64,000 bases of DNA. Source: Microbacterium nanhaiense. Its GTDB lineage: Bacteria > Actinomycetota > Actinomycetes > Actinomycetales > Microbacteriaceae. The position numbers were made by a program, and so were the translations under genes. The notes under the pieces are model-generated. The model had not been told where the DNA came from, ran no database searches, and saw only the letters and a program-made list of their open reading frames with translations. Each line of letters opens with the position of its first letter. The stretch's first letter is position 1. Below are positions 1 to 64,000 of this stretch, one piece after another. The DNA lies in the NCBI RefSeq assembly GCF_014646015.1, contig NZ_BMMQ01000003.1, positions 186,001 to 250,000 of the forward strand. Direction: 5' to 3'.

Positions 1-1
1 C

Positions 2-1333
2 GGCGTCTGGCCGGACACGATCCGCCGCACCAAGAAGGGCGAGCTCTCCGTCGGAGGCATGAAGGCGAGCGCCCTCGCCGAGCGCTATGGCACACCCGTC
101 CTGGTGCTCGACGAGCTGCACGTCCGTGAGCGAGCTGAGCGCACCCGCCGCGCCTTCGAGACCGCGGCTGCCCGCCACGGCGGATCCGCGCGCGTCTACT
201 ACGCCGGGAAGGCGTTCCTCACGTCCGAGGTCGCGCGCTGGATGCTCGCGGCGGGCCTGAACATCGACGTCTGCTCGCGCGGCGAGCTCGAGACGGCGCT
301 CGCGGCCGATGTGCCCGCCGAGCGCATCGGTTTCCACGGCAACAACAAGAGCGTGTCCGAGCTCGAGCGCGCCATCGGCGTCGGACTCGGCACGATCGTC
401 GTCGATTCGCCCATCGAGGTCGAGCGCATCAGCGCGATCGCCGAGCGCCTCGGCACCTCGCAGCGCGTGCTGGTGCGCGTGCGCAGCGGCGTGCACGCCG
501 ACACGCACGACTTCCTCGCGACCGCCCACGAGGACCAGAAGTTCGGCTTCTCTCTCGAGGAGGCGGAGTCGGCCGTGGCGCGGATCCGGGAGCTGCCCTC
601 GGTGGAGTTCGTCGGCCTCCACTGCCACATCGGATCCCAGATCTTCGGGGTCAGCGGTTTCCGCGAGTCGGCCTCGCGCGTGCTCGAACTGCACGAGCGC
701 CTGCTCGGCGGCGGACCTGTGCCGCTGCTGAACCTCGGCGGCGGCTTCGGCATCGCCTACACGCGCGCCGACACCCCCGCCGAGATCGAGGCGCTCGCCG
801 ACGGCATCGTCGACGCCGTGGCGAACGAGTGCGCGGCGCGGGGCATCGACATGCCGGAGCTCGCTTTCGAGCCGGGCCGGTCGATCATCGGCTCGGCCGG
901 CATCACCCTGTACGAGGTGGGCACGACGAAGCCGGTCGTGGTCGACACCGGCGACGGATCCGCCGAGCGGCTCTACGTCGCGGTCGACGGCGGGATGAGC
1001 GACAACGTGCGCCCCGCCCTCTACGGCGCCCAGTACTCGGCGCGCATCGCCTCGCGCACCTCCGAGGCCCCGGCCGCTCTGGTGCGGGTCGTCGGAATGC
1101 ACTGCGAATCCGGCGACATCGTCGTCGACAACGAATACCTGCCGGGCGACGTCGTGCCCGGCGACCTCGTCGCCGTCGCCTCGACGGGCGCCTACTCGGC
1201 CGCCATGGCGAGCAACTACAACCACGTTCCGCGCCCCGCCGTCGTGGCGGTGCGCGACGGCGAGGCCCGCGTGATCCTGCGCGGCGAGACGATCGACGAT
1301 CTTCTCGCCCGCGATCCCGGCCTGGTCCGCTGA
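2..1333 (+). CDS. lysA: Diaminopimelate decarboxylase, 5' end outside window
   Basis: Converts meso-diaminopimelate to L-lysine, the last step of lysine synthesis, using PLP in the cytoplasm. The frame is open from base 2 (GVWPDTIRRT...), which matches the residues normally found before the barrel domain, so the ATG at 59 is internal and the gene begins upstream. Visible fold-type III marks are the PLP lysine in YYAGKAF, the HCHIGSQI strand, the glycine-rich GGGFG loop, EPGRSI, and the active-site cysteine in CESGDIVVDN. The stop is followed 28 bases later by hom, so the two are probably co-transcribed. This lysA-hom order is common in actinobacteria. Confidence 0.95.
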   Translation, partial: GVWPDTIRRTKKGELSVGGMKASALAERYGTPVLVLDELHVRERAERTRRAFETAAARHGGSARVYYAGKAFLTSEVARWMLAAGLNIDVCSRGELETALAADVPAERIGFHGNNKSVSELERAIGVGLGTIVVDSPIEVERISAIAERLGTSQRVLVRVRSGVHADTHDFLATAHEDQKFGFSLEEAESAVARIRELPSVEFVGLHCHIGSQIFGVSGFRESASRVLELHERLLGGGPVPLLNLGGGFGIAYTRADTPAEIEALADGIVDAVANECAARGIDMPELAFEPGRSIIGSAGITLYEVGTTKPVVVDTGDGSAERLYVAVDGGMSDNVRPALYGAQYSARIASRTSEAPAALVRVVGMHCESGDIVVDNEYLPGDVVPGDLVAVASTGAYSAAMASNYNHVPRPAVVAVRDGEARVILRGETIDDLLARDPGLVR

Positions 1334-1361
1334 GCCCCCTTCTAGCCTTCGAGGGAGAAGA

Positions 1362-2651
1362 ATGATCGATCATCGTACGCTGCGTGTCGCGCTGCTGGGA
1401 GCCGGGTCGGTGGGCGCGCAGGTGGCGCGCCTGCTGCTCGAGCATGCCGACGAACTGGAGGAGCGCTCGGGCGCCCGCCTCGAGCTGGCCGGAATCGCGG
1501 TGCGCAACATCGACGCGCCGCGCGACGTCGAGCTGCCTCGCGAGCTGTTCACGACCGATGCGCACGAGCTCATCGTCGGCAGCGACATCGTGATCGAGCT
1601 GATGGGCGGCATCGAGCCGGCGCGCACCTACATCCTCGAGGCGCTCCAGTCGGGCGCCGACGTCGTGACGGGGAACAAGGCCCTCATCGCCACCCACGGC
1701 GCCGAGATCTTCGACGCCGCCGACCAGGTGGGCGCCTCCGTGTCCTACGAGGCGGCGGTGGCCGGCGCGATTCCGATCATCCGTCCCCTGAAGGACTCGC
1801 TCGCGGGCGATATCGTCACGCGGATCTTCGGAATCGTCAACGGCACGACGAACTACATCCTCGATCGCATGGACAAGGAGGGCGCGGACTTCGACGCCGT
1901 GCTCGCCGACGCGCAGGCGCTCGGATACGCGGAGGCGGATCCGACGGCCGACGTCGAGGGTCACGACGCCGCCCAGAAGGCCGCGATCCTCGCCAGCCTC
2001 GCGTTCCACACCGACGTGCCGCTCGAGAAGGTGCACTGCGAGGGCATCACGAAGATCGATGCCGCCGCGATCGAGAACGCCAAGAAGGCCGGCTACGTGA
2101 TCAAGCTGCTCGCCACGTGCGAGCGCCTGCCGGGCGGCGACGACATCTCCGTGCGCGTGTACCCCGCGCTCATCAACCGCGACCACCCGCTGGCCAGCGT
2201 GCACGGCGGGAACAACGCCGTCTACGTCGAGGCGGAGGCGGCCGGACCGCTCATGTTCTACGGCGCGGGCGCCGGCGGAGTGCAGACCGCATCCGCGATC
2301 CTCGGCGACGTCGTCTCGGCGGCGCGGCGCCACATCGCCGGTGGCGGCGGCGTCGGAGAGTCGGCCCGCGGCGTGCACCCGATCGCGGAGATCGGGCGCA
2401 TCACGACGCGATACCAGATCACGCTCGACGTCGCCGACGAGCAGGGCGTGCTCGCGACCGTCGCCGGGATCCTGTCGGACGGCGGCGTATCCATCGCGAC
2501 CTTCGAGCAGACGGCGACCGAATCCGGCGCCCGCCTCGTCATCGGCACGCACCGCGCGACCGAGCAGGCGCTCAGCGACACCGTCGTCGCGCTCGGCGAG
2601 AGCGGCGTCGTCGAGAGCGTCGTGACGGTACTCCGCGTGGAGGGGGAGTGA
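1362..2651 (+). CDS. hom: Homoserine dehydrogenase
   Basis: Reduces aspartate semialdehyde to homoserine, the branch point to threonine and methionine. The 429-residue protein has an N-terminal Rossmann motif GAGSVGAQV (about residues 10-18), the NKALIA and GIVNGTTNYIL motifs of the catalytic domain, and a C-terminal ACT domain (about 345-429) that in this family senses threonine. The ATG at 1362 follows GGGAGAAG at a normal distance. The stop overlaps the region where thrB starts, so translation is likely coupled. No threonine leader peptide or attenuator lies in the 28-base gap to lysA. Confidence 0.96.
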   Translation: MIDHRTLRVALLGAGSVGAQVARLLLEHADELEERSGARLELAGIAVRNIDAPRDVELPRELFTTDAHELIVGSDIVIELMGGIEPARTYILEALQSGADVVTGNKALIATHGAEIFDAADQVGASVSYEAAVAGAIPIIRPLKDSLAGDIVTRIFGIVNGTTNYILDRMDKEGADFDAVLADAQALGYAEADPTADVEGHDAAQKAAILASLAFHTDVPLEKVHCEGITKIDAAAIENAKKAGYVIKLLATCERLPGGDDISVRVYPALINRDHPLASVHGGNNAVYVEAEAAGPLMFYGAGAGGVQTASAILGDVVSAARRHIAGGGGVGESARGVHPIAEIGRITTRYQITLDVADEQGVLATVAGILSDGGVSIATFEQTATESGARLVIGTHRATEQALSDTVVALGESGVVESVVTVLRVEGE

Positions 2652-2659
2652 GCGCCCCG

Positions 2660-3592
2660 ATGCGCACCGTCGAGGTGCGCGTGCCGGCGACGAGCGCGAA
2701 TCTCGGCCCCGGCTTCGACACGCTCGGCCTCGCCCTGAGCATCTACGACGAACTCACCGTGTCGGCCCTCGACGGGCACGAGATCGATATCGCGGTCGAG
2801 GGCACGGGCGCCGCGGAGATCCCCACCGATGCGTCCAACCTCATCCTGCGTACGATCCGCTACGCCTACGAGGCGGTCGGGCGCCAGGCGCCCGGCATCC
2901 GGATCCGCGCGCGAAACGGCATCCCGCACGGGCGCGGTCTCGGGTCGAGCGGATCCGCCGTCGTCGCGGGCCTGCTCGCCGCGAAGGGGCTGCTCGACGG
3001 GGTCGCGACCTTCAGCGATGCCGACCTGCTGCGCCTCGCGACCGAGATCGAAGGACACCCCGACAACGTCGCCCCGGCGCTCTTCGGCGGGCTGACGATC
3101 GCGTGGACCGACGACGAGATGCCGCGCCACAAGAAGCTGCTCGTGCACCGCGGCGTGTCTCCGCTCGTCTTCGTGCCGGACCGCACGATGTCGACGTCCA
3201 CGGCGCGCAGCGTTCTGGATCCCGCGGTCTCCCGCGAGGACGCCGTATTCAACGTGTCGCGCTCGGCGCTGCTCATCGCCGCTCTCACGCAGAGCCCGGA
3301 CCTGCTGATGGCCGCGACCGAGGACCGACTGCACCAGAACAGCCGCGCGGCCGCGATGCCGGAGACCGACTCGCTCGTGCGCGCGCTGCGCGCCGCCGGA
3401 TTCGCGGCGGTCGTCTCGGGTGCGGGGCCGAGCGTTCTCGTGCTCGCCGATGGTCCGGGCCGCCGCCTGGACGCCGTCGCGGTCGCCGACGCGCACACCT
3501 CGGGCACGTGGCAGCCGCTGATGCTCGCCGTCGACTTCCTCGGTGGTACAGTGAGAGCATCAGCGGAGGGTGCCTCGTCGCACGAACTCTGA
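2660..3592 (+). CDS. thrB: Homoserine kinase
   Basis: GHMP-family kinase that phosphorylates homoserine with ATP on the threonine route. The 310-residue product shows the N-terminal substrate motif ATSANLGPGFD, the ATP-binding P-loop GRGLGSSGSA (near residue 95) and the C-terminal GAGPS loop. The ATG at 2660 is chosen because the purine run ending hom (GGAGGGGGAG) lies about 11 bases upstream. A GTG at 2648, overlapping the hom stop, is in frame but sits too close to that run. Threonine synthase (thrC), often found between hom and thrB in related genomes, is not in this window. Confidence 0.94.
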   Translation: MRTVEVRVPATSANLGPGFDTLGLALSIYDELTVSALDGHEIDIAVEGTGAAEIPTDASNLILRTIRYAYEAVGRQAPGIRIRARNGIPHGRGLGSSGSAVVAGLLAAKGLLDGVATFSDADLLRLATEIEGHPDNVAPALFGGLTIAWTDDEMPRHKKLLVHRGVSPLVFVPDRTMSTSTARSVLDPAVSREDAVFNVSRSALLIAALTQSPDLLMAATEDRLHQNSRAAAMPETDSLVRALRAAGFAAVVSGAGPSVLVLADGPGRRLDAVAVADAHTSGTWQPLMLAVDFLGGTVRASAEGASSHEL

Positions 3593-3748
3593 ACCTCCGT
3601 CGCAATTCTGCGAAGCCCCGCACGGTCATCCGACGGGATGCGTTCTCGCGTAACGCCCGGATGGTCGGCCTGCTCTTTCTGCATGTCGACGTCGCAATAT
3701 CTCCTGTGCGCATGGGCTCTGACAGCACTTCATCTTTAAGGAGCACTC
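3593..3748 (+). other. Intergenic leader upstream of rho
   Basis: A 156-base gap between thrB and rho. It holds no supported gene. A possible -10 element TACAGT (3547-3552) lies in the end of thrB, but without a clear -35. The stretch before the AAGGAG ribosome site at about 3739 is fairly pyrimidine-rich. Autoregulation of rho through its leader is known in other bacteria; whether it happens here is inference. Confidence 0.3.
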
Positions 3749-5983
3749 GTGGATTCCACCACCGAGAACAACGGCGGCGAAGCCGCCACCCTGCAGGAGC
3801 AGATCGACGCCGCGATCGCGGCCGCCGACGCGGCGACCTCGTCGCGCCCGGCCCGTAAGCGCGCCCCGCGCCGCGCCAGCTCGAGCGGCATCGCCGGCGA
3901 GGCCGCGACATCGCAGGCCGAGGCGGCGCCTGCCGAGGCGCCCGCGGCTGAGGCTGTTGCCGAGGAGGCGCCGGCGGCGCCGAAGAAGACGACGCGTACG
4001 CGTCGGACGAAGGCGCAGATCGAGGCGGACAAGGCTGCGGCCGAGGCTGCTGCGGCGGAGGCGCCCGCGGCCGAGGCTGTTGCCGAGGAGGCGCCGGCGG
4101 CGCCGAAGAAGACGACGCGTACGCGTCGGACGAAGGCGCAGATCGAGGCCGATAAGGCTGCCGCCGCGGCAGCGGAGTCGGCCGAGGTCGCCGCACCCGC
4201 CGAGAAGGCCGCGCCCGCTGGCGCCGAGGTTCCGTCCGAGGAAGCCGCCCCGGCGGGCGACGACGCCGAGGGGAACGATGAGACCGAGGCGCCGAAGCGC
4301 CCGGCCCGCAACAGCCGCTCGCGCCGCAAGCCCGCGAACGACGAGCAGGCCGAGGACGAGCCCGCCGAAAAGCCCGAGGCCGAGACCCCGTCCGCCGAGG
4401 GCGAGCAGGCCGCGGAGGCCTCCACCGACGAGTCTTCCTCGACGAACGAGGGCAGCGATTCCGAGGGCGACGAGTCGGAGGGGTCGGGCCGCAGCCGCAA
4501 CCGCCGCAGCCGCAACCGCCGCAAGAAGAACGGCTCCAGCGAGGGCGACGAGCAGCAGGGCGAGACCGCGCAGAACGGCAACCAGCGCGGACAGCAGAAC
4601 GGCAACGGCCAGAACGGTAACGGCCAGAACGGTAACGGCCAGAACGGTAACGGCCAGAACGGTAACGGCCAGAACGGTAACGGCCAGAACGGTAACGGCC
4701 AGAACGGCAACCAGCGCGGTCAGCAGCGCGAGCAGCAGGGCCGCGAGCAGCAGCAGAACCGCCAGGAGCAGAACCGCAACGCCCGCAACCGTCGCGGCCG
4801 CGGCCAGGACGAGTTCGAGCCCGAGATCGGCGCCGACGACGTCCTGATCCCGATCGCCGGAATCCTCGATGTGCTCGACAACTACGCCTTCGTGCGCACG
4901 ACGGGCTACCTGCCCGGTCAGCAGGACGTCTACGTCTCGCTCGGCCAGGTGAAGAAGTACAACCTGCGCAAGGGCGACGCGGTCGTCGGCGCCATCAAGC
5001 AGCCGCGCGAGGGCGATCAGAACAGCCGCCAGAAGTACAACGCGCTCGTCAAGGTCGACTCGGTCAACGGCCTCTCGGTCGACGACGCCGCGGGTCGCGT
5101 CGAGTTCAGCGACCTGACGCCGCTCTACCCGCAGGAGCGCCTGCGCCTCGAGACGGCACCCGAGAAGACGACGCAGCGGATCATCGACCTCGTCGCCCCG
5201 ATCGGCAAGGGTCAGCGCGGCCTCATCGTCGCGCCGCCGAAGGCCGGCAAGACGATCGTGCTGCAGCAGATCGCCAACGCGATCGCGCAGAACAACCCCG
5301 AGGCGCACCTGATGGTCGTCCTCGTGGACGAGCGTCCCGAGGAAGTCACCGACATGCAGCGCACGGTCAACGGTGAGGTCATCGCCTCGACGTTCGACCG
5401 CCCCGCCGAAGACCACACGACGGTCGCGGAACTGGCGATCGAGCGCGCCAAGCGCCTCGTGGAGCTGGGTCGCGACGTGGTCGTGCTCCTCGACTCGATC
5501 ACGCGCCTCGGTCGCGCCTACAACCTGCAGGCACCCACGTCGGGCCGCGTGATGTCGGGCGGCGTCGATGCGTCGGCGCTCTACCCGCCGAAGAAGTTCT
5601 TCGGCGCGGCGCGCAACATCGAGAACGGCGGCTCGCTCACGATCCTCGCGACCGCGCTCGTCGAGACCGGATCCAAGATGGACGAGGTCATCTTCGAGGA
5701 GTTCAAGGGCACGGGCAACATGGAGTTGCGCCTGTCGCGTCAGCTCGCCGACAAGCGCATCTTCCCGGCCGTCGACGTCAACGCCTCGTCGACGCGTCGC
5801 GAGGAGATGCTGCTGAGCCCCGACGAGGTCAAGATCACGTGGAAGCTGCGCCGCGCCCTCGCGGGCATGGACCAGCAGCACGCGCTCGGCGTCATCCTCG
5901 AAAAGCTCAAGGAGACCGGCTCCAACGTCGAGTTCCTCGTGCAGATGCAGAAGAGCTCGGTCGCGGCGGAAAACGGTCGTTGA
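3749..5983 (+). CDS. rho: Transcription termination factor Rho with long N-terminal insertion
   Basis: Hexameric RNA-dependent ATPase that ends transcription at C-rich, untranslated RNA. At 744 residues it is far longer than the 419-residue E. coli protein. The first 360 or so residues are low complexity: Ala/Glu/Lys/Arg-rich with a 41-residue segment present twice, then a Gly-Asn-Gln tract of seven GNGQN units (residues 285-319), then an RN/QN-rich stretch. The conserved core follows: an RNA-binding cold-shock-like domain ([12 protein letters not shown]), Walker A APPKAGKT (about 495-502) and Walker [17 protein letters not shown]. The GTG start follows TTAAGGAG. Extended Asn/Arg-rich N termini are a known actinobacterial feature of Rho and may add RNA contacts or promote condensates. 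Confidence 0.96.
3935..4180 (+). repeat. 123-bp in-frame direct repeat within rho
   Basis: A segment starting GAGGCGCCCGCGG at 3935 recurs at 4058, 123 bases later (41 codons), almost unchanged. Each copy encodes Ala/Glu residues followed by [20 protein letters not shown]. It looks like a recent in-frame duplication of a basic module. Confidence 0.85.
4601..4705 (+). repeat. 15-bp tandem repeat in rho (seven GNGQN units)
   Basis: Seven head-to-tail copies of GGTAACGGCCAGAAC; the first copy has GGC for GGT. They encode (GNGQN)x7 in frame. Near-identical units suggest slippage, so copy number may vary between strains. The change would always be a multiple of five residues and would keep the frame. 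Confidence 0.93.
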
Positions 5984-5986
5984 CAC

Positions 5987-7060
5987 GTGTTCGAGTCCGT
6001 CCAGTCTCTGATCGACGAGCACGCCCGGGTCCAGGAGGAGCTCTCGGACCCGGCCGTGCACGCCGACGCCGCGCGCGCGAAGCGCGTGAACCGTCGTTTC
6101 GCGGAGCTCTCGCGCATCGTCCGCGCCCACGAGGAGTGGACGAAGGCGGGGGAGGACCTCGACGCGGCGCGTGAGCTCGCGGGCGAGGACGACGCCTTCG
6201 CCGAAGAGATCCCGGCGCTCGAGGAACGCCTCGCCGAGAGCCAGGAACGCCTCCGGCGCCTGCTGATCCCTCGGGATCCGGACGACGCGCGCGACGTGAT
6301 CATGGAGATCAAGGCGGGCGAGGGCGGCGCGGAGAGCGCGCTGTTCGCGGCGGACCTCCTGCGGATGTACTCGCAGTACGCCGCGCACCGGGGCTGGAAG
6401 ACCGAGATCATCGAGTCCGATGCCTCGGACCTCGGCGGGTACAAGAACGTGCAGGTGGCGTTCAAGGGATCCTCCAACGACCCCGCGCAGGGCGTGTGGG
6501 CTCACCTGAAGTACGAGGGCGGCGTGCACCGCGTGCAGCGCGTGCCGGCGACCGAGTCGCAGGGACGCATCCACACCTCGACGACCGGCGTTCTCGTCTT
6601 CCCCGAGGTGGACGAGCCGGAGGAGGTGCAGATCGATCAGAACGACCTCAAGATCGACGTGTACCGCTCGTCGGGCCCCGGCGGACAGTCGGTCAACACG
6701 ACCGACTCCGCCGTGCGCATCACGCACCTCCCCTCGGGCATCGTCGTGTCGATGCAGAACGAGAAGTCCCAGCTGCAGAACCGTGAGGCGGCGATGCGCG
6801 TGCTCCGTGCGCGCCTGCTTGCGAAGCAGCAGGAGGAGCTGGCGGCGGCGGCCTCGGACGCGCGGCGGAGCCAGATCCGGGGAATGGACCGCTCTGAGCG
6901 GATCCGCACCTACAACTTCCCCGAGAACCGCATCGCGGACCACCGCACCGGCTACAAGGCCTACAACCTCGATCAGGTGATGGACGGCGCGCTCGAGCCC
7001 GTCATCGAGAGCTGCATCACGGCCGACGAGGCCGAGCGGCTCGAGCACCTCGGGGAATGA
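5987..7060 (+). CDS. prfA: Peptide chain release factor 1
   Basis: Recognises UAA and UAG and triggers peptide release. The 357-residue protein has the RF1 tripeptide PAT in [11 protein letters not shown] and the universal GGQ in [11 protein letters not shown], whose glutamine is the usual PrmC methylation target. The GTG start lies only three bases after the rho stop, which indicates co-transcription and probably coupled translation. In most relatives prmC follows directly. Here prmC is about 8 kb downstream, after an inserted block. Confidence 0.96.
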
Positions 7061-7064
7061 GCGG

Positions 7065-7095
7065 GAGCGGCGTGCCGGTGTGCGGCGCGCCGCTC
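7065..7095. terminator. Hairpin between convergent prfA and ABC permease
   Basis: GAGCGGCG (7065-7072) pairs with CGCCGCTC (7088-7095) around a 15-base loop. It lies between two genes that face each other and overlaps the permease stop codon. There is no T-run, so it is a candidate bidirectional terminator only. Confidence 0.45.
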
Positions 7096-7858
7096 AGCCG
7101 AATCGACGGCGCGTGATCGCGATGGCGGCGAGCCACGAGACCGCGAGGACGCCGACGCACCACCCGAGGGCGACCCAGATCTCGGATCCCACCGCTGTGC
7201 CCGCGAAGAGCGCGCGCAGCGTCTCGACGATCGGGGTGACCGGCTGGTTCTCCGCGAACCAGCGCACCGGACCCGGCATCCCCTCGGTCGGGACGAAGGC
7301 CGAGCTCAAGAACGGCAGGAAGATCAGCGGGTAGCTGAACGCGCTCGCACCGTCGATCGACTTCGCCGCAAGGCCGGACACCACCGCCAGCCAGGTGAGC
7401 GCGAGCGTGAAGAGGAGCAGCACCCCCGCGACCGCCAACCAGGCGCCGACGCCCGCGTTCGTGCGGAATCCCATGATGAGCGCGACGCCCGTGACGATGA
7501 CGAGGGCCGCGACGTTCGCGGCGAGCGAGGTCAGGACGTGGGCCCAGAGCACGGAGGATCGCGCGATCGGCATGGAGCGGAAGCGCTCGTTGAGCCCGCC
7601 CTGCACGTCGAGGAAGAGCCGATACGCCGTATAGGCGACCCCGGATGCCACCGTGATGAGCAGGATCCCGGGCAGGAGGTAGTCGACGTATCGCGCGCCG
7701 CCGACGTCGATCGCGCCGCCGAAGACGTAGACGAACAGCAGGAGGAACGCGATCGGCATGATCGCGGTCGTCACGATGGTGTCGGGGCTGCGCAGCACGT
7801 GCGCCAGCGAGCGCTTCGTGAGCGTGGCGGTGTCGGCCAGCGCGTGCGCTGCGTTCAT
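7094..7858 (-). CDS. ABC-2 type exporter permease (DrrB-like)
   Basis: A 254-residue integral membrane protein with about six hydrophobic segments and the ABC-2 permease layout of daunorubicin-resistance DrrB proteins: a short cytoplasmic N terminus, a first membrane span at TAIMPIAFLLLFVYVFGG, and the conserved region VASGVAYTAYRLFLD. The start overlaps the ATPase stop by four bases (ATGA), so the two are translationally coupled. It presumably forms the membrane channel of a drug or lipid exporter with the ATPase. The substrate cannot be read from the sequence. Confidence 0.9.
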   Translation of the reverse strand: MNAAHALADTATLTKRSLAHVLRSPDTIVTTAIMPIAFLLLFVYVFGGAIDVGGARYVDYLLPGILLITVASGVAYTAYRLFLDVQGGLNERFRSMPIARSSVLWAHVLTSLAANVAALVIVTGVALIMGFRTNAGVGAWLAVAGVLLLFTLALTWLAVVSGLAAKSIDGASAFSYPLIFLPFLSSAFVPTEGMPGPVRWFAENQPVTPIVETLRALFAGTAVGSEIWVALGWCVGVLAVSWLAAIAITRRRFG

Positions 7859-8637
7859 GTCGGATCCTTCGTGGTCTCGGCGGACGGCGCCCGCCCGGTG
7901 ATGGCGAGGAAGATCTCCTCGAGGCTCGGTTGCTTCTCGACGTACTCGACCTCTGTCGGCGGGAGGAGGCGTCGGAGCTCATCGAGGTCGCCCTCGGCGA
8001 TGATTCGGCCTTCCGCGAGGATGCCGATCCGGTCGGCGAGGCGTTCGGCCTCGTCGAGGTACTGGGTCGTCAGCAGCACCGTCGTGCCGTGGGAAGCGAG
8101 TTCCGCGACGACGTCCCATACCTCCTGCCGGGCGTGGGGATCCAGGCCCGTCGTCGGCTCGTCGAGGAAGACGACCCGCGGCTCGCCGACGAGGCTCATC
8201 GCGATGTCGAGGCGGCGGCGCATCCCGCCGGAGTATGTCGCCGCGCGGCGATCGGCGGCGTCCGTGAGGGCGAAGCGGTCGAGCAGCGCCGCGGCGACGC
8301 CGCGCGGATCCGGCACGTGGCGCAGCCGCGCGACGAGAACGAGGTTCTCGCGCCCCGTGAGCACCTCGTCCACGGCCGAGAACTGCCCCGTCAGGCTGAT
8401 CGCGGCGCGAACCTCGGCGGCCCGGGACGATACGTCGAATCCCGCGATCTGAGCGGACCCTCCGTCGGCTCGCGCGAGGGTCGACAGGATCCGCACGAGG
8501 CTCGTCTTGCCCGCACCGTTGGCGCCGAGCAGCGCGTACACGCTGCCCTCGGCGACGTCGAAGTCGACGCCCCGCAGGACGGCGAGCTCGCCGAAGGACT
8601 TCTGGATCCCGTCGACGTGGATCGCGGGGGCGGTCAT
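7855..8637 (-). CDS. ABC exporter ATP-binding protein (DrrA-like)
   Basis: A 260-residue ABC ATPase with Walker A GANGAGKTS, signature YSGGMRRRLD, Walker B RVVFLDEPTTGLD and the switch histidine region VLLTTQYLDEA. The YSGGM signature and the C-terminal extension past the nucleotide-binding domain match the DrrA class of drug exporters. It is third in the operon padR-DUF1048-ATPase-permease, overlapping both neighbours by four bases. Expression is probably controlled by the PadR protein encoded first. Confidence 0.92.
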   Translation of the reverse strand: MTAPAIHVDGIQKSFGELAVLRGVDFDVAEGSVYALLGANGAGKTSLVRILSTLARADGGSAQIAGFDVSSRAAEVRAAISLTGQFSAVDEVLTGRENLVLVARLRHVPDPRGVAAALLDRFALTDAADRRAATYSGGMRRRLDIAMSLVGEPRVVFLDEPTTGLDPHARQEVWDVVAELASHGTTVLLTTQYLDEAERLADRIGILAEGRIIAEGDLDELRRLLPPTEVEYVEKQPSLEEIFLAITGRAPSAETTKDPT

Positions 8638-9002
8638 GTCGTCCCCGCACCCTTATCGGCACGAGCGATGGCATCCCGCAGCTTCGTGCGCTCCTTGTCG
8701 ATCCACTGCCGCCCTGCGTAACTGGCGACGAAGGTCTCGATGAATTCGACGGGGTCCTCGCCCACGATGTCGCGGACGGGCGTGGCGTTCGCCGCCGCGC
8801 CCTCGATGAGCTCGATCAGGTCGCGGCACATGTCGACCAGCGTCGTCCCGTCGACGACGCCGATGACCATGAGGTAGCGCTCGAGCGCCTCCGCCGTCTC
8901 TCGGTAGGGCGAGGGAAGCGCCTTCTGGCGCTCCTTCAACCGTCGATAATCCTTCTTGTCGCCCAGCGAGCCCGTGACGGCTTCGATCCATTTCGCGGTC
9001 AT
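8634..9002 (-). CDS. DUF1048-family protein
   Basis: A 122-residue soluble, mostly helical protein (MTAKWIEAVTGSLGDKKDYR...). Small proteins of this type are often encoded directly after a PadR regulator and before an ABC exporter; their biochemical role is not established to my knowledge. The ATG at 9002 is chosen because GGAAGGAA lies upstream and the start overlaps the padR stop by four bases. It ends inside the first codons of the ATPase gene, so all four genes form one coupled operon. Confidence 0.8.
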   Translation of the reverse strand: MTAKWIEAVTGSLGDKKDYRRLKERQKALPSPYRETAEALERYLMVIGVVDGTTLVDMCRDLIELIEGAAANATPVRDIVGEDPVEFIETFVASYAGRQWIDKERTKLRDAIARADKGAGTT

Positions 9003-9337
9003 GATGATGATGTTCCTTCCGTGCGAAGCGAGTGCATGCGGGCCGTGATGGCCGACCACGCGTTCCAGAATTCGTCGAGCCGGGCGAGCCCGGCATCGTT
9101 GAGGGTGTAGACCTTGCGAGGCGGCCCCTTCTCCGAGGGAACCTTCTCGACGTCGACGAGGCCGCCCCGTTCGATGCGCACGAGAAGCGCGTACACGGTT
9201 CCCTCCACGACGTCCGTGAACCCGAGTTCACGCAGGTGCGCCGTGAGGTCGTATCCGTGCCAGGCCCTGTCCCGCAGCAGCTCGAGGATCGCCCCCTCGA
9301 GGACGCCCTTGAGCAGTTCCGTTTCCTGTCGTCCCAT
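8999..9337 (-). CDS. PadR-family transcriptional regulator
   Basis: A 112-residue winged-helix regulator. The family signature is clear: ELLKGVLEGAILELL, then HGYDLTAHL, then EGTVYALLVRIERGGLVDVE, and a C-terminal helix (LARLDEFWNAW) for dimerisation. PadR proteins usually repress a neighbouring exporter and release DNA when they bind the exported drug. The ATG at 9337 follows CCGGAGG; an in-frame ATG at 9361 has no such site and lies within the operator-like repeats. Three repeats at 23-base spacing immediately upstream are the probable operator, so autorepression of the whole operon is likely. Confidence 0.9.
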   Translation of the reverse strand: MGRQETELLKGVLEGAILELLRDRAWHGYDLTAHLRELGFTDVVEGTVYALLVRIERGGLVDVEKVPSEKGPPRKVYTLNDAGLARLDEFWNAWSAITARMHSLRTEGTSSS

Positions 9338-9358
9338 CAGGCCTCCGGTAGTCGGTTT

Positions 9359-9417
9359 CATTGAGTACCGGTACAAAGTAACACTGAGTAGCGGTAGTTG
9401 GCAATACTGAATAGTGA
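9359..9417. promoter_or_regulatory. Three direct repeats spaced 23 bp, probable PadR operator and promoter
   Basis: CATTGAGTACCGGT (9359-9372), CACTGAGTAGCGGT (9382-9395) and the weaker TACTGAATAGTGA (9405-9417) start exactly 23 bases apart. The first copy extends into the palindrome GTACCGGTAC (9365-9374). On the minus strand, TTGCCA and TACTTT lie 18 bases apart within the array and could be the operon promoter. The site sits between padR and the divergent amidase gene. Confidence 0.6.
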
Positions 9418-9442
9418 ACTCGGTGACGGGCCCGCGCACGGG

Positions 9443-10885
9443 ATGCGGGATCATGAGGGAGTGAAGACGACGCTCCTGGACCTGATCGGCGCCCTGCGGA
9501 CGGGGGAGGTGTCGCCGGTCGAGGCCGCCTCTGCCTATCTCGACCGCATCGAAGCCCTCGACCGGCTCGGCGCGTTCGTCGAGGTGACCCGCGAGCGCGC
9601 CCTCGCGCAGGCCGCGGCGCTCGGTGCCGCCCCGGGCGACGCGCCGCCGCTCTGGGGCGTGCCGATGGCGGACAAGGACCTCGTCGCACGCGCCGGCGTC
9701 ACCACCCGCTACGGATCCCGGGCGTTCGAGGGCTTCGTTCCGGAGACCTCGGATCCCCTCGCCCTCGCCCTCGACGGCCTGGGATCCGTCAGTCTCGGCA
9801 AGACCTCGACGCCCGAGTTCGGCATGACGGGGTACACCGAACCCGCGATCGGCGTCCCCGCCCGAAACCCCTGGGATCCCTCGACGGGCGCGGCCGGATC
9901 CAGCGGGGGAGCGGCCATCGCGGTCGCGACGGGCATGCTCCCGGCGACCGTCGCCTCCGACGCGGGCGGATCCATCCGGATTCCCTCCGCGACCGTCGGT
10001 GTCGTCGGCCTCAAGCCCGCGCGTGGGCGCCTGCCGGTCTCGAACGGCCTCGGTTCGCCCGGTGGGCTCGCGACGGCGGGCCCGATCGCCCGCACCGTCA
10101 CCGACGCCGCCTACCTTCTCGACGCGCTTGTCGGATCCGCGCCCCGCCGCCACGCGACGGCGGCGCCGGATCCGCACCGCGGGCCCGGGGGTGGGCCCGC
10201 ATCCTTCTCCGCCGCGCTCGCAACCGACACGGGACGACTCCGCATCGGCGCGACGCTCGTCACGCCGTGGGACGGCTGGACCGACACGACGCTCGACCCC
10301 CGGGGCCTCGCGGCTTGGGAGTGGGCCGCGGGTGTCTTCGCGGGCGACGGCCACGATGTCGTCGACGCCGACTGGCGCCCGCGAGGCTATCCGGAACTGT
10401 TCACGACGATCTGGCGCGCGTCCGCCGCGACGCTACCCGTCGCCGACGCCGAGCTCGATGAACTGCTCGAGCCCTTCACCGCCTGGATGGTGCGGGAGGG
10501 GCGGGCGATGGGGGCGCGCGAGGCCCTGGGCGGCTATCAGGCGGCAGGCCGCTTCGAGAGCGAGACGATCGAGGCGTTCGAAGCCTTCGACGCCGTGCTC
10601 ACACCGGCCCTCGCCATGGAGCCGCAGGCGATCGGCTGGAACGCCGTCGGCGCGAGCCCGATGGAGAACTTCGCGCGGCAATGCCAGTACGCGCCCCACA
10701 CGAGCTTCGTGAACGTCTCGGGCCTCCCCGCCATCACGATCCCCGCGCCCGCGGCCCCGGGCGAGCGCCCCTGGAGCGTCCAGCTCGTCGGCCGCCCGGG
10801 CGGCGAGGCACGGATCCTTCAGCTCGCCGCGCGGCTCGAGGCCGCCCGCGGCGCGCTCCCGTACCCGCCCGGGTACGGCGCATAG
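9443..10885 (+). CDS. Amidase signature family enzyme
   Basis: Hydrolyses a carboxamide; the substrate is unknown. The Ser-cisSer-Lys triad is visible: the lysine in MADKDLVA, the cis-serine in the motif AAGSSGGAA, and the nucleophilic serine in [11 protein letters not shown] full-length amidase domain of about 475-480 residues is present. The start is uncertain. The ATG at 9443 is listed, but the GTG at 9461 ([12 protein letters not shown]) is equally possible, and neither has a strong ribosome site. The gene is divergent from the padR operon and may share its control region. There is no associated Glu-tRNA amidotransferase partner, so it is not GatA. Confidence 0.85.
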
Positions 10886-10927
10886 ATCCCCGGCGCGCGG
10901 GTCGAGAGCGCGTGCGCGACCGCGCCG

Positions 10928-11041
10928 AGATTCTGAAGATGCGGCGAAAAGTGGCGCGACCGGTCCAGATCGTCAGAATCTGGGCGCACAGTCAGAATCT
11001 CACGCGCACAGAATCTCACGCGCACGGAATCTCACGCGCAC
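10928..11041. repeat. Inverted repeat followed by four short direct repeats upstream of ada
   Basis: AGATTCTGA (10928-10936) and TCAGAATCT (10973-10981) form a perfect 9-bp inverted repeat with a 36-base spacer. From 10975 the motif AGAATCTCACGCGCAC is present in four copies: 10975-10989 (divergent), 10994-11009, 11010-11025 and 11026-11041. The last three are contiguous. The array lies 80-190 bases before the ada-type gene and after the amidase stop. It could be regulatory or a slippage product. Confidence 0.75.
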
Positions 11042-11120
11042 GAGGCGTCGCCGCCGCCCGCGGCACCGCGATGTCCGATTTCCGCCAGCCGGCACCCGCG
11101 GGCCGTGGCAGAGTGAAGGC

Positions 11121-12674
11121 ATGAGCACAGCCCCCGGCGTCGGCACGGGCGCGACCGACTTCGACGAACGGTACCGCGCAATCAGCGCCCGCGACACCCG
11201 ATTCGACGGGCAGTTCGTGACGGCGGTCCGGACGACCGGGATCTACTGCCGCCCCAGCTGCCCGGCGCGTACGCCCAAGCCCGAGAACGTCGTGTTCTTC
11301 CCGACGAGCGCCGCCGCGCACGAGGCCGGATTCCGCGCCTGCAAGCGCTGCCTCCCGGAGGCCGCACCGGGTTCGTCCGCGTGGGATCTCCGCGGCGACA
11401 CCGCCGCCAGGGCGATGAGGCTGATCGCCTCGGGCGTCGTCGAACGCGAAGGGGTGCCGGGGCTCGCGGCGCGGCTCGGATACTCCAGCCGCCACCTCAC
11501 GCGATTGCTCGTCGCCGAGCTCGGGGCGGGGCCGCTCGCCCTCGCCAGGGCGCACCGCGCACACACCGCGCGGATGCTCCTCGTCGGCACCGAGCTGCCG
11601 GTCTCCGACGTCGCGTTCTCTGCCGGCTTCGCGAGCATCCGACAGTGTAACGACACCATCCGCGAGGTGTTCGGCCTGACGCCGGGGGAGTTGCGAGCGC
11701 GTCGCCGCACATCGGCAGGCCGCGGGGACGGGAGCGCGGAGGTGCCGGGCACGATCGACCTCGTGCTCCCGTACCGCGCGCCGTTCGATGCCGCAGGAAT
11801 CTTCGCCTGGATGGCCGCCCGAGCGCTCCCCGGTATCGAAGAGGCGACGCCGACCTCCTTCGCCCGGCACCTGCGGATGCCCGGGGGAACGGCCTGGTTC
11901 GACGTCAGGCACGACTCCGCCGAGCGGCTGCACCTGCGCGCCCGGGTGACGCGGCTCGGCGACCTCGCGCCGCTCGTGGCCACGGTGCGTCGCATCTTCG
12001 ACCTCGACGCCGACCCGCTCGCCGTGGACGAGGCGCTGTCCGTGCACCCCGAGCTCGCCCCGCTCGTCGCCCGGACCCGCGGGATCCGCGTGCCCGGTTC
12101 CGCGGACCCGCACGAGATGCTGATCCGCGCGATGGTGGGGCAGCAGATCACCGTGGTTGCCGCGCGCACGGCGCTGACGGCGCTCGCGGATGCGCTCGGC
12201 GAGAAGACGGCGCAGGGGGTGCTGTTCCCGACCATGGCGGCGATCGCGGAGCGCGGCGCGGAGGTGCTTCGCGGCCCCGCCGCGCGCATCCGCGCGATCA
12301 CCGGCGCGGCGGCAGCCCTCGCCGACGGCTCGCTCACCCTCACCATCGGGGACGACAGCGCCGCCCAGCGCGCCGGGCTGCTCGCGATGCCCGGTATCGG
12401 CCCGTGGACGGCGGACTACGTGCGCATGCGCGTGCTCGGCGATCCCGACATTCTGCTGCCGGGTGACGTCGCCCTGCGCGCCGGTGCCGCGGCATCCGGG
12501 CTCCCCGGCGAGCCGAGGCCCCTCGCCGCCTGGGCGGAGCGGGTCGCGCCATGGCGCAGCTACCTCAGCGCGCACCTCTGGCGCGCGGCGCCGATCCGGC
12601 CCGCACGCACCGCGAGCGCCCGCCCCGCGCGGACGACAAGCCCTGCGCCGATGACAAACAAGGAGATCTCATGA
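11121..12674 (+). CDS. Ada-AlkA fusion: methyl-phosphotriester sensor plus 3-methyladenine glycosylase
   Basis: A bifunctional alkylation-damage protein of 517 residues. Residues 1-80 are the Ada zinc domain with Cys43, Cys47, Cys74 and Cys77; Cys43 is the expected methyl acceptor. Residues 90-195 are an AraC-type helix-turn-helix ([22 protein letters not shown]-like second helix). Residues 215-500 are an AlkA N-terminal domain and a helix-hairpin-helix glycosylase ([12 protein letters not shown]) with the catalytic Asp in LLPGDVAL. It should switch on the adaptive response and excise alkylated bases. A -10-like CAGAGT ends six bases before the ATG, so the mRNA may be leaderless. Its stop overlaps the ogt start. 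Confidence 0.93.
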
Positions 12675-13168
12675 CCGCCCTCATCCAGACCGTCGACACC
12701 GCCGACGGCGCCTTCACGGTCCTCGCCGACGAGCGCCAGCGGGTGCTCGCCTCCGGGTGGACCGCGGATCCCGAGGCGATCGTCGCCCGCCTGGCCGCGG
12801 CGGAGCGCCCGGAGCGGATCACGGAAGGAGAGACGGAAGCCGTCGAGGCCGTGCTCGCCTACTACGGCGGCGAGCTGTCCGCGATAGACGCCGTGGCCGT
12901 GAAGCAGACCGGTACCGCGCTCCAGCTCGCAGGCTGGGAGATGCTGCGCCGGATCGAACCCGGCGCGCCCCTCACCTACACGGGCTTTGCAGCGCGGCTC
13001 GGCAACCCCCGGGCCGTGCGCGCCGCCGCGTCGATCTGCGCCCGCAACGCTCCCGCCCTCTTCGTGCCGTGCCACCGGGTGCTCCGCACCGACGGCACCC
13101 TCGGCGGATTCGCCTGGGGCCTCGACGTGAAGACGAGCCTGCTCGCCCGCGAGTCCGCGACGCAGTAG
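12671..13168 (+). CDS. ogt: Methylated-DNA-protein-cysteine methyltransferase
   Basis: Repairs O6-methylguanine by irreversible transfer of the methyl group to its own cysteine. The 165-residue protein has the active-site motif PCHRV with Cys134 and the helix-turn-helix region [17 protein letters not shown], with the arginine finger used for base flipping. The ATG follows AAGGAGATCTC and overlaps the stop of the Ada-AlkA gene by four bases (ATGA). The two therefore form a coupled alkylation-repair operon, most likely induced by the Ada domain. The last codons and the stop lie in a 15-bp tandem repeat. Confidence 0.94.
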
Positions 13169-13217
13169 GTCCCGACGCAGTAGGTCCCGACGCAGTAAGT
13201 CCCGGCACAGTGAATCG
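13158..13217 (+). repeat. 15-bp tandem repeat spanning the ogt stop codon
   Basis: Four consecutive units of CGACGCAGTAGGTCC starting at 13158, 13173, 13188 and 13203. The first two are identical, the third has one change and the fourth several. The first unit contains the ogt stop TAG, so later units are untranslated. A loss or gain of units would not alter the protein. Confidence 0.85.
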
Positions 13218-13292
13218 TGCCGCGCGGCGTCGACGACCGACGGCACGTCCGCACGCCGGCAGCTCGCGGAGCAGTGCGTCCGGCGGTTGCGC

Positions 13293-13856
13293 CTAGAGCT
13301 GGTAGCTCGGCGACGTGAGGATCTCGGCCACGTCGTCCCTGGCCTTTCGGGGTCGGGCCGTGGCGGGAATCCCGACGACGATGCTGTCGGCGGGCGCGTC
13401 CTTGGTCACGACGGCGTTCGCTCCCACGGCGCTGCGGGCGCCGATCCTGACGGGCCCCAGCACCTTCGCTCCGGCCCCGACGACGACGCCGTCCTCGAGG
13501 GTGGGGTGGCGCTTGCCGTGGCTCAGCGAGACGCCGCCGAGGGTGACCTGGTGGTACAGCATCACGTCGTCGCCGACCTCCGCCGTTTCACCGATGACGA
13601 CGCCCATGCCGTGATCGATGAAGAAGCGCCGACCGATCGTCGCGCCGGGATGGATCTCGACGCCCGTCACCCAACGCGCGATCTGTGAGAGAGCGCGCGC
13701 GGGAAAACGCAGCCCGCGGATCCAGAGCGCGTGCGAGATCCGGTGCGTCCAGATCGCGTGGAGTCCCGGGTAGAGAAGCCCGATCTCGAGGGATCCACGT
13801 GCGGCGGGATCGCGTCGGCGTGCGGCGGCGATGTCTTCGCGGATACCCAAACCCAT
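13293..13856 (-). CDS. cysE: Serine O-acetyltransferase
   Basis: Acetylates L-serine with acetyl-CoA to O-acetylserine, the substrate of CysK. The 187-residue protein is of the short actinobacterial type and shows the left-handed beta-helix hexapeptide repeats ([22 protein letters not shown], then [15 protein letters not shown], then [13 protein letters not shown]). The catalytic histidine lies in the FIDHG motif. A perfect -10 TAGGTT (13864-13869 in the plus coordinates) ends seven bases before the ATG, so the gene appears leaderless with its own promoter, although it follows cysK. A strong hairpin separates it from cysK. Confidence 0.93.
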
Positions 13857-13876
13857 ACGTGAAAACCTACCGAATG

Positions 13877-13917
13877 CCGGAGGGGCCGGACGCCAATATG
13901 ACGTCCGGCCCCTCCGG
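13877..13917 (-). terminator. 16-bp perfect hairpin between cysK and cysE
   Basis: CCGGAGGGGCCGGACG (13877-13892) is exactly complementary to CGTCCGGCCCCTCCGG (13902-13917), with a 9-base loop. It lies just after the cysK stop. It should end the cysK transcript before the separate leaderless cysE promoter. Confidence 0.8.
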
Positions 13918-13941
13918 GAGACCGGTGCGTGGGTCGACGGC

Positions 13942-14877
13942 TCAGTCGCCGTAGCCCTCCCACAGCACGGTCGAGACGTAGCGCTCGCCGGTGTCGGGCA
14001 CGACGACGACGATGTTCTTGCCGGCGTTCTCGGGGCGCTTCGCGACCTGCACGGCCGCCCACACGGCTGCACCGGAGGAGATGCCCGCGAGGATGCCCTC
14101 CTTCGAGGCGAGGTCGCGCGCCGTCGCGACTGAGTCGTCGAGCTGCACGTCGATGACCTCGTCGTAGACATCGCGGTCGAGGATCTCGGGAACGAAGTTC
14201 GCGCCGAGCCCCTGGATCTTGTGGGGGCCCGCCTTGCCCTCCGTCAGGAGGGGCGAGTCGGCCGGCTCGACCGCGACGATCTGCACGCCCGGCACGCGCT
14301 CCTTGAGCACCTGGCCGACGCCGGAGATGGTGCCGCCCGTGCCGATGCCTGCGACGAAGATGTCGATCTTCCCCTCGGTGTCGGCGAGGATCTCCTCGGC
14401 CGTCGTTGCGCGGTGGATCTTGACGTTCGCCTGGTTCGCGAACTGGCTCGCGAGCACGGCACCCGGCGTCTCCGCGACGATCCGCTTCGCCTCTTCCACG
14501 GCGCCGTTCATTCCCTTGGCGGGGTCGGTGAGCACCAGCTCGGCGCCGAAGGCGCGCAGCAGGACCTTGCGCTCGTTCGACATCGACGAGGGCATGGTGA
14601 GGACGACCTTGTAGCCGCGGGCGGCGCCGACGAGCGCGAGCGCGATGCCCGTGTTGCCCGACGTTCCCTCGACGATCGTGCCGCCGGCCGGCAGCGCACC
14701 GGACTCCTCCGCGGCGTCGACGATGGCGACACCGATGCGGTCCTTGACGGACGATCCGGGGTTGAAGAACTCGAGCTTCGCATACACGTTCGCCTCGGCA
14801 CCGTCGGTGACGCGGTTCAGGCGGACGAGCGGCGTCTTGCCGAACGTGCTCGAGATGTCGTTGTGGATTCCAGCCAT
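13942..14877 (-). CDS. cysK: Cysteine synthase A
   Basis: PLP enzyme that makes L-cysteine from O-acetylserine and sulfide. The 311-residue protein has the lysine motif [11 protein letters not shown], the substrate loop EGTSGNTG, the phosphate-binding GIGTGGT and the C-terminal GISSGAAV. The ATG at 14877 is preceded by GAAAGG. A longer in-frame GTG at 14943 would overlap the probable -10 TAGAGT (14942-14947 on plus coordinates) and is unlikely. It is grouped with cysE, its metabolic and physical partner, but has a separate terminator. Confidence 0.95.
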
Positions 14878-15031
14878 GGGTGGTGCCTTTCGGGAGAAGG
14901 TGGGACCGGCCGAACGACGGTCATCGTCGAACCTGTGAGTCACTCTATGGCGAATCCTCCGCCCCCGGGGCGATGTGTTTCAGACGGTTTCACGGCGGCC
15001 GTTCCGCGGCGACCCCATAGAGTCGGATCTC

Positions 15032-15913
15032 GTGACGACGAATCGAGAGCGGGTCCCCCTGCGCGACGCCCTGCGCGGCGCAGCCGATGTGCTGGCGGGC
15101 GCGGGAGTGACGGATCCGGTCGTCGACGCGGAGCTCCTGCTCGCGTGGACGCTCGGCGCCGAGGTCAGCAGGGGAGAGGTGCACGCCGGGATCATCCGCG
15201 GCGACGACCTCGAGGCGGCGCAGCACGAGCGCTTCCGGGGCTACGTCGCGCGCCGCGCGGCGCGCGAGCCGCTGCAACACATCACGGGATCCGCGCCGTT
15301 TCGGCACCTGATGCTGTCCGTCGGGCCGGGCGTGTTCGTGCCGCGGCCCGAGACCGAGATCGTGGCGCAGTTCGCCATCGACGCGCTCGCGAACGCCGCG
15401 GAGCCGGCGCCCATCGCCGTCGATCTCGGCACGGGGTCGGGCGCGATCGCGCTCGCGCTGGCCACCGAGGTTCCGCACGCGTCGGTGTACGCCGTCGAGA
15501 AGTCCGATGCCGCCATCGCCTGGACCCGGCGGAACGTCGAGGCGATCGCGCCCGGGGTGGAGCTGCGGCACGGCGATCTCGCAACGGCGTTCGACGACCT
15601 TGCCGGGCGCGTGGCCGTCGTCGCGTCGAACCCGCCCTACGTGCCCGACGCGGCGATTCCCCGTGACGACGAGGTGCGGCTGCACGACCCCGCCCTGGCG
15701 CTCTACGGTGGCGCCGACGGGCTCGACATCGTGCGCATCATCAGCCGCGTCGGGCACCGGTTGGCGCGAGCGGGCGGCACGATCGTGCTCGAGCACGGCG
15801 AATGGCAGGGCGAGGCGATCCGGGAGATTCTCGCCTCCGACGGTTGGCTGGGCGCGAGTACTCACCCCGATCTCACGGGGCGCGACCGCGCGACGACCGC
15901 CGTCCGACCGTGA
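15032..15913 (+). CDS. prmC: Release factor glutamine methyltransferase
   Basis: SAM-dependent enzyme that methylates the GGQ glutamine of release factors. The 293-residue protein has the SAM motif VDLGTGSGAIALA and the diagnostic NPPY (ASNPPYVPD). The GTG at 15032 is chosen because TAGAGT (15018-15023) ends eight bases upstream and there is no ribosome site, the pattern of a leaderless mRNA. An in-frame ATG at 14975 lies upstream of that promoter. Its usual partner prfA ends at 7060, so the neighbourhood has been split. Confidence 0.94.
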   Translation: MTTNRERVPLRDALRGAADVLAGAGVTDPVVDAELLLAWTLGAEVSRGEVHAGIIRGDDLEAAQHERFRGYVARRAAREPLQHITGSAPFRHLMLSVGPGVFVPRPETEIVAQFAIDALANAAEPAPIAVDLGTGSGAIALALATEVPHASVYAVEKSDAAIAWTRRNVEAIAPGVELRHGDLATAFDDLAGRVAVVASNPPYVPDAAIPRDDEVRLHDPALALYGGADGLDIVRIISRVGHRLARAGGTIVLEHGEWQGEAIREILASDGWLGASTHPDLTGRDRATTAVRP

Positions 15914-15955
15914 TCATTCCGTGATGCACAGTCTCGCGACCGTAGAATCGAGGGC

Positions 15956-16645
15956 GTGATGGGAACCGTCTACGACTGCAGCGACCGTGAGCAGATGCTC
16001 GCCGGCATGCGCGCCGCGCGCCAGACTCTCGCGCGGGGAGAGGTCGTCGTCGCGCCGACCGACACCGTATACGGCGTCGCCGCCGACGCGTTCAGCCCGG
16101 CCGCGGTGAAGAAGCTCCTCGCGACGAAGGGGCGCTCGCGCCAGCAGCCGCCGCCCGTGCTCGTGGGCTCCACGGATGCGCTCCGCGCCCTCGTTGAGCA
16201 GGTGCCGGAAGAGGTCGAGCGGCTGGTCGAACGCTTCTGGCCAGGCGGGCTCACGATCGTGCTCCCCGCGCAGCCGTCGCTCACGTGGGACCTGGGTGAG
16301 ACGAAGGGCACCGTCGCGGTGCGCCAGCCCGACAACGCGATCATGCTCGAGCTTCTCGCCGAGACCGGCCCGCTCGCCGTATCGAGCGCGAACCTGACGG
16401 GCCGACCCGCGGCGATCGACGCCGCCTCGGCCGTCGCGATGCTGGGCGACAGCGTCTCGGTTTTTCTCGACGACGGGCCGGTGGCGACGGGAGTCGCCTC
16501 GACGATCATCGACGCGACCGGTCTGGCCGGCCGCGGAGAGCGCACGGTCCGCGTGTTGCGCGACGGCGCGGTCTCGCGCGCCGAGCTCCGCGAGGTGCTG
16601 GGCGAGCTGCTCGAGGCGGACCCGGGCGAGGATCCGCCTCAGTGA
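15956..16645 (+). CDS. L-threonylcarbamoyladenylate synthase (Sua5/YciO/YrdC family)
   Basis: Makes threonylcarbamoyl-AMP from threonine, bicarbonate and ATP for the t6A37 modification of ANN-reading tRNAs. The 229-residue protein has the YrdC-fold motifs PTDTVYGVAADAF, KGRSRQQPPPVLV and SSANLTG. TAGAAT (15943-15948) ends seven bases before the GTG at 15956, so the gene appears leaderless; the next codon is ATG, an alternative start. It ends by overlapping the wecA GTG by four bases, so the two are coupled. It carries only the YrdC core, without the C-terminal Sua5 domain. Confidence 0.93.
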   Translation: MMGTVYDCSDREQMLAGMRAARQTLARGEVVVAPTDTVYGVAADAFSPAAVKKLLATKGRSRQQPPPVLVGSTDALRALVEQVPEEVERLVERFWPGGLTIVLPAQPSLTWDLGETKGTVAVRQPDNAIMLELLAETGPLAVSSANLTGRPAAIDAASAVAMLGDSVSVFLDDGPVATGVASTIIDATGLAGRGERTVRVLRDGAVSRAELREVLGELLEADPGEDPPQ

Positions 16646-17820
16646 AGCTCTATCTGCTGACCGCTCTCGTCACGGCCGTGATCACGTGCGGCTTCTCCTT
16701 CGTGGTGTGGCGCGTGGCGTTGCGGTTCAAGTGGTACCCCGCGGTGCGCGAACGCGACGTGCACACCCGGCCGACTCCGCGCCTGGGTGGCATTGCGATG
16801 CTGCTCGGCATCGTCAGCGTGCTGTTGCTCTCCCGCCTCGTCGGGTTCTTCGACATCTTCTGGGCCGAACCCCGAGTGGTGTGGTCCGTGCTCGGTGCGA
16901 CCCTCCTGATCGCGTTCGTGGGGCTGGCGGACGACATCTGGGACCTCGACTGGTTCCTGAAGCTCGGCGCGCAGTTCGTCGCGGCCGCGATCATCGCCGT
17001 CGGCGGCGGCGTGCAGATCTACGCCCTGCCGATCAACGGCATCACCCTGTTCTCGAGTGGCATGAGCATCGTGCTGACGATGTTCGCGATCGTCGTCGTG
17101 ATGAACGCCGTGAACTTCATCGACGGCCTGGACGGCCTCGTCGCGGGGGTGTGCCTCATCGCCAACGGCGTGTTCTTCGTCTACTCGTACCTGCTGGTGC
17201 GCGACGCGGGCGCGACGAGCTATGCCAACCTGGGGACGTTCCTGGCGGTCGTGCTCGTCGGAGCGTGCGCGGGCTTCCTGCCGATCAACTGGAACCCCGC
17301 GCGGATGTTCATGGGCGATACGGGGGCCCTCGTCGTCGGACTCCTGATGGCGACCAGCGCCATCGCCATCACCGGGCAGCTTCCGCCGGCGGCCCTCGAT
17401 CAGGACGTCACGGGTCGCTCACAGATCATCGGAACCCTGATTCCCATCCTGCTGCCGATCCTCGTCGTCGGGTTGCCGCTCGCCGACTTCGGCATGGCGA
17501 TCATCCGCCGCACGGCGCGCGGCAAGTCGCCGTTCTCGCCCGACCGCGAGCACCTCCACCACCGCATGATCGATCGCGGGCACTCCGTTCGCCAGGCGGT
17601 GCTCGTGTTCTACGCGTTCAGCGCGATCGCGTCGCTCACGATGCTGTTGATGTACATCTTCACGGGGGAGGACTGGTTCGGCGAGCACCGCATCGGTGAG
17701 TACTGGATCGCCGTCGCCTACGGCGTCGTCGGCTTTGCCGCCTGCCTCGTGCTCGCCGTCGTGCCCGCGACGCCGCCGCGGCGAGAGTCGCCGGCGCCGG
17801 AAGCGGTGAAGGGAGCCTGA
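16642..17820 (+). CDS. wecA: Undecaprenyl-phosphate GlcNAc-1-phosphate transferase (MraY/WecA family)
   Basis: Polytopic membrane enzyme of 392 residues that starts lipid-linked glycan synthesis, for example teichoic or other wall polymers, by moving a sugar-1-phosphate onto undecaprenyl phosphate. About ten membrane segments are present. Catalytic marks are ADDIWDLDW, NFIDGLDGL, FMGDTGAL and the carbohydrate-recognition motif HLHHRMID, which separates WecA-type from MraY-type enzymes. The GTG overlaps the sua5 stop. The stop shares bases with the next ATG (TGATG). Confidence 0.92.
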   Translation: MKLYLLTALVTAVITCGFSFVVWRVALRFKWYPAVRERDVHTRPTPRLGGIAMLLGIVSVLLLSRLVGFFDIFWAEPRVVWSVLGATLLIAFVGLADDIWDLDWFLKLGAQFVAAAIIAVGGGVQIYALPINGITLFSSGMSIVLTMFAIVVVMNAVNFIDGLDGLVAGVCLIANGVFFVYSYLLVRDAGATSYANLGTFLAVVLVGACAGFLPINWNPARMFMGDTGALVVGLLMATSAIAITGQLPPAALDQDVTGRSQIIGTLIPILLPILVVGLPLADFGMAIIRRTARGKSPFSPDREHLHHRMIDRGHSVRQAVLVFYAFSAIASLTMLLMYIFTGEDWFGEHRIGEYWIAVAYGVVGFAACLVLAVVPATPPRRESPAPEAVKGA

Positions 17821-18251
17821 TGTTCCGCAACCCCGTCGTCCTGCGCGCCATCGCGATGAGCGCCATCGGCTGGACGTGCGCGTCGTTCGTCGCCTGCCTC
17901 CTCGCCCTCGTCGTTGCCGGGCCGCAGGGGCTCGGCAGCGCCGCCGTCGGCGCGGCCGCCGGTCTCGTGTTTCCCGTCCTGACGGTGCTCGCGCTCGCGA
18001 TCCCCGACCGGGCGTACGGATCCGCGCGCTACGCCGCGCGCGTCTTCTTCGGCTTCCTCGCGGGCTTCGTCATCAAGGTCGTGCTCTTCTTCGTCGCGCT
18101 GCTCGTCCTGCTCGACGTCGTCGGCGTGGTCCCGGGCGCCGCCTACGGCGCGCTTCTCGGGACGGCGCTCGTGTCGCTCGCAATCGACGTGTTCGTTGCC
18201 AACGGGATCCGGAGTCCCGCCGACGAGCGTCTCGCACGGGAATCTTCCTAA
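17820..18251 (+). CDS. Small membrane protein upstream of atp operon (AtpI-like)
   Basis: A 143-residue protein with four hydrophobic segments, coupled to wecA by a TGATG overlap. Position directly before atpB is where atpI, a proposed assembly aid for the c-ring, is found in many bacteria. The motif GSARYAARVFFGFLAGFVIKVVLFFV resembles the matching region of the next gene, so the two look like tandem paralogues. Assignment to the AtpI group rests on position and topology, not on a diagnostic motif. Confidence 0.6.
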   Translation: MFRNPVVLRAIAMSAIGWTCASFVACLLALVVAGPQGLGSAAVGAAAGLVFPVLTVLALAIPDRAYGSARYAARVFFGFLAGFVIKVVLFFVALLVLLDVVGVVPGAAYGALLGTALVSLAIDVFVANGIRSPADERLARESS

Positions 18252-18316
18252 GCTCGGCCCGGTACCCTCGTGGGGGCGCACGTTCCGCGCCCGTTCCGCG
18301 ATTTCAGGAGACCACA

Positions 18317-18778
18317 GTGGCCCCCTCACCCGTTTCGAGTAACCCCATCATGCGCAACGTGCTCCTGTGGAGCGCGATCATGAGCGGCGCCGTGCTCGTC
18401 GTCACGGGCGTGATCGGCGTCGTCGTGAGCGGAACCGATGGGCTCTGGAGCGCCGTGCTCGGCACCGTGATCGGATTCCTGTTCCCCGCGCTCACCGCCG
18501 CTACGATTCTCTTCGCGAATCGCTTCTTCGGAACGCCGAACTACCTCGTGATCTTCTTCGGGGTGTTCATGGGCGTCTTCCTCGTGAAGATCCTCGCCTT
18601 CATCATCGCGCTGAACATCGTGTTCGGGCTCGACTGGGTGGTGCGCGGGGTGCTCTACGGCGCCCTCATGGCGACCGCGATCGGCTCGATCGTCGTCGAC
18701 ATCGCGGTGATCGCGAAGATGCGCATCCCGGCGGTCAGCGACGTGCGCCTGCCCGGCGACGACGACCCTGAGGTCTGA
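18317..18778 (+). CDS. Second AtpI-like small membrane protein
   Basis: A 153-residue protein with four hydrophobic segments. The region TPNYLVIFFGVFMGVFLVKI aligns with the equivalent part of the preceding gene, suggesting an old duplication. The GTG at 18317 is preceded by CAGGAG six bases away. It lies 168 bases before atpB. A role in ATP synthase assembly or ion supply is inferred from position only. Confidence 0.6.
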   Translation: MAPSPVSSNPIMRNVLLWSAIMSGAVLVVTGVIGVVVSGTDGLWSAVLGTVIGFLFPALTAATILFANRFFGTPNYLVIFFGVFMGVFLVKILAFIIALNIVFGLDWVVRGVLYGALMATAIGSIVVDIAVIAKMRIPAVSDVRLPGDDDPEV

Positions 18779-18946
18779 CCACATCCCGGATTTCTACAGC
18801 GCGTCAAAACTAGGCCCAAGTTTTTGATACGCTAGACGAGGTTCTGCTGCGGGTCCCGGCACGGTGAAGCGCTGGTCTGAAGCAGTTGCCCCCTCCCACC
18901 GCACACCCCGCAGGCGAGATCCTGCGCGAGAAGCAGGAGCCACGCG
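18779..18946 (+). promoter_or_regulatory. Leader and probable promoter region of the atp operon
   Basis: A 168-base gap, the largest between wecA and atpC. The AT-rich stretch around 18805-18836 contains TACGCT (18828-18833) as a possible -10 element; no convincing -35 is visible. The segment is the likely site of the main atp promoter. No leader peptide was found. Confidence 0.35.
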
Positions 18947-19747
18947 TTGACTCAGGCGAGCATAATCGCACCGATGGCCGATGAGGTCGAGTTCCACCCG
19001 CCGTCGATTAGCGACTTCTTCCCGGACGCGCTTTTCTTTGAGGGCACCCCCTTCGAGTTCACCCGAATCAACCTCGTCCAGGTCATCGCGACCGTGCTGT
19101 TGGTGCTGTTCATGCTCCTCGGCACGCGCAAGCTGACGGTCGTTCCGGGGCGCTTCCAGCAGGTCGTGGAGTTCGGATTCGGCTTCGTTCGCGGCCAGGC
19201 CTACCAGGTCATCGGCGAGCGCGAGGGCAAGAAGTTCGTCCCCCTGCTGACGGTCATCTTCTTCGGGGTCCTGTTCTTCAACCTGATGGGAGTTATCCCG
19301 GGTCTGAACATCCAGGGCACGAGCGTCATTGGAACGCCGCTGCTCTTCGCGGTCGTCACCTACGTCGGCTTCGTCTACGCGGGTATCCGCAAGCACGGCT
19401 TCGGCCGCTTCATGAAGAACTCCCTGGTTCCCGGCGGAGTCCCCGGGTACCTCATCCCGATCATCTCGGTTATCGAGCTGATCTCGACCTTCGTCTTCCG
19501 CCCCGTGTCGCTCACGCTGCGACTGCTGCTGAACATGATGGTCGGCCACCTGATGCTGGTGCTGTTCTTCAGCGCGACGCACTTCTTCCTGCTCAGCTTC
19601 AACTGGATGACGGTCCTGTCGCCGTTCTCCCTGGCTCTGGGCTTCGCCTTCACCCTGTTCGAAATCTTCGTCGCCTTCCTCCAGGCGTACGTTTTCATGG
19701 TCCTCACCGCGGTCTACATCCAGCTCGCGGTTGCAGACGAGCACTGA
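18947..19747 (+). CDS. atpB: ATP synthase Fo subunit a
   Basis: Membrane subunit that forms the proton half-channels against the c-ring. The 266-residue protein has the essential arginine in the segment SLTLRLLLNMMVGHL and the conserved C-terminal AFVFLQAYVF-type helix. The TTG start is supported by GCAGGAG seven bases upstream; an ATG at 18974 is in frame but has no such site. It is the first gene of the operon atpBEFHAGDC. Confidence 0.95.
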   Translation: MTQASIIAPMADEVEFHPPSISDFFPDALFFEGTPFEFTRINLVQVIATVLLVLFMLLGTRKLTVVPGRFQQVVEFGFGFVRGQAYQVIGEREGKKFVPLLTVIFFGVLFFNLMGVIPGLNIQGTSVIGTPLLFAVVTYVGFVYAGIRKHGFGRFMKNSLVPGGVPGYLIPIISVIELISTFVFRPVSLTLRLLLNMMVGHLMLVLFFSATHFFLLSFNWMTVLSPFSLALGFAFTLFEIFVAFLQAYVFMVLTAVYIQLAVADEH

Positions 19748-19752
19748 CTGAC

Positions 19753-20031
<279 letters not shown>

Positions 20032-20063
20032 TTCATCCACCGCTTCACAGATAAGGAGACAGG

Positions 20064-20615
20064 ATGCTGAACGCTCTTGTCACTGTCGCGGCTGAGGGGG
20101 AAACGCACAACCCGCTCTTCCCCGCCGTGTACGACATCATCTGGTCCGCGGTCTGCTTCGTCATCATCGCGATTGTGATCCTCGCAGTCGCCATGCCCCG
20201 CCTCAACAAGGTGCTCGATGCCCGCTCCGCGGCCATCGAGGGCAACATTGAGAAGGCTGACGAAGCGCAGCGTCAGGCAGAAGCCGCGCTGGCCGAGTAC
20301 ACGCAGCAGCTCGCTGATGCGCGTCGCGAAGCCGGTGAAATCCGTGAGGGTGCCCGCGTCGACGGCAAGAAGATCGTCGACGAGGCACGCGCGAACGCGC
20401 TGGCCGAGGCCGAGCGCATCACGGTGTCGGCTCAGACTCAGATCGAGGCCGAGCGCCAGGCCGCGATGATCTCGCTCCGTCAGGACGTCGGATCGCTCGC
20501 CCTGGACCTCGCGGGCAACGTGATCGGCGAGACCATGAGCGAAGACGCGAAGGCCCAGGCCGTCGTCGACCGCTTCCTCGCCGAGCTCGAGACGTCTGAG
20601 AAGGCGGCCCGGTAA
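20064..20615 (+). CDS. atpF: ATP synthase Fo subunit b
   Basis: Peripheral stalk subunit of 183 residues: one N-terminal membrane helix (DIIWSAVCFVIIAIVILAV) and a long charged coiled coil rich in Ala/Glu/Arg. It holds the F1 head still against the rotor by way of subunit delta. The start follows AAGGAGACAGG. The TAA shares its last base with the atpH ATG, so the two are coupled. Confidence 0.95.
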   Translation: MLNALVTVAAEGETHNPLFPAVYDIIWSAVCFVIIAIVILAVAMPRLNKVLDARSAAIEGNIEKADEAQRQAEAALAEYTQQLADARREAGEIREGARVDGKKIVDEARANALAEAERITVSAQTQIEAERQAAMISLRQDVGSLALDLAGNVIGETMSEDAKAQAVVDRFLAELETSEKAAR

Positions 20616-21397
20616 TGGGCAGCGCGACCACTCAGGCTCTCGCGGCGAGTGCTCAGGCACTGTCGACTGCGACGGTCACCCTCGACACGGCACGCGAGCT
20701 GTTCGCCGCCGCTCGTGCCGCGGGCGAATCCGCTGCTCTGAGCGGCGCGCTCGCTGATCAGGCTGCCGACCCGGCTGCTCGTCAGGCGCTCGTCGGTCGA
20801 GTCTTCGGAACGCTGTCGCCCGAGGCGATGAACCTCCTCGGTGCGGTCTCCGCGCAGCGCTGGTCCTCGGCCGACGACCTCGTCGACGGCATCGAGACCC
20901 TCGCGATCCGCGCGGTTGCGAAGACCGAGCAGGCCGGCGTCGAGGGCGAGCTGTTCCACGTGATCCGCGTCATCGCGGAGAACCCGGAGCTCGAGCTTGC
21001 ACTCGGTTCGCGACTCGGCGAGCCGTCGAAGAAGAGCGAGCTGATCGAGAAGATCCTCGGATCCTCCGTCTCGGCGGGCACGCTCCTCATCACCGCATCG
21101 ATCGCCGAGCACTCGCGCGGCCGCCGCGTTCGCGCGGCCCTGCAGGAGGCCATTCAGGTCGTCGCCGCTGAGCGCGGCCGCGCCGTTGCCACCGTGCAGA
21201 CGGCGACCGCACTGACCGACGCGCAGCGTCAGCGCCTCGCTGACTCGCTGTCGCGAAGCTACGGCACCGCCGTGTCGATCAACGAGGTCATCGACCGTTC
21301 GGTGATCGGCGGCATCCGCGTGCAGATCGCCGACGATGTCATCGACGGCAGCATCTCGACCCGCCTCACCGACCTCCGGTCGAGGCTCGCAGGCTAA
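20615..21397 (+). CDS. atpH: ATP synthase F1 subunit delta
   Basis: Links the b stalk to the top of the F1 head. At 260 residues it is about 80 longer than the E. coli subunit, a common actinobacterial size. The C-terminal region carries the conserved signature near [20 protein letters not shown]. It overlaps atpF by one base. Confidence 0.93.
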
Positions 21398-21450
21398 CGC
21401 TTCCGGAAGGAAGCTCCCGGGCCCACTGGCCCGCACAACGAAGGAAGACA

Positions 21451-23094
21451 ATGGCAGACATCACCATCAGCCCCGACGTCATCCGTGACGCGCTGAAGGA
21501 CTTCGTCTCCGCCTACGAGCCCACCGGTTCTGGCGCGAGCGAGGTCGGCACCGTCACCGACGCGGCCGACGGCATCGCTCACGTCTCGGGTCTCCCGGGC
21601 GTGATGGCGAACGAGCTTATCCGCTTCGAGGACGGCACCCTCGGCCTCGCACAGAACCTCGACGAGCACGAAATCGGCGTCGTCGTTCTGGGCGAGTTCT
21701 CGGGCGTCGAGGAGGGCCAGCAGGTCACCCGTACCGGCAAGGTCCTCTCGGTTCCGGTGGGCGAGGGCTACCTCGGCCGCGTCGTCGACACGCTGGGCAA
21801 CCCGATCGACGGCCTCGGCGAGATCACCGGCATCGAGGGCGAGCGCGAGCTCGAGCTCCAGGCCGCCGGCGTCATGAGCCGTAAGAGCGTGCACGAGCCG
21901 CTGCAGACCGGCATCAAGGCGATCGACTCGATGATCCCGGTTGGCCGCGGTCAGCGTCAGCTGATCATCGGCGACCGCCAGACCGGCAAGACCGCCATCG
22001 CGATCGACGCGATCATCAACCAGAAGGCGAACTGGGAGTCGGGCGACCCCGACAAGCAGGTGCGCTGCATCTACGTCGCCGTGGGCCAGAAGGGCTCGAC
22101 GATCGCGAACGTGAAGGGTGCGCTCGAGGACGCCGGCGCGATGGAGTACACGACGATCGTCGCCGCTCCCGCCTCGGACCCCGCGGGCTTCAAGTACCTC
22201 GCTCCCTACACCGGCTCGGCCATCGGCCAGCACTGGATGTACCAGGGCAAGCACGTCCTCATCGTGTTCGACGACCTGACCAAGCAGGCCGAGGCCTACC
22301 GTGCCGTGTCGCTTCTCCTTCGTCGTCCGCCGGGACGTGAGGCCTACCCGGGCGACGTCTTCTACCTGCACTCGCGCCTGCTCGAGCGTTGCGCGAAGCT
22401 GTCGGACGACCTCGGCGCCGGATCGATGACCGGTCTGCCGATCATCGAGACCAAGGCGAACGACGTCTCGGCGTACGTTCCGACCAACGTGATCTCGATC
22501 ACCGACGGCCAGATCTTCCTGCAGTCGGACCTCTTCAACGCGAACCAGCGCCCCGCCGTCGACGTGGGTATCTCGGTCTCGCGAGTCGGTGGCGACGCGC
22601 AGCAGAAGCACGTCAAGAAGGTCTCCGGTACGTTGAAGCTCGAGCTGGCCCAGTACCGCTCGCTCGAGGCGTTCGCGATGTTCGCGTCGGACCTCGACGC
22701 GGCCTCGCGTCGTCAGCTCGACCGCGGTGCGCGCCTGACCGAGCTTCTCAAGCAGCCGCAGTACTCGCCGTACTCGGCGGAGGAACAGGTCGTCTCGATC
22801 TGGGCCGGTACGAACGGCAAGCTCGACACGATCGCGGTGGAGGACGTCCTTCGCTTCGAGCGCGAGCTGCTCGACTACGTGCGCCGCAACACCGATGTTC
22901 TCGACCGCCTCGCCTCCTCGGGCAAGCTCGAGGACGACGTGCTCGCCGACATGGAGAAGGCCGTCGACACCTTCGTGCTCGAGTTCCAGCAGGGCTCGGG
23001 CCAGGGCATCGGTGCGCCGGGCCACGAGGAGCATCAGGCGGCGCAGCACGAAGAGATCGGCCGGGAGCAGATCGTCAAGGGCCGCAAGGCCTAA
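21451..23094 (+). CDS. atpA: ATP synthase F1 subunit alpha
   Basis: Non-catalytic nucleotide-binding subunit, 547 residues. It has Walker A GDRQTGKT (residues 174-181), the Walker B region [11 protein letters not shown], and the family signature [13 protein letters not shown]. The start follows AAGGAAGACA. A C-terminal tail rich in His/Glu/Gln (after about residue 510) extends past the usual end, as in other actinobacterial alpha subunits, where it can restrain ATP hydrolysis; that role is inferred here. Confidence 0.97.
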
Positions 23095-23112
23095 CCCCCT
23101 GAGGGACGCATC

Positions 23113-24012
23113 ATGGGCGCACAACTCAGGGAGTACAAGCAGAAGATCTCTTCTGCGCAGACCACCAAGAAGATCACGAAGGCGATGGAGCTCATCGCGG
23201 CTTCGCGGATCCAGAAGGCGATGGCGCGCGTGCGCGCGTCGTCGCCCTTCTCCCGCGCGGTCACGCGAGCCGTCTCCGCCGTTGCGACGTACACCGACAT
23301 CGATCACCCGCTCACGCGGGAGAACGAGACGGTGACGCGGTCGGCCATCCTGCTGCTGACCAGCGACCGCGGCCTCGCCGGCGCGTTCAACTCGCAGGTC
23401 ATCAAGGAAGCGCTCGAGCTCGCCGCACTTCTCCGTTCGGAGGGCAAGGAGGTCGTGTTCTACCTCTTCGGCCGCAAGGCCGTTGGCTACTTCCAGTTCC
23501 GCCAGATGGTGGCGGCGCAGGAGTGGACGGGTGAGGCGGACACCCCTTCGTTCGAGACGGCGAAGGAGATCGCCGACGCGCTCCTCGAGGCCTACAACCT
23601 CGACGAGGCCGAGGGCGGCGTGAACGAGATCCATGTCGTCTACAACCGCTTCGTCAGCATGATGGTGCAGGAGGCCGAATACGTTCGTCTGCTCCCGCTC
23701 CAGGTCGTCGAGGCGCACGAGGCCGAGGACACCTCGTCCAGCGAGGTGTTCCCGCTGTACGAGTTCGAGCCCGAGCCCGCGAATGTTCTCGATGCGCTCC
23801 TGCCGGTGTACATCCAGAGCCGCATCTTCAACGCCCTCCTGCAGTCGGCCGCTGCGAAGCAGGCCGCCACGCAGAAGGCGATGAAGTCGGCCTCGGACAA
23901 CGCCGACAAGCTCATCACCGACTACACGCGCCTGCGCAACAATGCGCGCCAGGCCGAGATCACGCAGCAGATCGCCGAGATCGTCGGCGGCGCGGACGCC
24001 CTGGCGTCCTAA
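23113..24012 (+). CDS. atpG: ATP synthase F1 subunit gamma
   Basis: Central rotor shaft of 299 residues. N-terminal ([18 protein letters not shown]) and C-terminal ([20 protein letters not shown]) helices form the coiled coil; the C-terminal family signature region is intact. A loop of acidic residues around [11 protein letters not shown] lies in the middle domain. Start codon ATG lies 18 bases after atpA. Confidence 0.96.
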
Positions 24013-25482
<1,470 letters not shown>

Positions 25483-25484
25483 TC

Positions 25485-25748
25485 ATGGCTCTCACCGTGA
25501 ACCTTGTGTCGGCCGAGGCCGAGATCTGGTCGGGCGAGGCAAGCCTCGTCGTGGCGAAGACCGTGGAGGGCGAGATCGGTTTCATGGCCGGCCACGAGCC
25601 CACGCTCGCGGTTCTCGCGAACGGCCAGGTTCGCATCACGCAGGTCGACGGCACCAAGGTTGTCGCCGACGCGAGCGACGGGTTCATTTCGATGGAGATC
25701 GGTGACACGATCAACATCGTTGCGGGCCAGGCGCAGCTGGTCGCCTGA
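25485..25748 (+). CDS. atpC: ATP synthase F1 subunit epsilon
   Basis: Rotor subunit of 87 residues that holds only the N-terminal beta-barrel (GEASLVVAKTVEGEIGFMAGHEP). The two-helix C-terminal domain that inhibits ATP hydrolysis in E. coli (about 138 residues) is absent, so this epsilon cannot act by that route. ATG follows the atpD stop by two bases. A strong terminator comes directly after. Confidence 0.94.
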   Translation: MALTVNLVSAEAEIWSGEASLVVAKTVEGEIGFMAGHEPTLAVLANGQVRITQVDGTKVVADASDGFISMEIGDTINIVAGQAQLVA

Positions 25749-25760
25749 CACTCTTTCGGA

Positions 25761-25792
25761 ACGGGGCGGGGATCTTCGGGTCCCCGCCCCGT
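25761..25792 (+). terminator. 12-bp perfect hairpin ending the atp operon
   Basis: ACGGGGCGGGGA (25761-25772) and TCCCCGCCCCGT (25781-25792) with loop TCTTCGGG. It starts 12 bases after the atpC stop. The stem is GC-rich, and only short T-rich sequence follows. Confidence 0.85.
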
Positions 25793-25819
25793 TCGTCGTC
25801 TCACTTCTTGGAGGTTTTC

Positions 25820-26599
25820 GTGCTCGTCCTGCTCCCGCCGTCCGAGACCAAGCGGCCGGGCGGATCCGGTGACCCGCTGCGGCTTGCGGAGCTGGTCTTT
25901 CCCGGGCTCGGACCGCTGCGCGCGGAGGCGATCGGCGCGCTCGCGGAGCTGGCGCGGCGACCGGAGGAGATGGCGCGGATCCTCAAGCTCTCCCAACGGC
26001 AGCTGCGCGAGATCGACGTGAACGCCGCCGTGAGCGACTCGGCGACGCTGCCCGCCGTCGACCGCTTCACGGGCGTCCTCTACGACGCGCTCGACGCGGG
26101 CAGCCTCACCGGCGATGCGCGGGCGTGGCTCGCCGAGAACGCCGCGATCCAGACGGCGCTCTTCGGCCCCGTCGGGGCGCTGGATCCGATTCCGGCGTTC
26201 CGCCTGTCGGCGGGACACCGTCTTCCGGGGCTCGCGCCGCTCAAGCGGCACTGGGCTGCCGCCACGTCGGTGGAGCTCGAGGGATGCGGCCCGGTGCTCG
26301 ACCTGCGCTCCGAGGCTTATCGGGCGCTCGGGCCGGTGCCGGCGGACGAAGACCAGGCGTACGTTCGGGTCGTGAACGGCGACGGTCGTGCGCTGAACCA
26401 CTTCAACAAGCAGACGAAGGGCGTCTTCGCGCGGGCGCTTGCGCTGGCGGGGGAGCGCTTCGACACCGTCGATGCCATCGTCGAGTGGGCCCGCTCCGCC
26501 GGGTTCGTCATTTCTCGCGAGGGAGACGAGCTCCTTCTGACGGAGGAATCGACGGTACCGGACGCCGAAATCTTCGCGATCGCTGGGCGAAGTCGCTAG
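25820..26599 (+). CDS. yaaA: YaaA-family peroxide stress protein
   Basis: A 259-residue member of the UPF0246/YaaA family, whose E. coli member lowers free iron and limits DNA damage under hydrogen peroxide. Family marks are the N-terminal LLPPSETKRPGG and the motif ALNHFNKQTKG near residue 195. The GTG at 25820 is chosen because TTGGAGG lies five bases upstream; an in-frame TTG at 25808 lies within that site. It stands alone between the atp terminator and the next gene. Confidence 0.88.
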   Translation: MLVLLPPSETKRPGGSGDPLRLAELVFPGLGPLRAEAIGALAELARRPEEMARILKLSQRQLREIDVNAAVSDSATLPAVDRFTGVLYDALDAGSLTGDARAWLAENAAIQTALFGPVGALDPIPAFRLSAGHRLPGLAPLKRHWAAATSVELEGCGPVLDLRSEAYRALGPVPADEDQAYVRVVNGDGRALNHFNKQTKGVFARALALAGERFDTVDAIVEWARSAGFVISREGDELLLTEESTVPDAEIFAIAGRSR

Positions 26600-26651
26600 T
26601 CTGGGGGCATCCTGCACGTATGCCGAGAACGGCATCGACCAGAAGGAAAAC

Positions 26652-27557
26652 ATGTATTACGACGATCCGTTCGCCGAAATGGCCACGGCCTTCGGCGCCA
26701 TGTTCGCGGCACTCGCCGTGATCCTGATTGTGCCGTTCATCATCGCCTACGTGCTGTTCTCGGTCTTCTACATGAAGCTGTTCGAGAAGGCCGGCGTCAC
26801 CGACAAGTGGCGCGCGTGGGTTCCGGTGTACCGCGAGATGATCTTCTTCAAGATCGGCGACATGAATCCCTGGCTCGTGCTGATCTTCGCGGTCGGCGGC
26901 GGCGTGCTGTCGATCATCTACGTCGGTTCTCTCCTCCTCGCGGCCTTCGCGGTGTTCTGGGCGATGGCGGTCATTCGGGTGAGCTTCAAGGCGAAGAACG
27001 AGGCCGCGTGGGCGGCGCTCGCCCTCGGCCTGCCCGGCCTCGGGGGCATCATCTGGCTCGGCATCATGGCGTTCACGAAGGATCCGTGGCAGCCGAACAT
27101 CCCGCGCGCGAAGTGGGCCGACACCTTCCTCGGCGACAAGACCAACTGGGCGGGCGTGCCCTTCGGCGGCGTGCCCGCCGCGGCCTACGGTGGTGCCGCG
27201 GGCTACGGTTACGGCGCCGCCTCGGCCGACCCGTACGGCTACCCGGCTCCCGCCGCGCCGCAGGACCCCTACGGCTCGACGCCCGGATACGCCGCACCGC
27301 AGGCGCCCTACGGGCAGCCGCCGGCCCCGCAGGACGGGTACGGCCAGCCGGCCGCCCCGCAGGATCCGTTCGCCGCCCCCGCGGCCCCGCAGCAGCCCCC
27401 GTTCGGTCAGCCCGCGGCGCCGCAGGATCCGTTCGCCGCTCCCGCCGCACCGCAGGACCCGGCGTACCCCGCACCCGAGCCGAGCTCGGATTCCGACGAG
27501 GGGCCCGCGACGCCGGACTCTGACACGAATCCGCCGGCCGAGCCCCCGCGCTCCTGA
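26652..27557 (+). CDS. Membrane protein with Pro/Ala/Gln-rich tail
   Basis: A 301-residue protein. Residues 10-145 hold four hydrophobic segments with a conserved-looking stretch (EKAGVTDKWRAWVPVYREM) seen in small membrane proteins of unknown function that have been placed in DUF families. Residues 175-300 are low complexity with repeated AAPQDPFAAPAAPQ and GYG motifs and an acidic end, likely cytoplasmic. The ATG follows AGAAGGAAAAC. A TAGTCT -10 element (26597-26602) overlaps the yaaA stop, giving a short leader. Function unknown. Confidence 0.8.
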   Translation: MYYDDPFAEMATAFGAMFAALAVILIVPFIIAYVLFSVFYMKLFEKAGVTDKWRAWVPVYREMIFFKIGDMNPWLVLIFAVGGGVLSIIYVGSLLLAAFAVFWAMAVIRVSFKAKNEAAWAALALGLPGLGGIIWLGIMAFTKDPWQPNIPRAKWADTFLGDKTNWAGVPFGGVPAAAYGGAAGYGYGAASADPYGYPAPAAPQDPYGSTPGYAAPQAPYGQPPAPQDGYGQPAAPQDPFAAPAAPQQPPFGQPAAPQDPFAAPAAPQDPAYPAPEPSSDSDEGPATPDSDTNPPAEPPRS

Positions 27558-27563
27558 CGCTTC

Positions 27564-27599
27564 CCGCACGGCCCCGCCCACCCGGACGGGGCCGTGCGG
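27564..27599. terminator. 13-bp perfect hairpin after the membrane-protein gene
   Basis: CCGCACGGCCCCG (27564-27576) pairs with CGGGGCCGTGCGG (27587-27599), 10-base loop. It lies seven bases after the stop codon. No T-run follows. Confidence 0.8.
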
Positions 27600-27674
27600 C
27601 AATGTTGCGTAAACTGGAGTACACCTGCTGCGTCGCACGCGACGCCGCGAGACGAAGCCGGAAAGGCCAATCCC

Positions 27675-28487
27675 GTGTCTGACGAGCCCACCTACACACT
27701 GCCCGCGAGGCCCGAGACCCACAGCCGCGACGCTGCGCTCGGCAACGGTGCATCGCTGTCTCTGCGCTGGGCCGGCGCGACCGACCCAGGCCGGAAGCGC
27801 GAGAACAACCAGGATGCGTTCTTCGCGGACTACCCGTTGTTCATCGTGGCGGACGGGATGGGTGGACACATCGGCGGCGAGATCGCGAGCCAGTCGGTGG
27901 TGACGCGCATGGGTGAGCTCGCGAAGACGGGGTCGGTGTCGCCGGAGGGCATCTCCGATGCGCTCGTGAAGGCGGTGCGCGACATCACCGAGCACCCCGA
28001 GGCCACCGACGAGGGCACGGGCACGACGCTCACCGGAATCTACATCGACAGCGACGACGACATGCTCTCGGTCGTCGCGATGAACGTCGGCGACTCGCGC
28101 GTGTACCTGCAGCGGGGCGAGCAGCTCATGCAGGTGACGACCGATCACTCCCTCGTGCAGGAGCTGGTGGCCGCGGGCCGGCTCTCCGAGGAGGAGGCCG
28201 AGACGCACCCCTACAGCAACGTGATCACGCGCGCCGTCGGTCCGACGGAGCATGTGACGCCCGACTACGTGCGCATCGACGTGCAGGAGGGCGACCGTTA
28301 CGTTATCTGCTCGGACGGTCTGACGAAGGAACTCACGGACTACGGGATCCTCCATTTCCTGCACGACAACCCCGACCCGGCCGACGCCACGAACGCGATG
28401 ATGATCGCCGCTCTCGAGAACGGCGGCCGCGACAACGTCTCGATCGTCGTCGTGGACGTGCTGAGCGTCACGGAGCCCGCGGTCTAA
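27675..28487 (+). CDS. PP2C-family Ser/Thr protein phosphatase
   Basis: Metal-dependent phosphatase of about 270 residues, soluble. The PP2C motifs are in order: RKRENNQDAFF, VADGMGGHIGGEIAS (metal-binding Asp), GTTLTGIY, NVGDSRVYL, TRAVGP, CSDGLTKEL and GGRDNVSIVVV (last metal-binding Asp). The start is set at GTG 27675 after GGAAAGG; a longer frame open from 27594 overlaps the preceding terminator. PstP-like enzymes usually sit with ftsW/pknB genes; this one stands alone and lacks a membrane anchor, so it is a different PP2C. Confidence 0.92.
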   Translation: MSDEPTYTLPARPETHSRDAALGNGASLSLRWAGATDPGRKRENNQDAFFADYPLFIVADGMGGHIGGEIASQSVVTRMGELAKTGSVSPEGISDALVKAVRDITEHPEATDEGTGTTLTGIYIDSDDDMLSVVAMNVGDSRVYLQRGEQLMQVTTDHSLVQELVAAGRLSEEEAETHPYSNVITRAVGPTEHVTPDYVRIDVQEGDRYVICSDGLTKELTDYGILHFLHDNPDPADATNAMMIAALENGGRDNVSIVVVDVLSVTEPAV

Positions 28488-28525
28488 ACGATCCCCAGGC
28501 CGTCACCCCGGCAGATTCATCCACA

Positions 28526-28559
28526 TTCGGCCCCATCCGCCTCCTGCGGTGGGGCCGAA
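28526..28559 (+). terminator. Hairpin after the PP2C gene
   Basis: TTCGGCCCC (28526-28534) pairs with GGGGCCGAA (28551-28559), and an inner CCGC/GCGG pair closes the loop CTCCT. It ends 17 bases before the next ATG, so it also sits in that gene's promoter region. Confidence 0.75.
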
Positions 28560-28576
28560 ACGTGTTGTATGGCCGC

Positions 28577-31402
28577 ATGACATTCGCACCCGCGGAGACC
28601 TCGGTGGCCCCCGCCACCCGTCGCCTCGCCGAGCCGCTCGAACTTCCCGATCTGCCGGATCCGCCCTCGCGCCGTCCGTTCCCCCTTCTCGCGTCGCTCG
28701 TTCCCGTCGTCGGTGCCGTGGTGATGTGGCGGCTCACGGGGTCGATCTTCATGCTGTGGTTCGCGGCGCTCGGGCCGTTCATGGCGCTGGGGTCGATGCT
28801 CGACAGCGCGCGAGGCGAGCGGCGCGAGCGGCGCGCGGCCGAGCAGCGCCTCGATGCGGCGTGCGTTCGGGTTCTCGCGGAGGTGGAGCGGCGCCACGAG
28901 GAAGAGCGGGAGCTCCGGCGTGCCGCAACACCGGATGTGCGTGGGGCGACGAGCCACGACGGCTGGTTGTGGCGCAGGCAGGGGCCGCTCACGATCGGCC
29001 GCGGCCCGGCGCGGAGCATCGTCGTCGTCGCGGGCGGTGAGGGTGGGCGCGCCGAGCGACTCCGCCGCGAGGCAGAGACGCTCGCCAGTGCACCCGTCAC
29101 AGTCGAGTGGGAGAGGGGAGTGTGCGTGCGCGGCGACGGCGTCGCGAGCAGGGCGGTCGTGCGCGCCCTCGTGGCGCAGCTCGTGCTCCGCCACCCGCCG
29201 ACCGCGGTGTCGCTCGTGGCGCGACCGCTCGGCGAGGACTGGGCGGATGGGATCCCGCACCTCGGCGGCGGCGAGTCCGGGGCGCGACGCGTGGCGGTGC
29301 TCGGGCCCGGCGACGCCGTTCCCGACGGTGTCGAGACGGTCATCGCGCTCGTCGGCGAACACGACGCGGTGCCGCATGAATGCGCGGCCCTGGTCGAACT
29401 CGACGAGGGGCTGCGTGGCCGCCTGGTCGCGGACGGCGGCGACGTGGCCGTCGAATCGGAGGGCATCTCGATCGGTCAGGCGCGGCGCATTGGTGCCACC
29501 ATGATGCGGAGGGCGAGACAGACACAGGCCGGTCTGCCGGGCGGGCCCGTCCCGTTCGCGCATCTCCGCGCGAGGGCGGCGAGTGAGGGGGATGCCGAGA
29601 GGCGTCCGGCGGGGCTGCGCGCCGTGGTCGGCGTGGGCGCGCACTCACCGGACGAGGCGCCTCCGCTTATCGACGTCGACCTGGTGGCCGATGGCCCGCA
29701 CGCGGTCGTCGTCGGAACAACGGGCGCGGGCAAGAGCGAGCTGCTGACGACATGGATCGCGGCTCTCGCGTCGGCCCACTCTCCCGCCGAGCTGGTGTTC
29801 CTCCTCGGCGATTTCAAGGGCGGTACGGCCTTCGATCACCTGCGCGGCCTGCCGCACGTGACTGGCGTGATGACAGATCTCGACGGTGCCGGCGCTCGGC
29901 GCGCGGTCGAGGGGCTGCGCGCGGAGATCCACCGGCGGGAGCGGCTCATCGCGGGCGCGGGGGCGCGCAACATCTCGGACCCTCGCGTGGCGCTCGCCCG
30001 CCTCATGATCGTCATCGACGAGTTCGCCGCGCTGTTGCAGGATCACCCCGACCTGCACCAGGTGTTCACGGACGTGGCGGCCCGCGGTCGCGCGCTCGGA
30101 ATGCATCTCGTGCTGGGAACGCAGCGCGCGTCGGGCATCGTGCGCGACGCGCTCCTCGCCAACGCGCCGCTCCGGATCGCGCTGCGCGTCGCCGAGGAGC
30201 GCGAGAGCACGCAGCTGATCGGCGTGGCCGCCGCCGCGGAGATCCCCGGTGATGCCGAGCATCGGGGCGTCGGCTATGTTCGGCGCGCCGCAGACGCCGG
30301 GCCGCAGCTGGCGCGGTTCGCGCTCGTGTCCGCGCCCGACGTCGTCTCGCTCGAAGGCTCGCATGCGGGCGTGCGGCCCGCGCCGGGGCCGCTCTTGGAT
30401 CCGCTGCCGGACCGGTGGCGACCCGACTCACCCGTGACGGCCGAGGGCGCCCTGGTGTGCGCGCTGGCCGACGAACCCGAGGCCCAGCGCCAGACCGCGG
30501 TGACGCTGGTTCCGGGCACGGATCGCGGTTTCCTGGTCGTCGGAGGCTCAGGCAGCGGCAAGACGGGCCTGGCCCGCTGGGTCACCGAGGCCGCCCGCGC
30601 CGGCGGCTACCGCGCCGTGAGCGTGCCGCGAGAGAGCGAGGGGGCGTGGGACGCGCTGGAGCGCGCGGAGCAGGATCCCCCGGAGCTCTTCGTCATCGAC
30701 GATGCCGACGCGCTGCTCGCGCGGTTTCCCTCGGAGTACGCGCACGCGGCGGGGGAGCGGCTCGAGCAGATCGTGCGCGACGCGGGGGCTACCGGCACGA
30801 CCGTGGTCCTGACCGCGGCGCGCCTGACGGGCGCAATATCGAAGATCGCCGACGTGCTCCCGCGTCGCGTGGTCCTGGCGCTTCCGGCCGTGCACGATCA
30901 CACGGCCGCAGGCGCCGACCGCGAGCTGTACGATCCGCGGCGGGGCCCGGGTCGCGCCGTCATCGACGGTCACGAGGCCCAGCTCGCCGAACCCGAGACG
31001 TGGTCAGAACCGGCGGTCGAATCGGGCGCCGCGCGGTGGTGCCCCACGGCCCCGCTGACCGGCTTCGTGTTGCGCGCGGCGGGCCGCCGCGCCGAGGCCT
31101 TGCGGGCGGAATGGGGAGCGCGGGTGCGGGTCGTGGCCGTCGACGAGGTCCCCGACGGGGAACTGCTCACCGCCGGCGACATCCCGCTCGCTATCGTCGG
31201 CGACGCCGACGCGTGGCAGCGCCGATTCGCGCTCCTGCAGGCCGTGCGCACCCACGGCGACATGGTCGTGGGATCCGACTGCGCCACGGAGCTCCGAACG
31301 CTCGTGGGCGAGCGGGAGCTGCCACCCTACGCCCGGCCCCGGGCGGCGCGCGCGTGGCTCGTCAGCGGCGGCGCCGCGCCCACACGGGTCGTGCTCCCGT
31401 GA
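28577..31402 (+). CDS. FtsK/SpoIIIE-type (EccC/EssC-like) double ATPase
   Basis: A 941-residue protein with two N-terminal membrane segments (LLASLVPVVGAVVMWRL and the following LWFAALGPFMALG) and two ATPase domains. The first is a full FtsK-type domain with Walker A GTTGAGKSELL (residues 380-390), Walker B LMIVIDEFAALL and LVLGTQRASG. The second has Walker A GGSGSGKTG (about 656) and Walker B LFVIDDADALLA. The order matches the motor subunit of type VII secretion, but no WXG100 substrate, EccB, EccD, EccE or mycosin gene is in the window. The ATG at 28577 has no ribosome site. TTGTAT lies six bases upstream, so it may be leaderless. Confidence 0.85.
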   Translation: MTFAPAETSVAPATRRLAEPLELPDLPDPPSRRPFPLLASLVPVVGAVVMWRLTGSIFMLWFAALGPFMALGSMLDSARGERRERRAAEQRLDAACVRVLAEVERRHEEERELRRAATPDVRGATSHDGWLWRRQGPLTIGRGPARSIVVVAGGEGGRAERLRREAETLASAPVTVEWERGVCVRGDGVASRAVVRALVAQLVLRHPPTAVSLVARPLGEDWADGIPHLGGGESGARRVAVLGPGDAVPDGVETVIALVGEHDAVPHECAALVELDEGLRGRLVADGGDVAVESEGISIGQARRIGATMMRRARQTQAGLPGGPVPFAHLRARAASEGDAERRPAGLRAVVGVGAHSPDEAPPLIDVDLVADGPHAVVVGTTGAGKSELLTTWIAALASAHSPAELVFLLGDFKGGTAFDHLRGLPHVTGVMTDLDGAGARRAVEGLRAEIHRRERLIAGAGARNISDPRVALARLMIVIDEFAALLQDHPDLHQVFTDVAARGRALGMHLVLGTQRASGIVRDALLANAPLRIALRVAEERESTQLIGVAAAAEIPGDAEHRGVGYVRRAADAGPQLARFALVSAPDVVSLEGSHAGVRPAPGPLLDPLPDRWRPDSPVTAEGALVCALADEPEAQRQTAVTLVPGTDRGFLVVGGSGSGKTGLARWVTEAARAGGYRAVSVPRESEGAWDALERAEQDPPELFVIDDADALLARFPSEYAHAAGERLEQIVRDAGATGTTVVLTAARLTGAISKIADVLPRRVVLALPAVHDHTAAGADRELYDPRRGPGRAVIDGHEAQLAEPETWSEPAVESGAARWCPTAPLTGFVLRAAGRRAEALRAEWGARVRVVAVDEVPDGELLTAGDIPLAIVGDADAWQRRFALLQAVRTHGDMVVGSDCATELRTLVGERELPPYARPRAARAWLVSGGAAPTRVVLP

Positions 31403-31445
31403 ATCCGTGTTCACATAACGGCCGCGGGGGAGGATCCGGGCGGGA

Positions 31446-32444
31446 TCAGACCGTGGCGCGGATCACACCCACGGTGCGTCCGCCGCCCAGCACGCGGAGG
31501 TTGGGCCGTTCGGCCGCGGCGGCCGCGACCTCCTTCACCGAGACGGCGCCGGTGCGGGCGAGGAGCGCGAGAGCTACGAGGGATGCGGCGCGGTTCGAGC
31601 CGTCGAGCATCTTGACGGCCACGGTGGTGCCGTCGGGCGCGACGATGGTCTGCACGCCCTCCGCGCCCTTCTTCGAGAACACGCCGAAGCGCTCGATCGT
31701 GAGGGTGTCGTCGCCGCCGGGGCCCTCGATCGCCCACGCGTTCTCGCGCGCGGCGCGCAGAAGCTGCGCCGCGACCCGGTACAGCGCGAACGGCGAGCTC
31801 TCGGCCGAGTTGCCGGCGCGGTTGAGCCCCCGCGCGAGCGACAGCAGGCTCATGGCGTGCACGGGGGCGCCGCAGCCGTCCGTCACGGACGCGGCGATCT
31901 TCATGCCCGTCAGGCGCTCGACGACCTCGCGGGTGTGCACCTGGAGCGGGTGCTCCGGGTGCAGGTAGGTCTCGAGGTCCCAGCCGTTCGCGCGGCACGC
32001 GGTGAGCATGGCAGCGTGCTTGCCGGAGCAGTTGTGGTGCAAAGGCGATTTCTCCGCGTGGTCGACCATGAGCGCCCTCCGCGCGTCGGCGTTCGACGGC
32101 CACGCGGGCGGGCAGCGGAGCGCATCCTCGGTCAGGCCCACATCGGCGAGCATCGCGCGCACGAGCTCCGCGTGCCGGGCCGTGCCGTCGTGGCTCGCCG
32201 TCGCGATCGCGAGGCGTTCGCCCGCAAGGTTCGCCCCCGCGGTGACGCTCGCGATCGCCTGCAGCGGCTTGAGCGCCGAGCGCGGGAGGATCAGCGCGGA
32301 CGGATCCCCGTGCGAGATGAGGGTCTCGCCGTCCGGCGCGAGCACGATCGCGGATCCGATGTGCCGAGACTCGACGAAGCCGCCACGCTCGACAACGGCG
32401 AGCTCGGCGGCGGCGGATGCGGGGAAGGTTTCTGCGGTGACCAC
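31446..32444 (-). CDS. Asparaginase (AnsA-II / Rhizobium-type family)
   Basis: A 332-residue enzyme of the family of Rhizobium etli asparaginase II, unrelated to the E. coli type. Visible motifs are GDPSALILPRSALKPLQA, the catalytic-type SHDGTARH, and HHNCSGKHAAML with a conserved cysteine. It should hydrolyse asparagine to aspartate and ammonia in the cytoplasm. The GTG at 32444 is preceded on its strand by TAGGCT and six bases, so it is probably leaderless. That -10 element overlaps the promoter of the divergent osmC-like gene. Confidence 0.9.
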   Translation of the reverse strand: MVTAETFPASAAAELAVVERGGFVESRHIGSAIVLAPDGETLISHGDPSALILPRSALKPLQAIASVTAGANLAGERLAIATASHDGTARHAELVRAMLADVGLTEDALRCPPAWPSNADARRALMVDHAEKSPLHHNCSGKHAAMLTACRANGWDLETYLHPEHPLQVHTREVVERLTGMKIAASVTDGCGAPVHAMSLLSLARGLNRAGNSAESSPFALYRVAAQLLRAARENAWAIEGPGGDDTLTIERFGVFSKKGAEGVQTIVAPDGTTVAVKMLDGSNRAASLVALALLARTGAVSVKEVAAAAAERPNLRVLGGGRTVGVIRATV

Positions 32445-32467
32445 GCTATAAGCCTAGACTCGGCCGC
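32445..32467. promoter_or_regulatory. Divergent overlapping leaderless promoters
   Basis: AGCCTAGACT (32451-32460) contains both -10 elements: TAGGCT on the minus strand, six bases before the asparaginase GTG, and TAGACT on the plus strand, seven bases before the OsmC ATG. They share the central TA. The start codons are only 24 bases apart. Confidence 0.65.
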
Positions 32468-32932
32468 ATGAGCACTCACGGATACTCCCTCACGTCGACC
32501 TGGACCGGCAACCAGGGAACGGGCACGAGCGGCTACCGCGACTACACGCGGGACGTGACCCTGAGCGTCCCGGGGCGTCCGGAGATCGAGGCATCGGCCG
32601 ACGTGCCGTTTCGCGGGGATCCCGTCAGATGGAACCCGGAGCTGCTTCTCCTCGCCGCCGCGAGCGAGTGCCACATGCTCTCGTACCTCCACGCCTGTGT
32701 GCTCCGCGGCGTGGTCGTCACGAGCTACGTCGACGAGGCGAGCGCCGAGATCGAGGTCGTGGGCAACGGCGGCCGATTCACCGGCGCGACGCTCCGCCCT
32801 CGGATCGAGGTGGCGGACGAAGCCATGATCGGCGACGCGATCGCGGCCCACGAGGAGGCGCACGAATGGTGCTTCATCTCGAACAGCCTCAACTTCGACG
32901 TGGTGATCGAGCCGGTCGTCACGGCCGCGTGA
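32468..32932 (+). CDS. OsmC/Ohr-family peroxide-handling protein
   Basis: A 154-residue OsmC-fold protein. The two family cysteines are in ASECHMLSYLH and EEAHEWCFISNS and would form the thiol pair that reduces organic peroxides. Sequence around RDYTRD and WNPELLLLAAASEC resembles the broader OsmC group and not Ohr proper. TAGACT ends seven bases before the ATG and there is no ribosome site. It converges with the acyltransferase gene, whose stop lies 22 bases away. Confidence 0.9.
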   Translation: MSTHGYSLTSTWTGNQGTGTSGYRDYTRDVTLSVPGRPEIEASADVPFRGDPVRWNPELLLLAAASECHMLSYLHACVLRGVVVTSYVDEASAEIEVVGNGGRFTGATLRPRIEVADEAMIGDAIAAHEEAHEWCFISNSLNFDVVIEPVVTAA

Positions 32933-32953
32933 GCGGCATGGCGCGGCTGGGCG

Positions 32954-33706
32954 TCACTTCCGCTCGTGCGGGAGGGCGCGCTTGATCTTCTCCACGGCGG
33001 TCTGCGCCGGCAGCTCGTTGTAGGTGCCGGCGAGCTCCTGACCCGAGAGCGCGTGGATCGCCGTCATGATCTCATCCGTCGCCAGGCGGCGGGCCTTCCC
33101 GCTCGACGCGGGGCCGAGGTGGGTTAGATCGAGGGGCTCGCCGAACTTCACGACGACGCGCTCGCGGAACGATGGCATCTTCGCCCCGACGGGCATGACC
33201 TTGTCGGTTCCGATGAGCCCGATGGGCACGACCGGCGCGCCCGATTCGAGGGCGAGGTATGCGACGCCCGTGCGGCCCTTGTAGAGACGGCCGTCGCGCG
33301 AACGAGTGCCCTCCGGGTGCAGGGCGATCGCCGCGCCCGAGGCGAGGATCTCCTTCTGCTGGTCGAGCGCGTCCATCGCGGCCTGACCGACGCCGCGCTC
33401 GACGGGCGTCGCACCCACCGCGGTGAAAAAGGTGCGGGAGAACCAGCCCTTGAAGCCCGTGCCCGTGAAGTACTCCGCCTTCGCGAGGAAGTGCACGGGG
33501 CGGGGAGCCGCGGCGATCGGGATCACGATCGAATCGATGAAGGAGAGGTGGTTGCTCGCGAAGATCACGGCGCCGTCCTTCGGGATGAGGTCCTTGCCCT
33601 CGACCCGCGGGCGGTAGACCATGCGCGCGAGCGGCGCGAGCACGGTACGGCCGAAGGTGTACACCCAGCTGGGCGTGCGGGGGCTCACATCACGCGATTC
33701 GGTCAT
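32954..33706 (-). CDS. 1-acyl-sn-glycerol-3-phosphate acyltransferase family protein
   Basis: A 250-residue PlsC-type membrane-associated acyltransferase. The catalytic HX4D is in SNHLSFID (about 50-57), the glycerol-phosphate motif is HPEGTRSRDG, and the later VPIGLIG block is present. It probably makes phosphatidic acid or modifies a related lipid. The ATG at 33706 follows TATCCT and six bases (leaderless pattern). The frame is open further upstream to 33811, but that part has no promoter or ribosome site. Confidence 0.9.
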   Translation of the reverse strand: MTESRDVSPRTPSWVYTFGRTVLAPLARMVYRPRVEGKDLIPKDGAVIFASNHLSFIDSIVIPIAAAPRPVHFLAKAEYFTGTGFKGWFSRTFFTAVGATPVERGVGQAAMDALDQQKEILASGAAIALHPEGTRSRDGRLYKGRTGVAYLALESGAPVVPIGLIGTDKVMPVGAKMPSFRERVVVKFGEPLDLTHLGPASSGKARRLATDEIMTAIHALSGQELAGTYNELPAQTAVEKIKRALPHERK

Positions 33707-33849
33707 CCTGTCAGGATACGGCGCATATATGCCCCTGCGGGAATCAGCATTCTCCCGGGAAAAGGCGCCGAACGGGACGCGAATGTGAGCGCACATAGCC
33801 TGATGCGGCAAAATGGGCGAAACCGCCCACGAAAATTGAGGTCTTCATC

Positions 33850-34827
33850 GTGCGTCTTCGTTCCATCGCGGCTCTGTCCGCCTCCGCCCTCGCCGTTCTC
33901 GCCCTCGCTGGCTGCGGCTCCGTGTCCGACGACGGCGACGCGACGCCATCCGCCACCGCGACGCCCTCTGCGAGCGCCGCGCCCGTCGAGATGTGCGACG
34001 CCGGGGAGGAGTCCGGCAAGGCCGCCGACTGCGTCGACGTGAGCGGCGACTTCGGATCCGAGGCGACCGCCGAATTCGAGGCGCCGCTCGGGATCCCGGA
34101 CATCTCCAGCGCCGTGATCAGCGAGGGCGACGGCGACAAGATCGCGGCCGGCGACTACGTCACCTACGCCGCCACCATGTACGACGCCGAGACGGGCGAG
34201 AAGCTCGGAGCCGAGGGTTACGAGCCGTTCTCGAGCCTGCCGCTCGGCATCGTCGAGGGCAGCTACCTTGACGCCTTCGTCGACGTGCCGCTCGGCTCGC
34301 GGGTGGCGTTCACGATCCCGCAGCAGACCGCCGCGACGGGTCAGAGCGTTCAGGCCGCCGTCGCGGTCATCGACGTCTTCGAGAAGGCGCCGACCGCCGC
34401 GTGGGGCGAGGATGTCGCGCCCGAGGACGGCTTCCCGACGGTGACGCTCGCCGAGGACGGCACCCCGGATGTGACGGTCCCGGAGGACCTGAAGGTCGGC
34501 GACACGACCGCCATCGAGGTGCTCAAGCAGGGCGACGGTGAGACCGTGGCCGACGGCGACCAGGTGTTCGTGCAGTACAAGGGCGTCAAGGTCGCCGACG
34601 GCGAGGAGTTCGACTCCAGCTGGGGCCGCGGCGCGCCCACCTCGTTCCCGACGAACGGCGTCATCGAGGGCTTCACCAAGGCCCTCGTCGGCCAGAAGGT
34701 CGGTTCGCAGGTCGTCGCTGTGATCCCGAAGGCCGAGGCCTACGCCGGAAGCGAGAGCGAGCTCGCCGAGGACGACCTGATCTTCGTCGTCGACATCCTC
34801 GGTACCGCCCACGTCCCGGCCGCGTAA
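33850..34827 (+). CDS. FKBP-type peptidyl-prolyl isomerase lipoprotein
   Basis: A 325-residue exported lipoprotein. The signal peptide [22 protein letters not shown] ends in a clear lipobox (LAGC), followed by an acidic, Ser/Thr-rich linker. The C-terminal 110 residues form an FKBP domain ([20 protein letters not shown], then [19 protein letters not shown]). A degenerate FKBP-like half may precede it (residues 90-185). The GTG follows TTGAGG. It likely assists folding of proteins outside the membrane. A small hairpin (TGGGCG/CGCCCA, 33814-33829) lies in the leader. Confidence 0.9.
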
Positions 34828-34834
34828 CCGCATC

Positions 34835-35914
34835 ATGCGCAGGGTCATCGTCCTCGGATCCACCGGATCCATCGGCACGCAGGCTCTCGACGTGATCCGG
34901 GCCAACCCCGAGCTCTTCGAGCTCGTCGGATTGGCGACCGGATCGCAGGAGACGCTGCTGCGCGAGCAGGCGGCGGAGTTCGGGGTCGCGCACACCGCTC
35001 TCGGGGCCGACGCCGCCGCGCAGCTCGTGCGCGAGGTCGAGGCCGATGTGGTGCTCAACGGCATCACCGGTTCCGTGGGGCTTGGCCCGACCCTCGCGGC
35101 GCTCGAGGCGGGGCGCACCCTCGCGCTCGCGAACAAGGAATCGCTCATCGTCGGCGGCCCGCTCGTGAAGCGGGCCGCCGCGGCGGGCCAGATCGTGCCG
35201 GTCGACTCCGAGCATTCGGCCATCGCGCAGGCGCTGCGCGGCGGATCCGCGGACGAGGTGCGGCGACTGGTCGTCACGGCCTCGGGCGGCCCCTTCCGCG
35301 GCCGCACGCGCGCGTCGCTCCGCGATGTGACGCCCGCGGAGGCGCTGAACCATCCCACGTGGGACATGGGGCGCGTCGTCACCACCAACTCGGCGACCCT
35401 CGTGAACAAGGGGCTTGAGGTCATCGAGGCGCACCTGCTCTTCGACGTGCCGTTCGAGCGGATCGACGTGGCCGTGCACCCGCAGTCGATCGTGCACTCG
35501 ATGGTGGAGTTCGTCGACGGCTCCACGATCGCCCAGGCCTCGCCCCCGGACATGCGGCTGCCGATCGCCCTGGGCATGGCCTGGCCGCGCCGGGTGCCCG
35601 GGGTCGGGGCGCCGCTCGACTGGACGACGTCCGCCAGCTGGACGTTCGAGCCGCTCGACGACGCCGCCTTCCCCGCCGTGTCGCTCGCGAAGCAGGTGGG
35701 CGCCGCCGGATCCACCTTCCCCGCCGTCTACAACGCCGCCAACGAGCAGGCGGTCGACGCCTTCCACGAGGGGCGCCTGTCGTTCCTCGGCATCGTCGAC
35801 ACCATCGCGGAGGTCGTCGAACGGCACGAACCGCCGTCGGAGCTCACCCTCGACACGCTGGCCGAGGCCGAATCGTGGGCCCGCAGAACCGCCGACGAGC
35901 TGATCGGCGCCTGA
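34835..35914 (+). CDS. dxr: 1-deoxy-D-xylulose 5-phosphate reductoisomerase
   Basis: Makes 2-C-methyl-erythritol 4-phosphate with NADPH, the committed step of the MEP isoprenoid route. The 359-residue protein has the NADPH motif GSTGSIGTQ, the metal/substrate region PVDSEHSAI and the serine-rich loop TASGGPF. It starts seven bases after the FKBP stop. In relatives dxr, rseP and ispG are neighbours; here a MurE-like gene lies between dxr and rseP, and ispG is 5 kb further on. Confidence 0.96.
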
Positions 35915-35958
35915 CCTGCTTTCAGCGGTTCCGGCAGGCCCCGTGAGACGATGTTGAC

Positions 35959-37557
35959 GTGATCGACACGCCTCGCATCCGCCGCACGCCACCCACGATG
36001 CTGCGCCCCGAGCGGCCCACCGTCAGCCGCCTTTCCGACCTCGCCGAACTCACCGGGGGCACCGCGTCCCGCGACGCGGAGGTGACGGGCGTGACCGTGT
36101 CGTCCAGCGATCTCGTTCCGGGCGACATGTTCGTCGCGATTCGCGGCGTCAACCGGCACGGCGCGGAGTTCGCCGCCGCGGCCGCGGCGAACGGCGCGTC
36201 GGCGATCCTCACCGACGCCGAGGGCGAGTCGATCGCCGAGCCCGCCGGGCTGCCCGTGCTGGTCGTCCCGGATCCGCGGGGCGCGCTGCCTCTCGTCGCC
36301 CAGGCGGTCTACCGCACCGCCGACGACATCCCCCTGCTTCTCGCGACGACCGGCACGAACGGCAAGACGAGCGTCACGCACCTGCTCGAGGGCATGCTCA
36401 CGCAGATCGGCGTGATCGCCGGTGCCTCGACCTCAGCGGAGCGCGTGGTCGCGGGCGAGCGCGTCGTCGCCGGTCTCACGAGCCCCGAGGCCAGCGAATT
36501 GCATGCCCTTATCGCGCGCATGCGCGAGAAGAACGTCGAGGCCTTCGCCGTCGAGGTGAGCGCCCAGGCCGTGACCCGTCACCGCGTCGACGGCGTGGTG
36601 TGGGACATCATGGGGTTCACGAACCTCACGCACGACCACCTCGATGACTACGGCGACATGGAGACCTACTACCAGGCGAAGGCGCCGCTGTTCCACGCCG
36701 ATCGGAGCCGTCGTGCCGTCGTCTCCCTCGACTCCGCGCCGGGGGAGCGGATCGCGGCCGAGGCAGACATCCCGGTCACAACCATCGCGACCCGTGGCAT
36801 CGCCGCCGAGAGCGCGCTCGCGAAGGCCGATTGGATCGTCGAGGTGACGCGCGAGCAGCAGTCCGGCACGAGTTTCCGCCTGACCGGGCCCGCCGGATCC
36901 CTCGAAACGACCGTCCCCGTCATCGGCGCGCACATGGCCGCGAACGCGGGACTCGGCATCGTGATGATGCTCGAGGCCGGCTACGCGTGGGACCGCATCA
37001 CCGACGCGCTCGGCGACGGGATCCGCGCCTGGGTGCCGGGCCGCACGCAACTGGTGTCCGGATCCGCCGGGCCGGCCGTGTACGTCGACTTCGGGCACAC
37101 GCCCGACGCCTTCGAGAAGACGCTGGCGGCGGTGCGCCGCGTGACTCCCGGCAAGGTCATCATGCTCTTCGGCGCCGACGGCGACCGCGACGCGACCAAG
37201 CGCTACGACATGTCGCGCACGGCGGTCGAGGGCTCCGACATCACCGTCATCACCGACCACCACCCCCGCTTCGAGAACGCCGCCTCTATCCGGCGCACGC
37301 TCGTTGACGCGGCGCGCGACGTGGATCCCGCGCACGAGGTGCACGAGGTCTCGCCTCCCGAGGCGGCCATCGAAACCGCTGTGTCGCTGGCGGGCGAGGG
37401 CGACGCCATCGTGTGGTGCGGGCCCGGCCACCAGAACTACCGGGACATCGAGGGCACGCAGTGGGGCTACTCGGCACGCGAGCTCGCGCGCCGCGCGCTC
37501 ATCGCAGCCGGCTGGGACGCCCCCGAGCGCGTCTGGCCCAACCCCTACAACGACTGA
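35959..37557 (+). CDS. MurE-like Mur ligase
   Basis: A 532-residue Mur ligase family protein with ATP motif TTGTNGKTS (about residue 131), the conserved GFTNLTHDHLDDYG, the carbamyl-lysine region YYQAKAPLF, and FGADGDRD. It is closest in layout to UDP-MurNAc-Ala-Glu:diamino-acid ligase. The third-residue selector, usually DNPR in meso-DAP enzymes, reads DHHPR here, so the amino acid added is unclear. The GTG at 35959 is listed; an ATG at 35998 is possible. The canonical murE normally sits in the dcw cluster, so this may be a paralogue. It overlaps rseP by one base. Confidence 0.85.
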   Translation: MIDTPRIRRTPPTMLRPERPTVSRLSDLAELTGGTASRDAEVTGVTVSSSDLVPGDMFVAIRGVNRHGAEFAAAAAANGASAILTDAEGESIAEPAGLPVLVVPDPRGALPLVAQAVYRTADDIPLLLATTGTNGKTSVTHLLEGMLTQIGVIAGASTSAERVVAGERVVAGLTSPEASELHALIARMREKNVEAFAVEVSAQAVTRHRVDGVVWDIMGFTNLTHDHLDDYGDMETYYQAKAPLFHADRSRRAVVSLDSAPGERIAAEADIPVTTIATRGIAAESALAKADWIVEVTREQQSGTSFRLTGPAGSLETTVPVIGAHMAANAGLGIVMMLEAGYAWDRITDALGDGIRAWVPGRTQLVSGSAGPAVYVDFGHTPDAFEKTLAAVRRVTPGKVIMLFGADGDRDATKRYDMSRTAVEGSDITVITDHHPRFENAASIRRTLVDAARDVDPAHEVHEVSPPEAAIETAVSLAGEGDAIVWCGPGHQNYRDIEGTQWGYSARELARRALIAAGWDAPERVWPNPYND

Positions 37558-38840
37558 TGACCGTCGTCCTGTTCATCCTCGGCGTGCTCGTCATGCTGAT
37601 CGGCCTCGGCCTGTCGATCGCCCTGCACGAGCTGGGGCATATCGTGCCCGCGAAGCTGTTCAAGGTGCACGTCGGCCAATACATGATCGGCTTCGGGCCG
37701 CGCATCTGGTCGAAGCAGTTCGGCGAGACGGAGTACGGCTTCCGCGCGCTCCCGCTGGGCGGATTCATCTCGATCGCGGGGATGTACCCGCCCAGTTCGG
37801 GGAAGAACCCGCGCCTGTTCGCCACGCTCGTGCAGGACGCCAGGGCGCAGAACGACGAGACGATCGACGCGGCCGCCGGCCGCACGCTGTACAGCCAGGC
37901 CACGTGGAAGCGCGTCGTCGTCATGCTCGGCGGTCCCTTCATGAACTTCGTGCTCGCGATCGTCGCGTTCACGGTTCTCCTGAGCGGCATCGGCATCACG
38001 CAGGCGACCTCGACGGTGGCGACGGTGTCCGAGTGCGTGCTGCCCGCGGGCTCGCCCCAGACCGCGTGCGCGCCCGGCGACGCCCCGACCCCCGCGGCCG
38101 AGGCGGGGCTGCTGCCGGGCGACACGATCACGGCCATCGACGGCACCGCCGTGAGCAGCTTCGAAGAGGCGTCCGCGATCGTCCGAGACCACCCCGGTGA
38201 CCCGCTCGCGGTCGACATCCTCCGAGACGGATCCGCGCAGACCCTGCAGGTCACCCCGATCCTCGCGGAGAACGAGTACGTCGACGCCGACGGCGAAACC
38301 GTCGTCGACGAGGTCGGCTTCGTCGGCTTCAGCCCCGCATACGAACGGGTGCGGCAGCCGCTCTGGGCCGGCGCGGAGGAAGCCGTCGGCAGCGTCGGCT
38401 CGGTCATTGGCGTCATCGTGCACCTGCCGGTCACGCTCTACGACATCGCCGTCGACCTCGTCACGGGCGGCGAGAGGGATCCGGACGGGCCGATCAGCGT
38501 CATCGGTGTCGGCCGCATCGCGGGCGAGGTCGCCGCGACCGAGGCGCCGATCATCGATCGGCTCGCCGTGCTCGTCAACCTCATCGCCGCGCTCAACATC
38601 GCGCTGATGGTGTTCAACCTCATCCCGCTGCTGCCCCTCGACGGCGGGCACGTCGTCGTCGCCCTGTGGGACGGCCTCAAACGCCTCTTCGCCCGCATCA
38701 CGGGGCGCGCGGCGCCGGCGCCCGCGGACGCGACGCGCCTCGTGCCCCTCACGCTCGTCGTCGTCGTGCTGATGATCGGCATGAGCGCGCTTCTCTTCGC
38801 CGCCGACATCTTCAACCCGGTCGACCTCTTCGGCGGCTGA
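37557..38840 (+). CDS. rseP: Site-2 intramembrane metalloprotease RseP
   Basis: Cleaves membrane-bound anti-sigma factors and signal peptides within the bilayer. The 427-residue protein has HELGH at residues 24-28 in the first membrane segment, a PDZ domain in the middle (EAGLLPGDTITAIDG), and the second zinc motif PLDGGH in a later membrane segment. A 30-residue insertion with a Cys pair lies before the PDZ domain. The ATG overlaps the stop of the MurE-like gene (TGATG), so the two are coupled. Confidence 0.94.
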   Translation: MTVVLFILGVLVMLIGLGLSIALHELGHIVPAKLFKVHVGQYMIGFGPRIWSKQFGETEYGFRALPLGGFISIAGMYPPSSGKNPRLFATLVQDARAQNDETIDAAAGRTLYSQATWKRVVVMLGGPFMNFVLAIVAFTVLLSGIGITQATSTVATVSECVLPAGSPQTACAPGDAPTPAAEAGLLPGDTITAIDGTAVSSFEEASAIVRDHPGDPLAVDILRDGSAQTLQVTPILAENEYVDADGETVVDEVGFVGFSPAYERVRQPLWAGAEEAVGSVGSVIGVIVHLPVTLYDIAVDLVTGGERDPDGPISVIGVGRIAGEVAATEAPIIDRLAVLVNLIAALNIALMVFNLIPLLPLDGGHVVVALWDGLKRLFARITGRAAPAPADATRLVPLTLVVVVLMIGMSALLFAADIFNPVDLFGG

Positions 38841-38843
38841 CCC

Positions 38844-38865
38844 GCCGGCCGCCGCGGCGGCCGGC
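38844..38865 (+). terminator. 22-base perfect palindrome after rseP
   Basis: GCCGGCCGCCGCGGCGGCCG plus GC reads the same on both strands. It starts four bases after the rseP stop and can form an 8-9 bp stem in RNA. It probably ends the dxr-murE-rseP transcript. Confidence 0.65.
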
Positions 38866-38873
38866 GCTGGACC

Positions 38874-38954
38874 GGATCCGCGAGATCGCATCGATTTCGC
38901 GAGGTCGCATCGAGTTCGGTGCGCTTTCGCGAAAACCGTGCGATCTCGCGGGGA
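38874..38954. repeat. 81-bp palindromic repeat, copy 1
   Basis: Outer arms CGCGAGATCGCA and TGCGATCTCGCG are perfect inverted repeats of 12 bases. Inside are TTTCGCGA and TTTCGCGAAA, themselves near-palindromic. The element begins GGATCCG and ends CGGGGA. The second copy at 39008 matches at all but about ten positions. Confidence 0.85.
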
Positions 38955-39007
38955 GGGCGCGCACGGATCCCCGCCGGGCTTGTGAGGGCGAGCCCGGCGC
39001 TCTTCCG

Positions 39008-39088
39008 GGATCCGCGAGATCTCACCTTTTTCGCGAGGTCGCATCGAGTTCAGTGCGCCTTCGCGAAAACGATGCGATCTCGCGGGGA
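39008..39088. repeat. 81-bp palindromic repeat, copy 2
   Basis: Same length and orientation as copy 1, starting 134 bases later. The changes include two in the left outer arm (CGCGAGATCTCA), so its hairpin is slightly weaker. It ends 11 bases before the stop of the oxidoreductase gene and could also terminate that gene from the other strand. Confidence 0.85.
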
Positions 39089-39099
39089 TGCTGGCGTGC

Positions 39100-40074
39100 T
39101 TACGGACGGAGGAGGACCTTGCCGATGCGGCCCTTGCGGTTGTGAGCGGCGACGGCGTCCGCGATGTCCGTCAGCGCGTAGCTTCCCTCGACGGGGAGCG
39201 TGATGGCGCCGGACGCGACCTTAGTGAGGATCTCCCCGAAGAGGGCCGTGCGCTCGTCGGGGCTGAGGGCGGGCATCACCTTCGCGCCCCAGAATCCGTC
39301 GATCGTGATGCCGCGGAAGATGATGTCGTTCATCGATCCTTCGAAATCCCACGACCCCATCCCGCCGAAGAGGCTGAGGCGGGCGCCGTCCGCGAGGACG
39401 GAGAGCATCTCGCCGGGCGCGGATCCCCCGACCGAGTCGGCTCCGCGCACGATCGGCGCGCCGCCGGTGATCTCGGCGACGCGATCGCGCCAGTCGTCCT
39501 GATCGGTCGCGACGATGTTGTCGATTCCGGCCTCGGCCAGTTCCGCGATGGCGTCGCTGCGCCGCACGAGGCCGACCACGTTGATGCCGCGGCTCTTCGC
39601 GAACTGCGCGAGGAGGCGGCCGACTGCTCCGCCCGCGGCGTTCTGGATGATCCAGTCGCCCTCGGCGAGGTCGAGGGTGTTGAGCAGCGCGAGGGCGCTC
39701 GCCGGCATCGAGATGAGCTGCGCCGCCGCCTCGTCGGCGATCGCATCGGGGACCGGGACGACGCCCGCGGCCTTCGCGACGAACTTCTCGGCCCAGACGC
39801 CGAAGGTGTTGACGGTGACGCGCTGGCCGAGCGCGAGGTGTGCGACGCCTTCGCCGAGCTCGACGACCGTGCCCGTGGCTTCGGTGCCCGCACGTGCGGG
39901 CAGGTCCGGCGTGAAGCCGTAGTCTCCGGAGACGGTGAGGAGATCGTGGTTGTGGATGGCGGAGGCGGTCATCGCGACGACCACCTCGCCCGGCCCGGCG
40001 ACAGGATCCGGGATCTCCTCGACGCGGAGAACGCTGGCGGGTTCGGCGAAAGTGTGGTGAATCAAAGCACGCAT
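39100..40074 (-). CDS. Zinc-type alcohol dehydrogenase / quinone oxidoreductase-like protein
   Basis: A 324-residue medium-chain dehydrogenase/reductase. It has the GroES-like N-terminal half (ARAGTEATGTVVELGEGV), and an NADPH-binding Rossmann motif NAAGGAVGRLLAQFAK. The zinc ligands of true alcohol dehydrogenases are absent, so it belongs to the quinone oxidoreductase or enoyl reductase side of the family. The substrate cannot be told. The ATG has no obvious ribosome site. It lies alone in the accessory block between rseP and ispG. Confidence 0.85.
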   Translation of the reverse strand: MRALIHHTFAEPASVLRVEEIPDPVAGPGEVVVAMTASAIHNHDLLTVSGDYGFTPDLPARAGTEATGTVVELGEGVAHLALGQRVTVNTFGVWAEKFVAKAAGVVPVPDAIADEAAAQLISMPASALALLNTLDLAEGDWIIQNAAGGAVGRLLAQFAKSRGINVVGLVRRSDAIAELAEAGIDNIVATDQDDWRDRVAEITGGAPIVRGADSVGGSAPGEMLSVLADGARLSLFGGMGSWDFEGSMNDIIFRGITIDGFWGAKVMPALSPDERTALFGEILTKVASGAITLPVEGSYALTDIADAVAAHNRKGRIGKVLLRP

Positions 40075-40202
40075 ACGGGGTGCAGCGCGGACGAGCCATC
40101 ATCCATTCCCGCGCCACGCTGAGAGAGTCGCCAAAAGGTGCGGCCTCCCGGGGGCACGCAATGGCATTCGTGATCACCGACCGCCGACGACGCGGGTGGG
40201 GC

Positions 40203-40232
40203 GCTCTGAGCGCGCGCCCCGGTCGTCAGAGC
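40203..40232 (-). terminator. Hairpin in the 40075-40319 spacer
   Basis: GCTCTGA (40203-40209) pairs with TCAGAGC (40226-40232). A second small stem, CGCGAG/CTCGCG, follows at 40249-40267. They lie downstream of the FAD enzyme on its strand. The rest of this 245-base gap shows no gene. Confidence 0.35.
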
Positions 40233-40319
40233 GAGATGTCCGTGAGAACGCGAGATGTCGCCTCGCGCGGGGGTGCTGTATCGCGTTCCGCGAGGACGGC
40301 AGGGGAGGCGGGGCCGACG

Positions 40320-41732
40320 TCAGCCGAGGCGCTTCAGGGCGAGCTGCGCGGCGAGGCGCCCGGGCATGCCCGTCACGCCCGGACCGGGCACCGTCGACGC
40401 CGAGCAGAGGAAGATCCCGGGGTCGCTCGTCGCGGCCGGATTGAGGCTGAGCCGCGGGCGGGCGATCAGCTGGAACAGATCCGGCACGCCGCCGTCGATC
40501 GAGCCGCCGATCTGGTTCGGATTGAGCGCTTCCATGGCGCGCGGATCCGTGACGTGTCGGGCGAGGATCCGCTCGCGGAAGCCCGGCGCGAACTTCTCGA
40601 TCCGTGCCTCGATCGCCTCCGTGATGTCCCCGTCGAAGCCGAACGGCACGTGGGCGTATCCGCCGAAGGCGCTCTTCCCGCGCGGCGCGCGGGACGGATC
40701 CAGCCTGGACGCCTGCGACAGCAGCAGGAACGGCTCCTCGGGCATGCGGCCCTTCGCGACGTCGCGCTCGGCGGCGATCACCTGCTCCGCGGATCCGCCC
40801 AGGTGCACGAACCCGGCCTCGCGCATCCCCTCATCGAGCCACGGCACCTCGCCCTCGATCGCCCAGTCGACCTTGTACGCGGCGGCGCCGTAGCGCATGC
40901 GATGCAGGGAGTTCGCGTAGGAGGGGCTGAATCGGTGGCCGGCGATCTTGAGCGCGTCGCGCGGGGACGTGTCGAGGAGGACGGCGCGCGCTCGCGGCAG
41001 TTCCTCGATGCGGGAGATGCGGGTTCCGGTGACGATCTCGCCGCCGAGCGACGTCAGCCGGGCGATCAGCGCGTCGGCGATCGACTTCGTCCCGCCGACC
41101 GCCACGGGCCATCCGACGCCGTGGGCGAACGCCCCGAGGGCCACGCCGACCAGCGCCGTCGCGGGCTGGCGCAGATCGACGATCGCGTGCGCCGCGAGCC
41201 CCGACAGCACGGCGCGACTGCGCTCGTCGCGCAGAAGACCGAGGAGCCAGGGCGTCGGCCACACGCTGGTGGCGCCGAGCGCGATGAGGTCCGGAGTCGG
41301 CCGGAGCGGGTTACCGATCGCGCGCCCCAACTGCCGCCATCGGGATCCGAACGTCCCCATGACCGCGCGCCACAGCTTCTCATCGGCGCCGAAGCCCGCC
41401 GCCGTCTCGGCCGCACTTCGGCGGACGAAGCCACTCACCCCGGGACGGATCGCGTGCCCGAGGGGTACATCGTTCTGCGCGAAGGCGAGGCCCTCGCGCT
41501 CGAGCCCGAGGGCACGGAAGGCGGGCGACGCCATCGCCATGGGGTGGTTCGACGCGCAGCAGTCGTGGATGAAACCGGGGAGGGTGACCTCGCCGCTGCG
41601 TAGCCCGCCGCCGGGCGTTTCGGCCGCCTCGTAGACGACGACGCGCCACCCCGCCTCCGCGAGAGTCACCGCGGCGACCAGCCCGTTGGGGCCCGATCCG
41701 ACGATCACGGCATCCACGTCGTATGCGCTCAT
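40320..41732 (-). CDS. Phytoene desaturase-related FAD oxidoreductase
   Basis: A 470-residue flavoprotein of the phytoene dehydrogenase group (PYROXD2-like branch). The FAD dinucleotide motif VIVGSGPNGLVAAVTLAEAG is at residues 9-28 and the C-terminal GPGVTGMPGRLAAQ closes the FAD site. No crt genes are nearby, so carotenoid synthesis is not implied. The ATG follows TAGGGT and GGATCC, six bases, so it is probably leaderless. The 63-bp array starts 44 bases upstream of the start codon. Confidence 0.86.
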   Translation of the reverse strand: MSAYDVDAVIVGSGPNGLVAAVTLAEAGWRVVVYEAAETPGGGLRSGEVTLPGFIHDCCASNHPMAMASPAFRALGLEREGLAFAQNDVPLGHAIRPGVSGFVRRSAAETAAGFGADEKLWRAVMGTFGSRWRQLGRAIGNPLRPTPDLIALGATSVWPTPWLLGLLRDERSRAVLSGLAAHAIVDLRQPATALVGVALGAFAHGVGWPVAVGGTKSIADALIARLTSLGGEIVTGTRISRIEELPRARAVLLDTSPRDALKIAGHRFSPSYANSLHRMRYGAAAYKVDWAIEGEVPWLDEGMREAGFVHLGGSAEQVIAAERDVAKGRMPEEPFLLLSQASRLDPSRAPRGKSAFGGYAHVPFGFDGDITEAIEARIEKFAPGFRERILARHVTDPRAMEALNPNQIGGSIDGGVPDLFQLIARPRLSLNPAATSDPGIFLCSASTVPGPGVTGMPGRLAAQLALKRLG

Positions 41733-41775
41733 GGATCCACCCTACGGCCCGCGCAGCCCCCGAAGCCCGGCGCGG

Positions 41776-42086
41776 CGATTCCGGCGATAAGTGGGACATG
41801 GGGTGGAGCGTGTCCCACTTAATGCGGGTATGGCGCCGCTATTCCGGCGTTAACTGGGACATGCTTTGATGCGTGTCCCACTTGCTGCGGGTATGGCGCC
41901 CCTATTCCCGCACTAAGTGGGACACGCCCCAGCCCGTGTCCCACTTGATGCGGGTATGACGCCCCTATTCCGGCGTTAACTGGGACACGCCCCACCATAT
42001 GTCCCACTTAGTGCGCGTATGGCGCCCCTATTCCCGCACTAACTGGGACACGCCCCACCCCGTGTCCCACTTGATGCACGGCACCC
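41776..42086. repeat. Five-unit tandem array of a 63-bp palindromic element
   Basis: Units start at 41776, 41839, 41902, 41965 and 42028; the last is 59 bases and ends exactly at the stop of the anthranilate synthase gene. Every unit holds an inverted repeat with arms AAGTGGGACACG and CGTGTCCCACTT; the arms are perfect over 12 bases in unit 3, and elsewhere have one mismatch or are shorter. Between these, GCGGGTAT...ATTCCCGC can form a second stem around GGCGCC. Units alternate between two forms (CCGGCGTTAAC and CCCGCACTAA). There are no unique spacers, so it is not CRISPR. Confidence 0.92.
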
Positions 42087-44020
42087 TACGCCAATGCGTG
42101 CGTGACGAGGCGCTCGAGGGTGCGGATGCCGTCGCGCGAGAGGATCGACTCCAGGTGACCCTGCACGCTGGCGAAGCGCTCGCCGCGGAGCGCGTACACG
42201 TCGCCCGTGTCGGAGGCCGCGATCTCGACCTCGCCCGCGGTGCACCGGCTCGCGCTCGGGGTCAGGCGCGTCACGCCGGGCATCACGCGAGCCGTGAAGG
42301 TGTTGTAGAAGCCGATCGCCGCGGGCTCGCCGAACACATCGACCGTCAGCTGCAGGCCCTGGTGCGGCGACGCGAGCGGCTGAATCGACAGCCCCAGCGT
42401 GGTCGCGAGCACCTGATGGCTCAGGCACACCGCGAGCAGCGGCCCGCGCTCGTCGATGCGGCGCGACACGACCTCGCGCAGGCGCGCGACGCGGGCGCTC
42501 TCGGTGTCGAGCGGATCCCCGGGGCCGGGCCCCGAGACGACAAGCTCGGCCGCATCGATCTGCGCGTCGGTCACGGCCGACCAGTGCGCGATGTCGACCT
42601 CGAGCCCGAGGTGCCGCAGCTGGTGGGCGAGCATCGTCGTGAAGCGGTCCTCGGCGTCGACGACGAGCGCGCGCTGCCCCGCGAGGGGCTTCGCCGCGGA
42701 TCCGGTCTGCTCCTCCATCCAGAACGGCGCGAGGCGCGAGTTCCGAGAGGCGAGCAGCCCGGCGATCTCCGGATCCTCGGAGAGGCGCCGCGGCGCGGAT
42801 CCGGGGGCGTCCTCGTCGACGCCGGTCACGGACGTCAGCGCGCGCGGGATCGCCCCGATCGCGCCGAGCACGCCGGCGGCCTTGCCGTGGGTTTCGGCGA
42901 CCTCGCCGTAGGGGTCGCTGTGGCGCACGAGCGTGGCACCCGCGGGCACGCGCAGCCGGCCCTGTTCGATGTAGGCCGTGCGGATCAGGATCGGCGCATC
43001 GAGGTCGTGGCCCGTCTCGGTGGGCGTGAACAGCGCCGCGACGCCGGAGTAGTACCCGCGGGGGGTGGTCTCGTGGCGGCGGATCACGGTGCAGGCGTTC
43101 TGCATGGGTGATCCGGTGACCGTCGGGGCGAACATCGTCTCGCGCAGGATGTCGCGCGGATCCATCTGCGATCGGCCGCGGAGGACGTACTCGGTGTGCG
43201 TCAGCCGCGACATCTCCTTGAGGTGCGGGCCGGTGATGCGGCCTCCGTCGCTGCAGACGGCACTCATCATCTTCAGCTCTTCGTCCACGACCATGAAGAG
43301 CTCCTCGGTCTCCTTGGTGTCGCGGAGGAAGGCACTGAGCGTCTCGACGGTGGCACCGCCGGCGGGGTGTCGGAAGGTGCCGGAGATGGGGTTCATCTCG
43401 ACGACGCGCGCCGCGGATCCGTCGCTCCGCGCGGTCACGTGCGCCTCGGGGCTGGCCCCGACGGCGACGTGGTCGCGGGTGACGATCGCGAAGGTCCAGT
43501 ACGCGCCGCGCTCGTGTTCGAGCAGCGCGCGGAACCAGGTGAGCGCGGCGACGCGCGGATCCGCGTTGACGTTCGCGCGGTAGTCGCGGCGGATGACGAA
43601 GTTCGCCCCTTCGCCGCGGCCGATCTCGTCGCGGATCACGGTGCGCACGATCTCGGCGTAGCTGTCGTCGTCGATGTCGAAGCCCGCGTCGGTGAGCGGC
43701 ACCTGCGCCGTGGGGAGTTCGGCGAGCACGTCGGCGGCGGGGATCCGCTGGTGGTCCTCGACGAGCAGGCAGCGCAGCGGCGCACCGTCGTCGTGCGCCT
43801 CGAAGCCGCGCTCGGCGACCTGGCGGTAGGGCACCATCGCGAGCACCTCGCGGGCGGATCCGTCGGCGTCCGTGAGGGGGATGTCGGCGAGCCTGTCGAC
43901 GTCGACGGTCGGGCCCGTCAGGACTTCGACCGTTTCGGCGCCGTCGCGGGCGATCAGCGCGAAGGAACGCTCGGGATCCGCCGCGAGCGCGGAAATCAGG
44001 CGGGCGGGATTGTCGGCCAC
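42086..44020 (-). CDS. Fused anthranilate synthase (TrpE-TrpG; PhzE-like)
   Basis: A 644-residue fusion: chorismate-using TrpE-type domain (residues 1-430) and glutamine amidotransferase (about 445-640). Motifs include VEMNPISGTFRHP, VVDEELKMMSAVC, ETMFAPTVTGSPM and RRHETTPRGYYSG in the first domain, and the nucleophile motif AVCLSHQ with VQGHLES in the second. Sequence style is that of PhzE/ADIC synthases and actinobacterial fused TrpEG proteins. The tryptophan-coding leader and attenuator upstream argue for a role in tryptophan supply, and no other phenazine gene is present. The N-terminal LLES tryptophan-binding motif of classical TrpE is not seen. The GTG at 44020 follows GAAGAGAGA. Confidence 0.88.
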   Translation of the reverse strand: MADNPARLISALAADPERSFALIARDGAETVEVLTGPTVDVDRLADIPLTDADGSAREVLAMVPYRQVAERGFEAHDDGAPLRCLLVEDHQRIPAADVLAELPTAQVPLTDAGFDIDDDSYAEIVRTVIRDEIGRGEGANFVIRRDYRANVNADPRVAALTWFRALLEHERGAYWTFAIVTRDHVAVGASPEAHVTARSDGSAARVVEMNPISGTFRHPAGGATVETLSAFLRDTKETEELFMVVDEELKMMSAVCSDGGRITGPHLKEMSRLTHTEYVLRGRSQMDPRDILRETMFAPTVTGSPMQNACTVIRRHETTPRGYYSGVAALFTPTETGHDLDAPILIRTAYIEQGRLRVPAGATLVRHSDPYGEVAETHGKAAGVLGAIGAIPRALTSVTGVDEDAPGSAPRRLSEDPEIAGLLASRNSRLAPFWMEEQTGSAAKPLAGQRALVVDAEDRFTTMLAHQLRHLGLEVDIAHWSAVTDAQIDAAELVVSGPGPGDPLDTESARVARLREVVSRRIDERGPLLAVCLSHQVLATTLGLSIQPLASPHQGLQLTVDVFGEPAAIGFYNTFTARVMPGVTRLTPSASRCTAGEVEIAASDTGDVYALRGERFASVQGHLESILSRDGIRTLERLVTHALA

Positions 44021-44061
44021 GGGGGTCTCTCTTCTGTCGGGCGGCGGTCCCGCATACACGA

Positions 44062-44088
44062 AACGACCGCCGGTGAAGGGCGGTCGTT
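44062..44088 (-). terminator. Attenuator hairpin upstream of the fused anthranilate synthase
   Basis: On the minus strand AACGACCGCC (44088-44079) pairs perfectly with GGCGGTCGTT (44071-44062); the loop is CTTCACC and a TTT overlaps the 3' end. It lies 27 bases after the leader-peptide stop. The GGCGG next to that stop can pair with the CCGCC of the first arm, offering an antiterminator. Confidence 0.85.
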
Positions 44089-44115
44089 GAAAATCGGGTT
44101 CACGAAACGGGCCGC

Positions 44116-44151
44116 CTACGAGGCGCGCCACCAGGTGAGGTTCGTGAACAC
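44116..44151 (-). CDS. trpL: Tryptophan leader peptide ([11 protein letters not shown])
   Basis: An 11-codon frame, GTG TTC ACG AAC CTC ACC TGG TGG CGC GCC TCG TAG, read on the minus strand. Two adjacent Trp codons, a stop right before the attenuator, and a fused anthranilate synthase downstream are the hallmarks of classical ribosome-mediated attenuation. When Trp-tRNA is short, the ribosome would stall at TGG TGG and favour the antiterminator. TAGCGT ends seven bases before the GTG and no ribosome site exists, so the leader should be translated from the very 5' end of the mRNA. Confidence 0.88.
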
Positions 44152-44158
44152 ACGTCAG

Positions 44159-44188
44159 ACGCTACACACTCCCTGAGGATCCGTGCAA
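44159..44188 (-). promoter_or_regulatory. Promoter of the trp leader
   Basis: On the minus strand TTGCAC (44188-44183) and TAGCGT (44164-44159) are 18 bases apart. Transcription would begin at or next to the leader GTG at 44151. The divergent ispG promoter (TAGTCT, 44217-44222) lies 30 bases away. Confidence 0.7.
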
Positions 44189-44229
44189 CTGGGGGAGCCT
44201 TGTCGGTCACGCGGCGTAGTCTTATGCAC

Positions 44230-45378
44230 GTGCCAGCAGTGAACCTCGGTATGCCGACCGCCCAGACCCTCGCGCCCCGCCGCAAGTCACGACAGATCAA
44301 TGTCGGGAAGGTGAAGGTCGGCGGCAACGCACCCGTCAGCGTGCAGTCGATGACCACGACGAAGACGCACGACATCAACGCGACGCTCCAGCAGATCGCC
44401 GAGCTGACGGCGTCGGGCTGCGAGATCGTCCGTGTCGCGTGTCCGACCGACAAGGACGCCGACGCGCTGAAGATCATCGCGATGAAGAGCCAGATCCCGG
44501 TCATCGCGGACATCCACTTCCAGCCGAAGTACGTCTTCCAGGCGATCGACGCCGGTTGCGGCGCCGTGCGCGTGAACCCCGGCAACATCCGCAAGTTCGA
44601 CGACAAGGTCGGCGAGATTGCCAAGGCGGCGAAGGACGCGGGCGTCTCGCTGCGCATCGGCGTGAACGCCGGCTCGCTCGACCGGCGCCTGCTGGAGAAG
44701 TACGGCAAGGCGACGCCCGAGGCGCTCGTCGAGTCGGCCGTGTGGGAGGCATCGCTGTTCGAAGAGCACGACTTCCACGACTTCAAGATCTCGGTCAAGC
44801 ACAACGACCCCGTCGTCATGGTGCAGGCGTACCGCATGCTCGCCGAGCGGGGCGACTGGCCGCTCCACCTCGGCGTCACGGAGGCCGGACCGGCCTTCCA
44901 AGGCACGATCAAGTCGGCGACCGCGTTCGGCATCCTGCTGGGCGAGGGCATCGGCGACACGATCCGTGTGTCGCTCTCCGCTCCGCCCGCGGAGGAGGTC
45001 AAGGTCGGCCACCAGATCCTGCAATCGCTGAACCTGCGCGAGCGCACGCTGGAGATCGTCTCCTGCCCGTCGTGTGGTCGCGCCCAGGTCGACGTCTACA
45101 CGCTCGCGGAGGACGTCACGGAGGGGCTCAAGGACATGACCGTGCCGCTGCGTGTGGCCGTCATGGGCTGCGTCGTCAACGGTCCCGGCGAGGCGCGCGA
45201 CGCCGACCTCGGAGTGGCGAGCGGCAATGGCAAGGGGCAGATCTTCGTGAAGGGCGAGGTCATCAAGACCGTGCCCGAATCCGAGATCGTGCAGACCCTC
45301 ATCGAGGAGGCCAACCGCCTCGCCGACGAGATGGGCCCCGACGCCCGCGTGGGCACCGCGCAGGTCGTGACCGTCTGA
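44230..45378 (+). CDS. ispG: 4-hydroxy-3-methylbut-2-enyl diphosphate synthase
   Basis: Fe-S enzyme of the MEP isoprenoid route, forming HMBPP. The 382-residue protein has N-terminal [14 protein letters not shown], the TIM-barrel motif [12 protein letters not shown] and the C-terminal cluster cysteines in [12 protein letters not shown] and [17 protein letters not shown] (44217-44222) ends seven bases before the GTG at 44230, so this start is preferred over the ATG at 44224 and an upstream frame from 44200. A hairpin follows the stop. Confidence 0.95.
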
Positions 45379-45387
45379 TCCCCGCGC

Positions 45388-45418
45388 GCGGTGCGCCGCT
45401 CCGCGTCGGACGCACCGC
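45388..45418 (+). terminator. 8-bp hairpin after ispG
   Basis: GCGGTGCG (45388-45395) pairs with CGCACCGC (45411-45418). It lies nine bases after the ispG stop and before the leaderless promoter of holB. Confidence 0.6.
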
Positions 45419-45457
45419 ACTCGGAAGCGTGTCGGACGTAGCGCCTAGGCTGGATCC

Positions 45458-46609
45458 ATGACCACCGCACCCGCCGTTCCCTGGGGCGACGCACTCGGCC
45501 AGGAGGCTGCCGTCGAGGTGCTGCGGCAGGCCGCGTCCGACGCTTCGAAGCTCGCCCACGGCTGGCTCCTGACGGGCCCTCCCGGATCCGGTCGCTCGAC
45601 GCTCGCGCGCGCCTTCGCCGCGGCGCTCATCGCGCGCGACGAGCGCGATGAAGCGACGATGAAGCAGGTGCTCGCGGGCACGCACCCGGATCTGACGCTT
45701 CTGAAGACCGAGGGCGTGATCATCACGATCAAGGACGCCCGCGCAATCGTGGAACGGTCGTACTATGCGCCGAGCGCGGGCCGATTCCGCGTCGTGATCA
45801 TCGAAGACGCCGATCGCATGGCCGAGCGCACGTCGAACGTGCTGCTGAAGGCCCTCGAGGAGCCGCCGGAGCAGACGATCTGGATCCTCTGCGCGCCGAG
45901 CGACGCCGATCTGCTGCCGACGATCCGATCGCGCGTGCGCATGCTCCGGCTCCGCGAGCTCGAGACGAGCGATGTGGCGCGGCTGCTCGTCGAACGCACC
46001 GGTGTGGATCCGCAGCTCGCGGAGCAGTCGGCGCGCCATGCGCAGAGGCACATCGGGATGGCGCAGCGGCTCGCGACGGACGAGGCGTCGCGCACACGGC
46101 GCGACGAGACAGTGCGGGACGTGCTGGCGCTGAAGGGCGTGGGCGGCGTCGTCGACGTAGCGGCCAGGATCGTCTCCGCGGCGAACGACGATGCGAAGGC
46201 GCTCACTGCCGAGCGCGACGAGGCCGAGCGCGCGTCGTTCCTGCGCACGATCGGCGTTGCCGACGGGGCGCGCATCCCACCGGCGGTGCGCAGCCAGCTC
46301 AAGGCTCTCACCGACGACCAGGAGAAGCGTTCCAAGCGCAGCGTGCGCGACGGCCTCGACCGGGTGCTGACAGACCTGCAGTCGGTGTTCCGCGACATCG
46401 TGCTCCTGCAACTGGGCCGCGACCGCGAGCTCATCAACCTCGAATACCGCGAGGAGATGCGCGTCAAGGCCGAGAAATGGACAGCCGAGCGCACCCTCAC
46501 GATCCTCGACCACATCGCCGAGACTCGCGAGGCGCTCGAGCGCAACGTGCAGCCGGCGCTCGCGTTCGAGAGCCTCCTGCTGACCGTCGTGACCGGAAGG
46601 AAACCGTGA
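45458..46609 (+). CDS. holB: DNA polymerase III subunit delta'
   Basis: Clamp-loader subunit, 383 residues, AAA+ fold. Visible are TGPPGSGRSTLARA (Walker A, Arg in place of Lys), VVIIEDADRM (Walker B region) and ALEEPPEQTIWILCAPS (sensor region). The Cys-rich zinc module normally present before VLAGTHPD is missing; the segment reads RDERDEATMKQ. TAGGCT and six bases (GGATCC) precede the ATG at 45458, a leaderless pattern. tmk, its common upstream partner in actinobacteria, is not here. The stop overlaps the next GTG. Confidence 0.9.
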   Translation: MTTAPAVPWGDALGQEAAVEVLRQAASDASKLAHGWLLTGPPGSGRSTLARAFAAALIARDERDEATMKQVLAGTHPDLTLLKTEGVIITIKDARAIVERSYYAPSAGRFRVVIIEDADRMAERTSNVLLKALEEPPEQTIWILCAPSDADLLPTIRSRVRMLRLRELETSDVARLLVERTGVDPQLAEQSARHAQRHIGMAQRLATDEASRTRRDETVRDVLALKGVGGVVDVAARIVSAANDDAKALTAERDEAERASFLRTIGVADGARIPPAVRSQLKALTDDQEKRSKRSVRDGLDRVLTDLQSVFRDIVLLQLGRDRELINLEYREEMRVKAEKWTAERTLTILDHIAETREALERNVQPALAFESLLLTVVTGRKP

Positions 46610-48129
46610 TCCGCCGCCTCTTCGCTGCCCTCGCCGTGGTCGGTGCGCTCGCCGCATCCGCCGCCTGCACGCCGCAGCCCTCGCGCCCCGAGGTGCCGGA
46701 GAAGCCGCCGGTGACCGACGGGGTTCCCGAGGAGCTGCTGTCGTTCTACCAACAGCAGCCGCAGTGGGAGGACTGCGCCGACGGCTTCCAGTGCGCGACG
46801 ATCGACGCGCCGCGAGACTGGGACAACCCCGCCGACGGCACGATCGAGCTCGCGATGACACGTCCGGCCGATCGACCTGCAGATCCGCAGAGCTCGCTGC
46901 TCGTCAATCCGGGCGGCCCCGGCGGATCCGGGATCGAATACGTGCAGTCGTCGATCGGGTACGACGGCTTCGGTGAGGCCCTTCTCGACACCTTCGACAT
47001 CGTCGGCTTCGACCCGCGCGGGGTGGGGGAGTCCACGCCTGTGGCGTGTCTCGACGCCGATGACATGGACGCCTACCTGTACGACATCCCGTCGGGCGCG
47101 CGCGGATCCGAAGAGTGGGAAGCCGAGTTGGAGGCGGGGGCAGAGACCTTCGCGGCCGGATGCGAGGAGTCGTCCGGCGACATCCTGCCGTTCATCACGA
47201 CCGAACAGTCGGCGCGCGACATGGATCTGCTGCGCGGAGTGCTGGGCGATCGGAAGCTGAACTACCTCGGCTTCTCGTACGGCACCTACCTCGGTGCGAC
47301 ATACGCCGAGCTGTTCCCTCAGAACACGGGGAACCTCGTCCTCGACGGGGCGATGGATCCCTCGGTGTCGTCGAGCGAGGTGGGGCGCTCGCAGGTCGTG
47401 GCGTTCGAGAAGTCCCTCGGCACGTATCTCGAGGCTTGCCTTGAGGCCTCGGCATGCCCGTTCCGCGGCACGCTCGATCAGGCGTACGACGGCGTCGCCT
47501 CGCTCCTCGCCCGCCTCGATCGCAACCCTCTTCCGACCGCGGACGGTCGAGAGCTGGGCGGCGACGCGATGATGCTCGGCATCGTCGTGGCGCTCTACAA
47601 CGAGCAGAACTGGCCGTCGCTGACCGAGGCGCTCGCGAACGCGTCCGACGGCGATCCGGAGATGGCCATGTACCTCGCCGACTTCTACAACGAGCGGGCG
47701 CAGGGCGGCGGCTACCTGTCCAATTCGACCGAGGCCTTCACCGCGTACAACTGCATGGACTACCCGACCGAGACCGACGAGCAGTACGAGGCCGACAAGG
47801 AGTACCTCTCCGAACACGCGCCGGTCACCTGGGAGTACATGCTCGGGGCCGACCCCTGCCAGTACTGGCCCGTGCCGCCGAGCGGTGTGCGCGAACCGAT
47901 CACCGCGGCCGGTGCCGCACCGATTCTCGTCGTGGGCACCACCGGCGACCCCGCGACGCCGTACGCGTGGGCGGAGGCGCTCGCCGACGACCTCGAGTCG
48001 GGCCAGCTGCTGACTCGCAGGGGCGAGGGGCACACGGCCTACGGATCCGGCAGCGCGTGCATCGACGAGGCCGTCGAGGCCTTCCTCGTCGACGGGACCC
48101 TTCCGGAGGAGGGGCTCGTCTGCTCGTGA
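46606..48129 (+). CDS. Secreted alpha/beta-hydrolase lipoprotein (tripeptidyl aminopeptidase-like)
   Basis: A 507-residue exported protein. Residues 1-22 are a signal peptide ending in ASAAC, a probable lipobox. The catalytic domain has the oxyanion motif NPGGPGGSG, the nucleophile elbow GFSYGTYLG, and the C-terminal TAP-like segment with the acid in TTGDPATPYAWA and the histidine in EGHTAYGSG. This is the SlpD/SlpE aminopeptidase family of actinobacteria. The GTG overlaps the holB stop (GTGA) with GGAAGG upstream. Confidence 0.9.
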   Translation: MIRRLFAALAVVGALAASAACTPQPSRPEVPEKPPVTDGVPEELLSFYQQQPQWEDCADGFQCATIDAPRDWDNPADGTIELAMTRPADRPADPQSSLLVNPGGPGGSGIEYVQSSIGYDGFGEALLDTFDIVGFDPRGVGESTPVACLDADDMDAYLYDIPSGARGSEEWEAELEAGAETFAAGCEESSGDILPFITTEQSARDMDLLRGVLGDRKLNYLGFSYGTYLGATYAELFPQNTGNLVLDGAMDPSVSSSEVGRSQVVAFEKSLGTYLEACLEASACPFRGTLDQAYDGVASLLARLDRNPLPTADGRELGGDAMMLGIVVALYNEQNWPSLTEALANASDGDPEMAMYLADFYNERAQGGGYLSNSTEAFTAYNCMDYPTETDEQYEADKEYLSEHAPVTWEYMLGADPCQYWPVPPSGVREPITAAGAAPILVVGTTGDPATPYAWAEALADDLESGQLLTRRGEGHTAYGSGSACIDEAVEAFLVDGTLPEEGLVCS

Positions 48130-48222
48130 CGGATCCGGCACGCCCGGGATGCGACCAGGATTCGCGCACGCCCGCGTGAACGAGTAACATCAATACTCGT
48201 GCCGCTCACGCGGCGCGGGAAT

Positions 48223-48295
48223 GCCGCCTTAGCTCAGTTGGTAGAGCGATTCACTCGTAATGAATAGGTCGTGGGTTCGAATCCCACAGGTGGCT
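48223..48295 (+). tRNA. tRNA-Thr (anticodon CGU)
   Basis: A 73-base cloverleaf. The acceptor GCCGCCT pairs with AGGTGGC (48288-48294) with one G-U; D arm GCTC...GAGC; anticodon arm ATTCA-CTCGTAA-TGAAT; T arm GTGGG-TTCGAAT-CCCAC. CCA is not encoded. It is followed by a terminator. TAACAT (48185-48190) is a possible -10 element. Confidence 0.96.
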
Positions 48296-48301
48296 CAGAC
48301 G

Positions 48302-48327
48302 AAAGGCCCCGGGTAACCGGGGCCTTT
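48302..48327. terminator. Perfect 11-bp terminator after tRNA-Thr
   Basis: AAAGGCCCCGG (48302-48312) pairs with CCGGGGCCTTT (48317-48327) around GTAA. The flanking A and T runs make it work in both directions, for the tRNA and for the thioesterase gene ending at 48344. Confidence 0.92.
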
Positions 48328-48343
48328 CCGCGTTGTCGTGCAG

Positions 48344-48904
48344 TCACTCCCACACGCTGGGGGCGGGCCGGCGGGTGCCCGGAAGGCGCGTCGCATCGGA
48401 CCACACGTGCATCCACTCGGGTGCCTCGGGCAGCTCGCCCTCGAAACCCAATGCGCTGAAGAGCTCCTCGTGCGAAACGGACCCGCCGGAACGGCGGAGG
48501 ATCCGCCCCCTCACGATCGCGCGCGCGTAGACCTCGCCGTCGACGACGGCGCGATGCTCCATGTAGAGCGCCTTCTCGTCGTGTCCGATCCATCGCGTCT
48601 CGATGTCGAAGCGGGTGAACAGCTCGAGCGATTTGCGGAAGGTGATCGTCTCGTTCGCGACCACGGCGTACCAGCCGTTCTCGCGGAAGGCATCACCGAG
48701 GCCCGTGCGGGCGGTCATGTCCCAGCGGCCGAGGTCGAAGAGCGACAGGTATCGGCCGTTGTTCATGTGCCGGAGCAGGTCGATGTCGGTCGGCAGCGTC
48801 GTCAGGCGGATCCGCGTCACCGCGTCGAGGGGCACGGTCCCCTCGCGCCGGCGGCGCAGCTTCGCGCGGAGCATGATGATCAGGGTGCGCCAGAGTACGT
48901 TCAC
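48344..48904 (-). CDS. Thioesterase (4HBT-like, hotdog fold)
   Basis: A 186-residue protein of the acyl-CoA thioesterase-like group related to THEM6. The hotdog motif RHMNNGRYLSLFDLGRWD carries the Asn/Asp region used in this family, and an N-terminal hydrophobic helix (VLWRTLIIML) may attach it to the membrane. The GTG at 48904 is chosen because TAACGT ends eight bases upstream (leaderless pattern). A longer frame from TTG at 48964 would run through that promoter into the rhomboid gene. Substrate unknown. Confidence 0.8.
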   Translation of the reverse strand: MNVLWRTLIIMLRAKLRRRREGTVPLDAVTRIRLTTLPTDIDLLRHMNNGRYLSLFDLGRWDMTARTGLGDAFRENGWYAVVANETITFRKSLELFTRFDIETRWIGHDEKALYMEHRAVVDGEVYARAIVRGRILRRSGGSVSHEELFSALGFEGELPEAPEWMHVWSDATRLPGTRRPAPSVWE

Positions 48905-48947
48905 GAGGGCCCACGTTAGCGCCGCTGAGCGCCGATCTTCGAGCGCG

Positions 48948-49559
48948 TTATGCGGATCCCACAATGGGGCGGCGCTTCGGCCGTAGCGCGTGGGCGGCGA
49001 TGGCGCCGCCGATCGCGCCGCCCACGTGACCCTGCCACGACACGTTCGCTCCGGCCGCGAAGATGCCGGTCAGCATCGTCGCCCCGTAGAGCGAACCCAC
49101 GACGAGCGCGATGGCGCCATAGAGGATCCCGCGTCCGACCGAGGGAGCGAAGAACGCGCGCACCATCAGGTAGCCGAAGTAGCCGAACACGACGCCGGAT
49201 GCGCCCACCGTGACGGTGCCGGGCGAATTGATGACCCATGCGAAGATGCCGCTGGACGCGGCCGTGATGCCCGTGACGATCCAGTAGCGCCGTGTGCCCT
49301 CGAACGCGATCAGGACGCCGAGGATCGCGAACGGCACGCTGTTGGCGATGATGTGGCCCCAGCCGGAGTGCAGGAAGGGTGAGGTGACGAGGCCGATCAG
49401 CCCGGGCGGATCCCACGCCTCCACGCCGAAGGTGTAGTTGAGGCGGTAGCGGACGATCACGTTCACGAACTGCACCGCCCAGATGACGGCGAGCAGGATG
49501 AGCGGCTGCATGGCGGCCTCGAGCAGGGGTCGGCGCGGTGCGGGCGTCGGCGTGGTCAT
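48948..49559 (-). CDS. Rhomboid-family intramembrane serine protease
   Basis: A 203-residue protein with six hydrophobic segments. The catalytic serine is in GASGVVFGYFGYL and the histidine in SWQGHVGGAIGG; the HSGWGHIIAN motif in the second segment and the early loop WDPP also fit. It cleaves membrane proteins within the bilayer; the substrate is unknown. CAGACT (one base off the -10 consensus) ends six bases before the ATG. It is 43 bases upstream of the thioesterase. Confidence 0.92.
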   Translation of the reverse strand: MTTPTPAPRRPLLEAAMQPLILLAVIWAVQFVNVIVRYRLNYTFGVEAWDPPGLIGLVTSPFLHSGWGHIIANSVPFAILGVLIAFEGTRRYWIVTGITAASSGIFAWVINSPGTVTVGASGVVFGYFGYLMVRAFFAPSVGRGILYGAIALVVGSLYGATMLTGIFAAGANVSWQGHVGGAIGGAIAAHALRPKRRPIVGSA

Positions 49560-49645
49560 GCGACCAGTCTGTCACCGAACGACCCTGCTTCCGTCGGAGC
49601 GGCGTAGCGTGGAGGCACCGACGAACCCCTACCCGAGGAGGATCC

Positions 49646-50290
49646 ATGGCACGCGTGCTCATCATCGGCGGACACGGCAAGGTGGCAATGCGGTTGGCCC
49701 CGCTCCTGATCGATCGCGGCGACGAGGTCACGAGCGTCATCCGCAACCCCGATCACGCATACGAGGTTGGGCAGACGGGTGCTTCGCCCGTCGTCGCCGA
49801 CGTCGAGACGCTCGACGAGGCGGCACTCACTGAGGTGTTCCGCGGTCACGACGCGGTCGTGTGGTCGGCGGGCGCCGGGGGAGGGGATCCGCAGCGCACC
49901 CGCGCGGTCGACCTCGACGGCGCGGTCCGATCGATGTCGGCGGCGGCCGCCGCCGGCGCGACGCGCTACGTGATGGTCTCCTATCTGGGGGCGAGCCGCG
50001 ATCACGGTGTGCCCGAGGACAACTCGTTCTATGCGTATGCCGAGGCGAAGTCGATCGCGGACGAGCACCTCCGCGGGACCGACCTCGATTGGACGATCCT
50101 CGCCCCGGGGCCGCTGACGCTCGACGAGCCCACCGGGCTCATCGAGGTCGAGGAGCCCGGCGACGGGCGGGTGACCCGCGGCGATGTCGCGGCCGTGGCG
50201 GCGGCGGTGCTCCACGACCCGTCGACGATCCGCCGCACCATCGCCTTCGGCAATGGATCCGTGCCGATCGCGGACGCGATCCGCGGTTGA
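49646..50290 (+). CDS. NAD(P)-binding protein (atypical short-chain dehydrogenase)
   Basis: A 214-residue protein with an N-terminal Rossmann motif IIGGHGKVAMRLAPLL and the YAEAKSIADEHL segment that holds the Tyr-x-x-x-Lys of extended-type reductases. It resembles NmrA/YwnB-like proteins. These often bind NADP and act on small substrates or as redox sensors; nothing here tells which. The ATG follows GAGGAGGATCC. Confidence 0.85.
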   Translation: MARVLIIGGHGKVAMRLAPLLIDRGDEVTSVIRNPDHAYEVGQTGASPVVADVETLDEAALTEVFRGHDAVVWSAGAGGGDPQRTRAVDLDGAVRSMSAAAAAGATRYVMVSYLGASRDHGVPEDNSFYAYAEAKSIADEHLRGTDLDWTILAPGPLTLDEPTGLIEVEEPGDGRVTRGDVAAVAAAVLHDPSTIRRTIAFGNGSVPIADAIRG

Positions 50291-50299
50291 GAACGCGGA

Positions 50300-50329
50300 T
50301 TGGGCCGCACAGCGGACGTGAACTAAACT
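50300..50329 (+). promoter_or_regulatory. Promoter of tRNA-Lys
   Basis: TTGGGC (50300-50305) and TAAACT (50324-50329) are 18 bases apart. The mature tRNA begins seven bases after the -10 element, so the 5' leader would be very short or absent. Confidence 0.6.
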
Positions 50330-50336
50330 CGTCTGC

Positions 50337-50409
50337 GGGCCTATAGCTCAGCTGGCAGAGCATCGGACTTTTAATCCGCGGGTCGCGGGTTCGATCCCCG
50401 CTGGGCCCA
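50337..50409 (+). tRNA. tRNA-Lys (anticodon UUU)
   Basis: A 73-base cloverleaf. Acceptor GGGCCTA pairs with TGGGCCC (50402-50408) with one G-U; anticodon loop CTTTTAA between CGGA and TCCG; T arm GCGGG-TTCGATC-CCCGC. CCA is not encoded. Confidence 0.96.
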
Positions 50410-50414
50410 CACCG

Positions 50415-50451
50415 AGAAGCCCTCGGAGCGTGCGTCGCTCCGAGGGCTTCT
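50415..50451. terminator. 16-bp perfect terminator between tRNA-Lys and trmL
   Basis: AGAAGCCCTCGGAGCG (50415-50430) pairs with CGCTCCGAGGGCTTCT (50436-50451), loop TGCGT. It serves the tRNA and, from the other strand, the trmL gene. Confidence 0.92.
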
Positions 50452-50495
50452 GTGTATTCCGCGAGCGGCATATGATCCGCCGCCTCGCGGCGTTG

Positions 50496-50969
50496 TCAGA
50501 CGCCGCCGCCGAAGTCGTTCTGGCGCCAGGCCTCGAAGGTCGCGATCGCGGCGGAGTTGGAGAGGTTGAGCGAGCGGATCCCGGGGCGCATGGGGATGCG
50601 CAGGAGCCGGGTGACGCGCGGATCCGACATGATCTCCGGCGGGAGGCCGGTCGGCTCGGGGCCGAACATGAGTGCGTCGCCGGGCTCGTAGGACACGTCG
50701 GTGTAGCGGTTCTCGGTGTGGCCCGTGAACGCGTAGATGCGGCCCGTGCCCTCGGCCTCGAGGTGGGTCACAAGCGCGTCGAAGTTCGGGTGGATCGTGA
50801 CGTGCGCGAGGTCGTGGTAATCCAGGCCGGCCCGCTTCAGCTTGGTATCGCTCATCTCGAAGCCGAGCGGCTCGACGAGGTGCAGCATGTTGCCGGTCGC
50901 GGCCGACGTTCGGATGGCGTTGCCCGTGTTCTGGGGGATGCGGGGCTCGAAGAAGACGATGTGGAACAC
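50496..50969 (-). CDS. trmL: tRNA (cytidine34/uridine34-2'-O)-methyltransferase
   Basis: SPOUT-class enzyme of 157 residues that methylates the wobble ribose in certain tRNA-Leu species. N-terminal FFEPRIPQNTGNAIRT, FGPEPTGLP, and the C-terminal knot motif RSLNLSNSAAIATFE are characteristic. The ATG at 50969 follows GAGGGGTG. Confidence 0.92.
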   Translation of the reverse strand: MFHIVFFEPRIPQNTGNAIRTSAATGNMLHLVEPLGFEMSDTKLKRAGLDYHDLAHVTIHPNFDALVTHLEAEGTGRIYAFTGHTENRYTDVSYEPGDALMFGPEPTGLPPEIMSDPRVTRLLRIPMRPGIRSLNLSNSAAIATFEAWRQNDFGGGV

Positions 50970-51075
50970 CCCTCGACGCTACTCCCGTCCGCCGAGCATT
51001 GGTGGGGAGAACGGCACCCAACTGGTCAACCGGTACGATGAATGACGTCAGGTCGCGTCAGGAAAGGGCAGGCGG

Positions 51076-53898
51076 ATGAACGAACGTCACAATGGGGTCG
51101 ACACCCTCGCTCCCGTGGACCCGCTGCTCGTGGAGGCGCTCGAGCAGATCGGTGCCGAGGTTGGCGTGCGCGCGACGGACCGACTCGCCGCCGCCCACGA
51201 TGCGTCCCACTACCTCCTCACGCCGCGCGCCGTCGTCACGGCCCGCACCGCCGAGGACGTGGCGGCGACCTTCCGCGCCGCACGCGCCCAGGGCGTCCCC
51301 GTGACGTTCCGATCGGGCGGCACGAGCCTGTCCGGGCAGGCGGGATCCGACGGCGTTCTGATCGATACCCGCCACCACTTCCGCGGGATCGAGGTGCTCG
51401 ACGGGGGCGCGCGCGTGCGCGTGCAGCCCGGCGCGACGGTGCGGGCGACGAACACGAGGCTCGTCCGTCGGAAGCGGAAGCTGGGGCCGGATCCGGCGAG
51501 CGAGATCGCGTGCACGATCGGCGGCGTCGTCGCCAACAACTCCTCCGGGATGTCCTGCGGAACGCACGCGAACACCTACCGCACGCTCGAGTCGGCCGTC
51601 CTCGTGCTCCCAAGCGGAACCGTCGTCGACACGGGTTCACCGGGCGCCGACGAGCGCCTCCGCGCCGCGGAGCCGCGGCTCGTCCGCGGTCTCGAGCGGA
51701 TCCGAGACCGGATCCGGCAGAACCCCGACTCGGTGGCGACGCTGACGCGCCTGCACGCGATCAAGAACACGATGGGCTACGGCCTGAACTCCTTCCTCGA
51801 CTTCGACGAGCCCGTGAAGATCCTCGAGCACCTCGTGATCGGATCCGAGGGAACCCTCGCCTTCGTCGCCGAGGCGACCTTCCGCACGGTGCCGATCCTG
51901 CCGCACGTCTCGACGGGCCTGCTCGTGTTCGCGAACCTCGCCGACGCGACTGCCGCGCTACCCGCCCTCGTTGCCGCCGGCTTTGCGACGATCGAGCTGC
52001 TCGACGCGGCCTCGTTGCGGGTTGCGCAGCGTGACCACGAGGCGACGAAGGAGCTGCGCGCGCTCGCCGTCGTCGATCACGCCGCCCTGCTGGTGGAGTT
52101 CCAGGAGGCGACGCCGGCCGAGCTCGAGGCCCGCTCGGAGGCGGCGTCGGAACTCCTCTCGCGCCTGCCGCTGGCGTCACCCGCGGCGATGACGACGGAT
52201 CTGGTGACGCGCGCCCAGCTGTGGCACATCCGGAAGGGCCTGTTCACGACCGTCGCCGAGGCGCGGCCCTCGGGCACGAACGCGCTCCTGGAGGACATCG
52301 CGGTTCCCGTCGAGCGGCTCGGCGAAACCTGCGAGCGGCTCATCGAGCTGTTCGACAAGCACGGCTACGAGGAGAGCGTGATCTTCGGCCACGCGAAGGA
52401 CGGCAACATCCACTTCCTCGTGAACGAGCGATTCGATGACGCGGCGAACCTCGCGCGCTACGAGGCGTTCACGGAGGAGATGGTCGAGCTCGTGCTCTCT
52501 CGCGGTGGCACGCTCAAGGCCGAGCACGGCACGGGCCGAATCATGGCCCCGTTCGTGAACCGCCAGTACGGCGACGAGCTGTACGAGGTGATGTGGGAGG
52601 TCAAGCGACTCGTCGACCCGGAGGGGCTACTCAATCCGGGTGTGCTGCTGACGGAGGATCCGCTCGGCTACACGCGCGACCTCAAGACGGCGCCGACCGT
52701 CGAGAGCGAGGTCGATCGATGCGTCGAGTGTGGGTACTGCGAGCCGGCGTGTCCGTCGAAGGACGTGACACTCACGCCCCGCCAGCGCATCGTGCTGCGC
52801 CGCGAGATGGAGCGCGCCCGCGCGGCGGGTGACACGGCCCTGGTGAAGACGCTCGAGAAGGAATACGGCTACGACGGCATCGACACCTGCGCGGTCGACG
52901 GCATGTGTCAGATCGCCTGCCCCGTGCGCATCAACACGGGCGACCTCGTGCGCCGCCTGCGCAAGGAGAATCAGAACGCCATCTTGCAGGCGGGCTGGAA
53001 CGTCGCCGCGAAGAACTGGGACACGATCAGCGGGGTCGGCGGCAAGGCGCTGTCGTTCGCCGATGCCCTCCCGACCGCGCTCCCGAAACTCGCCACGCAG
53101 CTCGGTCGCGCGGTCCTCGGATCCGACACCGTGCCGCTGTACACGGCAGACCTGCCCGGGGGTGGATCCCGTCGGCCGCTCGTGAACGCCGACGAGCCGG
53201 AGGCGATCTACTTCTCGTCGTGCACGACCACGATGTTCGGCCCCGTCGGCGGAGACGGTGTCGCGCAGTCGTTCCTCCGCCTGTGCGAGCGCGCGGGTGT
53301 GCGGGTGGCGACGCCCGACGACCTGCCCTCGCTCTGCTGCGGCACGCCGTGGAAGTCGAAGGGCCTTTCGCGGGGGTACGCCAAGATGACGTCGCGGGTG
53401 GCGTCGTCGCTGCTCCGCGCCACCGACAATGGCCGCCTGCCCGTGGTCTGCGACGCCTCGAGCTGCACCGAGGGCCTCGAGGTGCTGCTTGCCGCGGCGG
53501 ATGAGCACGGGATCCGAGTGATCGACGCGGTTGCCTTCGTCGACGAGCGGATCCTGCCGGCGCTTCCCGCGGGGCAGAAGGTGGAATCGGTGACGGTGCA
53601 CCCAACCTGCTCGTCGGCGCACCTGGGCATCGTCGAGGCGCTGACGCGCGTCGCCGGCGCCGCGGCCGAGGAGGTCGTCGTGCCCGAGGATTGGGGTTGC
53701 TGCGGCTTCGCGGGCGACCGCGGGATGCTTCACCCCGAGCTGACCGAGAGCGCGACGCGCGCCGAGGCCGCGGACGTTGCGGCCGCCGGATCCGCGGTGC
53801 ACGCGTCGCTCAACCGCACGTGCGAGCTCGGCATGACCCGCGCGACAGGTCACGAATACCGCCACATCCTTCAGCTGCTCGACGACGCGACCGCGTGA
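51076..53898 (+). CDS. FAD-binding and Fe-S dehydrogenase (D-lactate dehydrogenase type)
   Basis: A 940-residue fusion. Residues 45-240 are a PCMH FAD-binding domain (VVTARTAEDVAAT, RSGGTSLSGQA, ANNSSGMSCGT). Residues 270-525 form the FAD-oxidase C-terminal domain with the HAKDGNIHF metal site. Two cysteine clusters, CVECGYCEPACPS (from 549) and CAVDGMCQIACPV (from 605), bind 4Fe-4S centres. The end holds two CCG domains (SLCCGTPW; DWGCCGFAG). This is the Dld/GlcDF-type enzyme that oxidises D-lactate or a related 2-hydroxy acid and passes electrons to the respiratory chain. Its 3' end overlaps the convergent ABC gene by 28 bases. Confidence 0.92.
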   Translation: MNERHNGVDTLAPVDPLLVEALEQIGAEVGVRATDRLAAAHDASHYLLTPRAVVTARTAEDVAATFRAARAQGVPVTFRSGGTSLSGQAGSDGVLIDTRHHFRGIEVLDGGARVRVQPGATVRATNTRLVRRKRKLGPDPASEIACTIGGVVANNSSGMSCGTHANTYRTLESAVLVLPSGTVVDTGSPGADERLRAAEPRLVRGLERIRDRIRQNPDSVATLTRLHAIKNTMGYGLNSFLDFDEPVKILEHLVIGSEGTLAFVAEATFRTVPILPHVSTGLLVFANLADATAALPALVAAGFATIELLDAASLRVAQRDHEATKELRALAVVDHAALLVEFQEATPAELEARSEAASELLSRLPLASPAAMTTDLVTRAQLWHIRKGLFTTVAEARPSGTNALLEDIAVPVERLGETCERLIELFDKHGYEESVIFGHAKDGNIHFLVNERFDDAANLARYEAFTEEMVELVLSRGGTLKAEHGTGRIMAPFVNRQYGDELYEVMWEVKRLVDPEGLLNPGVLLTEDPLGYTRDLKTAPTVESEVDRCVECGYCEPACPSKDVTLTPRQRIVLRREMERARAAGDTALVKTLEKEYGYDGIDTCAVDGMCQIACPVRINTGDLVRRLRKENQNAILQAGWNVAAKNWDTISGVGGKALSFADALPTALPKLATQLGRAVLGSDTVPLYTADLPGGGSRRPLVNADEPEAIYFSSCTTTMFGPVGGDGVAQSFLRLCERAGVRVATPDDLPSLCCGTPWKSKGLSRGYAKMTSRVASSLLRATDNGRLPVVCDASSCTEGLEVLLAAADEHGIRVIDAVAFVDERILPALPAGQKVESVTVHPTCSSAHLGIVEALTRVAGAAAEEVVVPEDWGCCGFAGDRGMLHPELTESATRAEAADVAAAGSAVHASLNRTCELGMTRATGHEYRHILQLLDDATA

Positions 53899-54689
53899 GC
53901 GGCGCGCCCCCGCGCGGCGCGCGCCGACCAGCGCCCGCCGTGGTGGGCGACGGCGATGGGGTAGTCGAACGCCTCGGTGACCAGCTCGGTCGTGAGGACG
54001 TCGCGTGCGGCGCCCCGCGCCAGCACGCGGCCCTCCGCGATGATCATCGCGTGCGTCGTTGACTCCGGAAGTTCCTCGAGATGGTGCGTGACGAGCACCG
54101 TCGCGAGCGAGGGGTGGGTGCGGTGCAGGTGGTCGACGGTCTCGAGTAGCTGCTCGCGCGCCGCGACGTCGAGGCCCGTCGACGGCTCGTCGAGCAGCAG
54201 GAGCGGCGGATCCATGAGCAGCGCTCGTGCGATCAGAGTGCGTCCCCGCTCACCCTGGGACATCGTCGGCCAGCGCGCGGACTCCTTGCCCGCGAGGCCG
54301 AGCATGTCGATGAGTTCGTGCGCGCGCCGGAACAGGCAGGGTGTGGGCTCCCAGCGCATCATCCGTTCGTTCGTGCCCGTCGCACCGGTCAGCACGACAT
54401 CGAGGACCGAGAGGGGTGACGAGACGGCATGCCGTGGGTTCACGTGTCCGATCTGCTCGCGCAGCTTCCTGATCTCGACGCGTCCGAGCTGTTGCCCGAG
54501 CACGAACACGGACCCCCGGGTCGGGTGCTCCTGCGCGCCGCACATGGTGAGCATGGTCGACTTTCCGGCCCCGTTCGGGCCGATGAGCGCCCAGTGTTCA
54601 CCGGCCCGAACGGTGAGGGAGATGTCGGTGAGCAGCTGCCGCCCGCCGCGCACCACGTCGACCGAATCGAGCCTCAGAATCTCCGTCAT
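53871..54689 (-). CDS. ABC ATPase without membrane partner (ModF/YlmA-like)
   Basis: A 272-residue ABC ATP-binding protein with Walker [10 protein letters not shown], an atypical signature MSQGERGR, Walker [13 protein letters not shown] and the switch region LVTHHLEEL. No permease or binding protein is adjacent, so it is either a soluble ABC protein or works with distant parts. The start overlaps the leuA stop by four bases (ATGA), so it is translated behind leuA and should fall under the same leucine attenuation. Confidence 0.85.
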
Positions 54690-56407
54690 GCATCCACTTC
54701 CTCGCGCACCGCGGCGCGATTGGCTGCCGCCAGCACGGCGGCGGCGCTCGCCGCGAACACCGACCGGTCCATGCCGGCCGCCCAGCCCGTCGCGCCGTTC
54801 GAGCGATACTCGATCATCGTGAGCGCGTCGCTCGAGCTTCCCGCGCGCACGCTCGTCTGGTGCAACTCTGTCACATCGATGTCGATGCCCGCCTCGGCAA
54901 GGGTCGCCACGATCGCCTCGACCGGACCCGCGTCGGCGAAGGTGCGGGTGACCGCGGATCCGCCCGACCGCAGGGCGACCGCGACCCGGGATCCGTCGAT
55001 ATCGAGCCGCTCCAGGGTGACGCGGGGCGCGGGATCCGACAGATACGCGTCGCGGAATACGTCCCAGATCTGATCGGCCGACACCTCGGCGCCGCTCGCC
55101 TCGGAGCGCCGCTGCACATGCCGCGCGAGATCGATCTGCGCGCGCCGCGGCAGCTCGATGCCGTAATCCGTCTCGAGCAGGTAGGCGATCCCGCCCTTGC
55201 CGGATTGCGAGTTCACGCGGATGACCGCATCGTAGCTGCGCCCGATGTCGGCGGGATCGATCGGCAGGTACGGCACGCGCCAGTCGATGTCCGACTCGGG
55301 CATCCCGAGCGCGGCCGCTCGCCGGCGGTGCTCGGCGAATCCCTTCCGGATCGCATCCTGATAGGTTCCGCTGAACGCCGTGTGTACGAGATCGCCGACA
55401 TAGGGGTGTCGCGGGTGCACCTCGATGCGGTTGCAGTACTCCACGGTGCGGCGGATCTCGTCGATGTCGGAGAAATCGATCATCGGATCCACGCCCTGCG
55501 CGTGCAGGTTGAGCGCGAGGGTGGCGATGTCGACGTTCCCCGTGCGTTCGCCGTTACCGAAGATGCATCCCTCCACGCGCTGGGCCCCCGCGAGGACCGC
55601 GAGTTCGGCGCACGCGATGCCGGTGCCGCGGTCGTTGTGCGGGTGCACCGAGAGGATCACGCCGTCGCGCCGCGCGAGGTTGCGGTGCATGTACTCGATC
55701 TGGTCGGCGTACACATTGGGCGTCGCGGCCTCGACCGTCGCCGGGAGGTTGAGGATCACGGGGCGATCGGGGCGCGCATCCCAGAGTTCCGTCATCGCGT
55801 CACAGACCTCCAGCGCGTAGTCGGGCTCCGTCAGGTTGAACACCTCGGGGCTGAACTGGAAGCGCACGTTCGGCAGGTGCCCGGCGAGCTCGAGGATGTC
55901 TCGCCCGCCCGACAGGATCAGCTCGGTGAGGGCCGCGCGGTCGTGTCCGAGCACGGTCTCGCGCCACGCGGGGGCCGTCGCGGTGTACACGTGGATGACG
56001 ACGGGGTTGGTGATGCCGTCGATCGCGGCAACGGTGCGCTCGATGAGGTCGCGGCGAGCCGCCGTAAATACGACGATCGTTACGTCATCGGGGGCGATGG
56101 CGCTCTCCGCGATGAGCCGCACGAAGTCGAAGTCCGTCTGCGAGGCCGAGGGGTATCCGACCTCGATCTCCTTGTAGCCCATGCGCACCATCAGCTCGAA
56201 GAAGCGGCGCTTGCGTTCGGGATCCATCGGTTCGGCGAGCGCCTGGTTGCCGTCGCGCAGGTCGACCGGCACCCAGAGCGGCGCCTCGGTGATGCGTGCG
56301 TCGGGCCAGCGGCGGTCGGTGAGCGGCACGCCGACGCGGGAAAAGATGTCGGTGTAGCGATGCGAGGGCATCGTCGAGGGGGATTGGCGGTTCCAAGAAG
56401 CGGTCAT
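54686..56407 (-). CDS. leuA: 2-isopropylmalate synthase
   Basis: First enzyme of leucine synthesis, condensing acetyl-CoA and 2-oxoisovalerate. The 573-residue protein has the barrel start [20 protein letters not shown] with the metal-binding Asp, the [20 protein letters not shown] metal histidine, and [10 protein letters not shown]. The C-terminal 120 residues are the leucine-sensing domain. The ATG follows AGAAGGACG. Expression is probably set by the upstream leader peptide and attenuator. Confidence 0.95.
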
Positions 56408-56434
56408 GGGGTCGTCCTTCTGAGAGCGAGAAGC

Positions 56435-56490
56435 GACCGGCGCGCGGAGCCCCCGCGGCGGGGAGCCGGTCTGTTCAGGCCCCGCCGCGG
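56435..56490 (-). terminator. leuA attenuator region
   Basis: Two mutually exclusive stems on the minus strand. (a) CCGCGGCGGGG inside leuL (56490-56480) with CCCCGCCGCGG (56463-56453), 11 perfect pairs. (b) GACCGGC (56471-56465) with GCCGGTC (56441-56435), enclosing a CCCCG/CGGGG stem (56463-56459 and 56455-56451), followed by GCTTCTCGCTCTC. Stem (a) uses bases of (b), as expected for ribosome-dependent attenuation. Confidence 0.8.
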
Positions 56491-56519
56491 CAAAGAAGGA
56501 GAAGCGCGCGCGACATCAT
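56475..56519 (-). CDS. leuL: Leucine leader peptide ([14 protein letters not shown])
   Basis: A 14-codon frame read on the minus strand. It contains CTT CTC CTT CTT in a row; CTT looks little used in the surrounding genes, where CTC and CTG dominate, so the run should be sensitive to leucine supply. The stop lies inside the attenuator structure. TAGCGT (56531-56526) ends six bases before the first ATG, so the leader begins at the mRNA 5' end without a ribosome site. Leucine attenuation of leuA is known from actinobacteria; the leaderless reading is inferred here. Confidence 0.88.
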
Positions 56520-56525
56520 GTGATG

Positions 56526-56568
56526 ACGCTAGCACAACTCCTCAGACAAGTTGAGGAGTTGTTAGTAT
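56526..56568. promoter_or_regulatory. Palindromic operator between divergent leuL and GntR promoters
   Basis: ACAACTCCTCA (56534-56544) and TGAGGAGTTGT (56552-56562) are perfect inverted repeats with a 7-base spacer. The left end lies two bases from the leuL -10 (TAGCGT, 56526-56531, minus strand). The right end abuts the GntR-gene -10 (TAGTAT, 56563-56568, plus strand). A protein bound here would cover the -35 regions of both promoters. Confidence 0.75.
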
Positions 56569-56574
56569 GAGGGC

Positions 56575-57243
56575 ATGACCCAGATCAGGCGGGAACCGCT
56601 CGCCGACCAGGCGGCACGGGCGCTCTTCGAACGGATTCGCGGGGGAGAGTGGTCGCTCGGGGCGAAGCTCCCCGGCGAAACGACGCTCGGCCCGCAGCTC
56701 GGCGTCGGGCGGTCCACCGTCCGCGAAGCGATCCGCCAGCTCGCGGGGCGCGGCGTGCTCGAGACCCGCCAGGGAGCCGGCGTCTTCGTGACCGCGCTCG
56801 ATGCGCCGGAGGACTGGGGCGCGGTACTGGGGCGCGCCGATATCGCCGCCGTCATCGAGGCGCGTATCGCGATCGAATCGGAGGGCGCGCACCTCGCGGC
56901 CGAGCGTCGCTCGCCCGCGGCGATCCGCAGGATCCGGCGGGCACTCGCCGAGCGCGGCGGTGCCCACGACACCCGAGAGGAGTACGTCGACGCCGACATG
57001 CGCTTCCACCGCGCCGTCGTCGAGGCCGCGGACAACCCGGTGCTCCTCGAGCTGTTCGATGCGTTCGTGCCGCGCCTGCGGCGCGCGATGATCGACATGC
57101 TCCGGATCCATCGCCACACGGACGACGACGTCGACCGCGATGCGCACGCCGACCTCGCCGAAGCGATCGCGGATCGCGACGGCGCGCGCGCCCGCGAGCT
57201 CAGCCGCGCGCACCTCCGGGGCCTGATCGACGCGCTGGGCTGA
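56575..57243 (+). CDS. GntR-family regulator, FadR/FCD subfamily
   Basis: A 222-residue repressor. Residues 1-70 form the winged helix (ARALFERIRGGEWSLGAKLPG; GVGRSTVREAIRQLAGRGVLE). Residues 85-215 are the FCD all-helical ligand domain, with the metal-binding pattern Asp/His in MRFHRAVVEAADNP and later histidines. The FCD domain binds small organic acids in relatives; the effector is unknown. TAGTAT and six bases precede the ATG, so it is leaderless. It probably represses itself through the adjacent palindrome. Confidence 0.92.
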   Translation: MTQIRREPLADQAARALFERIRGGEWSLGAKLPGETTLGPQLGVGRSTVREAIRQLAGRGVLETRQGAGVFVTALDAPEDWGAVLGRADIAAVIEARIAIESEGAHLAAERRSPAAIRRIRRALAERGGAHDTREEYVDADMRFHRAVVEAADNPVLLELFDAFVPRLRRAMIDMLRIHRHTDDDVDRDAHADLAEAIADRDGARARELSRAHLRGLIDALG

Positions 57244-57302
57244 TCCGAGCCGCGAGGCCCGCTGAATACCGAGATCGCCGCCGACGCGGGAGAATGGATC
57301 CC

Positions 57303-58478
57303 GTGACCGGATCCGTCTGGCGCATCCCCGGGATGCGTGCCCTGCTCGTGGCGAGTGCCCTCGGTTTCGCGGGCTATGCCCTGCTCCTCCCGACCGCGCC
57401 GCTCTGGGCACGGCACGGAGGCGCGGACGAAGGCGGCGCGGGGCTTGTCAACGCGATCCTCATGCTCGCCACAGTCCTGGTGCAGACGACGGTGCCATGG
57501 GCGCTTCGAACGATCGGATGGCGGGCCACGATGGTCACCGGGGCCGTGCTGCTCGGCGCCCCGTCGCTCCTGTTCGTGATGAGCGATGCGCTGTGGGCCG
57601 TGCTCGCGGTCTCGGCGCTCCGCGGTGCCGGCTTCGCGGTCGTGACGGTGTGCGGATCGAGCGCCGTGGCGCACCTGGTCCCCGAGTCGCACCGCGGCCG
57701 GGCGATCGGGATCTACGGCCTGTCGATCGCGGTGCCGCAGTTCCTGCTGATCCCGTCGAGCGCATGGATCGCCGAGAACATCGACTTCCGGGTGATCTTC
57801 CTGCTCGGCTTCCTCCCCGTGCTCGCGGTTCCGTTCGCCGCCGCGATCGGCGGGCGCATCGACCGCGCGCCGCAGGACGACGCGCCGCGGGTGCCGGTGA
57901 CGATGAACGCGCTCGCCGCCGTTCTCGTGCCGGCCCTCGTGCTCACCGCCATCGCGGCGCCGGCGGGCGCCATCATCTCCTTCGCGCCGCAGTTCGGTTT
58001 CGGCGGGGCGACGGTCCTCGTCGCACTTCTGATCCTGACGGGCGTCACGGCGTTCGCGCGCTGGCTCGCGGGAGGTTACGCCGACCGATACGGCCCGCAC
58101 CGCTTCATCGCCCCGCTACTCGTCGCCGGCGCGCTGGGCCTCGTCGCGAGCGCCTTCGCCATCCTGTGGGGGAGCGCCCCGCTCGTCTGGGGAGGCATGG
58201 TCCTCGTGGGAATCGCGTACGGGGGCATCCAGAACCTGACGCTCGTCGAGTCGTTCGGATCCGTCCCGCAGCGCCTGCGCGAGCTGGCCAGCACGAGCTG
58301 GAACATCGGCTTCGACACCGGCACGGGGCTCGGCTCGCTCGTCGTCGGATTCATCGCCGCGGGCACGAGCTTCACGGTCGGTCTGGGCGTCACCGCGGCC
58401 GTATGCGTGGTGACCGCGGCGTGTTACCTCGGCCGCCTGCGAGGACTGAAGAAGAGGGCCGTGCCCTATCCCGCGTGA
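57303..58478 (+). CDS. MFS transporter
   Basis: About 391 residues with 11-12 hydrophobic segments. A loop-2-3-like segment (LWARHGGADEGGAGLVN) and a central PESHRGRAIGIYG motif fit drug/proton antiporters and metabolite exporters of the major facilitator superfamily. The GTG at 57303 is preceded by GAGAAT and seven bases (near-leaderless); the in-frame ATG at 57294 is an alternative. It follows the GntR gene by 60 bases, so it may be a regulated target. The 3' end overlaps the convergent GNAT gene by 13 bases. Confidence 0.88.
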   Translation: MTGSVWRIPGMRALLVASALGFAGYALLLPTAPLWARHGGADEGGAGLVNAILMLATVLVQTTVPWALRTIGWRATMVTGAVLLGAPSLLFVMSDALWAVLAVSALRGAGFAVVTVCGSSAVAHLVPESHRGRAIGIYGLSIAVPQFLLIPSSAWIAENIDFRVIFLLGFLPVLAVPFAAAIGGRIDRAPQDDAPRVPVTMNALAAVLVPALVLTAIAAPAGAIISFAPQFGFGGATVLVALLILTGVTAFARWLAGGYADRYGPHRFIAPLLVAGALGLVASAFAILWGSAPLVWGGMVLVGIAYGGIQNLTLVESFGSVPQRLRELASTSWNIGFDTGTGLGSLVVGFIAAGTSFTVGLGVTAAVCVVTAACYLGRLRGLKKRAVPYPA

Positions 58479-58795
58479 CGCGGGCGCGCGGCGATCACGC
58501 GAAGGTGCGCGGGCGTCGGAGTCACGACCGACGCCTCGTACTCCGGGTGCTTCGGCAGCCATGCCTTGACGTACGGGCACACGGGAACGACCTTCATCCC
58601 GCGGGCCACGATGTCGTCGAGAACGGCGCGCACGAGCTGCGACGCGAGCCCCTGGCCGGAACGGCTGCTGTCGACGAAGGTGTGGAACACGATCCGCTCG
58701 TCGCCGTCGTCGGCGTACGACTCTTCCCCGATCTCGGTGTCTCCGTCGAGCAGGACGTAACGCAGTTCCTCGGGGCGGTCTTCGACTGTTGCCAT
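58466..58795 (-). CDS. Small GNAT-like N-acetyltransferase (NATD1-like)
   Basis: A 109-residue protein with a minimal GNAT core: IVFHTFVDSSRSGQGLASQLVRAVLDD, where RSGQGLA is the acetyl-CoA pyrophosphate loop, and VVPVCPYVKAWLPKHPEY, the typical end of this short group. The substrate is unknown. The ATG follows TAGGAGAAG. It is nine bases downstream of the pirin gene and probably in one transcript with it. Confidence 0.88.
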   Translation of the reverse strand: MATVEDRPEELRYVLLDGDTEIGEESYADDGDERIVFHTFVDSSRSGQGLASQLVRAVLDDIVARGMKVVPVCPYVKAWLPKHPEYEASVVTPTPAHLRVIAARPRHAG

Positions 58796-58804
58796 GATCT
58801 TCTC

Positions 58805-59788
58805 CTACTCGCGGGGACGCAGCCGTGCATTGGGCAACACGGGAGCGGGGAGGGGGGCGGGCTGGCCCGCGGGGAAGTCTCCGAAAAGAGGATCGATGAT
58901 CTCGCCGTCTTCGAACCCCATCTCGGCCTGGTAGCGCCGCCGGTAGTCGGCGACCTCGTCGTGGTTTCGACCGATGAAGTTCCACCACATCACGATCTGC
59001 TCCCCGAACGGGACTCCGCCGAGCAGAATCACCCGCGCGCCGTCGACCGACGAGAGCGACAACGTGTCGGATCCCGGCGGAACGTAGCCCAGCTCGCGGT
59101 GCGCGACCGTCGTGCCGTTCACCTCGATCTCGCCGGTCTCCGCGAGGGCCGCGAATTCGAAGTCGCGGCTCACCTCGAGGTGCGCGACGGCGGCGGGGGC
59201 GAGGATCAGTTCGGCACCGAGCAGCTCTGGAGTCCGCGTGTCGACGGGCGACGTCGACCCCGCCAACGACCCGATAAATACGCGGGCCGTGACCCCGTCT
59301 CCCGCGGGAACGGGGGAGGGCTCGTAGTGCTCGAAGTGGTTGTCGCTGAAGCGCGAGGCATCGGGGAGGGCATACCAGAGCTGCACGCCGTGGAGCGTCT
59401 GCGTCTCCGGCGTCGAGAGCTCCTGGTGCGTGATTCCGCGGCCGGCGATCATCAGGTTCAGCTCGCCCGGTCGGACCCGCGCCGCGTTGCCGCCCGAGTC
59501 GAGGTGATCGATCTCGCCGGAGAAGAGCCACGACACCGTCGCCAGCCCGGTGTGCGGGTGGCGAGGAACGTGCATGCCGCCGGTCGACGACACGTCGTCG
59601 GGGCCGTAATGGTCGATGAAGCACCACGAACCGACGAGCGAGCGCTTCTTCTGAGGAAGCGTGCGCGACACGGGCATGGCGCGTGGGCCGCCGAGCGGGA
59701 CGTCCCGGGGCTCCAGCACCTCGACATTCGTGCATGCCGCTCCCGGCTCGAGAACGGCGACCTCGGGGAAGCGCTCCTCATTGCTCAT
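58805..59788 (-). CDS. Pirin-family protein
   Basis: A 327-residue bicupin. The N-terminal cupin holds the metal ligands in HVPRHPHTGLATVSWLF (two His) and GGNAARVRPGELNLMIAG; the C-terminal pirin domain ends at FGEQIVMWWNFIG. Bacterial pirins bind iron and several show quercetinase activity or act on metabolic enzymes. TAGGCT and six bases precede the ATG, a leaderless pattern. The small GNAT gene follows. Confidence 0.92.
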   Translation of the reverse strand: MSNEERFPEVAVLEPGAACTNVEVLEPRDVPLGGPRAMPVSRTLPQKKRSLVGSWCFIDHYGPDDVSSTGGMHVPRHPHTGLATVSWLFSGEIDHLDSGGNAARVRPGELNLMIAGRGITHQELSTPETQTLHGVQLWYALPDASRFSDNHFEHYEPSPVPAGDGVTARVFIGSLAGSTSPVDTRTPELLGAELILAPAAVAHLEVSRDFEFAALAETGEIEVNGTTVAHRELGYVPPGSDTLSLSSVDGARVILLGGVPFGEQIVMWWNFIGRNHDEVADYRRRYQAEMGFEDGEIIDPLFGDFPAGQPAPLPAPVLPNARLRPRE

Positions 59789-59861
59789 ACCCTCAGCCTA
59801 CAATCCATGCGTGTGAATAGGAAGGATCCTCGCCCATGTGGGGAGCGTAGCCTGGAGCGCG

Positions 59862-60491
59862 ATGGCAAAAGACTTCTCCCGCCCCGTGTTCCGCCCCTCC
59901 GAGACCTTCGACCGCCTCTTCGAATCGGAGGATCCGGCGGAGGTGTCGCGCGCCGCGCACGCGACCGCGACGACGCTGCTGGCGCGCGTGCGCGCGGAAC
60001 CGGATCCGGAAGCGGTCGAACGGCTGATCTCCTTCGCGGCCGTCAACGGAATCGACGATATCGCCCAGCTGTGGTCGCGCTCTCCCGCCAAGAGTCTGCC
60101 GGGCGCGCTCTGGCGGATGTACCTGATTCAGCTCAGCATCCACGACGATCCGCAGACCGCGGCACTCCTGAACGAACGTGGCCGCATCGAGCTCGCGTCG
60201 AGCGATCCGATCGTCGCCGGGGCTCCCGTCCCTGCCGGCCCGGAGGAGCTCGTCGCGCTCGTCGACACGATTCTGCGGGGCGCGTTCACCGGCGACTTCG
60301 CGGTGGCTCTCGACCGTGCGGCCGCATTCTGCCGCGTGCAGGCGTCCGGCGCCACGCACCTCGCGGACGATTACGAGGCGACGGAACCCGAGCGCTCGAC
60401 CGCGCTCACGAGCAGGGCGTCGCGCCTGGCGAGCTTCGCAGAGGAACTCGCGACCGCCTCCCGCCTCTGGCGCCGAGGCGAACTGATCTAG
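59862..60491 (+). CDS. Conserved-looking protein of unknown function
   Basis: A 209-residue, soluble, mostly helical protein (MAKDFSRPVFRPSETFDRLF...). Notable stretches are LISFAAVNGIDDIAQLWSRS, LPGALWRMYLIQLSIHDD and DYEATEPERSTALTSRASRLASF. I do not recognise a family. TAGCCT (59848-59853) ends eight bases before the ATG, giving a leaderless reading; earlier in-frame codons lie upstream of that promoter. Its 3' end faces the candidate small RNA. Confidence 0.75.
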   Translation: MAKDFSRPVFRPSETFDRLFESEDPAEVSRAAHATATTLLARVRAEPDPEAVERLISFAAVNGIDDIAQLWSRSPAKSLPGALWRMYLIQLSIHDDPQTAALLNERGRIELASSDPIVAGAPVPAGPEELVALVDTILRGAFTGDFAVALDRAAAFCRVQASGATHLADDYEATEPERSTALTSRASRLASFAEELATASRLWRRGELI

Positions 60492-60517
60492 CCCCGCACC
60501 TCGCGCCCCGGGCCACG

Positions 60518-60604
60518 AAAAAGCCGAGCCGCACAAGTACGCCTCACGGCGGAAGGCCGCTCGGAGCGGCAAAAGTTGGAGCCCGGGGTAATGTGCGGCC
60601 CGGC
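60518..60604 (-). ncRNA. Candidate small RNA with three stems and a U-run end
   Basis: Read on the minus strand. An outer stem GCCGGGCCGCAC/GTGCGGCTCGGC (one mismatch) closes two inner hairpins, GCCGCT-CCG-AGCGGC and CGCC-GTGA-GGCG, the latter with a GNRA tetraloop. A single-stranded ATTACCCCGGGCTCCAACT precedes them. The outer stem is followed directly by TTTTT. TACACT (60616-60611) ends seven bases before the first base, a plausible -10. No known RNA family is recognised. It could also be an independent terminator structure for the pst transcript. Confidence 0.55.
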
Positions 60605-60620
60605 AGTATCAGTGTAACGA

Positions 60621-60651
60621 ATGGCCGCCCGAGGTATTCCCAGGCGGCCAT
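60621..60651 (-). terminator. Hairpin after pstB
   Basis: ATGGCCGCC (60621-60629) pairs with GGCGGCCAT (60643-60651), 13-base loop. It lies 20 bases after the pstB stop on the minus strand. Together with the next structure it probably ends the pst transcript. Confidence 0.75.
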
Positions 60652-60670
60652 CGTATTTCTCAGATCGGGT

Positions 60671-61450
60671 TTATCCGAAGCGTCCCGACACGTAGTCCTC
60701 CGTCGCCTGAACCGACGGCGAGGTGAAGATCTTGGGCGTGTCGTCGTACTCGATGAGCTTGCCGGGCTTGCCCGTGCCGGCGATGTTGAAGAAGGCGGTC
60801 TTGTCCGAGACGCGGCTCGCCTGCTGCATGTTGTGCGTGACGATCACGACCGTGTACTCGTGCTTGATCTCCTCGATCAGCTCCTCAATCGCGAAGGTCG
60901 AGATCGGGTCGAGGGCCGAGCAGGGCTCGTCCATGAGGATCACGTCGGGCGAGACCGCGATCGCGCGGGCGATGCAGAGGCGCTGCTGCTGACCGCCGGA
61001 GAGGCCGGAGCCGGGCTTGTCGAGGCGGTCCTTGACCTCGTTCCAGAGGTTCGCGCCGCGCAGCGACTTCTCGACGAGCGCATCCTGGTCGCTCTTGGCC
61101 ATGCGGCGGTTGTTGAGCTTCACGCCGGCCAGCACGTTCTCCTTGATCGACATCGTCGGGAACGGGTTGGGGCGCTGGAACACCATGCCCACCTGACGGC
61201 GGACAAGCACGGGGTCGACGCCGGCACCGTAGAGGTTCTTGCCGTCGATCATGACCTCGCCCTCGACGCGCGCGCCGGGGATGACCTCGTGCATGCGGTT
61301 CAGGGTGCGCAGGAACGTCGACTTGCCGCAACCCGAGGGGCCGATGAACGCGGTCACGGTGCCGGGCTGGATGTCGATCGACACGCCCTCGACGGCGAGG
61401 AAGTCGCCGTAGTAGACGTTGAGGTCGTTGACTTCGATGCTCTTAGACAT
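60671..61450 (-). CDS. pstB: Phosphate ABC transporter ATP-binding protein
   Basis: Powers high-affinity phosphate uptake. The 259-residue protein has Walker [10 protein letters not shown], the PstB region [14 protein letters not shown], signature LSGGQQQRL and Walker [14 protein letters not shown]. The ATG follows GGATCC-rich sequence 30 bases after pstA. It is last in the operon pstSCAB; phoU is not in the window. Confidence 0.96.
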
Positions 61451-61480
61451 CTTGTGGATCCTTTACTTGAGTCGCGCCGC

Positions 61481-62587
61481 TCAGCGACCGCTGGTCTTGG
61501 GGGCGAAGAACTTGGAGATGCCGCGGCCGACGAGGTTCAGCAGCATCACGATGAGGAGGAGCGTCAGGGCCGCGGCCCACGCGCGCTCGAGCGAGGCGTC
61601 GGGCGAGGAGGCGCTCGGGTACATGAACTCGTTGTACACGAACACCGGCAGGGTCATCATCTGGCCGTTGTCGGTCTCGAACGCGTTGAGCTGCAGGTTC
61701 GCGGTGACGCCGACCGTGAGCAGCAGGGGAGCGGTCTCGCCGATGACGCGCGCAACCGCGAGCATGATCGAGGTGGTGATACCCGCGATCGAGGTCGGCA
61801 GAACGACCTTGACGATCGTGAGCCACTTCGGCACGCCGAGCGCGAAGGAGGCCTCGCGCAGCTCGTTCGGAACGATGCGCAGCATCTCCTCGGATCCGCG
61901 GACGACGACGGGGATCATGAGCACCGACAGGGCGAGGGCGCCCATGATGCCCATGCGGATTCCGGGGCCGAAGAAGATCGTGAACACCGAGTAGATGAAC
62001 AGACCGGCGACGATCGACGGGATGCCGGTCATCACGTCGACGAAGAACGTGATGCCCTTCGACAGGCGGTTGCCGTTGCCGTACTCGACGAGGTAGATCG
62101 ACGTCATGAGACCGATCGGCACGGAGATGATCGCGGCGAGCCCGGTGACGATGAGCGTGCCCCAGATCGCGTGGACGGCGCCGCCGCCCTCGCCGATGAC
62201 GTTGCGCATCGACCAGCTGAAGAACGTCGGATCCATGCGCGCGAGGCCGTTGGAGATCACGGTCCACAGGAGCGACACGAGCGGGAGACACGCGATCACG
62301 AACGCGGTCGAGATGAGCGCCGTCATGAGGCGGTCGGTCGCGTGGCGACGGCTCTCGGCGATGAGCGAGAGCACGTAGATGAAGACGACATAGAGAACCA
62401 TGCCGATGAATAGCGCGCCGGCGACGTTGAGATCGGCGAGCGGCGAGCCGGCGTTCAGCACGGCGAAGATCGCGAAGGAGACCAGCATGGCGCCGACCAG
62501 GATCGCCCAGGGTGATCCCTTGGGCAGTCGGCCGGTCGAGATGCGCGACGGCGGTACGACGACAGTCTCGGTGGTGGGGGCAGTCAT
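61481..62587 (-). CDS. pstA: Phosphate ABC transporter permease PstA
   Basis: A 368-residue membrane subunit with six core segments in the C-terminal two-thirds and two extra hydrophobic segments near the N terminus (AILVGAMLVSFAIFAVL; FIGMVLYVVFIYVLSL). The EAA-type coupling loop is EMLRIVPNELREASFALGVPKWLT. The ATG at 62587 begins one base after the pstC stop. N-terminal extensions of this kind are common in actinobacterial PstA. Confidence 0.95.
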   Translation of the reverse strand: MTAPTTETVVVPPSRISTGRLPKGSPWAILVGAMLVSFAIFAVLNAGSPLADLNVAGALFIGMVLYVVFIYVLSLIAESRRHATDRLMTALISTAFVIACLPLVSLLWTVISNGLARMDPTFFSWSMRNVIGEGGGAVHAIWGTLIVTGLAAIISVPIGLMTSIYLVEYGNGNRLSKGITFFVDVMTGIPSIVAGLFIYSVFTIFFGPGIRMGIMGALALSVLMIPVVVRGSEEMLRIVPNELREASFALGVPKWLTIVKVVLPTSIAGITTSIMLAVARVIGETAPLLLTVGVTANLQLNAFETDNGQMMTLPVFVYNEFMYPSASSPDASLERAWAAALTLLLIVMLLNLVGRGISKFFAPKTSGR

Positions 62588-62588
62588 G

Positions 62589-63572
62589 TCAGTTGGCTCC
62601 CGAGAACTCGGCACGGCGGTTCACGATCCAGCGCGCGACCGCGTTGACCGCGAAGGTCACGATGAACAGGATCAGACCGGTAGCGATGAGCGTGTTCACG
62701 CCCGTGTCGAACGCCTCCGGGAAGTGCAGGGCGATGTTCGCCGCGATCGACTGCGGGTTTCCCGACTGCAGGAGCTGGAACGCGACGATCGGCGATCCGG
62801 AGAGCACCATCGTCACGGCCATCGTCTCGCCGAGGGCGCGGCCGAGGCCGAGCATTGCGCCCGAGACCATGCCGCCGCGAGCGAACGGGAGGACGGCCAT
62901 GCGGATCATCTCCCAGCGCGTCGCGCCGAGCGCGAGCGCGGCTTCCTCGTGCAGCTTGGGCGTCTGCAGGAAGACCTCACGGCAGATGGCCGTCATGATC
63001 GGGAGGATCATGACGGACAGGACGAGCGCGGCGGTGAGGATCGTGCGTCCGGTGGCGGACACGGGGCCGCTGAAGAGCAGGTTCAGGACCGGCCAGGTGC
63101 CGATCGTCTCGGTCAGCGTCGCGAAGAACGGCTGGAGGAACCCGGAGAAGAACAGCGCGCCCCAGAGGCCGAAGACGACGGAGGGGACCGCGGCCAGGAG
63201 GTCGATGATGTAGCCGAGAACGGCGGCGATCCGCCGGGGCGCGTAGTGCGAGATGAACAGCGCGATACCGATCGCGATCGGACTCGCGATTGCGAGGGCA
63301 AGCAATGCCGACCAGAGCGTGCCGAAGAGGAACGGCAGCGCGTAGCTCCAGAAATTCTCCCCGCCGAGGATGGGGTTCGCGTCTGGATCTCCCGCGATGG
63401 CGGGAATCGACTGAACGACGAGGAAGACGGCGGTCGCGGCGAGGACGATCAGGATGATGATGCCGGCGCCAAGGGAGCTGCCGGAGAAAGCGAGGTCGCC
63501 GGGGCGCTTCTTCGCTTTGATACTGCCTTCTGGCGGCGCCTGCCGTGCGGGCACCTTCTCGGTCGTGCTCAT
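62589..63572 (-). CDS. pstC: Phosphate ABC transporter permease PstC
   Basis: A 327-residue membrane subunit with six hydrophobic segments; the coupling loop is QTPKLHEEAALALGATRWEMIRM and a conserved GLGRALGETMAVTMVL follows. It pairs with PstA to form the phosphate channel. The ATG at 63572 follows CTGGAG; an open frame to 63629 runs through the stem-loop region and is less likely. Confidence 0.95.
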   Translation of the reverse strand: MSTTEKVPARQAPPEGSIKAKKRPGDLAFSGSSLGAGIIILIVLAATAVFLVVQSIPAIAGDPDANPILGGENFWSYALPFLFGTLWSALLALAIASPIAIGIALFISHYAPRRIAAVLGYIIDLLAAVPSVVFGLWGALFFSGFLQPFFATLTETIGTWPVLNLLFSGPVSATGRTILTAALVLSVMILPIMTAICREVFLQTPKLHEEAALALGATRWEMIRMAVLPFARGGMVSGAMLGLGRALGETMAVTMVLSGSPIVAFQLLQSGNPQSIAANIALHFPEAFDTGVNTLIATGLILFIVTFAVNAVARWIVNRRAEFSGAN

Positions 63573-63616
63573 GAGCTCCAGGGTTTCGTGAAGTGTGTAG
63601 TCATGCGGGTGCCCCC

Positions 63617-63648
63617 GGGGCGGACTCAACGGTTCGTGAGGCCGCCCC
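63617..63648 (-). terminator. Stem-loop between pstS and pstC
   Basis: GGGGCGG (63617-63623) pairs with CCGCCCC (63642-63648), and flanking bases can extend the stem with mismatches. In phosphate operons such structures let the binding-protein mRNA outnumber the permease mRNA; here that is inference. Confidence 0.6.
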
Positions 63649-63668
63649 AGGGGCTCCGAGTCGGGGTC

Positions 63669-64000
63669 TTACTCCGTGACGATCGCGTCGATCGCGGCGT
63701 TGACCTGCTCGCGCAGCGAGTCGGAGATCGGGGCGCTGCCGGCCTCGGCGGCTGAGATCTCCTGGCCCTCGGCGGAGGCGACGAAGGTGAAGTAGTCCTT
63801 CACCAGCTGTGCCTTCGTGGTGTCCTCGTACTCGGTGCAGCTGATGAGGTACGACACAAGCGCGATCGGGTAGGCACCGTCAGACGCGGATGCGGGGTCC
63901 ACCGCGAAGACAAGATCCTGAGCCTCGCGTCCCTCTTCAAGCGGCGAGTTCTCGATGAGCTTCGAAGCAGCCTCGGCCGAGTACGGAACGTACTCGCCGT
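63669..64000 (-). CDS. pstS: Phosphate-binding protein PstS, C-terminal part
   Basis: The frame is open to the window edge (GEYVPYSAEAASKLIENSPL...) and ends at 63669. About 110 residues of the C terminus are present, including DGAYPIALVSYLISC, a region conserved in PstS lipoproteins. The signal peptide and most of the phosphate site lie outside. It is the first gene of the pst operon; any PhoP-binding sites would also be outside the window. Confidence 0.92.
   Translation of the reverse strand, partial: GEYVPYSAEAASKLIENSPLEEGREAQDLVFAVDPASASDGAYPIALVSYLISCTEYEDTTKAQLVKDYFTFVASAEGQEISAAEAGSAPISDSLREQVNAAIDAIVTE

Follow-up and report, generated by a model that had tools for sequence, protein, structure and literature searches.

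The tryptophan attenuators closest to the element analysed here have been described in Streptomyces and in Sinorhizobium meliloti. In Streptomyces lividans TK24, the leaders trpL1 (MFAHSTRNWWWTAHPAAH, before trpE) and trpL2 (before trpS) are reported to be transcribed leaderless (PMC8079986), and a trpE attenuator of S. venezuelae is credited to Lin et al. 1998. The attenuated RNA of the fused trpE(G) of S. meliloti is reported to begin at the trpL ATG (PMC7298713). Candidate trp attenuators have also been reported in Corynebacterium and Streptomyces (PMC1262725); the word "leaderless" does not occur in that paper, and its trp section deals with those two genera only, though Leifsonia xyli is among its genomes. 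A survey of Trp attenuation in Actinobacteria (Korolev et al., 2015) is cited in PMC4833913. For Corynebacterium diphtheriae, PMC5784534 reports a leaderless leader of ilvB and a trp leader whose start site was not found. According to PMC4633059, mycobacterial mRNAs opening with ATG or GTG undergo leaderless translation, and Cys-rich upstream ORFs in mycobacteria are proposed leaderless attenuators for which a 5' AUG or GUG suffices, the amino acid being cysteine and not tryptophan. Among the matches listed, no paper title was found to name a trp leader of Microbacterium.

Our window is a stretch of 64,000 nucleotides from Microbacterium nanhaiense, and the element lies on its minus strand ahead of a gene for a fused, PhzE-like anthranilate synthase, TrpE(G) (42086..44020, minus strand, 644 aa, GTG start). 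We read the element as a ribosome-mediated transcription attenuator, with its leader read leaderless, that controls the genome's sole candidate anthranilate synthase, and we give this reading a probability of about 0.9. In the direction of transcription (all parts on the minus strand), a weak -35-like TTGCAC (44183..44188, read from the sequence) is separated by a spacer of 18 nt from the -10 box TAGCGT (44159..44164), which lies 7 nt ahead of the leader GTG at 44151. The leader ORF (44116..44151), at whose first base we infer the 5' end of the RNA, encodes 11 residues and reads GTG TTC ACG AAC CTC ACC TGG TGG CGC GCC TCG TAG, with the tandem TGG at 44133-44128 and the stop TAG at 44118-44116. 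Arm 2, GGCGG (44112..44116), starts inside the stop codon and is the 5' arm of the antiterminator, and arm 3, CCGCC (44079..44083), is common to antiterminator and terminator. The intrinsic-terminator-like hairpin (44062..44088; 10 bp, loop of 7, AACGACCGCC-7-GGCGGTCGTT) contains arm 4, GGCGG (44071-44067), and is followed by a short T-run, TTT (44063-44061). Folding predicts a further hairpin with no ribosome on the leader, a shield or pause hairpin (44098..44149) that contains the stop-codon arm. The sequence-only reading had placed the -35/-10 pair, the GTG, the 11-residue frame with two adjacent tryptophans, the 10-bp hairpin and the TTT, all at the correct positions.

Sequence and folding together thus provide a tandem-Trp leader ORF, a terminator structure before the gene and an antiterminator exclusive with it. 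The RNA from 44151 to 44050 is more stably folded than its shuffles (z -3.09, with 1 of 200 shuffles as good). At gathering score, Rfam finds only two tRNAs in the window and no curated family for the leader element, and a further Rfam search on the element gave two matches at chance level (E 4.6 and 4.8). With trpL1-trpE of S. lividans, the window shares a Trp-rich leader reported as leaderless, two hairpins and a monocistronic trpE; the two differ in that MFAHSTRNWWWTAHPAAH contains WWW with a longer tail after it, whereas in the window leader, which begins with GTG, WW is followed by three further codons. Double or triple UGG codons, a G+C-rich terminator and conserved complementary triples are shared with the Corynebacterium and Streptomyces attenuators of PMC1262725. 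The trpL-trpE(G) system of S. meliloti likewise shares a Trp attenuator, a fused trpE(G) and an RNA opening with the trpL start codon, but it belongs to another phylum, starts with ATG, encodes a 14-aa peptide and has a leader RNA and a peptide that are reported to be active in trans as well. Leaderless initiation had been put forward as the unusual feature of our locus; because it is already published for the leaders of S. lividans trpE and S. meliloti fused trpE(G), it is not what sets this element apart. The mechanism is already known, and the Microbacterium element is a further instance of it.

Conservation was assessed with a protein scan of one genome per species (84,980 species), from which we took the best 80 of at least 565 stretches encoding a relative, so that all counts describe close relatives. 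Fifty-three of these loci belong to Microbacterium, and the rest to Agromyces, Rathayibacter, Jiangella, Kitasatospora, Kutzneria, Embleya and further genera. A Trp-Trp leader frame lies ahead of the gene in 77 of the best 80 loci; among those without one, L027 and L047 offer too short a sequence ahead of the gene, and in L082 (Pseudomonas aeruginosa PA7) no Trp-Trp leader was found ahead of the gene. Together with the window, this gives 78 leaders. The same rule applied to shuffled upstream regions of these 78 stretches finds on average 6.4 (3–13), and a stricter rule (ATG or GTG start, at most 25 aa, WW) finds 78 of 78 real leaders vs 1.1 after shuffling. Because the leader is kept to this extent in the best related loci relative to shuffles, the element is not a product of chance. 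Its layout is also kept: 70 of 78 leaders have their first TGG 15 nt ahead of the stop (two Trp codons, three more codons, stop), L008 has a variant with three Trp codons and two further codons before the stop, and in 64 of 78 GGCGG is no more than 10 nt away from where the stop codon begins.

The spacing between the -10 box and the leader start is the second conserved property. TANNNT ends 6 nt (43 leaders) or 7 nt (33 leaders) ahead of the start in 76 of the 78, compared with a mean of 1.3 and a maximum of 5 of 78 in single-base shuffles in which 5–8 nt were permitted. Leader start codons for the main counts were chosen by eye from the list of frames; when the choice is mechanical, the box stands at 6–7 nt in 73 of 78 with the nearest start and in 59 of 78 with the farthest. 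The loci scored as misses are L076 and L080, where an adjoining in-frame GTG would give the right spacing. A Shine-Dalgarno core (4 nt, at -20 to -5) precedes none of the 78 leader starts, vs 10.2 (3–19) in shuffles. Ahead of the main gene, such a core is found before some candidate start in 52 of 78 loci, a rough figure with several starts per gene, and the window is one of the 26 loci that lack it. TGN stands ahead of the -10 hexamer in 57 of 76 loci, where the window instead has GTG. Of the proposed promoter pair, the -10 half is borne out by its conservation; the other half is not, as TTGCAC fits TTGACA at three of six positions and conservation is absent at the -35, where in 43 of 76 loci no spacer from 16 to 19 yields more than two matches of six to TTGACA (L004, with the highest protein identity among the best loci, has TTGCGG at a spacer of 18).

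A -10 box at promoter spacing with no ribosome site is the arrangement of a leaderless mRNA. We infer that the transcription start is at or very close to GTG 44151, and the RNA would therefore open with the leader start codon and be translated by the leaderless route. It is also conceivable that the attenuator is real but transcription begins further upstream, the leader being translated conventionally on a longer transcript. The leader start codon is a GTG, the 5' end is a prediction from sequence, the -35 is weak, and a generic promoter and terminator scan of the window found neither at the scanner's thresholds, so far as the promoter is concerned in keeping with such a start; the fixed spacing and the Shine-Dalgarno core at 0 of 78 where shuffles give about 10 speak against it, as does the trpE leader of S. 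lividans being reported as leaderless, and we hold an upstream start to be very unlikely. Leaderless translation of the leader, as first proposed from the sequence, is still the best reading. The exact start site is important because GTG 44151 is overlapped by another GTG, at 44153, in a different frame (44153-44149, minus strand): a start two bases earlier would give a 5'-terminal, out-of-frame start codon at 44153 and a frame with no Trp codons. On the other strand, the divergent ispG has TAGTCT (44217-44222) 7 nt from an in-frame GTG at 44230 (44217-44232, plus strand), and from this spacing, the same as that of the leader, ispG may likewise have a leaderless mRNA, in a back-to-back arrangement with the attenuator.

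The hairpins were tested on an alignment, A1, of 70 loci (67 distinct rows), which omits 8 of the 78 (L065, L068, L069, L075–L078 and L083) because their longer leaders or arms are hard to place. In A1, 90.8% of the terminator cells are paired and 24 cells have changed on both sides, a result as high in 0 of 500 shuffles; all slid versions score lower, with a slide of +3 still 71.9% paired and scoring 0.104 vs 0.137. The antiterminator, which pairs the stop-codon arm with the 5' arm of the terminator, can form in 94.5% of cells, five of which have changed on both sides. Its support is mainly conserved complementarity, because its further pair types are below nearly all shuffles and some slides beat its covariation score. 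Conservation of the shield hairpin is weaker than that of the terminator (79.6% of cells paired), and the structure returned by RNAalifold comprises the terminator plus a small stem across the Trp codons. Counted over all 78 loci, the arm triple (a 5-mer at the stop codon, its complement, and the 5-mer again in the terminator) is present in 68, vs 3.5 (maximum 8) with shuffled tails; the exact triple is absent in ten loci, L004, L054, L055, L065, L069, L075–L078 and L083. In 39 loci, the stop-codon 5-mer also occurs in complement ahead of the stop. An alignment of related genomes had been named as a check on the sequence-only reading, and the covarying terminator, the competing antiterminator and the WW codons kept in 77 of the best 80 loci support both its terminator hairpin and its reading as Trp attenuation.

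How well this hairpin terminates by itself is a separate matter. Four T are found among the 8 bases past the hairpin in the window, while at least five T in 8 are found in 48 of the 70 aligned loci and four or fewer in 22 of 70, and the hairpin finder chose a different hairpin in some loci. The short T-run in the window and in those 22 loci, and the scan that returned no terminator, fit termination that is mainly Rho-dependent or otherwise assisted, the hairpin not being an efficient intrinsic terminator alone. The strong conservation and covariation of the hairpin, together with the 48 loci with longer T-runs, argue against this, and we consider it unlikely.

For the intrinsic attenuator that we favour, we folded the nascent RNA beyond the ribosome in the window by ribosome position, with the ribosome edge assumed to lie 12 nt past the first base of the A-site codon. 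With the ribosome on either Trp codon, the GGCGG:CCGCC pairing and an inner stem form at -11.2 to -12.0 kcal/mol before the 3' arm of the terminator is made. A ribosome at the stop codon leaves a fold of only -2.8 kcal/mol, and with no ribosome, the shield hairpin (-24.7) sequesters GGCGG. The antiterminator core is 5 bp, and the completed terminator is more stable in every ribosome case; because the terminator wins at equilibrium, control must be kinetic. When charged tRNA-Trp is plentiful, the ribosome would reach the stop codon and mask GGCGG 44116-44112, leaving CCGCC 44083-44079 to pair with GGCGG 44071-44067 and form the terminator. When it is scarce, the ribosome would halt at the tandem TGG with the shield hairpin opened and the first GGCGG exposed, and this arm would bind CCGCC ahead of synthesis of the terminator 3' arm, letting the polymerase enter trpE(G). 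Without a ribosome, GGCGG would be kept in the shield hairpin, and transcription would end. As a candidate additional function, we considered a trans-acting leader RNA as in S. meliloti and rejected it: for trpD, trpC, trpB and trpA of this genome, pairing between the leader RNA and the gene start nowhere stands out above dinucleotide shuffles, of which 46, 86, 62 and 169 of 200, respectively, were as good.

The protein encoded downstream joins a chorismate-binding domain and a class-I glutamine amidotransferase domain in a single fused chain. Its match to 3r74 covers residues 19–643 at 517.7 bits, and that to TrpE 1i1q reaches 68.7 bits. The 3r74 entry is titled anthranilate/para-aminobenzoate synthase component I, and we take it to be PhzE. 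Among the NCBIfam anthranilate synthase equivalogs, the best score was 156.8 bits vs a cut-off of 645, with 25 models listed of 42. The genome, with a completeness of 99.98%, has three chorismate-binding proteins, TrpE(G) included; the second is a 650-aa fusion with the amidotransferase first (pabB 322.5 bits, cut-off 328.4), and the third an isochorismate synthase above its cut-off. All seven amidotransferase matches are assigned (TrpE(G), the PabB-like fusion, GMP synthase, carbamoyl-phosphate synthase, CTP synthase, HisH and PurQ), so the genome has no free TrpG. trpD, trpC, trpB and trpA all score above their family cut-offs, and no second trpE or trpG was found in the genome. Since these four genes are present and a free TrpG is not, the fused protein would be the best candidate anthranilate synthase of the genome; and since, in addition, there is no second trpE and the leader has Trp codons, its role is very likely, on gene content, tryptophan supply.

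The gene product might instead act in the synthesis of a secondary metabolite as a PhzE-type aminodeoxyisochorismate synthase, with the Trp attenuator only coupling it to the tryptophan level. The nearest solved relative being 3r74, far above TrpE, fits this, as do the listed NCBIfam models that stay below their cut-offs and the other chorismate-binding proteins, PabB-like and isochorismate synthase, with bifunctional PabB a conceivable source of anthranilate. Against it stand the remaining trp genes in a nearly complete genome that offers no further trpE or trpG candidate, and the same gene following a Trp leader in nearly all of the best loci, and we regard it as highly improbable. A PHZA_PHZB search of the genome gave no match, in a run where the control also matched nowhere. 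The statement that the attenuator settles the role of this PhzE-like protein was therefore too strong for a protein nearer to 3r74 than to TrpE, and its substance, tryptophan supply, is very likely from the gene content and the Trp codons.

The tryptophan genes of this genome are scattered (G000:C2:146008, C2:502415-505106 and C3:228104), with trpE(G) in the window, trpD apart and trpC-trpB-trpA clustered and followed, by eye, by an lgt-like gene. The covariance model used below matched this genome only before trpE(G), with filters that may lose weak matches, and the coding strand of the trpC-trpB-trpA and trpD loci showed no short frame containing TGGTGG. Past the end of trpE(G), likewise on the minus strand, a gene at 40320-41732 encodes an FAD-dependent oxidoreductase, distantly like the carotenoid CrtO type.

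A wider view of the element comes from a covariance model, R1, built from 28 of the 78 loci with the -10 included; because the -10 is part of the model, its class-wide matches lean towards the 6–7 nt spacing. At E <= 0.001, R1 matches in 52 of 299 genomes of the family and 109 of 296 of the class, and once in the genome of the window. The family matches span 26 of 85 genera, and the other genomes may lack the form or have a diverged one. We fetched 35 matches picked for variety, many of them weak: eight precede trpE(G), two another TrpE clade, seven trpS, one trpD, three trpB and three a methyltransferase-like gene, and 11 have no recognisable trp gene (E 4e-6 or weaker) and are probably false. 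Gene families were confirmed for L128, L129, L138, L145, L146, L152 and L156, and named by sequence likeness for L139, L140, L142, L143, L153, L154, L160, L161 and L133. WW leaders stand before trpS in L129, L140, L142, L143, L145, L160 and L161, before trpD in L138 and before trpB in L152–L154. In these trpS, trpD and trpB leaders, the -10 is at 6–7 nt in 10 of 11 (the exception being L142), with the -10 again included in R1; L155 has a single Trp codon. The trpS leader of L129, MTTRTCTQLWWAA, is close to the published S. lividans trpL2, MMTRTCTQLWRAA.

A Methyltransf_11-like protein of ~250 aa also has a WW leader ahead of its gene, with the -10 at 6–7 nt (L133, L146 and L156; L163, L167 and L169). 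In L133, L146 and L156, ~116 nt separate this leader from the beginning of the oriented locus. CCCACC/GGTGGG replace CCGCC/GGCGG in all four arms of L156 and in arms 2 to 4 of L146. When searched for by its protein, the gene was found in 19 of 296 class genomes, with a WW leader at 3 of the 19 loci; two of the three are the same places as L146 and L133, and L156, the query, from a family genome, itself has a WW leader. The methyltransferase-like lead is weakened because only these 3 of 19 protein-found loci carry the leader. We put it at slightly under even odds that, throughout the actinobacterial class, leaderless Trp attenuators of this single architecture, with identical repeated arms and a short leader opening the RNA, make up a dispersed regulon in which different genomes place them before trpE(G), trpD, trpB, trpS and the uncharacterised methyltransferase-like gene.

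The comparative evidence is strong that leaderless initiation and attenuation are joined in one element in this group, where the spacing from the -10 box to the start is kept about as tightly as the Trp codons themselves. The element also marks the protein that most likely catalyses the opening step of tryptophan synthesis in these bacteria, judged from gene content, and that is missed by the listed curated anthranilate synthase models. If the regulon is real, the methyltransferase-like gene would count as an addition to the tryptophan response.
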